In this document: piece by piece, positions 1 to 39,222 of the stretch
Position numbering within the stretch: the first letter of the stretch is position 1
How the letters are laid out: each line of letters begins with the position of its first letter
Program-made: the position numbers and the translations under genes
Origin: Cytophagaceae bacterium
GTDB taxonomy: Bacteria; Bacteroidota; Bacteroidia; Cytophagales; Flexibacteraceae
Length of the DNA stretch: 39,222 bases
Assembly (NCBI GenBank): GCA_027485575.1
Contig: JAIXQU010000164.1
Span: 1 to 39,222 of the forward strand
Direction of reading: 5' to 3'
The notes under the pieces: generated by a model
Database searches by the model: none
Told to the model about the DNA's origin: nothing
What the model saw: only the letters and a program-made list of their open reading frames with translations

Positions 1-2
1 AG

Positions 3-1694
3 ATATGGCAAAAGTGCATTGATGTATCCAAGAAGGGCCTTCAAAAAATCTATGATAGGCTTGATGTGAAATTTGATTATTGGTTGGGTGAAAGTTATAG
101 CAAGGATCGCCAGTTTTCGAAAGCGGTACTTGAGTATAGTTCTGTTCTGAAAATAGAGAGTTCAGCAGCCACAACCTATTTTTCAAAATCTAAATATGGC
201 TTGGGTTATGCCCTTTTTAACCAGAAGGAATATGCCAAAGCCCAGGTGAATTTTAAAGACTTTATTTCTGATTCTGAAAAAAGTGCCCAAAGATATAATC
301 TGCCCGATGCTTATCTGAGGTATGCAGATTGTTTGTATGCAACCAAAGATTATACCGGCGCTTTAAGGAATTATGACAAAGCAATGGATGCCAAAACTTC
401 TGAAATGGATTATGCATTTTACCAGAAAGGAGTGGTTTATGCAGTTTTGAAGGATTTTGAAAATGCAAGGACCAATTTTTCGGTGGTGGTTGAGAAGTAT
501 TCCAGATCCAGACTTTTTGATGAAGCACTTTTCCAAAAGGCCCAAATGGATTTCGAATCCACCAATTACCAGGCCGCCATCCGGGGTTACAGCAATATCG
601 TGGAAACCATGCCGGAAAGTTCCGTTATCCCGTTTTGCTATTTAAACAGGGGGATTTCTGCTTCCAACCTGAAGGAATATCCGGCCGCAATCAGTGATTT
701 CAAGAAAATTCTTGATACCTATCCCAATCATTCTACAGCAAATTCGGCCATATTGGGTTTACAGGAAGCCTTGGTTCAAACCGGAGAGGTAGATCAGTTA
801 AGTGACTATATTGGCAAATACAAAAGGGCAAATCCAGAGTCGGATGCACTTGAAAGTATTGAATTTGAGACTTGTAAAGCATTGTACAATAGTCAGAAAT
901 ATCCAAAAGCCATTTCTGGATTTCAGGAATATCTGAAGAACTATGGTACCTCAAGCTTTGTAACCGAGGCTAAATTTTATCTGGCTGAATCTCAATACAG
1001 GGGCGGTTCAAAACCTGAGGCTTTGACTTTATACAAAGAAATAATTGGTTTAGGTCGTGGCAATTGGTTTATACGGTCTTCGTTCCGTGTTGGTGAACTA
1101 GAATTTGCCAGTGGAAATTTTCAGGCTTCAGCCAACCAATATTCCAATCTCTTGAATGGGGTGGTAAAATCGAATAAGGACATTAATCTGGCAACTTTGG
1201 GTTTGATTGAAAATAATTACCAATTGGGCAGGTATGATACGGTTTCCATTTTGTCCTCAGATTTGTTAAAAAAGGAAAACCTCGCACAGGATGTAGCCAA
1301 TAAGGCATCGCTCTATGCAGCCAAAGTTTATGTCGGAAAAGGCGATTATGAGAAAGCAATCGATGAGCTTTTGAATACTGTAAACAATGCACAGGACATC
1401 AATGGGGCTGAAGCTCAATATCTTGTGGGCGAAGTATTTTACAAGCAAAAAAAATACAATGAATCTCTTGCTGCCTTGTTTGATTTGAAAAGCCGGTTTT
1501 CTTCTTATCCCAAATGGTACAACAAAGGTTTTCTTTTAATGTCTGATAACTATGTCGGACAGAAGGAATACTTCCAGGCGCAGGCAACTTTGAACTCAAT
1601 CATCGAAAATGCAAAGGATAAAGAAACCGTTTCAGGTGCAAAATCCAGACTTGCAGCTTTGAAAGCTGAGATAGGAGAGGACCAAAAACCATAA
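3..1694 (+). CDS. TPR repeat protein, 5'-truncated by the window edge
   Basis: A long tandem array of tetratricopeptide-like helical pairs, with recurring A/Y/F positions such as YGLGYALFNQKEYAKAQ and FYLAESQYRGGSKPEAL, fills essentially the whole protein. Such repeats usually mediate protein-protein contacts; no catalytic domain is visible. A GTG at base 66 could serve as a start, but the frame is open without a stop back to base 3, so the real start lies outside the window. The first ~30 residues (about bases 3-92) do not look like TPR: they resemble arginyl-tRNA synthetase, with IYDRL, VKFD and GESY in the right order. The true TPR protein may therefore begin only near the shared FDYWLGESY stretch. 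purA follows 49 bp downstream on the same strand and may be co-transcribed. TPR identity is secure; the role is unknown. Confidence 0.8.
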   Translation: MWQKCIDVSKKGLQKIYDRLDVKFDYWLGESYSKDRQFSKAVLEYSSVLKIESSAATTYFSKSKYGLGYALFNQKEYAKAQVNFKDFISDSEKSAQRYNLPDAYLRYADCLYATKDYTGALRNYDKAMDAKTSEMDYAFYQKGVVYAVLKDFENARTNFSVVVEKYSRSRLFDEALFQKAQMDFESTNYQAAIRGYSNIVETMPESSVIPFCYLNRGISASNLKEYPAAISDFKKILDTYPNHSTANSAILGLQEALVQTGEVDQLSDYIGKYKRANPESDALESIEFETCKALYNSQKYPKAISGFQEYLKNYGTSSFVTEAKFYLAESQYRGGSKPEALTLYKEIIGLGRGNWFIRSSFRVGELEFASGNFQASANQYSNLLNGVVKSNKDINLATLGLIENNYQLGRYDTVSILSSDLLKKENLAQDVANKASLYAAKVYVGKGDYEKAIDELLNTVNNAQDINGAEAQYLVGEVFYKQKKYNESLAALFDLKSRFSSYPKWYNKGFLLMSDNYVGQKEYFQAQATLNSIIENAKDKETVSGAKSRLAALKAEIGEDQKP

Positions 1695-1743
1695 ATAGTG
1701 AAAGGTAGAAATTCAATTATTTGTCAGGAATAGAAAATCATAA

Positions 1744-3015
<1,272 letters not shown>

Positions 3016-3245
3016 ACTTATAGTTCATTTTTTGGGTTGAAATAGCGTCCGGATATTTGAGGCTGAATCCAGCACAGTTTTTTCTATTCGTTTTTGTCTG
3101 GTTTCTGGCCTTTTGGCATTTAGAATCCATTCCAGAATTCCTCTTTTGACCGATTTTGGAAATCCTTGGAAGTTTTCAAATGCCATCTGGTTTTGGCTAA
3201 AAGCAATTTGTAAATCCTATGGCAGAATCAAATCCTCAACATCAT

Positions 3246-3250
3246 TTAAA
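3246..3250. repeat. Target-site duplication TTAAA, left copy (right copy at 3416-3420)
   Basis: TTAAA occurs immediately outside each terminal inverted repeat of the 165-bp element. Keeping a single copy reconstructs an uninterrupted YdeI-family reading frame, which is strong internal evidence that this is a true target duplication and not a chance match. Confidence 0.8.
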
Positions 3251-3415
3251 CCCAGAATAGTCATTAGGAATTCTATTCCGATGCTAAACTGCTTCAAATC
3301 AGAAACTTCGTCACCTTTTCTTCTGTATCCGTAGCGCTGCTACGAATTTCGAATAAAAGGTGCTGATTTTTTTTTTTTTTTCATCTCATAACGAAGTCCT
3401 AATAACCAATCTGGG
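3251..3415. mobile_element. MITE-like 165-bp palindromic element
   Basis: The ends are imperfect terminal inverted repeats: CCCAGA at 3251 is mirrored by TCTGGG ending at 3415, and similarity continues inward about 25 bp to ATTAGGA / TCCTAAT. Both flanks are TTAAA (3246-3250 and 3416-3420), a 5-bp target duplication. Inside are nested palindromes: CACCTTTTCTTC (from 3312) pairs with GAATAAAAGGTG (ending 3362), and CGTAGC-GCT-GCTACG lies at the centre (3330-3344). A T15 run lies at 3367-3381. No open frame of note is present, so it is non-autonomous and would need a transposase in trans. No second copy was seen in this window. Confidence 0.8.
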
Positions 3416-3817
3416 TTAAAGCATCCCAGGTGCCGGTTTTTATTGCAAGGTCAATCATAAGCTGACCCGAAGGATGCATTTTTCCGGCTACCAAAAGTTT
3501 TTTAACCCTGTTTTTATTTAAGGCCGACCAATTGCTTTTGGGTTTTCGTTTTGCGAAAAAAAGATAAAAACTTTTGTCATCTCTTTTGTTTGCAATACTG
3601 TCGATCCAGCCAAAAAAAAGGGCTTCTTCAACGGCTTCATCATAGCTCAAAGAAGGAATCCCGCTGTCTTTTTTATAGATAATTAACCAAACGGAAACAG
3701 ACTTGGCATGGTTTTCCAAAAGCCAGTTTCTCCAATCTTCCCTGCCACTGGCATAGTATGCCTGAATTCCGTCTTTTTCCGTTTCCAAAAATTGCGGGCA
3801 GACTTTATTTTAGGGTT

Positions 3818-5134
3818 TTAAAAAAGCCGCTTAAAAACATCATTAAAAATGGCAAAAACCATCAATCCCAACACGATGGCCATTCCGATTTTTTGGGCCC
3901 ATTCCATAAACATTAATGATGGCTTTCTTCTTGAAATCATTTCATATAAAAGCAAAACGGAATGTCCGCCATCCAGTGCAGGAATTGGCAGCAGATTCAT
4001 AAAAGCCAAAATCAGCGATAGCATGGCAGTATTGGTCCAAAAATTGGTCCAGTTAAAATGACCACCAAACATGTCCTGGGCAATCCCGATTGGACCACTA
4101 ACAGCATTGGACGCAGAAACTTCACCTTTGAAAATCTTTCCAAATCCGGAAATATTCATGTCAAGGATTTCAATTGCCATATTGGCCCCTTTGGGTATAG
4201 ATTGAAAAAAAGAGAAGGTTGTCGTTCCTTCTTTCAACAATAATTTTGGTTGAAATCCAATGGTGCCATCTTTCGTAATTTCCATTGGCAAATGCAATAA
4301 CTCATCCTTTCTCTGAACATGAAGGGTCACGTTTTTTCCTTTCATGGTTTTTAACAAATCCTGAAGTTGTTGAAAGTATAGAACTCCTATATCATTGATT
4401 CCCATAATTTTATCGCCTTCTTTAAGGCCAGCTTTTTCTCCGGGCATTCCTGTTATTACTTTCTGAACTTCAAATGGGGCAGCTGGAGAAAACAAGCGCT
4501 TTCTGGCTTTTCTGTCACTTAGTTTTTCAAGTAAATCTGTGGGTATTTTGATGTCTAATATCTGACCACCTCGTTCAATCGTGTAAAATGAATTGGAGTT
4601 TAAAAGAACATCTGGTGAAAGTGTCTCATCAAATTTTTCAATGGTATTTCCATTTACTTTGATGATTCTATCGCCATCCTTCAGACCCATTTCCTTACCC
4701 AATTCATGGGCAACAATGCCATATTTTACTTCTGAGATGGGTAAAAAATGTTCTCCATTAATCCAGACCAGTCCAATAAAAATAATAATCCCAAGAAAGA
4801 AATTGACAATAATTCCGCCCAGCATCACAATAAGTCTTTGCCAGGCCGGCTTGGCCCTGAACTCCCAGGGTTCTGGTTCTGCACTTAAGTTTTGGGTATC
4901 CAGCGACTCATCCACCATCCCTTCAATTTTTACAAAACCACCCAACGGAATGGCGCCAATCCCATATTCAGTCTCCCCATAGGTTTTAGAAAACAGGGTA
5001 GGAGGGAACCCAATAAAAAACTTGCTGACCTTCATGCCAAAATATTTAGCTGTCAGCATGTGTCCGGCTTCATGCAAGCCTACCAGAATCGACAAGGCCA
5101 ATACCAGCTGGCCAATCATAATTAAAATATCCAT
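3818..5134 (-). CDS. rseP: Site-2-type intramembrane zinc metalloprotease RseP (M50)
   Basis: Membrane protease that cleaves transmembrane segments, typically anti-sigma factors, in regulated intramembrane proteolysis. The first transmembrane helix contains the zinc motif HEAGH (residues 21-25). The third zinc ligand lies in the C-terminal membrane motif NLLPIPALDGGH (Asp about residue 388). Two PDZ-like segments lie between them: around GKEMGLKDGDRIIKVNG and around PGEKAGLKEGDKIMGIND. The PLGGFVKIEGM loop is typical. Four hydrophobic segments are visible, and 438 aa is normal for Bacteroidota homologues. It lies 32 bp downstream of dxr on the same strand, a common pairing, so the two are probably co-transcribed. 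Confidence 0.96.
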   Translation of the reverse strand: MDILIMIGQLVLALSILVGLHEAGHMLTAKYFGMKVSKFFIGFPPTLFSKTYGETEYGIGAIPLGGFVKIEGMVDESLDTQNLSAEPEPWEFRAKPAWQRLIVMLGGIIVNFFLGIIIFIGLVWINGEHFLPISEVKYGIVAHELGKEMGLKDGDRIIKVNGNTIEKFDETLSPDVLLNSNSFYTIERGGQILDIKIPTDLLEKLSDRKARKRLFSPAAPFEVQKVITGMPGEKAGLKEGDKIMGINDIGVLYFQQLQDLLKTMKGKNVTLHVQRKDELLHLPMEITKDGTIGFQPKLLLKEGTTTFSFFQSIPKGANMAIEILDMNISGFGKIFKGEVSASNAVSGPIGIAQDMFGGHFNWTNFWTNTAMLSLILAFMNLLPIPALDGGHSVLLLYEMISRRKPSLMFMEWAQKIGMAIVLGLMVFAIFNDVFKRLF

Positions 5135-5166
5135 ATACCTGAGAGTGAGATGCTTATTTAAGTTGC

Positions 5167-6342
5167 TTATTTATTTTTTATCCAATTTTCTGCCAATATT
5201 CTGGTTTCAGAATCAGACTGAACATAGTCCTGATATTGGGGGTTTGCGATATGAAAACCATTCTGCAAACAAAAGGCCAAAAGTTCAGGAATCTCAAGAA
5301 ATTGGATTTTTTCTTTTAGAAAGGCCTCTACAGCTATTTCATTGGCAGCATTTAATCGACAAGCGGCATTTCCACCTAAATCCATTGTTTGATAGGCCAG
5401 GTCCAGGCATTCAAATGTTTTTCTATCCGGCTCCTCAAAGGTCAGCTGAGGATATTTCATAAAATCAAATCTTGGAAAATCGGATTGAATCCGGTCTGGG
5501 TAACCCATGGCATATTGGATGGGCAATTTCATGTCGGGCAATCCCATCTGGGCTTTCATTGAGCCATCATTAAATTGCACAATAGAATGAATGATCGATT
5601 GTGGGTGAACGATTACTTTGATTTGATCAGGTGTTAATCCAAAAAGCCATTTGGCTTCAATTACTTCAAAACCTTTGTTCATCAGTGTTGCTGAATCAAT
5701 GGTTATTTTTGAGCCCATGCTCCAATTTGGATGTTTAAGTGCCTGCTGGACAGTAACATTTCTTAAATCTTCCTTCGATTTTCCTCTGAATGGGCCTCCG
5801 GAAGCTGTCAGATAAATGGACTCAATCGGATTGGAATATTCACCAACCAGGCACTGGAAAATGGCTGAATGTTCCGAATCAACCGGAATCATAGCCACGT
5901 TTTTTTCCTGTAGTTTCTGGTTAACCAACTGACCAGCAACCACCAGAGTTTCCTTGTTAGCAAGCGCAATGGGAATTCCAAAAGAAATTGCCCTCAAAGT
6001 AGGTTCCAGACCCGAATAGCCAACCAAAGCATTGAGAACCAATTGAATTTCGTTGGACTCGACAATCGAAGCAAGGGCTTTTTTCCCTGCATAAACTTTG
6101 ATATTTGCCGCCCAAAGTGCCTCTTTAACTTTCAGGTATTGCGATTCATCTCCAATAACAACTGCATTGGGTTTGAACTTTAATGCCTGTTGAATTAATT
6201 TATCTCCTTGGTTTCCAGCGGTTAATATTTCAACTGAAAAGAGGTCAGGGTTTTTTTCTATTACCTCCAGAGCTTGAACTCCAATGGAGCCTGTAGAGCC
6301 TAGAATAGCAATTCGTTTAGGTGAAGAAGAACTGGAATTCAA
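5167..6342 (-). CDS. dxr: 1-deoxy-D-xylulose 5-phosphate reductoisomerase
   Basis: NADPH-dependent enzyme making 2-C-methyl-D-erythritol 4-phosphate, the committed step of the MEP isoprenoid pathway. The NADPH-binding GSTGSIG is at residues 15-21. The family motifs ALANKETLVVAG, PVDSEHSAIFQCL (metal and substrate site), TASGGPFR and NKGFEVIEA follow in order. The length of 391 aa is normal. The start is odd: there is no ATG or GTG between the upstream stop and GSTGSIG, so translation must use TTG at 6342 (or a rarer ATT a few codons upstream), giving the Ser-rich leader MNSSSSSPKR. rseP follows 32 bp later. Confidence 0.96.
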   Translation of the reverse strand: MNSSSSSPKRIAILGSTGSIGVQALEVIEKNPDLFSVEILTAGNQGDKLIQQALKFKPNAVVIGDESQYLKVKEALWAANIKVYAGKKALASIVESNEIQLVLNALVGYSGLEPTLRAISFGIPIALANKETLVVAGQLVNQKLQEKNVAMIPVDSEHSAIFQCLVGEYSNPIESIYLTASGGPFRGKSKEDLRNVTVQQALKHPNWSMGSKITIDSATLMNKGFEVIEAKWLFGLTPDQIKVIVHPQSIIHSIVQFNDGSMKAQMGLPDMKLPIQYAMGYPDRIQSDFPRFDFMKYPQLTFEEPDRKTFECLDLAYQTMDLGGNAACRLNAANEIAVEAFLKEKIQFLEIPELLAFCLQNGFHIANPQYQDYVQSDSETRILAENWIKNK

Positions 6343-6376
6343 ACTTGTTTTTAGATTAATCTGGTTGTTTTTAACC

Positions 6377-6556
6377 TCAAATCTTTTTCGATCTGGTTAG
6401 TTTTTCATATTGCCCTGCAAATTTAACCAAAATTCTTTTACCATTATTTGTCGGCTCGAAATGGACAAAATGGTAATCTGGCAGAACGGTAATTGTGTCT
6501 CCAGGATTTGTCGTTAGGACTTCTTTGTGAGAGGCTATACCCGATAGAAAAGATGG
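6377..6556 (-). pseudogene. Orphan C-terminal coding fragment, parent unknown
   Basis: The minus strand between 6556 and the TGA at 6377-6379 reads as protein-like sequence, including TTNPGDTITVLPDYHFVHF and KRILVKFAGQYEKLTRSKKI. It has no ATG, GTG or TTG start, and an in-frame TAG sits just upstream at 6557-6559. The other minus frames upstream give low-quality translations. I therefore read it as the tail of a degraded or frameshifted gene. The fragment sits directly before dxr, so its remnant could carry the dxr promoter. I do not recognise the family. It could also be a chance open stretch. Confidence 0.35.
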
Positions 6557-6679
6557 CTAACCATCTGGAATTTAAAAACCTAGATATGCAATACATGCCT
6601 GGTAACAGACAGAAATTTCCCAAAGACAATTCCGGCTTTAAGAGTGAAATGGTTGCCAAATTGAAAGTTAGAAATAGCA

Positions 6680-7825
6680 TTACAAGATTTTAGGAACGGG
6701 AATTTGAATTCCATGCGTACTTCGGGCGGCCAATTTAAAAAGAGAAGGTGCCAGATTGAAAACATCAAGACTTAATCGGGTGGCAAAATCAATTTGCATT
6801 ATATTTTGAAGTGTTCTGGCCATTTTCAACCGGTTTTTAAAGGCCGAATTCCAGCTTGATTCATAGTTTTTGACCATTTCCTGTTTGTTGATTTTACCCA
6901 GTAAAAACTGTTTAACCACCTCGGAAGCAAGAACCGCTGAATGTATAGCCATACTCATACCATTACCCGCAAGGGGCGGAATCATTCCTGCTGAGTCTCC
7001 TAAAAATAAAATCCCGTTGTTGGAAATTGGACGTGGTGAAAAATAAACGCCAGCTGTGGAGACCCTTTCTGTTCTCTTCTCAAAATCCGAAAAATAGTGG
7101 TCCAGATTTCTGTTTCTAGATAAAACTGAAGTTTCTACTTTTTGAAAATCTCCTTTATTTTCTTTTACAATTTGAGAATCGATAAGATAACAAATACAAA
7201 AAAGGTCGTTTTCTATGGCTGAAATGCCACAATAGCCCCCGGAAAAATGATGAAGTTCAATCAGATTTTTAGGCAAGTCGGCCTGAATGTGCATTTTAGC
7301 ACCAATAAATCCTTTTTGAGGCGTTTGTTTTTCTGTTTCTGAAGTGGCGAAATGAGGTTTATTTCTTCCAAATGCACCCAATACAACATCACTTTCTATT
7401 TGGAAGGTTTCAGTGGAGAAAACATCAAGAATGTGGCTTTTTTCGCCATTTGTAACCTGGTTTACTTTACTGTTTTCATACACCATAACCCCTTCAATTT
7501 CAGCTAATTTCTTTAAATGATCATCTAATTTAAATCGGCTTATTCCTAGTCCTCCCAAGGGAAGTTTAGATCTGAAATCTTTGGTCTGGGGGTGGGTAAT
7601 TCTGAAATTATCTATGATGGGTAGGTTCCAATTCTTAACCGGTAACCCAAGCCAATTCAAAATATCTTCTGCTTCCAGAGAAATATATTCTCCACAAACT
7701 TTGTGGAAGGGATACTTTTTTTTCTCAATCAGAACTACCGAAAAACCCATTCTCCGGATAACAATTGCCGCTGTTAGTCCTGCCAGCCCACCTCCAATTA
7801 TGGCTACTTCTGTTTTTATTGACAT
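6680..7825 (-). CDS. NAD(P)/FAD-dependent oxidoreductase, geranylgeranyl-reductase-like
   Basis: Flavoprotein with an N-terminal Rossmann dinucleotide fold (VAIIGGGLAGLTAAI, residues 8-22), the family motif KVCGEYIS around residue 43, and the second FAD motif ILFLGDSAGMIPPLAGNGMSMAI near residues 270-292. These features place it in the group of geranylgeranyl reductases and FAD hydroxylases (p-hydroxybenzoate-hydroxylase fold). The substrate cannot be read from sequence. It lies 59 bp downstream of a SAM methyltransferase on the same strand. Such pairs in Bacteroidota often sit beside a type III polyketide synthase, but none is present here. Role in lipid, quinone or polyketide tailoring is inference. 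Confidence 0.85.
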   Translation of the reverse strand: MSIKTEVAIIGGGLAGLTAAIVIRRMGFSVVLIEKKKYPFHKVCGEYISLEAEDILNWLGLPVKNWNLPIIDNFRITHPQTKDFRSKLPLGGLGISRFKLDDHLKKLAEIEGVMVYENSKVNQVTNGEKSHILDVFSTETFQIESDVVLGAFGRNKPHFATSETEKQTPQKGFIGAKMHIQADLPKNLIELHHFSGGYCGISAIENDLFCICYLIDSQIVKENKGDFQKVETSVLSRNRNLDHYFSDFEKRTERVSTAGVYFSPRPISNNGILFLGDSAGMIPPLAGNGMSMAIHSAVLASEVVKQFLLGKINKQEMVKNYESSWNSAFKNRLKMARTLQNIMQIDFATRLSLDVFNLAPSLFKLAARSTHGIQIPVPKIL

Positions 7826-7884
7826 TACTGGATTTGATTTTTCAAAGGTATTTCTGATTGATGTAAAATCTTAATTTCTAAGGA

Positions 7885-8577
7885 CTAGATCTTACCAACA
7901 ACTTGCCAGCGGAAAGCCCATTTCCATTTTGCAAAAAATGAAGTCAAAGTGGGTTTGAAAAATGTGGCTTCTATTTCGGCTTTTGAAAATCCTTTTGCCA
8001 CACTCAATCTGGCATCGTTCCTGACCAGATAACTTTTAGAAAACAAGCGGGTTAAAATTGAAATTGAATGGTAGGCAAGCCAATGTCTATGTAGGTCGTT
8101 GACAATAAATCCGATTTTAGAAGTGTGAAGCAATTTCGCCAATGCAATCAGGTCACGGTCATAGAAGTGATGGGCAAATAAAGAACAGTGGATCACATCT
8201 GCATTCAGGTCTTTAATTTCCTGGAAAGAGGAACAAATCCAATCAAAGTCAGGATGGTCTTTGCATCTTAATTTTGCATAGGCAATTGCTTTAGGATTGG
8301 CATCTACTCCAATCATTTTGGCTTGAATCCCTTTTTTCCTAAGGAAATTTTGAATAAAAATCATTCCATCGCCTCCTCCACAGCCAATATCTGCCACTGT
8401 GATTTCTCTGCCTTTGGGTAGATTCAGGTCGGAAAAGCCACTAAAACTTACGGCATATCCTCCCAACCATTTATTGATTGTTTCTAACTCCAATAGGTTG
8501 ATATCTAACTCACTTTGCGGCATATTGAAATTATCCATTAATTCAGAAATAGTACTTCTTTTATAAAATGATGGCAT
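7885..8577 (-). CDS. Class I SAM-dependent methyltransferase
   Basis: Small-molecule methyltransferase candidate. The SAM-binding motif I is VADIGCGGGDG (about residues 62-72), followed by the acidic end of beta-2 in MIGVDANPKAI and the DVIHCSLFAHHF strand. The length of 230 aa is typical. The C-terminal half is rich in aromatic residues and may contact a hydrophobic substrate. It is the first gene of a two-gene unit with the FAD oxidoreductase. The acceptor substrate is unknown; from context, a hydroxylated lipid or polyketide is possible. Confidence 0.85.
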   Translation of the reverse strand: MPSFYKRSTISELMDNFNMPQSELDINLLELETINKWLGGYAVSFSGFSDLNLPKGREITVADIGCGGGDGMIFIQNFLRKKGIQAKMIGVDANPKAIAYAKLRCKDHPDFDWICSSFQEIKDLNADVIHCSLFAHHFYDRDLIALAKLLHTSKIGFIVNDLHRHWLAYHSISILTRLFSKSYLVRNDARLSVAKGFSKAEIEATFFKPTLTSFFAKWKWAFRWQVVGKI

Positions 8578-8826
8578 TTATCTAATATTTTGATATTTCT
8601 ATTACCTTTTTCAAATTCAATCAGTGAAACCTGTTGGTTACAGTTTTTCAATCAAAAGAATGAAAGTTCAAATACAAGGTCCGAATTTGAAAGCCTAATT
8701 ACAAGGTCCGAAATAAGCGAATTAGTTTAAAACTTGCTTCGTACTAAATAGTTCATGCTAAATAAAGTTAAGCAGTAAACCTTATATTCTTTTACATCCA
8801 ATAAGTGCAACAAAAAAACTACGGCC
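8578..8826. other. Intergenic region with a short direct repeat
   Basis: No gene seen. The 13-mer TACAAGGTCCGAA occurs at 8673-8685 and again at 8700-8712, spaced by one to three helical turns as an operator might be. The region lies between the divergent methyltransferase (-) and small helical protein (+) genes, so it must hold promoters for both. I cannot place them with confidence. Confidence 0.4.
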
Positions 8827-9075
8827 ATGAACAGATACACGACGCTCGATGAAGCCATTGACAGAATCAACAAAGCAATCGTTGCACTTGATTCTGACAT
8901 CAAAGAATGGAATATGGTGAAAACATCATTGTTTGGAAAAAACATAAGGAAAAGCCAGAATGATAAGGAACAGGAACTCAAATCAGAGTTCGATACATTC
9001 CTTACCAGGTCTCAAAAAGTGAAAGAAAATCTCGTAATTTTTCGGAATCTGTTCGATACCATTTCGGTTAACTAA
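8827..9075 (+). CDS. Small helical hypothetical protein
   Basis: An 82-aa, highly charged, probably all-alpha protein with heptad-like spacing in LDEAIDRINKAIVALDSDIKEW and later segments, suggesting a coiled coil. It has no signal peptide, membrane segment or recognised motif. The ATG follows an A-rich leader. Codon use and composition look like the neighbours, and the opposite-strand frame here reads as a low-complexity hydrophobic shadow. It lies 100 bp upstream of the helicase gene, which has its own promoter. Function unknown. Confidence 0.65.
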   Translation: MNRYTTLDEAIDRINKAIVALDSDIKEWNMVKTSLFGKNIRKSQNDKEQELKSEFDTFLTRSQKVKENLVIFRNLFDTISVN

Positions 9076-9129
9076 TTGATATTGATTATCTTTTATTCCA
9101 ATCAATTCGGTTAGCAGCTAAAAAAAGCC

Positions 9130-9137
9130 TACCTTTG
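9130..9137 (+). promoter_or_regulatory. Promoter -7 box TACCTTTG for the helicase gene
   Basis: TACCTTTGCG is a perfect match to the Bacteroidota TAnnTTTG box, 46 bp before the helicase ATG. A weak -33 element (TTCGG near 9106) sits about 20 bp upstream. Transcription would start near 9142, at the first base of the leader hairpin. Confidence 0.65.
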
Positions 9138-9140
9138 CGA

Positions 9141-9170
9141 CAGTTTTACCAGTGTTTTCGGTAAAACTGG
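9141..9170 (+). promoter_or_regulatory. 5' leader hairpin of the helicase mRNA
   Basis: CAGTTTTACC (9141-9150) pairs perfectly with GGTAAAACTG (9160-9169) around a 9-nt loop. An alternative pairing of CCAGT (9149-9153) with ACTGG (9166-9170) uses the same bases, so two structures compete. The stem ends 6 nt before the ATG and starts at the predicted transcription start, which suggests control of mRNA stability or translation, possibly by the helicase itself. Confidence 0.55.
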
Positions 9171-9175
9171 TTTAA

Positions 9176-10867
9176 ATGTTACAAAATTTTAATGAGCTTG
9201 GTCTGTCTGAAGAGTACATACAGATCCTTGAGCAACAACAGATTACTCAACCAACTCCAATCCAATCACAAGCCATTCCAGCCCTTCTTCAAGGACAGAA
9301 TATTTTAGGTCTTGCCGCAACAGGTTCAGGGAAAACCCTGGCTTATGGCTTGCCAATGCTGGAAAATGTGGATTCTGATTCTTTGGACACGCAGGCATTG
9401 GTTTTATGTCCAACAAGGGAACTAGCCAATCAGGTAGCTACTGAAATCAAGAAGTTTACCAGAGTTAGTAATGGATTGTACACTACCGCAGTTTATGGTG
9501 GGGAATCCATGGAAAGACAAATTAAGTCTTTAAAGCAAGGTAGCCAAATTGTTATTGGCACGCCAGGGAGGATAATCGATCACCTCAAAAGGAAAACTTT
9601 AAAAGTCGAAAATTTAAAGTATATCGTTCTGGACGAGGCAGATGAAATGCTGAGTATGGGTTTTGAGGAAGACATAAGATTGATCCTTGATTATGTAGAA
9701 ACAAAGCCACAAATCGCTTTGTTTTCTGCTACAATGTCGAAGGCAATTCGCCAGATCGCCAATCAGTATCTTGGTAAATATCAGCCAATTGAAATTGAAA
9801 AGTCTTTGGCTAATAAGCCGGATATTAAACAGTTATATCTGGATGTTCACCCTGAGGACAAGGCAGAAGTTGTTTTAAGGTTAATCAATTTTTATGGTTT
9901 TGAAAGGAGCATGGCTTTTTGCAATACCAAACTTGGAACCGATAAATTTGTACAACAACTGGCAGAAAAGGGTTACATGGCCGAAGCCATCCATGGCGAT
10001 ATGGCGCAGCTCCAACGAACAAGCGTTATGCGTAAGTTCAAGAACGGACAAGTTCCGCTTCTTGTTGCAACCGATGTAGCCGCAAGAGGTATCGATGTGA
10101 GTAATGTCGAAGCAGTCTTCAATGTTGATATTCCCAGAGATATTGAATTTTATGTCCACAGGATTGGAAGGACAGGAAGAGCCGGCAAATCCGGTCATTC
10201 TTTTGCCCTGGCTATGAAATCAGATTTCAGACAAATGAAAATGATTGAAAGGTTTACCGGAGAGGCAATGACCAAAGAAAAAGTACCTTCTCTTCAATCC
10301 ATCGCTTACAAGCACCAATCAGATTTTCTGGAAAGCTTGAAAACCAATGCCCCGGATGAGGAGAATCAACAATGGATAACCCTTGTTGACCAACTGGAAA
10401 GCGAAGGACATGATGTTAAGCAAATGCTTGCTTACATGATTGGAAAAAACATTAAGCCAGTTCTGGATGGTCAGGATCCTTTGTTGGATAAATTGAATAG
10501 GGAAAGAGAAAGAGCGCCATCTTCAGACAGGAGAGATGGAAGGCCAAGATTTGATGATAGTCAGGGTTCTGACAGAAGACCAGGTCGGGGACGACCTCCG
10601 GGAACGGGTCATGGCATTTCAAGAAAAGACACTGAAAAGATGGTGAAAATCAAATTTAACATTGGCCGGAATGCACAAATCAGGCCTTCTGATTTAGTTG
10701 GTGCTATTGCTTCTGAAGCCAATGTAAGTGGAAAGCGCCTTGGTTATATTGGAATTGAAGAAAAATACACATACGTTGATGTTCCTGCAGTTCTTGCAAC
10801 ACAGATTGTTCAGGCAATGGCTGGGAATCAGATTAGAGGCAAAAAAGTGAAGGTAGAAATGATGTAA
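9176..10867 (+). CDS. DEAD-box RNA helicase with DbpA-type RNA-binding domain (DeaD/CsdA-like)
   Basis: ATP-dependent RNA helicase acting on ribosome assembly or structured mRNA. The Q motif PTPIQSQAI is at residues 26-34, Walker A ATGSGKT at 48-54, DEAD at 153-156, SAT in FSATMS near 184, and HRIGRTGRAG near 325-334. A basic, Arg/Gly/Asp-rich linker follows (RERAPSSDRRDGRPRF). The last ~75 residues, from MVKIKFNIGRN to GKKVKVEMM, match the DbpA/CsdA RNA-binding fold. At 563 aa it is shorter than E. coli DeaD but typical for Bacteroidota homologues. It has its own promoter, a hairpin leader and a terminator, so it is a single-gene unit. It could be cold-induced, but that is inference. Confidence 0.93.
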   Translation: MLQNFNELGLSEEYIQILEQQQITQPTPIQSQAIPALLQGQNILGLAATGSGKTLAYGLPMLENVDSDSLDTQALVLCPTRELANQVATEIKKFTRVSNGLYTTAVYGGESMERQIKSLKQGSQIVIGTPGRIIDHLKRKTLKVENLKYIVLDEADEMLSMGFEEDIRLILDYVETKPQIALFSATMSKAIRQIANQYLGKYQPIEIEKSLANKPDIKQLYLDVHPEDKAEVVLRLINFYGFERSMAFCNTKLGTDKFVQQLAEKGYMAEAIHGDMAQLQRTSVMRKFKNGQVPLLVATDVAARGIDVSNVEAVFNVDIPRDIEFYVHRIGRTGRAGKSGHSFALAMKSDFRQMKMIERFTGEAMTKEKVPSLQSIAYKHQSDFLESLKTNAPDEENQQWITLVDQLESEGHDVKQMLAYMIGKNIKPVLDGQDPLLDKLNRERERAPSSDRRDGRPRFDDSQGSDRRPGRGRPPGTGHGISRKDTEKMVKIKFNIGRNAQIRPSDLVGAIASEANVSGKRLGYIGIEEKYTYVDVPAVLATQIVQAMAGNQIRGKKVKVEMM

Positions 10868-10890
10868 ACCAGTTTGCTGAACTAATAAGA

Positions 10891-10919
10891 AACCTTCTGA
10901 GTTTTCAGGAGGTTTTTTT
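10891..10919 (+). terminator. Rho-independent terminator after the helicase gene
   Basis: AACCTTCTGA (10891-10900) pairs with TCAGGAGGTT (10905-10914), with one G-T wobble and a 4-nt loop, followed by a T run to 10919. It lies 24 bp after the helicase stop and faces the convergent J-domain gene, for which it may work in reverse more weakly. Confidence 0.85.
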
Positions 10920-10973
10920 ATGCTAAAAAATAAAAGCTCAGGAAGGTTGGAAATACGTTTTTGAACAGGATTT

Positions 10974-12047
10974 CTAGAATTTTTTAAGACAATACATGTC
11001 CACCAAAGGTTTTGCTTCTTCCATTCCCATTGTTAAGGATTGGTCGAGGTCGGCACATGCATTTGAAGAATCGCCAAGTGCCAATCTTGCGGAACCCCTG
11101 TAAAAAAACAGTCTTTTATCCGTTCTTGAATTTGAAAAACAAACATCAAATTGTTGAATGGCAGATTGGAATCTTTTTAATCTGTAAAGCATATATGCCT
11201 TTCCAAACAAAGCATCATAGCTGTTTGGAGAAATTTGAAGGGTAGAATCGTAATAACTAAGAGCAACCTTTGGTTGATTCAGGTAATAGGCATTGAGTTC
11301 TGCCAAAGCAAAAAAGGCTGTATCACAATTCTTATTGATGGTTTTGGCGGTCAGAAAATCAGAAATGGATCTTCCAATACTATCCAGTTTGAAATATACT
11401 TTGGCCCTTTCCAGATACATTTCAGCATATTGCTCATCTGAATACCGGATGGCAGAATTCAAATCCATCAACAAAATTTTTTGATTCCGGGTATAGGGTT
11501 TTCTTGCCTTAAATCTGGCAAAATAGGCTTCCCCGTATTCGTTGTCAAATTCCAGGGCTGTTGCATAATCTCCTTGTTCAAGGTGTTCTTTTGCTGTTAT
11601 ATGATTCATTATTTCGCCAAACCAAAGAAATCCCATAGCAGCCGTGGCAAAAACCAATAGTGTTATTGCTATGGAATGCATGTTTAGCTTTTTGCTTATG
11701 GGTGGTCCGGTATATTCTCTGTAAGCTTCTCTGTCTGGTCTCCTTTTTTTATAATCCTCCTCCTCCTTTTGCCTTCTGGTTTTGGGAACATCTTTGTAAA
11801 TTGGATCCGGGTTTCCTGGTTTGAGAATATGTTTATAAAACAGCTTTACATCATAAAGATCTTTTTTTCTTGGGTCTGAAAGGGTTTGGTACGCTTCGAG
11901 AATAATCTTAAATTTCTCCTCATGGACTTTTGAGCCTTGGTTAACATCAGGGTGATTTTCCCGGGCGAGTTTTTTATAGGCTGACTTTATTTCATCAGCA
12001 TTTGCTTTTATTCCAACACCTAGAATCTGATAAAAATTTTCTTTCAA
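10974..12047 (-). CDS. Membrane-anchored J-domain protein with TPR repeats
   Basis: A DnaJ-type co-chaperone. The J domain occupies residues 1-65, with FYQILGVGIKANADEIKSAY and the essential HPD in ENHPDVN that stimulates DnaK ATPase. It lacks the Gly/Phe and zinc-finger regions of DnaJ. A basic linker leads to one transmembrane helix (SIAITLLVFATAAMGFLWF, about residues 125-143). TPR-like helices follow up to residue 357 and would lie outside the cytoplasm if the J domain faces inward. The start is TTG at 12047; an in-frame stop lies three codons upstream and no ATG is available. It lies 44 bp after dprA on the same strand. Confidence 0.87.
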   Translation of the reverse strand: MKENFYQILGVGIKANADEIKSAYKKLARENHPDVNQGSKVHEEKFKIILEAYQTLSDPRKKDLYDVKLFYKHILKPGNPDPIYKDVPKTRRQKEEEDYKKRRPDREAYREYTGPPISKKLNMHSIAITLLVFATAAMGFLWFGEIMNHITAKEHLEQGDYATALEFDNEYGEAYFARFKARKPYTRNQKILLMDLNSAIRYSDEQYAEMYLERAKVYFKLDSIGRSISDFLTAKTINKNCDTAFFALAELNAYYLNQPKVALSYYDSTLQISPNSYDALFGKAYMLYRLKRFQSAIQQFDVCFSNSRTDKRLFFYRGSARLALGDSSNACADLDQSLTMGMEEAKPLVDMYCLKKF

Positions 12048-12091
12048 GTTTATGCCTTAACAGGAGTTGAAGATATGCGTTTTCTAATTTT

Positions 12092-13225
12092 TTATTTATT
12101 AATTCCAAACCGTTTACCGGGTAAAGATTTTACCAATCCTCCAAATTCAAGATTTAATAATTTACTGGCAAGTTGGTTTACCGGAATCTGTGTCCTCCAG
12201 GAAATCTCATCGATCTGAATTTCACCGGTAATCAAAAGAAGATCCAATATTTGGTTGTCTTCATTGCTTAAGTTTTCTGGTCTTTGATAAGCTTTTGGCT
12301 TTTTGGTTTCCGTTGAAGGCAGTTCCCAACCCATGCTTTCCGCCAGTTGGGTGCCAGATGTGACGACTCCCGCAATGTTTTTCTGTATCAGATTGTTACA
12401 TCCAACGGATGCTTTTTGATTAAAATTTCCGGGTAATGCAAAAACATCCCGAAAATAATCAACAGCCAGTCTGGCTGTGATTTGGGCCCCTCCTTTCTCC
12501 ATGGCTTCTACCACCCAAATGGCATCGGATAGTCCGGCTATTATCCGATTTCTGGCAGGAAACTTTGGTGCATCCGGTTTTGATTTTATAATGTTTTCTG
12601 TCAGAATTCCTCCTTTTGTTTCCATTTGAATGGCTGTGGCCTTATGTGTCGAAGGATAAATACTATCAATCCCGGTTGCCATCACTCCCCATGTTTCCAG
12701 TTCTAGCTGAAGTGCAGTTTTGTGGGCATAAATATCAATTCCATAGGCAAGTCCGCTCACTATTACAGGTTGATATGGCGCTAGCTCTTCTAGAAATGCA
12801 TCAATAGCCTTTTTACCATAGTTTGTAGATTGTCTTGTTCCTACAATGGCTAGTGTTATCGGATTTTCAAAAGTGAAAAGTCCTTTCCCAAAAAGTATGG
12901 GTGGGCAATCTGGTATTGATTTTAACCTCGATGGAAATCCCTTTTCAAGATAATATACCATGAAACCTCCTTCCTTTTCAAGCGAAATGAGTTCATTTTT
13001 GGCTTTTTTAAAACAACTTTCCCTTTCAAATTCAATATTTTGGATTAGATTTTTTCCGATTCCCGGGATTTTTTCCAAATTTCTCCTTGGTGCATTCAGG
13101 GCTTCAGAAGGCGAACCCATATAAGCAATGAGTTGTTTTACAAGAATGTTTCCAATTCCTGGCAAAAATGAAAGTGCTAAAGTGCTTATTGCATCTTCAG
13201 AATAAGTAGTGTTGGAATGTTCCAT
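12092..13225 (-). CDS. dprA: DNA-processing protein DprA
   Basis: Binds incoming single-stranded DNA and loads RecA during natural transformation. N-terminal helix-hairpin-helix-like segments (LPGIGNILVKQL and IPGIGKNLIQNI) precede the Rossmann-like core: IVGTRQSTNYGKKA, IVSGLAYGIDIYAHKTAL, VVEAMEKGGAQITARLAVDY and FALPGNFNQKASVGCNNLI. A C-terminal winged-helix-like domain (about residues 310-377) completes the usual architecture. The length of 377 aa is normal. It is transcribed away from the ACC-deaminase-like gene and followed by the J-domain gene. Confidence 0.95.
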   Translation of the reverse strand: MEHSNTTYSEDAISTLALSFLPGIGNILVKQLIAYMGSPSEALNAPRRNLEKIPGIGKNLIQNIEFERESCFKKAKNELISLEKEGGFMVYYLEKGFPSRLKSIPDCPPILFGKGLFTFENPITLAIVGTRQSTNYGKKAIDAFLEELAPYQPVIVSGLAYGIDIYAHKTALQLELETWGVMATGIDSIYPSTHKATAIQMETKGGILTENIIKSKPDAPKFPARNRIIAGLSDAIWVVEAMEKGGAQITARLAVDYFRDVFALPGNFNQKASVGCNNLIQKNIAGVVTSGTQLAESMGWELPSTETKKPKAYQRPENLSNEDNQILDLLLITGEIQIDEISWRTQIPVNQLASKLLNLEFGGLVKSLPGKRFGINK

Positions 13226-13287
13226 TTCAGTCTCGCAAACTAATATGCATTTATGAATTTGGCTACAGTAAATTGACCTTTAAATTG

Positions 13288-14199
13288 ATGGAAAAGTTTT
13301 TTTTATTTGAAGAACCGGAGCTTATTTTTCAGAATTGGCAAGACCCGGAATTTGAAAAGAGGTCAATTCAGGTTTCTGTTTTAAGGTCTGATTTGGTTCA
13401 TCCCTGGATCCAAGGAAACAAATGGTATAAACTAAGACATTTTGCAAAGAAAAATCTGGAAGGAAATTTTCCTGGATTTGTTTCTGTTGGTGGACCGTAT
13501 TCCAATCATTTAATTGCTTTATCTTATTTGGCCCGGATTGCTCAAAAAAGGGCAATATTTTATGTCAGGGGTTCAAGTGAAGAGTGGATTGATAATCCGG
13601 CAATCAAACAAATGAAAGAATGGGGTGCTGAAATCAGGCAAATGACAAGAGCTGAATTCAGAGTATCCAATTTTAAAAGTCTGGTGGATTCCGACCCTGA
13701 ATTATCCGAATTTGTTTGGGTTCCTCAAGGTGGCACGTCATTTGAAATGGTTGAAGAAATTGAAAAATGGGCAAAGCAAATTCTCAATCAGTTTGATTTT
13801 GATGTTATCGTCCTTCCAACTGCCACAGCAGGTACTATTTCCGGCTTTGCCAGCTATTTGCCCGCCTCAAAGAAAATTATAGGAATAGAGGTCATAAAAG
13901 CAAGTGGTTATTTGGAGAAAGAGCTGGATTCATTACTTTCATTAGCCAGTAAGAGAACGTATAATTCTCCTGAATGGAATTCTGACTATCATTTTGGCGG
14001 TTATGCAAAAAAGAATCTGGCATTAAGTACTTTTTGTACGATGGTTTTAGAAGAAAAAGGGTTTCCTATTGAACCGATTTATTCAGGTAAGGCATTTTTC
14101 GCCGTGTCAGATTTAATACAAAAAGGACATTTCGAAGATGGAAACAAGATTCTTTTGATTCATACCGGAGGTGTTTTTCCGTGGAATATAGGCAAATAG
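13288..14199 (+). CDS. PLP-dependent ACC deaminase / D-cysteine desulfhydrase family enzyme
   Basis: Fold-type II PLP enzyme. The cofactor lysine lies in GNKWYKLR (Lys45), and the phosphate/substrate loop is SVGGPYSNH. PTATAGTISGFASYLP forms the glycine-rich phosphate-binding region, and HTGGVFPW lies near the C-terminus. Sequence alone does not separate 1-aminocyclopropane-1-carboxylate deaminase from D-cysteine desulfhydrase; in heterotrophic Bacteroidota the latter or a related D-amino-acid activity is more likely. I chose ATG at 13288 over TTG at 13273 because the product then starts MEKFFLFEE with nothing conserved lost. It is divergent from dprA. Confidence 0.88.
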   Translation: MEKFFLFEEPELIFQNWQDPEFEKRSIQVSVLRSDLVHPWIQGNKWYKLRHFAKKNLEGNFPGFVSVGGPYSNHLIALSYLARIAQKRAIFYVRGSSEEWIDNPAIKQMKEWGAEIRQMTRAEFRVSNFKSLVDSDPELSEFVWVPQGGTSFEMVEEIEKWAKQILNQFDFDVIVLPTATAGTISGFASYLPASKKIIGIEVIKASGYLEKELDSLLSLASKRTYNSPEWNSDYHFGGYAKKNLALSTFCTMVLEEKGFPIEPIYSGKAFFAVSDLIQKGHFEDGNKILLIHTGGVFPWNIGK

Positions 14200-14572
14200 T
14201 GCAGTTTTTTTCTAAAAAAAAGACAATTTCCACATAAACAGGTCAGTGAATACCTATGTGATAAATGCCTGGTTTTGCTAGCTAAACATTGGCTGGAAGC
14301 CCCCACTTTTGACCCGTGGTTTTTGGATAATGCAACAGAGAAATTTAAAATTCGAAGTTAGCATTATTGAAAAAGGTTTAGTTAATGATCAGAAAAGGCC
14401 GACTTTTTAAGTCGGCCTTTTCCTTTGTTGAGGGCCGAAAAAAAAAGCGTATTAATTTTGACAATAAATTTTAAAGGAGGTTCAACAAGAATTGAAAGAA
14501 TTCAAATAATAATTTTTTATTTTTTTTGTTGGTAATAGTGTTATTTTTACTGTTGCAAATCGTTAACCGCCT
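14200..14572. other. Intergenic region: long 3' UTR or small-RNA candidate, ending in a terminator
   Basis: No convincing gene. Reading on in frame past the ACC-deaminase-like stop gives about 50 more codons, including RQFPHKQVSEYLCDKCLVLL, but without a start. The only strong signal is the terminator at 14393-14421, 194 bp after the upstream stop. The remaining 150 bp is very AT-rich and must carry the promoter of the secreted-protein gene. Confidence 0.4.
14393..14421 (+). terminator. Strong hairpin terminator
   Basis: AAAAGGCCGACT (14393-14404) pairs perfectly over 12 bp with AGTCGGCCTTTT (14410-14421) around a 5-nt loop. A/T flanks on both sides make it potentially bidirectional. Confidence 0.85.
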
Positions 14573-15265
14573 ATGTTTAAAGTATTACTCGGTCTATTTC
14601 TTTCTTTCTTTATACTTCAACAATCTTACGCTCAGAGTTTTACTTTGACAAGGGGTGATACGATGGTTGCTGAAGCAGACCCTTACCAGCTTAGAGATTC
14701 TGAATCTAAGGTAAAAAATGTCTCCTCTTCAAATCTTAGAATGTTGGTAACCCGCGAGATTTTAAGCTTAGGCACCAACCATATAAATTATTTTTGTTGG
14801 GGAATTAATTGCTACGGCCCAGGTACTGATGAATCTCCTGATACGATTGTATTGGCACCTCAGGAAGAAAATAATACCTTCAAGGGCTACGTTGATCCCA
14901 GCGGTGGCGAAACAGAATCGAGAATTAGATATTGTTTTATCAATGCGGATAATGCTTCAGACAAAATTTGCTACGATGTTAAATATCTTTTTGGTGTTGC
15001 GTCAGTTACTCCAGGAGGAGGTGCTCCAAAAAATGTTCCGTCAGTTCCAGCTTCTTATGATGTTTACAGCCAAACCATTCGTGTCAATGTAACTGGTGGG
15101 AAAATTGAAACCATGAATATGTTAGGTCAAAATGTTGATTTGACTTACCGGTATGATGGAAGTGGGATGGTGGCCGATGCATCTTCGCTAAAAGCAGGGT
15201 ACTATTTTCTCTTTGGAGTAAACGAAAGAGGTCCCTGGAGCGCAAGGGTTGTTGTTTCCAAATAG
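14573..15265 (+). CDS. Secreted protein with a T9SS-like C-terminal sorting domain
   Basis: A Sec signal peptide (MFKVLLGLFLSFFILQQSYA, cleavage before QSF) is followed by a beta-rich region of about 120 residues with four cysteines (in YFCWGINCYG, RYCFIN and KICYDV) that may form disulfides. The last ~55 residues match the pattern of type IX secretion sorting domains: GGKIETMNMLGQ, then LKAGYYFLFG and a terminal ARVVVSK. The mature domain looks Ig-like or fibronectin-like, with no catalytic motif. It converges on deoC with only 7 bp between the stops. It is probably surface-exposed or released; function unknown. Confidence 0.8.
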   Translation: MFKVLLGLFLSFFILQQSYAQSFTLTRGDTMVAEADPYQLRDSESKVKNVSSSNLRMLVTREILSLGTNHINYFCWGINCYGPGTDESPDTIVLAPQEENNTFKGYVDPSGGETESRIRYCFINADNASDKICYDVKYLFGVASVTPGGGAPKNVPSVPASYDVYSQTIRVNVTGGKIETMNMLGQNVDLTYRYDGSGMVADASSLKAGYYFLFGVNERGPWSARVVVSK

Positions 15266-15272
15266 TCTGGAA

Positions 15273-15914
15273 TTAAATAAATACCTCTGGCAAAGAAGAG
15301 GTTCCGATTCTATCTGCACCGGCCTCTATCAGTTCTAAGGCAAATTCCTTTGATTTAATTCCACCGGAGGCTTTGATTCCGCATTGATTTCCTACGGTTT
15401 GCCTGATTAGTGAAATATTTTTAACTGAAGCTCCTTCAGGTGTGTAACCCGTACTTGTTTTAACGAAATCAGAACCGGCATCTAAACACATTTTGCTGGC
15501 TTCTATAATTTCCTTTTCTGATAGATAACCTGTCTCGATAATCACTTTTAATAAAACATTAGCCGAGTGACAGAGCTCTGAAGCTTTGGCTATTTCTGGT
15601 TTTACCCATGTGATCATTCCCGTTTTAAATGCAGAAACATTCATCACAATATCTACTTCATGGGCCCCGTCTTCAATTGAGTCTGAAACATCATTCAGCT
15701 TTACCTTAGATTTTTGGTAGCCAAACGGAAATCCAGCTACAGTAACTATCTTTAAATTGCTGGTTTTGTCAATATTTCTTTTTGCCATTTTTACCCAATA
15801 GGGTGGGAGGCAAATTCCAAAAACTCCCGATTTTACCCCTCTCTCTATGTGATTTTCAAAATCCAGCTGTGTCGCTTCAGGTTTTAAAAGCGTGTATTCG
15901 ATGTGTTCCAGCAT
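15273..15914 (-). CDS. deoC: Deoxyribose-phosphate aldolase
   Basis: Class I aldolase splitting 2-deoxyribose 5-phosphate into glyceraldehyde 3-phosphate and acetaldehyde in deoxynucleoside catabolism. The Schiff-base lysine is Lys152 in FVKTSTGY, the proton-relay lysine is Lys181 in GIKASGGI, and the conserved Asp is in EVDIVMN (Asp88). The N-terminal IEYTLLKPEA is typical. The length of 213 aa fits the short bacterial form. It is the last gene of a minus-strand run, 26 bp after the DegT-family gene. Confidence 0.95.
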   Translation of the reverse strand: MLEHIEYTLLKPEATQLDFENHIERGVKSGVFGICLPPYWVKMAKRNIDKTSNLKIVTVAGFPFGYQKSKVKLNDVSDSIEDGAHEVDIVMNVSAFKTGMITWVKPEIAKASELCHSANVLLKVIIETGYLSEKEIIEASKMCLDAGSDFVKTSTGYTPEGASVKNISLIRQTVGNQCGIKASGGIKSKEFALELIEAGADRIGTSSLPEVFI

Positions 15915-15940
15915 GTATAGATTTTTGAATATTATCCCAA

Positions 15941-17092
15941 TTATAGATTTTCCATAAATGCTGAGACCGTCCCGCTTATGGTTTCAACCATGGATTTTGT
16001 TAGTTCGCTATGCATAGGCAAGGATAAAACCTGTTGACTTAAAAGGCTTGAAACCGGAAAGCTTTCATTATTGTATCCCAAATACAAGTAGCCAGGCTGT
16101 AAATGCAATGGCTTTGGATAGTAAATCATGGATTGGATTCCTTTGTCATTTAAATAAGATTTCAGTCCATCTCTAACCTTTTCAGAAGACAACTTAATAG
16201 TATATTGATGAAACACATGGGAAGAATATTTTGTTCTGGCCGGAATTTGCAATTCTGGCAATTGACCCAGGTGCAAATCGTAGGCTTCTGCTGCTTTCTG
16301 CCTGTTTTCTGTAAAGGAATTGAGGTGTTTTATTTTTACCGATAGGATAGCTGCCTGAATTGTATCTAATCTGGAGTTTATTCCAATAGATTCATATTGA
16401 TACTTAAATTGCTGGCCATGATTGGCTATTTTTTGGATGACATCCTTCAAGACAGCGTCATTGGTAAAGAGGCCTCCTCCGTCTCCCATACAACCAAGAT
16501 TCTTTGATGGAAAAAAACTAGTGGTTCCAATATGGCCAATGGTACCTGATTTTCTTTCGGCATATTTTCCTGTGGATATTTTAGAACCAATTGCCTGGGC
16601 ATTGTCTTCAATTACAAATAGATTGTGTTTCTCTGCAATTTCCATAATGGCTTCCATATCACAACTTTGGCCAAATAAATGAACAGCTACAATGGCCCTG
16701 GTTTTTGGCGTTATGGCACCTTCAATTTGGTTGGGGTCTATATTAAAAGTATCTGCCTGGCAATCGACAAAAACAGGTTTTAATTTTAAAAGAGCCGCAG
16801 CTTCTGCTGTTGCTACATAATTGAAAGCTGGTAATATTACTTCGTCTCCCGGTTCAAGGCCTAAGGCCATGTATGCAATTTGAAGCGCATCTGTACCATT
16901 GGCACAAGGAATGAAATATGGACTTTCAACAAACTCTGCTATTTCTTTTGAAAAGGTTTTTACGGGTTCTCCATTGATAAAATTGGCATCCTCCAGGACT
17001 TTAAATATGGCGGAATCAATTTCTGGTTTTAACCGTTGGTATTGAGCATTAAGGTCGACAATTTGAAATGTGGTTGATAATTTTTCCTGCAT
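15941..17092 (-). CDS. DegT/DnrJ/EryC1/StrS-family sugar aminotransferase
   Basis: PLP-dependent aminotransferase acting on nucleotide-linked keto-sugars. The cofactor lysine is Lys197 in FFPSKNLGCMGDGG. The family motifs FINGEPVKTFSKE, ANGTDALQIAY, PAFNYVATAEA, HLFGQSCDM and IEDNAQAIGS appear in order. The nearest characterised type is probably the WbpE/WlbC group, which aminates UDP-2-acetamido-3-oxo-glucuronate, but the substrate cannot be fixed here. No other sugar-nucleotide genes surround it, so it is detached from a polysaccharide cluster. It lies between the caspase-like gene (31 bp upstream) and deoC (26 bp downstream). Confidence 0.92.
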   Translation of the reverse strand: MQEKLSTTFQIVDLNAQYQRLKPEIDSAIFKVLEDANFINGEPVKTFSKEIAEFVESPYFIPCANGTDALQIAYMALGLEPGDEVILPAFNYVATAEAAALLKLKPVFVDCQADTFNIDPNQIEGAITPKTRAIVAVHLFGQSCDMEAIMEIAEKHNLFVIEDNAQAIGSKISTGKYAERKSGTIGHIGTTSFFPSKNLGCMGDGGGLFTNDAVLKDVIQKIANHGQQFKYQYESIGINSRLDTIQAAILSVKIKHLNSFTENRQKAAEAYDLHLGQLPELQIPARTKYSSHVFHQYTIKLSSEKVRDGLKSYLNDKGIQSMIYYPKPLHLQPGYLYLGYNNESFPVSSLLSQQVLSLPMHSELTKSMVETISGTVSAFMENL

Positions 17093-17123
17093 CTGGTTTA
17101 CTCCGTTTTTGGGAGCGAGGATT

Positions 17124-18956
17124 TTAATATTTGAAGAGAATTTTTGACTTAGTTCCTTGTAAAACTGGTGTTTGTGTTAAGCCATATTGCCTCCTGGCAT
17201 AATAAGGAACCCCTTCATTGTTGTCTGAAACAACTTTGAAAACTTCTTCAAGGCTGATCTGCTTGTCCTTGTTTGCATCGGTGGTCTGGTAGTCCTTCAT
17301 CGCTTTTAACAGATAAAAGGTAAACAAGCCGTGCTGTTCTTCATTTTGCCAACAACTGACTTCTGTTCCAGTGCATGAGTTGATGAGGCTGGTATTTTTC
17401 AGGCCATCTTTTATGGGTTCTTTAGCCCTGATAACCATGGGCGATATTTTCTCAAATACATCGGCACCTGAAAAACAAGCATCTGAAAAGAAGGTTATAG
17501 ATTTTGCCGGTAACTTTTTAAGATTTTCGTATAAAACATCAACTGGATAACCGCTATTTTCCATATAGTTTGGGTCGGATTCTACTGGTACAAAATATGC
17601 TTTACTGTCCTTTAAGCCAGGTGCTCCATGGCCGGAATAGAAAATAACCACATCCGAAACTCCTTGCTTTATGTTGTTGAAAAGTTTGCCTTTGATATTT
17701 CCTTTTGTTCCGAAAACCGTATTAAAGTCACCTAGCGTGGCATTTTCATAATATAGAATATTGCCTTCCTTAAATCCCAACATATTGACAAGGTAGTTTT
17801 TCATCGACCTTGCATCATTGACTGCATAATCTACGGGTTTTGCTTTTGAGTATTTGGCATTCCCGATTACAACTGCAATGGCATCTTTATTAGAATTTTT
17901 CAGTTTTGGAATGTCTTTGTCTACCTCGGAAATAAAATTAAAAGGGGCTGGTGTTGGGTCTTCTTTTTTAATGGGTTCAGTTTTTTCGGAAGGTGCTTTC
18001 TCTTCCAATTCTCTCTGGATCTTAAATCCAATTTTGGCAACTTGTCCTTTGGTGTCTTTCGCCTTTATCTCAATTTGATTTACTCCCGGGGCAAGTAAAA
18101 TATCCCCAAAAAATTCACCTTTTTGGTTTAAGATAGCCTCTGTTTCATTTATGAAAACTTCATAAATTCCTACAGTTGAGCTTATTACTCCAGAAACCTT
18201 TGTCTTTTTGGTTTTTACTTTTGCCGTAAAATTGTTCTCATTGTCAATTTCTGGTTCCACGATTACAATTCTTGGAGCCTTTGAAGGTAAAGAAGATTCA
18301 TCTTCATCTGGTTTGTGAATGTCGTTAGAATTGTCAATCTGGCTATCTTCATTTCCAATGGTCATCACAAAAAATGAATTCATTTGCTTTTGGGCATTTT
18401 TAAATGATTCATTATACATGTCCATTGCCTTCTGATTTTCTTTTTCCCAATCAGCAAGGTCATTTTTTTCAGGCAGCTTTGGGGTAGTTTTTTTCGGAGC
18501 CAACCTGTCTGTTTTTGGTTTTACAGGTGGTGGATCATTTGTTTCTGTTTCGGTGTCCACTGCAACCTCTTCTTGTTCCCCTGGTTGTTGGTTAATATAT
18601 TTTGTCAGCTCAGATTTTGAAGATGAATAGGTTAAAGAAGCATTTACCGTAAAATAGTTGTCTTTGTCTGTGCACCTTGAATAGGCCCATTTTGCAAAAT
18701 CTAATTTGTCGTTTTCAAAACTGAAAATATCAAGGACTGTCTTAATTTGAGCTACAGTAAAACACTTAGATGCTTGCTTGGCCATTTCCATTTTGTTGGC
18801 TGAAAAACTTTCACTTTCAATGGCCGATTTGTATTGATTAAAAATGGTTTGGCTCATTGCAACTTTGCAAGGCTTTTGGGCCATTATGTTGCCTGAAATT
18901 AATAATATACCACTGAAAATCAGTGATTTAATTTGGATTCTGTATGAGTTTCTCAT
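17124..18956 (-). CDS. Exported caspase-like (C14) protein with DUF4476-like N-terminus
   Basis: A signal peptide (about residues 1-26, ending NIMAQ) precedes a segment matching DUF4476 (about 45-125): FSFENDKLDFAKWAYSRC and NYFTVNASLTYSSSKSEL. A Pro/Lys/Glu-rich linker and an Ig-like region (about 225-320, GIYEVFINE and GVNQIEIKAKD) follow. The C-terminal caspase/metacaspase domain (about 350-610) has the dyad His443 in FYSGHGAPG and Cys494 in FFSDACFSGAD, after the AIAVVIGNAKYS strand. An EF-like stretch DANKDKQISLEE lies near residue 560. It would act in the periplasm or at the surface. Substrate and partners are unknown. It heads a close run with the DegT-family and deoC genes. Confidence 0.88.
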   Translation of the reverse strand: MRNSYRIQIKSLIFSGILLISGNIMAQKPCKVAMSQTIFNQYKSAIESESFSANKMEMAKQASKCFTVAQIKTVLDIFSFENDKLDFAKWAYSRCTDKDNYFTVNASLTYSSSKSELTKYINQQPGEQEEVAVDTETETNDPPPVKPKTDRLAPKKTTPKLPEKNDLADWEKENQKAMDMYNESFKNAQKQMNSFFVMTIGNEDSQIDNSNDIHKPDEDESSLPSKAPRIVIVEPEIDNENNFTAKVKTKKTKVSGVISSTVGIYEVFINETEAILNQKGEFFGDILLAPGVNQIEIKAKDTKGQVAKIGFKIQRELEEKAPSEKTEPIKKEDPTPAPFNFISEVDKDIPKLKNSNKDAIAVVIGNAKYSKAKPVDYAVNDARSMKNYLVNMLGFKEGNILYYENATLGDFNTVFGTKGNIKGKLFNNIKQGVSDVVIFYSGHGAPGLKDSKAYFVPVESDPNYMENSGYPVDVLYENLKKLPAKSITFFSDACFSGADVFEKISPMVIRAKEPIKDGLKNTSLINSCTGTEVSCWQNEEQHGLFTFYLLKAMKDYQTTDANKDKQISLEEVFKVVSDNNEGVPYYARRQYGLTQTPVLQGTKSKILFKY

Positions 18957-19014
18957 AAAATTTTTTTTTGCTGGTTACAAATTAGAAACAAAATTCTAAA
19001 CAGGCCTAAATAAT

Positions 19015-19037
19015 AAATCGGGGCTTAACCCCGATTT
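19015..19037 (-). terminator. Hairpin between the bifunctional-nuclease and caspase-like genes
   Basis: AAATCGGGG (19015-19023) and CCCCGATTT (19029-19037) form a perfect 9-bp stem with a 5-nt loop, 37 bp after the end of the nuclease gene. The following T-run on the minus strand is weak. It likely ends the etf/nuclease transcript. Confidence 0.65.
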
Positions 19038-19073
19038 AAAAAATTTAACAATTGGCAAAAATAGCTTAAAACT

Positions 19074-19667
19074 TCAATTTCTCTTATTCAACTCATCGCG
19101 GATTTGCGCCGCTTTTTCATAGTCTTCATTTCCTAATGCCTCCTCAAGAAGAACCCTAAGTTGTTCGGTGTTGACATCTTTCATCCAATCCTTACTTTTC
19201 TTTCCAGGCATTGGAGAAGGTATTTTATCTTCAAATGCTTCCTCTTCTTCTAAAAAATCAGAAAGGACAATTCCTGCTTCACTTAGGATATTTTCATAGG
19301 TATAAATGCTGACTCCAAACCTCAATCCAATGGCAATGGCATCGGAAGGTCTGGCATCTATCTCCACTTTTTTTAATCCGTCTGTGCAAACTATTTTGGA
19401 AAAAAATACACCCTCCCTCAGGTCTGAAATGATTATTTCCTCGATCTCAAAATCAAAAAATTGAGCAAAAGATTTAAACAGGTCGTGTGTCATAGGCCTG
19501 TTTGGTATTATTTTTTCAATTTCAATGGCAATTGCCTGGGCTTCAAACATTCCAATAATAATGGGAAGTCGACGATATCCGGTTTCCTCGCCTAATACCA
19601 AAGCAAAAGAATTCGATTGCGATTGGCTGGCGCTAAGACCTAGAATTTCTAATTTTATTTTTTGCAC
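19074..19667 (-). CDS. Bifunctional nuclease (BFN/DUF151) domain protein with C-terminal UVR motif
   Basis: Residues 1-135 form a BFN domain (RRLPIIIGMFEAQAIAIE and EIDARPSDAIAIGLRF), a family with reported RNase/DNase activity in plants and structural homologues in bacteria. The C-terminal 35 residues carry a UvrB/UvrC-type motif (LEEALGNEDYEKAAQIRDEL), which usually mediates protein contacts. An acidic linker joins them. The start is GTG at 19667, directly before the conserved QKIKLEILGLS; no ATG is nearby. It lies 84 bp after etfA on the same strand, an arrangement I believe recurs in Bacteroidota. Its role there is unknown. Confidence 0.87.
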   Translation of the reverse strand: MQKIKLEILGLSASQSQSNSFALVLGEETGYRRLPIIIGMFEAQAIAIEIEKIIPNRPMTHDLFKSFAQFFDFEIEEIIISDLREGVFFSKIVCTDGLKKVEIDARPSDAIAIGLRFGVSIYTYENILSEAGIVLSDFLEEEEAFEDKIPSPMPGKKSKDWMKDVNTEQLRVLLEEALGNEDYEKAAQIRDELNKRN

Positions 19668-19751
19668 AATGCGAAATAAACAAGTTTCAACTATAAGTTT
19701 GTTTTCAATTCATTAATTCCCGGATTTTTTCTTTCAGGATGAATTGAAAAT

Positions 19752-20711
19752 TTATTGGACAGCTTTAAGTGCTGCCGTTAATTTTGGTAATATTTCAAAA
19801 GCATCACCGACAATTCCGTAGGTAGCTACTTTAAAAATAGGCGCATCCGCATCTTTATTAATGGCTACAATCACCTTGCTGCTGCTTATGCCTGCAACAT
19901 GCTGAATGGCTCCTGAAATGCCTACTGCAAAATACAAGTTCGGACTAACTTTAATTCCTGTTTGTCCCACATGTTCGTGATGGGGTCTCCAATGTAAATC
20001 GGAAACTGGTTTTGAACAGCCGGTTGCTGCACCAAGAACTTTAGCCATATCGGTTATAAGTCCCCAGTTTTCAGGTCCTTTCAGTCCTCTTCCTCCACTT
20101 ACTACAATTTCTGCATCTGACAAAAGAACCTCGCCGGTTGTTTTCTCATTTGAAATGGATTTAATAGAAAAAGCTTTTGAGGATAAATTGGGAGTAAATG
20201 GTACTACTTCTCCGGCTGCCTGCGCTTCAGAAACTTCTACAGCATTCTTTTTGATAGAAACAACCTTTTTTGAGGAGGTGATATTGACCAGTTCAAAAGC
20301 CTTGCCTGTGAAAATACTTCTTTTTACTTCAAATCCTTTGCTAAAATCAGGCAATGAAACCACATTGGTAGCAGCTGTTGCCTGTAAAATAAAAGCGAGC
20401 TTAGCTGTTATTGAATCTGTTAAAGAGGACTTGGCCAACACCACAGTGTTTACACCATTTTGATTTGAAACATCGGCAATGGCTTCAGCAAAAGCTTGGG
20501 CGTCTGGTTGATCAAACCTCGAATCTTTTATTTGAAATACTTTTTGGGCACCAAAATTTCCTGCTAAAGAAAGATTGGAAGCCTCGCCAACAACCAGAGC
20601 AAAAACTGAACCTCCAGATTGTGCAGCTATGTTTCGCCCATATACCAGGGCTTCTAAAGATGATTTTTTAATTTGAGAATCCGCAGATTCCAGAAATATC
20701 AATACTGACAT
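19752..20711 (-). CDS. etfA: Electron transfer flavoprotein alpha subunit
   Basis: FAD-binding subunit of ETF, which accepts electrons from acyl-CoA and other dehydrogenases and passes them to ETF:quinone oxidoreductase. The C-terminal FAD domain has VSGGRGLKGPENW, GAATGCSKPVSD, HEHVGQTGIKVSPNLYFAVG, GISGAIQHVAG and the terminal GIVGDAFEILPKL. The length of 319 aa is normal. It lies 33 bp downstream of etfB on the same strand and forms the usual etfBA unit. Confidence 0.97.
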   Translation of the reverse strand: MSVLIFLESADSQIKKSSLEALVYGRNIAAQSGGSVFALVVGEASNLSLAGNFGAQKVFQIKDSRFDQPDAQAFAEAIADVSNQNGVNTVVLAKSSLTDSITAKLAFILQATAATNVVSLPDFSKGFEVKRSIFTGKAFELVNITSSKKVVSIKKNAVEVSEAQAAGEVVPFTPNLSSKAFSIKSISNEKTTGEVLLSDAEIVVSGGRGLKGPENWGLITDMAKVLGAATGCSKPVSDLHWRPHHEHVGQTGIKVSPNLYFAVGISGAIQHVAGISSSKVIVAINKDADAPIFKVATYGIVGDAFEILPKLTAALKAVQ

Positions 20712-20744
20712 TTGAAAATTTTTAATTTGAAATGAATAGTTTTA

Positions 20745-21485
20745 TTAAATCACTTTGGACTCTGTTTTTAACAAAGTTACCAATTCGCCAATATTAGAAT
20801 CAGAAATCATTTTACAATTTGTTCTTGGGGCAGGAAGCTCATATTTGGAAAAGCTGATTCCAGATTCTTTTATTGAAGGTTCTACAACATTCAAGGGCTT
20901 GGTTCTGGCACTCATAATTCCCCTCATGGAAGGAATTTTCCATTCTGCAATAGGTTCCTGGCATCCCAACACCAAAGGCAGATTTGCCTTTACCGTTTCT
21001 TTTCCTCCTTCTATTTCTCTGTCCATTGTGGCCTCATTGCCATTGACTTCGAGTTTCATCACCGGAGAGATGCTAGGCATGTTTAACAATTCACCTACCA
21101 ATCCATGAACCAAACCTGAATTGTAATCAATGGATTCTCTTCCCATTAGAATGAGATCAAAGTTTTTGCTTTTGGCATAATTGGCAATTTGTTCTGCAAC
21201 AAAATACCCATCCGTAGCTTTTGCATTGATTCTTACTGCATCGTCTGCACCTATAGCAAGGGCTTTTCTGATTACGGGTTCGCTATCAGCTTCTCCAACA
21301 TGGATCACTGTAACATTTCCGCTTCCGGCGGCCTCCTTTAACTCGATGGCTCTTGCCAACGCATAATCATCATAAGGACCAATGATATACGTAATTCCAG
21401 CACTAACAAATTTGGTGTCGTTGTCTGAAAAGGAAATTTTTGAGGTTGTGTCCGGTACGGAGGATATACAGACCAAAATATTCAT
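20745..21485 (-). CDS. etfB: Electron transfer flavoprotein beta subunit
   Basis: AMP/FAD-binding partner of EtfA. The family N-terminus MNILVCISSVPDTT, GPYDDYALARAIELKE, the ALAIGADDAVRI strand and GRESIDYNSGLVHGLVGELL are all present. The length of 246 aa is normal. A candidate promoter upstream on this strand has TTG and, 18 bp on, GAATTTTG, which is one mismatch from the -7 consensus. It is the first gene of the etfB-etfA-nuclease run. Confidence 0.97.
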   Translation of the reverse strand: MNILVCISSVPDTTSKISFSDNDTKFVSAGITYIIGPYDDYALARAIELKEAAGSGNVTVIHVGEADSEPVIRKALAIGADDAVRINAKATDGYFVAEQIANYAKSKNFDLILMGRESIDYNSGLVHGLVGELLNMPSISPVMKLEVNGNEATMDREIEGGKETVKANLPLVLGCQEPIAEWKIPSMRGIMSARTKPLNVVEPSIKESGISFSKYELPAPRTNCKMISDSNIGELVTLLKTESKVI

Positions 21486-22216
21486 ATGGTGTTTTCTTAA
21501 ATAGTCCGCAAAATTCTAAAAAATGGCCGAAAGACAAGAGCTTTAAGGCGAAAAAACTACTTTATTTATTTAATTTAATTTTCAATCGTTTTTGCGGAAC
21601 TAAAATAGCCTAATGCAACAGTTTATAAAATACCCGTCTATGCCATTTCATTAACGAAAATGTCCTTTACAAGTATTTTTGGCTGAGCAAACTACAACTT
21701 TAGGTTGTGAATCTTAATTTGTAAATATCCCAAATTTCTCCGGATTCATAATCCTGACCCGATTGCTCAAGGTTCAGACAAATGCTGCCAGCCCAAATGC
21801 ATAATTTTGTAAAAGAAGTTTGCCTACTCCCTTTGACCTCAGGCAAGCATCCAGAAAGCTTTTCTCTGGCTGGCAAAGGGGAGATTCTTGGTGTCAGCAT
21901 CATTGATGGCATGGGCAAAGAATGCCCCCTAACCTCCGGAGGGGGAATCAATGCAGATCATAAGCTTGACATTCATGGTTTAAAGCCTGGTTTGTATTGG
22001 GTGAAAATCAAAACCAGTACAGGTGTGGCTGTGGAAAGGCTGGTGAAGAGGTAGCGGTCTGAACGGGGATTTTTAGAATCTAAGGGATTTGCAGAATAAC
22101 AGCCGATTGCCTGCAGGAAATTCTGGAAATCTTTACTTTAGGTAGTTGTGATTCAGACGTATTTTGCCTTCGTGAATCTATGTCCAGGTATGCTCTTTTA
22201 GCTCGAAATTTAATTG
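21486..22216. other. Mostly non-coding region holding a T9SS sorting-domain remnant
   Basis: The first 300 bp is AT-rich with no gene and must carry the etfB promoter. The only coding-like stretch is the sorting-domain fragment near 21830-22054. The ~160 bp after it shows nothing I can name before the MNT promoter. Confidence 0.5.
21782..22054 (+). pseudogene. Remnant of a T9SS cargo: C-terminal sorting domain only
   Basis: The last ~65 codons read as a T9SS type A sorting domain: GEILGVSIIDGMGKEC, then HKLDIHGLKPGLYWVKIKTS and the terminal basic VERLVKR. There is no signal peptide or passenger domain, and the ~25 codons before it do not look like protein from this family. I read it as the 3' end of a deleted cargo gene. 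A 90-aa frame from an ATG at 21782 exists but is unlikely to be translated or exported. Confidence 0.7.
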
Positions 22217-22224
22217 TATTTTTG
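22217..22224 (+). promoter_or_regulatory. Promoter -7 box TATTTTTG for the MNT/HEPN module
   Basis: TATTTTTG matches TAnnTTTG exactly and lies 20 bp before the ATG at 22245. A TTTAG about 17 bp upstream could serve as the -33 element. The short leader this implies argues against the TTG at 22239 as start. Confidence 0.55.
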
Positions 22225-22244
22225 CTTCATCAAAAAGTTTGTTA

Positions 22245-22550
22245 ATGGAAGTTTCACAATTAATAGAACAAAAAGTAGAGTCCATAGAACCTTCAGCCAA
22301 AGTTGTTTTATTTGGCTCAAGGGCCCGAAAAGACCATTCTGAGCATTCTGACTGGGATATTTTGGTATTGTTGAATCAGCCAAAAGTGACCATTGGTGAT
22401 GAACAAAGAATCAGGCATGGTCTTTTTGAAATAGAATTAGAAAATGGGGTTGCCATTTCAACATTTGTACAATCTCTTTATAATTGGCACAACACTGAGG
22501 CGGCAACACCATTAATTCAAAATATTAAGAAGGAAGGCAGACTTTTATAA
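22245..22550 (+). CDS. MNT-type minimal nucleotidyltransferase (antitoxin candidate)
   Basis: A small nucleotidyltransferase of the MNT group. The active-site signature is VVLFGSRARKDHSEHSDWDI: GSRA followed by the paired acidic residues of SDWD. The length of about 101 aa is typical. MNT proteins paired with HEPN proteins form toxin-antitoxin modules in which the MNT partner can AMPylate and silence the HEPN toxin (MntA/HepT type). The HEPN-like gene follows 8 bp downstream. I chose ATG at 22245 over TTG at 22239 because of the promoter position. Confidence 0.87.
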   Translation: MEVSQLIEQKVESIEPSAKVVLFGSRARKDHSEHSDWDILVLLNQPKVTIGDEQRIRHGLFEIELENGVAISTFVQSLYNWHNTEAATPLIQNIKKEGRLL

Positions 22551-22558
22551 ATTTTGAA

Positions 22559-22936
22559 TTGAAGGACTATGTAACATATCGGTTACAGAAAGCAATGGAG
22601 GCCTATGAGGATGCCATCATTTTGGCAAATCATAACCGATGGAATGCATGTGTAAATAGATTGTATTACGCTTGCTTTTATATGGTTTCTGCTCTGGCAA
22701 TTCAAAATGAGTTTGAAAGCCTCACCCATTCTCGACTGAAAACATTGTTTGCACTTCATTTTATAAAAACAGGAAAGGTTTCCCTTGAATTTGGAAAGTT
22801 ATTTTCAGATTTACTCGATTGAAGGCAAAAGGGGGATTATAACGACCATTTTGATTTTGATAAAGATACGATTGAGCCAATTCTGCCCATGGTCAAATCT
22901 TTTCTGGATCTTTTATTAGAAATGATTGAAAAATAA
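22559..22936 (+). pseudogene. HEPN-domain protein with an in-frame stop
   Basis: The first 87 codons give a HEPN protein, with RLQKAMEAYEDAIILANHN and the family core CVNRLYYACFYMV. A TGA at 22820-22822 ends it, but the same frame goes on for 37 sensible codons (RQKGDYNDHFDFD and LPMVKSFLDLLLEMIEK) to a TAA at 22936. In intact relatives this junction is usually an unbroken SRQKGDY-like helix, so one nonsense change (for example TCA to TGA) is the simplest reading. The start must be TTG at 22559 because no ATG is available. If the module is a toxin-antitoxin pair, the toxin may be inactivated. Confidence 0.75.
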
Positions 22937-23067
22937 TATACCCAGTCGGGGTTCTACCTTGTTCGAAACCATACTTTTAGCTGCTGACCACCAAACGCCC
23001 ACGCCAGCCCATTAGTTTAAGTGCTTTTATTTTTTTTCCAGAATTGGCGTTTGATTTAAGATTTCAA

Positions 23068-23406
23068 TTACGCCACAAACCTAACTGTGGCCTGGTCATA
23101 AATCACCTTTCCAAAACTGTCAATTTCGGCTTTGATCCCAGCATGTTCATTGGTATCGTAGTGCAGAACATCCACTTTGTAGGGTAAAGAAATAGCCTCG
23201 TTAAGCACATATTTAATGTGGGCCATGGTGTCAAAATTGATTGCAGAACCTACCAAAGCAAGATCCACATCGCTTCCATCTTTTTGAGTTCCTTTGGCTC
23301 TGGAGCCAAACAATATCACTTTTTCTATTTCAGGATTGAGAGAAAACAATTGCTGCATACGCCAAAGGTATTTTTCGCGTAAACCATATTGGTTTTTCTC
23401 CATCAT
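23068..23406 (-). CDS. MNT-type nucleotidyltransferase of the second module
   Basis: The nucleotidyltransferase motif is VILFGSRAKGTQKDGSDVDL, with the DVLHYDTN strand supplying a further acidic residue. The frame opens earlier (23472), but the ATG at 23404-23406 overlaps the stop of the upstream HEPN gene as ATGA, so translational coupling makes this the likely start (MMEKNQYGLREK, about 112 aa). It is not closely similar to the MNT protein of the + strand module, so the two did not arise by recent duplication. Confidence 0.85.
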   Translation of the reverse strand: MMEKNQYGLREKYLWRMQQLFSLNPEIEKVILFGSRAKGTQKDGSDVDLALVGSAINFDTMAHIKYVLNEAISLPYKVDVLHYDTNEHAGIKAEIDSFGKVIYDQATVRFVA

Positions 23407-23801
23407 TTGAGATCTTGGAACTGCCGTTTGAACTGGCTCAACATGGGGTAAAACTGATTTCTTATTTTCCATTCTCCTTCTTTTGCCAGGGTTTCATTAT
23501 AAGTGTGCGCAAGGGAATTGCGACTTTCTAAAGCAGAAATCCATAATTCCGAATCGGCTTCATTCAATAATCTGATTTCTTTTGCCGCAAAAATAACAGA
23601 CCGTGGTGAACCTAAAGTCGGATATTTTTCAATGTCTTCCACATAGTCTTTGATTACTTTCCAGGAAAGTTTAAATGCCAGTTCATACAGTTTGATGGTT
23701 CCTGCAAGTTCTACAAACCGCATTTGCTTAATTGTCAAGACTCGCTCAAGCTCTAAAAATGCACTATTAAAGTTCTCAAATCTTTGCTCCCATCGGTTCA
23801 T
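23403..23801 (-). CDS. HI0074-like nucleotidyltransferase substrate-binding (HEPN) protein
   Basis: An all-helical HEPN protein of the NTase-substrate-binding family (HI0074-like), with WEQRFENFNSAFLELE, ELAFKLSWKVIKDYVE and the HEPN motif ALESRNSLAHTYNE, whose R-x4-H (RNSLAH) is the RNase motif of active HEPN toxins. I placed the start at ATG 23801 (MNRWEQRF), because the frame further upstream lacks family similarity and a -7 box lies just before it. It overlaps the downstream MNT gene by 4 bp (ATGA). Confidence 0.85.
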   Translation of the reverse strand: MNRWEQRFENFNSAFLELERVLTIKQMRFVELAGTIKLYELAFKLSWKVIKDYVEDIEKYPTLGSPRSVIFAAKEIRLLNEADSELWISALESRNSLAHTYNETLAKEGEWKIRNQFYPMLSQFKRQFQDLK

Positions 23802-23806
23802 ACGAA

Positions 23807-23814
23807 CAAAGATA
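23807..23814 (-). promoter_or_regulatory. Promoter -7 box TATCTTTG for the second HEPN/MNT module
   Basis: On the minus strand TATCTTTG ends 5 bp before the ATG at 23801. If it is used, the transcript starts at or next to the start codon, so the mRNA would be nearly leaderless. No clear -33 element was found. Confidence 0.5.
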
Positions 23815-23918
23815 TTGCAAAAGTGAATCTGTCCATCACTAATAAACATTTGGGATTTATTCATTCTTAGCAAACAATACAAATGCATTATTTCACAACC
23901 GGATTCAAACCAAAAAAA

Positions 23919-25802
23919 CTACGAACTCTTATAAGCAACCTCGTGATAGGTCTTGATATGTGGCCCCATAAAAACCCTGGCAAAAACCCGGATGATGGAA
24001 AGTCCATCCACCACAAAACACATGGAGACAAAAAAGGCCAGCACAAACTGATCTTCATGAATGTGGGTGTAGAGTAAATCTTCACCTATAAAAGTAGGGG
24101 TAATGGGAAAACCTGTAAGACCCAGACAGGCAATGAGAAATAGTAAGGCTTTTGCAGGATACTCATACACATGGCCATGAAATTGAGACAGGTCGATTTC
24201 GGGTTCTTTGAATTTGACGCGTTTCAAAATACCATAACCCAAAGCGCCACTTACCACAATGCCGCTCAGGTAAATGTAGAGTTGGTTGTAGTCAAAATCG
24301 GCATTCATTCCAATGGCGAGGGCTATCCAGAAATGGCTCATCACAATGAGCAACCAGGTATAAATGATGCTTTTTCGTTCGGCAAAAGATTTCATCACCA
24401 TCATAAATCCAATCATGGCAAAGGTGACAGGTAAATACGCCTTTAATTTATAATGCAACAGGTCTTTGTTGTAAAGCAAATAAAGCGCCACCATATAGGT
24501 AGGAACGAAAAAGTAATACACATTTTTCTCATTCAAAAAGGTGAGCTTTCGAGCCAGCCTTTTAATTGGATTCCAAATGGTTTCGTACATAAATGCATCC
24601 AGATTCCACTCTTTCAGGCATAGTATATAGAGCGTGTTTCTTAAAAAAAAAAAAAAAAACCGGTCTTCCAAACTTTTAAGATGCGGTGAGTAATTGTAAA
24701 ACTGCTCTCTAATCAGGTAACTGACAACAGATGGAGAAACTAAAAGTTGATAAGTCCTTAAAAATGCATTTCCAGCAAAGTGATACAAGGCCAACAATTC
24801 AAAACCGCAGGCTACTTCTATGAAAATAATGCCTATCTGGGCAATTGAAGCATATGCAATCTGGCTTTTAATGGAGGATTGAACCCTGGAAATTCCCGAG
24901 GCAATAATCATAGTTGAAAAGCCAAGAAGGGCAATCAAAACCCTGACAACAAACTGATGTTCCCAGAAAGTATAGGTACGCAACAAAAGAAAAACCCCCA
25001 TGTGCACCGACAGCGAACCGTAAAAAATGGCGCTGGATGGCGTGGGGCCTTCCATGGCTCTGGGCAGCCAGGACGAAAATGGCAATTGGGCAGATTTGGC
25101 AGCGGCCGCAATCAAAATCATAATGGAAATGAAAATACCCACCCAACTGTGGTGCTCCAGGTGAAAAGACACGAGCACGTAGTTGTTCATTTTGTAAAAT
25201 GAAATATTTTCCATCCACAAATAGTGGCTCATCCACATGGCAAGCAGCAATCCAATATCTCCAATCCGATAAATGGAAAAGACCTTAATGGCATTTTTAA
25301 CCGGAAGAAATCTATCTCTGTAAAAGGCAATCAACAGAAAAGATGAAATACCCAGAATTTCCCAGCCTATAAAAAGAGTTTCAAAATTGCCTGAGAAAAC
25401 GGTGATGGTATAACCAAAATAAAAGAATAAAATGGTGTTGAAAAATCGTTTGTAACCTTGCTCCCTATGTAAATAATAGCGGCTGTAAACAACGACCATA
25501 AAGCTCAGGGTAGAACCCACCAGAAAATATGCAGCGGTTATTTTATCAAAATAAAAGTCGATAAAGAACTGATATTCTTCATTTTCATAAATGGTAATGT
25601 CCTTTAAATTCAGATTGGGGTGATTGCTGAAAAGCCAATACATCACAAAGGGAATTCCAAAAAGCATCTGGATGCCAATGGTTGCGGTGGCTACATGAGA
25701 AAGCGTTTTCTCCTTCCCATCTTTCACCAAAAGGCTTACTAAAAAGCCCACTAGCGGAATAAAAACGAAAAAGTGAAGAATGCTGTTTAAGGTGAAGTTC
25801 AT
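23919..25802 (-). CDS. dabB: DabB: proton-channel-like membrane subunit of an inorganic-carbon transporter
   Basis: Related to NuoL/MrpA proton-translocating subunits. The TM5 glutamate is in LFIGWEILGISSFLL (Glu148), and the TM7/TM8 signature is AAKSAQLPFSSWLPRAMEGP followed by TPSSA and SVHMG. About 14 hydrophobic segments are visible in 627 aa. Directly after dabA, the family identity is DabB, the cation-coupling partner in DAB complexes that drive bicarbonate/CO2 accumulation. One oddity is a 17-base homopolymer (24643-24659 on the + strand) encoding five Phe and a Leu at residues 382-387; a slip of one base would truncate the protein. The gap to dabA is 21 bp. Confidence 0.88.
   Translation of the reverse strand: MNFTLNSILHFFVFIPLVGFLVSLLVKDGKEKTLSHVATATIGIQMLFGIPFVMYWLFSNHPNLNLKDITIYENEEYQFFIDFYFDKITAAYFLVGSTLSFMVVVYSRYYLHREQGYKRFFNTILFFYFGYTITVFSGNFETLFIGWEILGISSFLLIAFYRDRFLPVKNAIKVFSIYRIGDIGLLLAMWMSHYLWMENISFYKMNNYVLVSFHLEHHSWVGIFISIMILIAAAAKSAQLPFSSWLPRAMEGPTPSSAIFYGSLSVHMGVFLLLRTYTFWEHQFVVRVLIALLGFSTMIIASGISRVQSSIKSQIAYASIAQIGIIFIEVACGFELLALYHFAGNAFLRTYQLLVSPSVVSYLIREQFYNYSPHLKSLEDRFFFFFLRNTLYILCLKEWNLDAFMYETIWNPIKRLARKLTFLNEKNVYYFFVPTYMVALYLLYNKDLLHYKLKAYLPVTFAMIGFMMVMKSFAERKSIIYTWLLIVMSHFWIALAIGMNADFDYNQLYIYLSGIVVSGALGYGILKRVKFKEPEIDLSQFHGHVYEYPAKALLFLIACLGLTGFPITPTFIGEDLLYTHIHEDQFVLAFFVSMCFVVDGLSIIRVFARVFMGPHIKTYHEVAYKSS
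24643..24659. repeat. A17 homopolymer (T17 in the sense strand) inside dabB
   Basis: Seventeen consecutive A on the + strand, read as TTT codons in dabB, keep the frame exactly as given. No other coding sequence in this window holds a run this long. Such runs are prone to replication slippage and to sequencing error. Confidence 0.9.
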
Positions 25803-25823
25803 AATTGAGAATCCTTGGATGCT

Positions 25824-28331
25824 TTAAATTTTGTCCAGTAAAAAGACCGGGAAATTTTCTTCGTGAGATTCCACCAACTTGTCAATATTGGAAACATGTG
25901 GAAGGTCATTGTTTACAGTTTTATAGGGATGAAATTCTAAATTATGAAAATGGAAAGTTTCCCTGGTTTCGGGATGAACCGCCACCAAAACCACCCATTC
26001 ATTGGCAAACCACTCGAATGTCGCCGGATTCCGACGGATAACATCTGCCACCAGTTCCGGAAAATGCTCTACAACCATCAGAAGCCGGACCGGGTCGTGT
26101 ACTTCTATCATTTGGCTGGGTAAACCTGGCCGCAAATCACCGTCTATTCCATTTGCCACACCGATAAGGCCCATTATATTATGGGGCAATTTGGTTCCTG
26201 CACCAAGTTTCTGATTGTCAACCCTCGAAAAATAATATTCCAGATTGATGCCGCCACAAACAGGCGCAGCCGCATTGAGAATATTGAGTAAATATTTTCC
26301 TTCGGGGTCAATGCTGTAATCATAGGAATTCAGAAAAGAACGCCTGTCAAGAAAAATACCCTTGGAAAGAGCCCTTCTACCCACAATACACATGGCATTT
26401 GTGGCGTGGTTTAGCTCTGGTCGTGGCTCAAAAAGAGAAACTGAACGTACCAATATCTGCTCATGAATTTTTGCCGGACTCAGTTTTGAATTGATGGAAT
26501 CAAATCTTCGGGAACGCTCTTTTGCATTGTAATCCAAGGTTTTGGCAAATGTCATTTCATTTTTTATGTGCAATTCCTGATTGGCTTTGAACAAAGTCTC
26601 AACATCAAAAAATACGATTTCATCCCTTGTGGTGTCTCGAATTGCGCCAACAAACTGCGTATCAGCTGGTATCTCAATTCCCTTTTCTTTCAATATTGAC
26701 CTGACCATGGTATTATTGGCCATGTTGCTAAATACCCTCGCATTTACTGAGCCCGCCCTTCCGCTGCAAGCCCCGCAGTCATAGGCTGCATAATGGGGAT
26801 TGTTTACAGAACTTGCGCCATGTCCAACCATATAAACGATTGGTGCAAAGTCTTTTACAAGGCCGATACTGCGTAAAACATTTTCAACCCGAAATGCCAT
26901 TTCCTCCAGATTAAACCCCAATTGCAAGTCATTCTCTTTGTGTTCCGGATTTTTATTTTCAATAATAAGTGTAGAGTTTTTATCCATGTGCTTCAGCGAA
27001 GAAGCAGTGGCCGGACTCATGCTGGGCTTAAAAATGTTTATGAGAAGCTTGAAAGCCGTCCAGAAACCAATGGTTTGGGTGACAAACCAACCGGAAAAGA
27101 AGTTTTGATTTTTCTTTGAAAAGGTAATGTCAGTTTCCAGTTTTGTGCGAACGCCAACTTCTTTGATGAGGTATTTTGGCGTCATTGGGGCTGGGCAAAC
27201 CTTGGTATAAAATTTCCCGCCTTGTGGTTGGAAATAAAATTCTACACCAAAAAAACCAGGAGTTCCATAGGTTTCAGCATTGGGTTCAAATCGCTCAATG
27301 TATCTTCTGATTGAACATTCCCTATCGTCAATGCAAAAAACGGCCTGAAATGCTTTGGATTCTATTTTTGGCATTTTCACCTTTTCAAGCTGAATGCCAG
27401 CTAAAACCTGGTCGTAAAAACTCCACTCAAAGGCCTTTTGCCAAAGGGAAAGAACAGTATCCAGTTCTGTGATTTCCCTTTTTTCAAACAGGGGTTTCGG
27501 CCTGACTTTTACGCCTTCATTGAGTGGTTTCCATTTTCCATTGAGTCGGATTTCCAGCGTATCAATTTCCAGCAAAAGCTCAAAAATGATAAAATCTTTA
27601 AGACTTATCTTTTTGGGAATGAGCAAGGTTTGGGGAAAATCTTCAACCGTTGAAACCATGCCGGACCAACCCTGGTGTGCAAATTGCTGGTCAAAAATAT
27701 ATTGTTCAAAAAGCGTAGGGTCGCCAACCAACATATTGAGCAATAGCGAAATACCCGTAGATTCATCCTCCAGAAGTTCTTTTGCCTTTTTCGAATCAAA
27801 AAAACTGGAATAACTGTTTTTCTCCAGGTTCCTGATGGAGGCCAAAAAGCCCTTGCCACTGGTCGGAAAATCCCAAATGGAAATGCCCTGGTCGAGATAG
27901 CTTCCAATAATCCGGAATAGCTTTGGCTGAATAAAGGACTCCAAATCTATGTTGAAATGGGTTTTCCAATAAGAGCGCAAAACTCCGATTTTGGGTTCCA
28001 CATTTTCATTATATTCTTTATTGAGCAATCGGTCAAGCCAAATATCCTTTTCTTCTATTCCTTGATTTTCAATAATTACCCGCTCGGTAACCGCAGGGTT
28101 GATTCTACCTGATTGGTACTTTTGTCTATATTCTTTAATATTTAAATAAGTCCTGTAACCGAAAGTATCAGACGCATCTTTTAGCGCCTCAAAAAAGGTT
28201 TCCTTTTGAAAAGCATGTAAAGAATTGTGATGAATAAAATCCTTTAATGGTGCCTGGGCTGGCAGGTAATGTTTTAGTTCGTGGATGAGGTGGTGCTCAT
28301 CAAAAAATCTGATAGAATCGCTCATTTCCAA
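25824..28331 (-). CDS. dabA: DabA: carbonic-anhydrase-like subunit of an inorganic-carbon transporter (DUF2309)
   Basis: Large cytoplasmic, membrane-associated partner of DabB. Its zinc site resembles a beta-carbonic anhydrase. The four expected ligand and catalytic residues are visible: Cys333 and Asp335 in VFCIDDREC, His504 in VGHGASSVNN, and Cys519 in AYDCGACSGRAG, with the His-Cys spacing of 15 as in characterised DabA. The N-terminal HHLIHELKHYLP and FIHHNSLHAF are family-typical. The length of 835 aa is normal. DAB complexes are thought to hydrate CO2 unidirectionally and so trap bicarbonate inside the cell. It sits between a SulP gene (54 bp upstream) and dabB (21 bp downstream). Confidence 0.93.
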   Translation of the reverse strand: MEMSDSIRFFDEHHLIHELKHYLPAQAPLKDFIHHNSLHAFQKETFFEALKDASDTFGYRTYLNIKEYRQKYQSGRINPAVTERVIIENQGIEEKDIWLDRLLNKEYNENVEPKIGVLRSYWKTHFNIDLESFIQPKLFRIIGSYLDQGISIWDFPTSGKGFLASIRNLEKNSYSSFFDSKKAKELLEDESTGISLLLNMLVGDPTLFEQYIFDQQFAHQGWSGMVSTVEDFPQTLLIPKKISLKDFIIFELLLEIDTLEIRLNGKWKPLNEGVKVRPKPLFEKREITELDTVLSLWQKAFEWSFYDQVLAGIQLEKVKMPKIESKAFQAVFCIDDRECSIRRYIERFEPNAETYGTPGFFGVEFYFQPQGGKFYTKVCPAPMTPKYLIKEVGVRTKLETDITFSKKNQNFFSGWFVTQTIGFWTAFKLLINIFKPSMSPATASSLKHMDKNSTLIIENKNPEHKENDLQLGFNLEEMAFRVENVLRSIGLVKDFAPIVYMVGHGASSVNNPHYAAYDCGACSGRAGSVNARVFSNMANNTMVRSILKEKGIEIPADTQFVGAIRDTTRDEIVFFDVETLFKANQELHIKNEMTFAKTLDYNAKERSRRFDSINSKLSPAKIHEQILVRSVSLFEPRPELNHATNAMCIVGRRALSKGIFLDRRSFLNSYDYSIDPEGKYLLNILNAAAPVCGGINLEYYFSRVDNQKLGAGTKLPHNIMGLIGVANGIDGDLRPGLPSQMIEVHDPVRLLMVVEHFPELVADVIRRNPATFEWFANEWVVLVAVHPETRETFHFHNLEFHPYKTVNNDLPHVSNIDKLVESHEENFPVFLLDKI

Positions 28332-28385
28332 TCTGTTAGAATTTTTTAAATTAAAACCCTTTAGTTTTAGGTTGAAATTCCCACA

Positions 28386-29978
28386 TCAAACCTGAACTCT
28401 TTTTCTGGTGGCCATGGTATGGTCAGAAAAGGTCTCATGATTTTCCAGCCCAATCATTTTTATGGTACCACCTGAAGCCCTATATTCCTGCTTAAACTGA
28501 TGAATACTTTCCATCACATTGTGGTCAACTAAAGTAGTTTTGGAGAAATCTATAGTTACGTTCATTTTTAATGGAATAGCCTCCAACCTACTTTTTATTC
28601 CCAGGAAATTGGTGAAGATGGCTGCTTTTTCTACGGTCAGAATATAATCTTTCCCATTAAAAGAAACGCTTGCCTGAGCAGTAAACAAAGACCGAAGTGG
28701 GGCTCCATGATACAAATGAATGAGAATTTTCAAAAGGATTCCAGCACCAATTCCAACCAAAAGGTCTTCGTATAAGGTGAAGAAAATGGTGATTAGAAAT
28801 ACAGCCAATTGCTCCTTACCGATTTTAAAAATATGAAAAAACTCTTTTGGGTGAGCGAGTTTGATTCCAACTGTAATTAACATAGCTGCCAAAGCAGTAT
28901 TTGGAATCAACTCAATAAGCGATGCAGCCAGAAGCAAAAAAGAAAGCAAAAAGAAGCCATGAAAGAAATTCGCCCATCTGGTTTTGGCACCATTGGCCAC
29001 ATTTGCCGAACTACGGGCTACTTCAGAAATCATTGGCAATCCACCTAAAATGGCAGCAATTGTATTTCCTATTCCAATAGCTATCAGGTCTTTATTTGCA
29101 TTGGATTTTTGTTTTAAGGGGTCAATCATATCAATGGCCTTAACTGTTAACAAACTTTCAAGGGTGCCTACCAAAGCAAACATGATTACATATTTGATAA
29201 ATGTCCCAGTTTGATAGATTCCTGAAAAGTCCACGTTGACTTTCAGATTGTCAACCAAATTTCCAATATGAACCAAGGCGTATTTTGGCTCAGTGCTATC
29301 AAATTTTAATAACAGTTCAGCTGGAATGGCCACCAGCAAAACAACCAATGGAGCAGGAATTTTTTTCAGAAACTCCACCTTTATATCACTCCAACCCATC
29401 ATAATCCAAAGACTGATAACACCAATTAAACTTGCCTTTGGGTCAAGATTCTGTAGAAATGCAGGTATAGCCATAAACAAACCAAATGGCGATTTACCTT
29501 TTGCAAGAGCTGGGTCAACATCAAGTAAAACAGGGATTTGTTTAAGAATAATGATCATTCCTATGGCTGCCAGCATGCCATGCACCGCAGAAAGCGGAAA
29601 AAAATCGACCAGACGGCCAAGCTTAAAAACGCCAAACAAAATCTGAATTAAGCCTGCTGCAACCATCGCCCCCAACGCCAAATGCCAGCCAGTTTCGCCT
29701 CCTCCAAATTCGGAAACCGCCCCTACAACGATGACAATCAAACCAGCCGCAGGACCTTTAATGGTGAGTTTGGAGCCAGCAAAAAAGCTAACCACCAAAC
29801 CACCGATTATGGCCGTTACCAAACCCATTAAGGGTGGAAACTCAGATGCTTTTGCTATACCCAAGCTTAATGGAAGTGCCAGCAGGAATACAATAAATCC
29901 TGAAATGGCATCAGATGAAAAATTTTCTTTTAGTCCTGCCAATCCGTCTTTTGGCTGGCTATTTATTTGATGACTCAT
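28386..29978 (-). CDS. SulP-family anion transporter with STAS domain
   Basis: SLC26/SulP transporter of 530 aa. Ten or more hydrophobic segments are followed by a C-terminal STAS-like region (about residues 440-530) containing MNVTIDFSKTTLVDHNVMES. Family motifs include SGFIVFLLALPLSLGIAKAS and GGLPMISEVARSSANVANGA. SulP members carry sulfate, bicarbonate (BicA), molybdate or dicarboxylates. As first gene of an operon with dabA and dabB, bicarbonate is the likely substrate, but sequence alone does not prove it. The other possibility is that it exports or exchanges another anion. Confidence 0.9.
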   Translation of the reverse strand: MSHQINSQPKDGLAGLKENFSSDAISGFIVFLLALPLSLGIAKASEFPPLMGLVTAIIGGLVVSFFAGSKLTIKGPAAGLIVIVVGAVSEFGGGETGWHLALGAMVAAGLIQILFGVFKLGRLVDFFPLSAVHGMLAAIGMIIILKQIPVLLDVDPALAKGKSPFGLFMAIPAFLQNLDPKASLIGVISLWIMMGWSDIKVEFLKKIPAPLVVLLVAIPAELLLKFDSTEPKYALVHIGNLVDNLKVNVDFSGIYQTGTFIKYVIMFALVGTLESLLTVKAIDMIDPLKQKSNANKDLIAIGIGNTIAAILGGLPMISEVARSSANVANGAKTRWANFFHGFFLLSFLLLAASLIELIPNTALAAMLITVGIKLAHPKEFFHIFKIGKEQLAVFLITIFFTLYEDLLVGIGAGILLKILIHLYHGAPLRSLFTAQASVSFNGKDYILTVEKAAIFTNFLGIKSRLEAIPLKMNVTIDFSKTTLVDHNVMESIHQFKQEYRASGGTIKMIGLENHETFSDHTMATRKRVQV

Positions 29979-30007
29979 TCATTTTAAAAATTATAGTGAT
30001 AAAAATC

Positions 30008-30054
30008 AGCTTTCGAAAAAGCTTTTAAAATCATTTATAGAAAATCAGATTTTC
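30008..30054 (-). promoter_or_regulatory. Two short hairpins upstream of the SulP-dab operon
   Basis: GAAAATC (30040-30046) pairs with GATTTTC (30048-30054) around one base, and AGCTTT (30008-30013) pairs with AAAGCT (30018-30023). They lie between the end of the small exported-protein gene and the SulP start, so they may end the former's transcript or sit in the operon leader. No clear -7 box was seen for the operon. Confidence 0.3.
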
Positions 30055-30084
30055 TTCATGGAAAATAGATATACCTGATTAATT

Positions 30085-30414
30085 TCAAATGATGAGTTTT
30101 TGGTACAATAATAGGAGGTTGATATTCGGACGAATCAACCCATATAGTTTTTTCTCAAATTCAAAGCTTATTGATGAATTCCATTTAAAAACATCATTTA
30201 AAAATAAGGAAGGTAGATTTTTAACCTGGAAATCACTTTCTCCTTCGCAGTCTTCAAGGTTTTCGATAAATACAGGAGCTTCAAAAAGATTGATGCTTCC
30301 CGCTTCCTTTTTTTTACTGGAAAAGGATTTTATACTTTTATTATTTTCAGAACTTTGGTCTGGGAATCCTAAAAGATTGCAGAACAGAAAGATTAATATA
30401 AATATAAAAGGCAT
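30085..30414 (-). CDS. Small exported hypothetical protein
   Basis: 109 aa with a strongly hydrophobic N-terminus (MPFIFILIFLFCNLLGFPDQ) like a signal peptide or membrane anchor, then a Ser/Lys/Glu-rich stretch and a short C-terminal region. No family recognised. An opposite-strand frame of equal length (30089-30421) competes; I prefer this one because it has a plausible export signal and a -7 box 18 bp upstream (TATCTTTG, 30432-30439). The cysteine at residue 12 is not in a good lipobox. Confidence 0.5.
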   Translation of the reverse strand: MPFIFILIFLFCNLLGFPDQSSENNKSIKSFSSKKKEAGSINLFEAPVFIENLEDCEGESDFQVKNLPSLFLNDVFKWNSSISFEFEKKLYGLIRPNINLLLLYQKLII

Positions 30415-30431
30415 TTCTTAGATTCGATATA

Positions 30432-30439
30432 CAAAGATA
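30432..30439 (-). promoter_or_regulatory. Promoter -7 box TATCTTTG for the small exported protein
   Basis: Exact TAnnTTTG match on the minus strand, 18 bp before the ATG at 30414. No good -33 element at the usual distance. Confidence 0.45.
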
Positions 30440-30563
30440 ATAGCAATAAATGCCTTAAAATCTTTTTCCGGAATTTCTAATCGGATTATAACCTATATGA
30501 ACGTGGAATTTAAGGTTTGCTGAAATTATTGGAATAACCCATTAAATTCAGATTGTAGCTCAC

Positions 30564-31682
30564 CTAATCCTTGTAAATAAAATAGTTATTTGGTTTTTTC
30601 TGCAGGTTTTTTAATAGTTTTTCTTTGTCAGAAACCTTGTTTAATGCAGAATTTTTATTCAACATTTCTATCAGAATTTTTTGATAAGTAACCTCCCCAC
30701 CATGGAAGCCATCCATAGTTTCATTGTCATTCGAACCACATTTTGAAACAGTAGAAAAATCATAAAACTCAAAATTATATTGGGTCATAATTTGATTGAG
30801 CCGAATTGGGAGATTTTCCAGGTATTTATAGTTTCCGGAACTGTCCATATGGTCATATACCTTATCAGCGAAGGGTGGTAAAAATCCTATAACATTGATT
30901 TTGTGCTGATTGCAAAAAGACATAAGCTCAACCAGCTTTTCAAATGCTTTTTCATTTGTCTCTTGTCCATATTCAAATCTTTGTTTTCCTTTTTTTATTC
31001 TATCAAAAGTGTTTGAATACTTAAAATCGTTGGCTGTTGAATCGGCATTCATCAATTTTGAGATTTGACCGCCATAAAAAATACTTCCATCATTTCTAAA
31101 TCCTGTATTGTGAAAGTTGGCATTAATTCCAATTCTGTTCTTTGCAGATAAGGTAAAAAAGCGGAAAGGGTCTTCCTTGAAAATCTCACTGATGAATTGT
31201 TTGTACACGTCCGCTTTGGGTAAAAATGTAAAGCTATTTTTCCAATGATTTTCAGGAAGTTCGGTTTGTAGATTGTCCCAATTTGCATTAAACATCCAAT
31301 GGTCCAGACCTATAATCAGATAATGAGGATATTTCTCCTTTGGAATGCTTTTCAAAAAAGGGAGAAAATCATTGACACTGGAAATGGTAAAACCTGCGTT
31401 ATAAAAGCTTGAATCAAACATTTCTTCCCTGAAAGACAAGACCCGTGAAGAGCCAAGTGCCAAGGTAGAATACCTTGGGGCAGATTGAATATTTTTCCAT
31501 TTGATATAGCCGTAGTTATTTTCATTGTAGGCGAATCCGACAAGATCAGGTGATTTATTTTCAATCTCTTTATCGAGAGAATGAAAGTTTTCCCTGGCAT
31601 TCCAAAGCAGGTAGGAGGGAACCCCAATCAACACAATTATGGGTAAGAAGAAGGAGAAAAGGAGGATGAGAAATTTATTCAT
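30564..31682 (-). CDS. SGNH/AlgX-like protein, partner of the MBOAT acyltransferase
   Basis: An N-terminal membrane anchor or signal (FLILLFSFFLPIIVLIGVPS) is followed by a SGNH-type extracytoplasmic domain. The GDS-like block is LALGSSRVLSFREE (Ser near residue 78), and the C-terminal D-x-x-H block is MDGFHGGEVTYQK. These residues form the catalytic triad in AlgX/AlgJ-type O-acetyltransferases. Its start lies 1 bp after the MBOAT stop, so the two are translationally linked. It probably transfers the acyl group, delivered across the membrane by the MBOAT partner, to a polysaccharide. Polymer unknown. Confidence 0.75.
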   Translation of the reverse strand: MNKFLILLFSFFLPIIVLIGVPSYLLWNARENFHSLDKEIENKSPDLVGFAYNENNYGYIKWKNIQSAPRYSTLALGSSRVLSFREEMFDSSFYNAGFTISSVNDFLPFLKSIPKEKYPHYLIIGLDHWMFNANWDNLQTELPENHWKNSFTFLPKADVYKQFISEIFKEDPFRFFTLSAKNRIGINANFHNTGFRNDGSIFYGGQISKLMNADSTANDFKYSNTFDRIKKGKQRFEYGQETNEKAFEKLVELMSFCNQHKINVIGFLPPFADKVYDHMDSSGNYKYLENLPIRLNQIMTQYNFEFYDFSTVSKCGSNDNETMDGFHGGEVTYQKILIEMLNKNSALNKVSDKEKLLKNLQKKPNNYFIYKD

Positions 31683-31683
31683 A

Positions 31684-33120
31684 TCAGAATTGAAAATATA
31701 TGAATTGTTCTTCTGCTCCCGAATTATATAAGATGGTGAAAACCAAAAGATAATAAAAGCCCCATCGGATGGGTTTGGCTAGTTTTTTACCAACTGTGGC
31801 TATTGCAAATTGATTTTCTCTTCCGAGCCATTCGACCCAAATGAAAAATAAAATGTAGAGAAAGAGGGTTTTGGGTAGAATCTGAGGCATTGAAAATAAG
31901 CTCTTTGTGAAAATGCCGGATATGAAGTGGAATGCATGGTTTATATTCTCTGACCTGAAAAAGATCCAGGCGAAGACTGTTAATCCAAAAGTGAGGCAAA
32001 TGGAGGCGAATTCTTTTAGTCCAGGCAGCAATTTTCCTTTTGCTACAATTTCAAGGTTATTCCTGTTTGTATTTAAAATAATGGAAGGCATAATAAACAG
32101 GGCATTCAGAAAACCCCAAACAATAAAAGTCCAGTTGGCTCCATGCCAAAATCCGCTCACAAGAAAAATGATAAAAGTATTCCTGACTTTCATCCATGTT
32201 CCACCTTTGCTTCCTCCGAGTGGAATATACAAGTAGTCTCTAAACCAAGTAGATAATGAAATGTGCCAACGTCGCCAGAATTCGGCAATGTCTCTGGAAA
32301 AATAGGGAAAGGCAAAATTTCGCAATAATTCAATCCCAAAAAGGCGGGCAGTACCTAGCGCTATATCGGAATAGCCTGAGAAGTCACCATAGATTTGAAA
32401 ACTAAAAAACAAGGCCCCAAGTAGCAATGTGCTTCCAGAATAACCATCCGAATTATTAAAGATAAGATTGGCATGTCCGGCACATTGGTCTGCGATGACT
32501 ACTTTTTTGAATAGTCCCCATAGAATTTGCCTTAAGCCATCAACAGCCTTAGAAAAATCAAATGTTCTTTCTTTTTGGATTTGCGGAAGCAAGTGAGTTG
32601 CTCTCTCAATGGGGCCAGCCACCAGAAGTGGAAAAAAACTCACGAAAACCGAATAGTCGATGAAGTTCTTTTCGGCTTTTATTCTATCGTAATAAATATC
32701 AATCACATACGAAAGACCATGGAATGTATAAAATGAAATTCCGACGGGTAATATTACTTTTAAAGTCCAAGGGTTAACCTGCAAGCCAAGTGAAGAAATG
32801 GCCTCAGCAAAAGAGGTGGCAAAAAAGTTGTAATATTTAAAAACACCTAAAAAACCTAAATTCACCAATATACTCAGCCAAAACCAGAACTTTTTTTCCT
32901 TTTGGTTGGGTGCTTCGGCCATTTTCAATCCCGTAAAATAGTCGAGGAGTGTAGAGAATATGAGCAGGAACAAAAACCGCCAATCCCAACATGCATAAAA
33001 AAAATAGCTGGAGACAAGAAGAAGTAAATTTTGACCTTTCAGACTTTTTTTTGTCCAGAACCAATACAGTCCAAAAACTATTGGCAGAAAAACAGCAAAG
33101 CTAAAAGAGTTAAAAAGCAT
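31684..33120 (-). CDS. MBOAT-family O-acyltransferase (AlgI/DltB-like)
   Basis: Polytopic membrane protein of 478 aa. Family blocks are LPVGISFYTFHGLSYVIDIY, LVAGPIERATHLLPQ, FRDYLYIPLGGSKGG and the catalytic-histidine motif SGFWHGANWTF. At least ten hydrophobic segments are visible. It moves acetyl or other acyl groups from a cytoplasmic donor to the outer side of the inner membrane. The SGNH gene follows directly. No glycosyltransferase or polymerase genes adjoin, so the acceptor polymer must be encoded elsewhere. A TAAATTTG box at 33230-33237 (minus strand) might be the promoter, leaving a ~110-nt leader. Confidence 0.92.
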   Translation of the reverse strand: MLFNSFSFAVFLPIVFGLYWFWTKKSLKGQNLLLLVSSYFFYACWDWRFLFLLIFSTLLDYFTGLKMAEAPNQKEKKFWFWLSILVNLGFLGVFKYYNFFATSFAEAISSLGLQVNPWTLKVILPVGISFYTFHGLSYVIDIYYDRIKAEKNFIDYSVFVSFFPLLVAGPIERATHLLPQIQKERTFDFSKAVDGLRQILWGLFKKVVIADQCAGHANLIFNNSDGYSGSTLLLGALFFSFQIYGDFSGYSDIALGTARLFGIELLRNFAFPYFSRDIAEFWRRWHISLSTWFRDYLYIPLGGSKGGTWMKVRNTFIIFLVSGFWHGANWTFIVWGFLNALFIMPSIILNTNRNNLEIVAKGKLLPGLKEFASICLTFGLTVFAWIFFRSENINHAFHFISGIFTKSLFSMPQILPKTLFLYILFFIWVEWLGRENQFAIATVGKKLAKPIRWGFYYLLVFTILYNSGAEEQFIYFQF

Positions 33121-33303
33121 GAATAGGTATTCTTAATGTTGACCAACAGGATGTCGTATTAGTGTTTGAGGATTTATTCAAAGTCCTGTTATACAATAAG
33201 ATGGGCGTGTTTTTACTTTTTTATGAGGGCAAATTTATTAATTAAGCCAGGAAAGTTTTGATGTTTTTTACTTTTCGCATATTCTGAAATTTTTAAAAAC
33301 AAA

Positions 33304-33326
33304 AGGCCTTGCATTTCGCAAGGCCT
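33304..33326 (-). terminator. Terminator after the PorE-like gene
   Basis: AGGCCTTGC (33304-33312) pairs perfectly with GCAAGGCCT (33318-33326) around a 5-nt loop. On the minus strand it is followed by a T-rich run. It lies 35 bp after the stop of the PorE-like gene. Confidence 0.85.
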
Positions 33327-33360
33327 CTCTTATTTATTCATAAACACCTAATAACCAAAT

Positions 33361-35640
33361 CTATTGAGCCATGATCATAAACTCTGTTCTTCTGTTTAAT
33401 GACCGGCCTTCTTCAGATGTGTCAGTTCCCGGGGCTGGTTTCTTTTCACCATAGCCCTGCGCTCTGAGTCTGCTTTTGTCAATTCCTTTTGATGCAAGGT
33501 AAGAAACTACTTTGTCTGCCCTGGCTTTTGAAAGTTTGTCGTTGTATTCATCTTCTCCCAGAAAGTCAGCATGACCTGAAATTTCTATGATAAGTTTTTC
33601 ATTTTCGGAAAGCATTTTTTGAAGCATTTCCAATTCATCATGTGAACGGTCAGAAAGCTCAGCCTGGTCAAAATCGAAATATACATTTCTAAGTACTCTA
33701 GGCTTGTTGAGTGTATGTCTTTTTAACTCAATGTTGCGGGTTACAAAAATATTTTTTTGTGAAGACGCCGGAGGTACATTGATAAGGATGTTTTTAAAAT
33801 GAAAGCCTTCTTTTTCTATAGAAACCATCAGATCCTTGTTCACTTTGTTTTTAAGAATTACCTCGAAAACACCGTTTCTAACTCTTTTTGGCGTTATTTT
33901 TTCTTTTGTATCCTGGTCTGTGAAAACAACATTGCCATCTAAAGGAATTCTGGTTTCAGTGTCCATAACCAATATTCTTACTGCTGTTTCTTTGGATTCA
34001 GAACTGCTGTTTTTAAGGTCTTTATTTGGGTCATACATAAAATAGCCCATTCCATTTTCTACAGAGGCAATCGGTTCATTTTCGATCAATTTAACTTCGA
34101 AGTCCTTTTTCTCAGGCTCACTCTTGTCTATAGCTTCATTGGCCATTTTTTCATTTTTAGCGATTCTATCCGCCTCCTGTGCATCAACAGCACTGGTATC
34201 TTTTGAAACAGAATTAATTCTATCTTCCATCAAAGGAATATTATCCTTTGCAAGTTCCTTAAATTCTTCTCTTTCCTTTTTAATTGTATCCGGAATTGGT
34301 GCTCCAGCCATCAGATGGAAAATATCCAGGTCGCCTGCTCCATTTTCTTTAAAGGAAGCATAGTAAGCCAAACCCGAATCCGGCGAAGTGATGTAGGTGT
34401 TGTCATCATCTGCAGAGTTAAGCGGGAAACCCAGATTTTCAGGGCTTTTAAACATTTGATTTGTTGCATCCCATTTGGCCGAGAAAATATCGAACCCACC
34501 CATGGCTTTATGCCCTTTTGAACTAAAAAATAGTTTATCTCCTTCTTTTGAAATGCTTGGCGCATCTTCGTCAAAAATGGTGTTTACTTTGGGACCAAGG
34601 TTAACCGCAGAACCCCATTTGCCATTACTTCTTCGTTCTGATAAGTAAATGTCCATTCCGCCGAAGCCTCCGGATCTGTCAGAGCAAAAATAGAGTTTCT
34701 GACCATTTCCTGTGATAAATGCACCTGTCTCTCTTGAGGATGTATTGATGTTTTTACCCATAGGAACTGGCTCACTCCATTTTCCCAAAGCAACTTTCTG
34801 GCACATATATAGATCCCCATTTCCTTCTCCTTTGGAAATAATAAGGATTCGCCCATCTTCTGAAATGCTTAAAACCGATTCATGTCCGGGTGTGCAAAGC
34901 TCCTTGACCATTGTCACATTGCCCCAAACGCCTGCACTGTCTTTTGTTGCCACATAAATGTCTTCAAAAAAGTGCAAATCATCATCAGTTTCCTTGGAGG
35001 CTCCGCCTGCTCTTCTTGATGTAAAATATAATTTCTTCCCATCTGGTGAAAAAACAGGGCCATAATCTGGATAAGGACTATTGACTGCCTTAAGATTTAT
35101 GATTCTTGAGTCTAACGGACGATTGCTTAGTTCCTGAGCGACGATGCATTCAAAGATTCTTCTTTCAGTAAACCGAATGGCAATTCCTCTGTTGTTTACA
35201 GCATATCTGCTTGCAGTACCCTGGTTTACGGCATATTTAAAATGGTTGTAGAATTCTTCAGCTTTGGCATAATTTTCACCCACCTGGAAAGCCCTTGCAA
35301 TCAGGAATTTGAGGTCTGGAAGAAGATCTCCTCCAAGTTTTACTTCAGGGACAAAATCCGGCTCCACGTCATGGGCTTTAAGGAAATAGCTTAAGGACCG
35401 GGATTTCTGATAGGTTTGGATGTAGCAAAGGCCTGCCATGTAGTTTGCACGGACATGTTCCGGATTTAACTCCAGGGCTTCCCTGTATTTTTGAAGGGCT
35501 TCGCGTTTTCCACCTTTGTTTTTGTACAAGACATCGCCTTCGTTAACAAGATTTTCAACTGCCGGATTTCCTGTCTGGCAGAGCGCGTTGAAAGCCGAAA
35601 AACTAAAGACCATCAATAGGGAAATGGCAAAAATTTTCAT
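33361..35640 (-). CDS. OmpA-family envelope protein with TPR and beta-propeller domains (PorE-like)
   Basis: A signal peptide (about residues 1-22) is followed by TPR-like helices (to about 160), a PD40/WD40-like beta-propeller (about 185-450: YGPVFSPDGKKLYFTSRRAGG, SFSISEDG-like blades and APSISKEGDKLFFSSKGH), a charged linker, a carboxypeptidase-regulatory-like beta-sandwich (about 545-640) and a C-terminal OmpA peptidoglycan-binding domain (NVYFDFDQAELSD, ISGHADFLGEDEYND, RAQGYGEKKP, LNRRTEF). This is the domain order of PorE, the T9SS subunit anchored to peptidoglycan. PorE is a lipoprotein, but no clean lipobox is visible here, and Bacteroidota carry many paralogues, so PorE itself is not proven. 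Confidence 0.8.
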   Translation of the reverse strand: MKIFAISLLMVFSFSAFNALCQTGNPAVENLVNEGDVLYKNKGGKREALQKYREALELNPEHVRANYMAGLCYIQTYQKSRSLSYFLKAHDVEPDFVPEVKLGGDLLPDLKFLIARAFQVGENYAKAEEFYNHFKYAVNQGTASRYAVNNRGIAIRFTERRIFECIVAQELSNRPLDSRIINLKAVNSPYPDYGPVFSPDGKKLYFTSRRAGGASKETDDDLHFFEDIYVATKDSAGVWGNVTMVKELCTPGHESVLSISEDGRILIISKGEGNGDLYMCQKVALGKWSEPVPMGKNINTSSRETGAFITGNGQKLYFCSDRSGGFGGMDIYLSERRSNGKWGSAVNLGPKVNTIFDEDAPSISKEGDKLFFSSKGHKAMGGFDIFSAKWDATNQMFKSPENLGFPLNSADDDNTYITSPDSGLAYYASFKENGAGDLDIFHLMAGAPIPDTIKKEREEFKELAKDNIPLMEDRINSVSKDTSAVDAQEADRIAKNEKMANEAIDKSEPEKKDFEVKLIENEPIASVENGMGYFMYDPNKDLKNSSSESKETAVRILVMDTETRIPLDGNVVFTDQDTKEKITPKRVRNGVFEVILKNKVNKDLMVSIEKEGFHFKNILINVPPASSQKNIFVTRNIELKRHTLNKPRVLRNVYFDFDQAELSDRSHDELEMLQKMLSENEKLIIEISGHADFLGEDEYNDKLSKARADKVVSYLASKGIDKSRLRAQGYGEKKPAPGTDTSEEGRSLNRRTEFMIMAQ

Positions 35641-35817
35641 GTTTGAATATTTTTTTGTTCCTGGGTAAACCTCAAAAGGATGGTCTGCCCTAATTTTTTT
35701 TTCTGAGACCTGAGCATGCTTAGGCTTTCAGTGCAACAAAAGTGCTTTAAGAGAAATTGATTTTTTTGCGACAACAAACAAATTCCTTACAAGTGCAATG
35801 GAACGGAATACAAAAAG

Positions 35818-35825
35818 CATCTTTG
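35818..35825 (+). promoter_or_regulatory. Candidate -7 box CATCTTTG for engB
   Basis: CATCTTTGCA differs by one base from TAnnTTTG and lies 14 bp before the ATG at 35840. If used, it rules out the upstream ATG at 35798 as the start of engB. Confidence 0.4.
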
Positions 35826-35839
35826 CACTCTTTTCTATT

Positions 35840-36442
35840 ATGAAATACAGTTTTATTAAATCGAGCACAGAATGGAAAATGTGCCCGCCACCTGATAAGC
35901 CGGAAGTTGCATTTATTGGCAGATCTAACGTGGGGAAATCGTCATTGATTAACGCACTTCTGAAGTCTAAAGATGCTGCTAAAACTTCTGGAACGCCAGG
36001 TAAAACGCAGGTAATCAATCATTTTTTGATTGAGGAACAATGGTATATGGTTGATTTGCCCGGGTATGGCTATGCCAGAGTTTCCAAGGTCGAGCGGGTG
36101 AAATGGGAGAAAATGGTGAAGAACTATTTGTTGAACAGAAAAAACCTGGTTTGCTTGATGGTGTTGATAGACAGCCGTATTCCCCCTCAACAATCTGATT
36201 TGGATTTTTTAGCTTTTGCGGGTAAGAATGGCATACCATTTGCCATCATTTTCACCAAAGCTGATAAACAATCGCCTGCCAAAACACAACAAAACATACA
36301 ATTATTTAAAGCAAAAATGCTTCAAAATTGGGAAGAGCTTCCCAAGATGATAATTACTTCTGCTCAAAGTGGACTGGGTAGAGAAGATGTTTTGGCTGTA
36401 ATTTTGGAGGGTTTGGAAGAATTTGAAAATAATCAGGAATGA
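35840..36442 (+). CDS. engB: Ribosome-biogenesis GTPase EngB (YsxC/YihA)
   Basis: Essential GTPase for large-subunit assembly. G1 is GRSNVGKSS (residues 27-35 from ATG 35840), the conserved switch region is KTSGTPGKTQVINHF, G3 is DLPGYGYA, G4 is TKAD, and G5 lies in ITSAQSGLG. The frame opens at 35798, but the first 14 codons lack family similarity and overlap the likely promoter, so ATG 35840 (MKYSFIKSS) is preferred. It overlaps the next gene by 4 bp (ATGA). Confidence 0.95.
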   Translation: MKYSFIKSSTEWKMCPPPDKPEVAFIGRSNVGKSSLINALLKSKDAAKTSGTPGKTQVINHFLIEEQWYMVDLPGYGYARVSKVERVKWEKMVKNYLLNRKNLVCLMVLIDSRIPPQQSDLDFLAFAGKNGIPFAIIFTKADKQSPAKTQQNIQLFKAKMLQNWEELPKMIITSAQSGLGREDVLAVILEGLEEFENNQE

Positions 36443-37077
36443 AAAAAAAGAATACACTAATTAATGTTTATGACCCACTTTGTGGTTGGTGTTATGGATT
36501 TGGACCTGTTATGGTTCAGCTTGAGGAAAAGTATAAAGACCGTATTGACTTTGATGTTATTTCCGGAGGGATGATAACTGGAACCAGAATCGGCCCATTA
36601 TCAAACATGGCTCAATATATTAAACAGGCATACAAAGTAGTTGAGCAAAGCACCGGAGTTAAATTTGGAAAACAGTTTGTTGAAAAAACCCTTGAAGAAG
36701 GAAATGCTGTATTTAGTTCTCTGGAACCAGCAAAAGCCTTGACAATTTTTAAGCACCTGAATAAATCAACTGGAATTAAGTTCAGTCATGAGATTCAAAA
36801 ATTAATTTATTGGGATGGTATAGACCCGACTCAACTGAAGGCGTATTTGCCATTGTTCGAACAGTATGGATTGGAACCGAAAACAGTCCTGCCTTTGTTT
36901 GCTTCAAAAGATATGGAGCAGGAAACAATCAATGAGTTTGCCCTGGCCCAAAGATGGAAAATCAATGGATTTCCAGGTTGTATCGTTCAACTGACTGATG
37001 GAAAGGCAGTTCAGATTAGCAGCGGTTATTTGCCTTTTGAGCAAATGGAAAAAAAGATCGAAGGTTATTTATTGTAA
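36439..37077 (+). CDS. DsbA-family thioredoxin-fold oxidoreductase (CGWC)
   Basis: Thioredoxin-fold protein with the active-site CxxC near the N-terminus: YDPLCGWCYGFGP, Cys15 and Cys18. The long helical insertion (about residues 45-160) and the cis-Pro region NGFPGCIV fit the DsbA/FrnE family. There is no signal peptide, so it is cytoplasmic and more likely a reductase or isomerase-like enzyme than a periplasmic disulfide donor. The start overlaps the engB stop (ATGA), implying coupled translation. Substrate unknown. Confidence 0.88.
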   Translation: MKKKNTLINVYDPLCGWCYGFGPVMVQLEEKYKDRIDFDVISGGMITGTRIGPLSNMAQYIKQAYKVVEQSTGVKFGKQFVEKTLEEGNAVFSSLEPAKALTIFKHLNKSTGIKFSHEIQKLIYWDGIDPTQLKAYLPLFEQYGLEPKTVLPLFASKDMEQETINEFALAQRWKINGFPGCIVQLTDGKAVQISSGYLPFEQMEKKIEGYLL

Positions 37078-37093
37078 AGAGTAAAAACAAGTT

Positions 37094-37930
37094 TTATGGA
37101 TTGCAGAACTGACAGTAAGAAGGGTCTTCTTCAGTTTTGTTATTTGGAAAAAGGTCTTCTTTTGTGTAATTGCAATGTTGGCAAATGCTGAGGTGATTCA
37201 GTACAGAATCTGTAGGCATCCCACACCAGCTACATGGCAGACCTTTTCTTGCTCTGGCAATTGAAAATCCAGGTGCCTGGCATTGTGGACATTTGGATTT
37301 TATTTTTTCAATCAGATTTTGTGCTGCCTTTTCAATTACTTTCATTCTTGAAGGATTGTGCATAGCCCTCATGTCAGTTTCTACATACACAGTTTCATGT
37401 TTTTTGGAAAGTTCACCAAAGGCTTTTTTTAATCCCTCGTAGTCTTTTATATCTTTAATGATATCCTGATTTTCGGTTTTTGATTTTCTTAAAATTAAGG
37501 CATGAGAAGGGAAAAATACCTCTTTGCTGAATTCCAGTAGTTCCTTTTCGGTTTTCACCATTCGGCCATTGAAGTTCGTTTCAACGCTGATTTCTCTGGC
37601 GACTATTTCTATTCCATTTTTTTTGTCGATAAAGATTAACAATTCATCATCGGCATTCACAAATGGCATTTCAGGATGAGGGCCAAATGAGCCTTCACTG
37701 GCAATTCCTAAATCTGAACCCGAAGAGTTCATGGCCATTAAGCATTTCTCTCGTACCGTTGATAATGGGTCTTTTTTTCTTTCTATCTCACCTGTAAATG
37801 TTCCTAAAACATCGGTGTCATAACTTGCACTAATCATGCAGATTACGCCAAATTCCTTTTCGAAAAGCGGGCCGATTACAATTTCTTTTTTGTGTTTGCC
37901 AGCTACAATCAGATTTCTACCTGTAAACAT
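37094..37930 (-). CDS. DUF6671-family zinc-ribbon protein
   Basis: I recognise the DUF6671 pattern: YDTDVLGTFTGEIERK, CLMAMNSSGSDLGIASEGSF, FVNADDELLIFIDKKN and YVETDMRAMHNPSRMKVI. The C-terminal 70 residues hold four CxxC pairs (CPQC, CSWC, CQHC, CQFC), consistent with two zinc ribbons. It is cytoplasmic; biochemical function has not been assigned as far as I know. Its acidic N-terminal blocks could form a nucleotide- or metal-binding site, which is inference. It is convergent with the DsbA-family gene, with 16 bp between the stops. Confidence 0.85.
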   Translation of the reverse strand: MFTGRNLIVAGKHKKEIVIGPLFEKEFGVICMISASYDTDVLGTFTGEIERKKDPLSTVREKCLMAMNSSGSDLGIASEGSFGPHPEMPFVNADDELLIFIDKKNGIEIVAREISVETNFNGRMVKTEKELLEFSKEVFFPSHALILRKSKTENQDIIKDIKDYEGLKKAFGELSKKHETVYVETDMRAMHNPSRMKVIEKAAQNLIEKIKSKCPQCQAPGFSIARARKGLPCSWCGMPTDSVLNHLSICQHCNYTKEDLFPNNKTEEDPSYCQFCNP

Positions 37931-38085
37931 TTTTCAATCAGCAATCGGTTTTTGTGGAGTTTTATTTGAATTCCTCAGGCTTTCAAACAATTAAAATGCG
38001 ATATATTATTTGAGTCAGCAATTAAATTCTGGACATGGTTTTTAATTTCCAATCGCCAGGCAAATATCCTAACCTTTAGGCAGTT

Positions 38086-39111
38086 TTAGCTATTTACCAA
38101 AGGTTTTACCTTTGTACCAATCAATTCTATAGAATCCAGAAGCTGCTGATGAGATAAACCAGCGTTGTCCATCTGGAAACAAAGCCTGGAAATACCACCC
38201 AATGATGTACTATGACGAAGTATTTTATCAGCAATTTCTTCAGGACCACCCACGAGTAACGCACCTGTCAGGCCAGTTTGAGCATTGAATCTTTCCCTTG
38301 TAACTGGTGGCCAACCTCTTTCTTTTCCAATTCTGGTAAAAGTTTCCGCGTATCCAGGGAAATAATTATCCACCGCTTCCTGGCTGTTTTTTCCTACATA
38401 ACCCAATGAATGTAAGCCTACTTTTAATTTTTCGGGTGCATGCCCTGCCTTTATTCCAGAGGCTCTGTACAAGTCTATGAGGGGCCGAAAACGATGGGTT
38501 TCACCTCCGATAATGGCAACCATCAGGGGTAATCCTAAAATTCCCGCCCTGGCAAAGGATTCTGGTGTACCGCCAACACCAAGCCAAATAGGTAGCGGAT
38601 CTTGCATCGGTCTTGGGTAAATGGTTTGGTTTTTTAATGCTGGCCTAAATTTACCAGACCATGTTACTTCCTCGTTTTTTTGGATTTGAAGAAGTAAATC
38701 CAACTTTTCAGAGAATAGGGCATCGTAATCTTCCAGTTTAAAACCAAAGAGAGGAAAGGACTCAATAAATGAACCTCTGCCGACAACCATTTCTGCCCGG
38801 CCTTGAGAAATCAAATCGAGAGTTGCATAATTTTGAAATACACGAACGGGGTCAGCTGCACTCAAAACAGTTACTGCACTGGTTAAACGAATCTTTTTTG
38901 TTTTTGAAGCGGCCGCAGCCAATATCATCGAAGGGGCTGAATCCAAAAATTCCTTTCGGTGGTGTTCACCAATTCCAAAAACATCCAAACCAACTGCATC
39001 CGCAAGTTCTATCCTTTCTAACAATTCTATTATTGCCTGGCTGGCAGAAGTTTTTGATTCTGAGTTGTTTGTAGGTCGGGCTGCAAAGCTATCTATCCCT
39101 ATTTCAATCAT
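38086..39111 (-). CDS. LLM-class flavin-dependent monooxygenase (luciferase-like)
   Basis: A TIM-barrel FMN oxidoreductase of the bacterial-luciferase family: VGLDVFGIGEHHRKEFLDSAP, TSAVTVLSAADPVRVFQNYATLD, GRAEMVVGRGSF and PIWLGVGGTPESFARAG. The length of 341 aa matches the group of putative LLM oxidoreductases that includes YhbW-like proteins. Reduced flavin would come from a separate reductase not encoded nearby. Substrate unknown. No close neighbour on the same strand within the window. Confidence 0.9.
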   Translation of the reverse strand: MIEIGIDSFAARPTNNSESKTSASQAIIELLERIELADAVGLDVFGIGEHHRKEFLDSAPSMILAAAASKTKKIRLTSAVTVLSAADPVRVFQNYATLDLISQGRAEMVVGRGSFIESFPLFGFKLEDYDALFSEKLDLLLQIQKNEEVTWSGKFRPALKNQTIYPRPMQDPLPIWLGVGGTPESFARAGILGLPLMVAIIGGETHRFRPLIDLYRASGIKAGHAPEKLKVGLHSLGYVGKNSQEAVDNYFPGYAETFTRIGKERGWPPVTRERFNAQTGLTGALLVGGPEEIADKILRHSTSLGGISRLCFQMDNAGLSHQQLLDSIELIGTKVKPLVNS

Positions 39112-39172
39112 CTATGCATTAAATATTTACTGTATTTAAATACGACAAAAAAGATGCCGAAGAAGTTTAAAC

Positions 39173-39222
39173 CCGGAATACCTGCCCGGTGGCAGACGGG
39201 GATTTCCTAATGGCAATTCCGG
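39173..39222. repeat. Imperfect palindrome at the right window edge
   Basis: CCGGAAT (39173-39179) pairs with ATTCCGG (39216-39222), and inside TGCC (39183-39186) pairs with GGCA (39212-39215) after a 3-nt bulge. A local CTGCC/GGCAG hairpin overlaps it. The GC content is above that of the surroundings. It may be a dispersed palindromic repeat at which assembly stopped. Confidence 0.4.

Follow-up and report, generated by a model that had tools for sequence, protein, structure and literature searches.

Probable capture of carbon dioxide and bicarbonate by a SulP-linked operon with a distinct DAB branch in a Cytophagaceae bacterium

Introduction

Among the closest described systems is DAB2 of H. 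neapolitanus, for which CO2 hydration driven by an inward ion flow has been demonstrated and in which the zinc ligands and an Asp-Arg dyad are essential, according to the accessible part of the 2026 structure report (PMC13144422). The same text ascribes the one-way character of the hydration to three features: a hydrophobic Leu658 where beta-carbonic anhydrases (beta-CA) have Gln or His, a finger glutamate (Glu444), and the loss of the NuoL glutamate from DabB, in which Ile151 stands at the position of NuoL Glu144. MpsAB of Staphylococcus aureus has been proposed to serve anaplerotic carboxylation, as far as the available portion of its description goes (PMC6689103).

We analyzed a stretch of 39,222 nucleotides (the window; contig JAIXQU010000164.1 of assembly GCA_027485575.1, from a Cytophagaceae bacterium). 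A sequence-only reading had proposed that it carries a three-gene unit of SulP, dabA and dabB for the accumulation of inorganic carbon. Here we compare this locus with the described systems.

Results

Operon structure

The three genes are real. All lie on the minus strand at the coordinates that the earlier reading gave, their products have full-length family matches and their synteny recurs, and these matches together with the recurrent synteny exclude chance (Table 1). SulP precedes dabA and dabB with the short spacing claimed, the gaps being 54 nt (SulP-dabA) and 21 nt (dabA-dabB), and the PF10070 (DabA) and PF00361 (DabB) genes adjoin as in the DAB/DAC pairing. A possible alternative start of dabA is the ATG at 28325, two codons past the TTG. 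The proposed unit was incomplete, as it missed a fourth gene, encoding a small exported protein, which leads the operon 106 nt upstream of SulP. A Bacteroidota promoter pattern and terminators showed no surplus over shuffles around the operon, and the RNA fold between the small open reading frame and SulP was unremarkable (z -1.23).

Table 1 Features of the SulP-DAB operon in the window.
Feature	Positions	Strand	Evidence
Small exported protein, 109 aa	30085-30414	-	Leave-window-out profile
SulP-family anion transporter, 530 aa	28386-29978	-	PF00916 220.5 bits (cut-off 23.2)
dabA, 835 aa from TTG	25824-28331	-	PF10070 720 bits, all 747 positions (cut-off 25)
dabA Cys333, Zn ligand (DabA2 C351)	27333-27335	-	47/47 type II, 13/13 type I
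dabA Asp335 (DabA2 D353)	27327-27329	-	47/47 type II, 13/13 type I
dabA His504, Zn ligand (DabA2 H524)	26820-26822	-	47/47 type II, 13/13 type I
dabA Cys519, Zn ligand (DabA2 C539)	26775-26777	-	47/47 type II, 13/13 type I
dabA His642, place of DabA2 Leu658	26406-26408	-	Gap-free alignment there
dabB, 627 aa, antiporter-like subunit	23919-25802	-	PF00361 137.4 bits, PF00662 36.9 bits
dabB Glu148 (NuoL E144; Ile151 in DabB2)	25359-25361	-	58/58 type II, 0/12 type I
dabB residues 384-535, between NuoL-like TM1-11 and TM12-13	24198-24653	-	Profile A8
dabB residues 530-620, TM12-13-like segment	23943-24215	-	Profile A7
dabB Glu574-Asp575, place of NuoM Glu407	24078-24083	-	Glu574 48/58, Asp575 57/58 type II

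The zinc centre of DabA

We denote the canonical DAB proteins type I and the branch of the window type II, names coined in this analysis, and compared residues in 47 type II and 13 type I DabA and in 58 type II and 12 type I DabB. The window DabA matches H. neapolitanus DabA2 (9rd0_A) at E = 9.6e-61. The four metal and catalytic residues named by the earlier reading, with their 15-residue His-Cys spacing, align with those of DabA2. Arg337 aligns with DabA2 R355 and forms the Asp-Arg dyad with Asp335; neither the zinc ligands nor the dyad has an exception in the 47 type II DabA. Because the zinc ligands and this pair are intact, a DAB-type system converting CO2 to bicarbonate is the best reading. 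The best structural matches of the DabA AlphaFold2 model were beta-CAs, the nearest being CsoSCA (Z 9.2, 322 residues, rmsd 4.6); as modelled, DabA has a beta-CA-like core.

The place of finger Glu444 is taken by Gln419 in the alignment, and it is acidic in 0/47 type II DabA. A first alignment had pointed to Lys428, which in the multiple alignment pairs with a conserved Lys or Arg. Glu444 is also absent from 6 of the 13 type I DabA, and the finding of Ser in all 6 Bacteroidota type I sequences rules it out as a universal mark of DAB. Plasmid copies of the type II branch were rejected: 123 records match, all at less than 60% identity, and the 20 listed have 25.5-28.6%.

The membrane subunit DabB

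The AlphaFold2 model of DabB (pLDDT 87.5) is NuoL-like, with Z up to 46.8; the DAB2 entry 9rd0 is not among the 50 VIA-align matches listed (library to 2026-04-08), which has no bearing on the folds. As the earlier reading had it, DabB keeps the key Glu and Lys of proton-channel subunits, Glu148 and Lys236 aligning with NuoL E144 and K229, and Lys312 is kept as well. Glu148 is itself a departure from canonical DabB, which has Glu in 0 of 12 sequences. Three residues essential to the proton path of DAB2 are changed in the window, H260 to Tyr261, H343 to Asn345 and K347 to Arg349. All 33 PDB matches of the TM12-13 profile at E <= 1 were antiporter-like subunits (best E 3e-8), and the segment was unmatched in the 12 type I DabB. 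The preceding residues 384-535 found nothing meaningful among PDB sequences, the best match (E 2.4) being unrelated.

Could these differences be neutral drift in an ordinary DAB2-like system? The catalytic ligands are the same as in DAB2, and DAB2 with the L658Q change still supports growth, according to the accessible text (PMC13144422). However, the two branches have opposite fixed states, with His in 47/47 type II DabA at the place of Leu658 and Leu in 13/13 type I and in H. neapolitanus, Glu148 in 58/58 type II DabB and 0/12 type I, and Tyr261 in 58/58 type II where 12/12 type I have His, while the TM12-13 segment occurs in type II only. Among the type II departures (His642, Glu148, the TM12-13 segment and the missing Glu444), only the last is common to any of the canonical sequences (13 DabA, 12 DabB). 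We consider drift rather unlikely. As judged from these alignments, the window DAB is a distinct, SulP-partnered branch and not the characterised DAB2 type.

SulP and its linkage to type II DAB

The SulP family was reportedly tied to inorganic carbon by Felce and Saier in 2004. The window SulP scores 132.9 bits with the BicA model NF050096, far under the equivalog cut-off of 880, and 181.7 bits with the sulfate permease model TIGR00815, under the cut-off of 380.45. Its Glu274, present in 8/8 sequences of alignment A3, stands at the BicA ion-site position, where BicA (6ki1) has Asp. In the same alignments it pairs with a glutamate that takes part in H+ coupling in a plant sulfate transporter.

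We examined the best 80 of at least 572 relatives, among which 46 type II loci were well flanked; these loci are related, not independent. SulP lies within 5 kb in 34 of the 46 and within 2.5 kb in 33, downstream of the DAB genes, upstream of them or divergent. The other 12 have no SulP within 5 kb at a 60-bit cut, and at least one of them (L075) has a weaker SulP. None of 6 Bacteroidota type I loci, two of which have cut flanks, has a SulP within 5 kb, and for 7 plasmid type I loci the annotation shows none within 4 kb. The linkage of SulP to type II DAB is thus strong. DAB-linked SulPs fall mostly in one clade of a midpoint-rooted tree that carries a long-branch warning, and four SulPs from genomes whose type II DAB has no linked SulP belong to the same clade. 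Elsewhere in the order, 22 of 98 SulPs (near-full-length rows, short fragments left out) are beside or fused to beta-CA, and one locus (L113) has the order SulP, beta-CA, a further gene, dabA and dabB. The idea that SulPs of 730-748 aa carry a carbonic anhydrase domain in their C-terminal extension was discarded, as no Pfam family matched.

From this linkage only, we infer bicarbonate as the SulP substrate. Alternatively, SulP could be a permease for sulfate or another anion that is merely co-operonic, with inorganic carbon handled by dabAB only. This is consistent with its being the only PF00916 protein of the genome, with its top NCBIfam scores coming from the general sulP model and from DauA (about 182 bits apiece, below the respective cut-offs) and with the plant-like Glu274. 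It is nevertheless unlikely given that the linkage recurs in differing gene orders, that other SulPs of the order are linked or fused to beta-CA, and that the DAB-linked SulPs are mostly of one clade.

The small exported protein and the outer-membrane barrel

The small protein has a hydrophobic N-terminal segment, an acidic middle and a conserved C-terminal end that runs up to the stop, the residues nearest the stop being the most conserved part. It had no match in Pfam or NCBIfam. Leave-window-out profiles recovered it at E = 5.3e-4 and 2.5e-4 (6,642 ORFs), and its own genome has a single convincing copy by an alignment that includes the window. The 19 seeds were chosen by position and C-terminal pattern, so that only the 29 non-seed matches test position, and all but 1 of these were at the expected position. 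An outer-membrane-barrel gene adjoins 36 of the 53 SulPs of the main DAB-linked clade, the outer-membrane families having been defined on the same loci in which they were later counted.

Carbon metabolism of the genome

A genome-wide search for the RuBisCO large subunit gave no match, in agreement with the earlier remark that no carbon-fixation gene is visible. We found no PEP carboxylase and no alpha- or beta-carbonic anhydrase in the genome, and a pyruvate carboxylase-like ORF is present. The proposed supply of bicarbonate to anaplerotic carboxylases is therefore plausible, with PEP carboxylase removed as the sink. The genome also encodes 4 gamma-CA-like proteins at E <= 0.001, two of them strong. 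This weakens the idea that the operon is the sole CO2/bicarbonate converter, a function that may not be DAB's alone. Replacement of beta-CA by type II DAB was rejected, with no anticorrelation across 59 genomes: beta-CA is absent from 6 of 12 genomes with an intact type II DAB vs 17 of 41 without any DAB.

Discussion

The operon probably captures carbon dioxide and bicarbonate. The earlier proposal of an inorganic-carbon system holds as far as the catalytic residues, the beta-CA-like DabA model and the SulP linkage go; what needs changing is the class of DAB, which is a distinct branch rather than an ordinary one. Taken together, the SulP, the distinct-branch DAB and the small exported protein are likely to form a four-gene operon for inorganic-carbon uptake. 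Against this reading weigh the 12 well-flanked loci with no SulP nearby at the cut used, the low BicA score and the Glu274 of the SulP, the changed proton-path residues of DabB, the missing anticorrelation with beta-CA and the gamma-CA-like proteins.

In the mechanism that we infer from the genes, residues, synteny and fold similarity established here, the substrates, direction, coupling ion, complex formation and physiological sink would be as follows. SulP would bring in bicarbonate. DabB, a NuoL/NuoM-like membrane subunit, would conduct protons (or Na+) inward, and this flow would cause a change that drives the DabA zinc centre to convert CO2 into bicarbonate, trapped in the cytoplasm; this step is carried over by homology from DAB2. 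Together, SulP and DAB would take up HCO3- as well as CO2, recover CO2 that leaks, and deliver the carbon to carboxylases such as pyruvate carboxylase. Type II DabB would provide its own TM12 acid (Glu574-Asp575) in place of the glutamate from the DabA finger, and type II DabA would use a His of the beta-CA kind at the place of Leu658 in DAB2. The small exported protein, encoded in the same operon, would have an accessory or regulatory role.

A bolder view, which we hold to be possible but somewhat doubtful, is that the type II branch forms an energy-coupled carbonic anhydrase class with a mechanism of its own, at the cytoplasmic end of an envelope-spanning module. His642 may be a working beta-CA-type transition-state residue, allowing CO2 hydration without membrane potential, and the two-half-channel of DabB may be complete and NuoM-like (Glu148, Lys236, Lys312, Glu574-Asp575), with a path that bypasses the DabA finger. 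The carbon-uptake module may comprise the outer-membrane barrel, the small exported protein, SulP and DAB, and the small protein may be a nascent-chain or periplasmic regulator.

A role chiefly in pH or ion homeostasis, with DabB as a proton/sodium channel, SulP as a bicarbonate/anion exchanger and DabA as a cytoplasmic buffer, would suit a DabB with a larger set of antiporter-like residues than DabB2 (Glu148, Lys236, Lys312 and the TM12 acid) and the sodium linkage proposed for the homologous MpsAB in the accessible text (PMC13144422), but is very unlikely given the invariant zinc active site (47/47), which argues for catalysis on CO2.

The type II branch, which has each of the three DAB2 features in the opposite state, is a natural experiment: if it is still energy-coupled, the one-way action of the pump does not come from Leu658, Glu444 and Ile151. 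In heterotrophic Bacteroidota, DAB is now tied to SulP, to an outer-membrane barrel and to a small exported protein of no named family, and the DAB-linked SulP is a concrete candidate for a bicarbonate transporter outside cyanobacteria.

Comparison with known systems

With DAB2 (9rd0) the window shares the PF10070 and PF00361 pair, the Cys2His zinc site, the Asp-Arg dyad, a beta-CA-like core and a NuoL-like membrane subunit. The order is dabB-dabA in DAB2, whereas it is dabA-dabB, with SulP, in the window. Leu658, Ile151 and Glu444 of DAB2 contrast with His642, Glu148 and the lack of a finger Glu, and the window DabB, unlike DabB2, has an extra segment and its own TM12-13.

MpsAB, likened here by its description, has the same two families in a non-autotroph; the available portion of that paper mentions no SulP partner, whereas the window DAB has one (PMC6689103). 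BicA and the SulP-carbonic anhydrase fusions share with the window a SulP family tied to inorganic carbon, as far as the accessible text describes them (PMC10880623). The window SulP, in contrast to the fusions, has no CA domain, and CA-linked SulPs belong to a different clade from most DAB-linked ones.

DabB shares TM1-11, Glu148, Lys236, Lys312 and a TM12-13 segment, in which an acidic residue stands where NuoM has E407, with the complex I/Mrp antiporter subunits (NuoL, NuoM, NuoN and MrpD). In those subunits TM12-13 follow directly after TM11, whereas in the window DabB they come about 180 residues later, and, unlike those subunits, the window DabB has a carbonic-anhydrase-like partner.

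A conserved SulP-DAB operon of a separate branch

The window, which is one entire contig of a 3.9 Mb assembly, contains SulP, dabA and dabB where the sequence-only reading had placed them, all on the minus strand and, as it had described, closely spaced (intergenic gaps of 54 and 21 nt). DabA matches PF10070 end to end (720 bits), while DabB and SulP were identified by matches to PF00361 and PF00916. The metal and catalytic residues that had been reported as retained, Cys333, His504, Cys519 and Asp335, correspond to the Zn ligands and Asp of Halothiobacillus neapolitanus DabA2, and Arg337 completes the Asp-Arg dyad with Asp335 as in that protein. We found that the operon is real, conserved and of a separate DAB branch, with a predicted function of the inorganic-carbon type.

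Table Features of the window and of compared loci (L handles).
Feature	Location	Strand	Description
NTP_transf_2 + HEPN module	22239-22822	+	domain matches; faces the 23068-23888 module
NTase_sub_bind (HI0074) + Polbeta module	23068-23888	-	downstream of dabB; MntA antitoxin model 42.8 bits (cut-off 60)
dabB	23919-25802	-	
dabA	25824-28331	-	
SulP	28386-29978	-	
Small exported protein	30085-30414	-	109 aa; 106 nt before SulP
MBOAT (DltB-like, sub-cut-off) + DltD-like gene	30564-33120	-	directly upstream of the operon, same strand
Small-protein copy	L049:14500-14874	+	ahead of a TolC-like ORF (by eye)
Small-protein copy	L065:6279-6686	-	ahead of a hydrogenase-4/complex I-like ORF group (by eye)
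Divergent second DAB pair	L081:1578-6284	-	Planctomycetota-labelled MAG; DabA 33% identical; head to head with a type II pair
dabA-dabB-SulP, type II branch	L102:544-6636		Azotobacter chroococcum
SulP, beta-CA and membrane protein genes in a row, then dabA-dabB	L113:3964-6981		beta-CA 142.9 bits; membrane protein TerC-like by eye

DabA was found in 18 of 59 genomes, including the window's own. Six copies, which we denote type I (the canonical branch), have a DabA 24-27% identical to that of the window, the order dabB then dabA, and a DabB of 527-561 aa where complete. The aligned copies of the SulP-partnered branch, denoted type II, have a DabA 48-70% identical, the order dabA then dabB, and a DabB of 622-651 aa. 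A scan of named genomes gave at least 572 type II-like relatives, mostly Bacteroidota, and returned the best 80. Among these 80, a contig labelled Phycisphaerales carried the closest DabA, which is divided between two ORFs and reaches 77% in its best segment; the contig's GC content of 38.6% is like that of the window, and it is probably a mis-binned Bacteroidota contig. In A. chroococcum, horizontal transfer is suggested because the dabA-dabB-SulP stretch has 60.7% GC versus 69.7% in the remaining locus.

Residues separating the two types

We aligned 47 type II DabA sequences with 13 of type I, six from Bacteroidota and seven plasmid-borne (Alpha- and Gammaproteobacteria, Haloarchaea). The Zn ligands, Asp and Arg were invariant in every sequence of both types (47 + 13). 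The place of DabA2 Leu658 was His in 47/47 type II and Leu in 13/13 type I sequences, and that of Ser356 was Glu in 43/47 and Ser in 13/13, respectively. At the place of Glu444, type II was never acidic (0/47; Gln 38, His 6, Phe 2, Ile 1); the seven plasmid copies all had Glu and the six Bacteroidota type I copies all had Ser. The divergent DabA of L081 likewise has His at the Leu658 place.

In DabB (58 type II, 12 type I), the key Glu that had been noted as kept was confirmed, the NuoL Glu144 place being Glu in 58/58 type II and 0/12 type I sequences. At the places of NuoL H254, H338 and K342, type II had Tyr (58/58) versus His (12/12), Asn (57/58) versus His (12/12), and Arg (57/58, one gap) versus Lys (12/12), respectively.

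At E <= 1, a profile of DabB residues 530-620 had 33 PDB matches, each in the TM12-13 region of a complex I, Mrp or related antiporter-like subunit. Ten reached E <= 1e-4, the lowest value being 3e-8, and the best match of ND5/NuoL type had E 0.11. Glu574 aligned to NuoM E407 and was Glu in 48/58 type II sequences, and Asp575 was Asp in 57/58. The profile found none of the 12 type I DabB (E 0.14 or worse). From these matches, type II DabB is predicted to have a TM12-13 of its own. In the AlphaFold2 model (pLDDT 87.5), residues 5-421 superpose on E. coli NuoL 1-561 with an rmsd of 3.0 across 409 residues; this suggests, without proving, that residues 371-421 would be the counterpart of the NuoL C-terminal element, in a changed element order. 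Residues 384-535 had no PDB sequence match.

Linkage to SulP and outer-membrane genes

Among the best 80 loci out of at least 572 relatives, 46 were well flanked, with dabAB preceded by >=5 kb and followed by >=4 kb of sequence. In 33 of these 46 a SulP (>60 bits) was no more than 2.5 kb away, a number that rose to 34 with a limit of 5 kb; it was placed downstream of dabAB in 19, upstream in 8, divergently in 4 and on both sides in 2. Apart from these 80, SulP was within 5 kb of 8 of 13 type II dabA matches in relatives (one dabA truncated). It was within 5 kb of none of the six type I loci in relatives, two of which have cut flanks, and no SulP was annotated within 4 kb in the seven plasmid loci, whose gene table is incomplete.

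A tree of 71 SulPs placed 61 in one clade (support 100/100), which contained most DAB-linked SulPs, together with four unlinked ones from genomes with type II DAB. Some of the ten SulPs outside adjoin or are fused to beta-CA; the DAB-adjacent ones outside are in L056 (its second), L112 (two), L113 and L116. Across the 59 genomes, 22 of 98 SulPs were within 3 kb of, or fused to, beta-CA. In one genome of the window's genus, dabA is reduced to a 141-aa ORF next to an intact SulP (L041/L122), and another contig has matches to SulP and to beta-CA within a single 766-aa ORF.

Three gene families recur next to DAB-clade SulPs, and a member of one of them adjoins 36 of the 53 SulPs with >=900 nt visible downstream. 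The first family, of 450 aa, is porin-like (its best NCBIfam score is to ExtI, at 53.7 bits against a cut-off of 150); the others are a DUF2490 family and a 255-aa family. We read the latter two, from their sequences, as putative outer-membrane barrels. The window's operon has none of the three families; a same-genus genome has one (L035).

A fourth gene for a small exported protein

Small ORFs comparable to that ahead of SulP in the window were found ahead of dabA or SulP in related loci. A profile from 19 seeds chosen by position, searched against 6,642 ORFs (the window and 106 loci), found 29 additional ORFs at E <= 0.01. All but one (28/29) were on the same strand and <=700 nt upstream of dabA or SulP, a position held by 338/6,623 of all ORFs (5.1%). 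The best E in reversed-sequence controls was 0.08 for this profile and 0.01 for a later one, and the window's ORF scored 5.3e-4 and 2.5e-4 with the window excluded from the profiles. The protein was present in 31 of the 46 well-flanked loci from the best 80 of at least 572 relatives. Nine loci have two copies; where SulP and dabA are divergent, each of the two units has a copy ahead of it.

Its dN/dS was ~0.14-0.28 (three pairs with measurable dS), and the final 15 residues were 87-93% identical versus 42-90% elsewhere, though one of the five pairs did not show this excess. Scans of its members against Pfam and NCBIfam gave no match, just sub-threshold noise. Three matches were at sites other than upstream of dabA or SulP; since copies precede TolC-like and hydrogenase-4/complex I-like ORFs, the family extends beyond carbon uptake and may accompany several ion-transport operons.

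Genomic context and known systems

The genome has one SulP and one DabA. The sequence-only reading had seen no carbon-fixation gene in the window, and the genome-wide search likewise gave no match to the RuBisCO large chain. Of the anaplerotic carboxylases that it had named, pyruvate carboxylase has one candidate, a pyruvate carboxylase-like ORF of 1147 aa, and PEP carboxylase had no match in the whole genome. Searches of the genome for alpha-CA and beta-CA gave no match. There were four YrdA-like gamma-CA homologues, of which two were strong and two weak. Across genomes, type II DAB and beta-CA were not anticorrelated. The two nucleotidyltransferase modules are probable toxin-antitoxin-like pairs.

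Literature searches, which were noisy, gave no publication on a SulP-DAB operon among the matches listed. SulP-type DIC transporters are the subject of a review (PMC10880623). DAB/MpsAB is known in non-autotrophs, and a role there in anaplerotic carboxylation has been proposed (PMC6689103).
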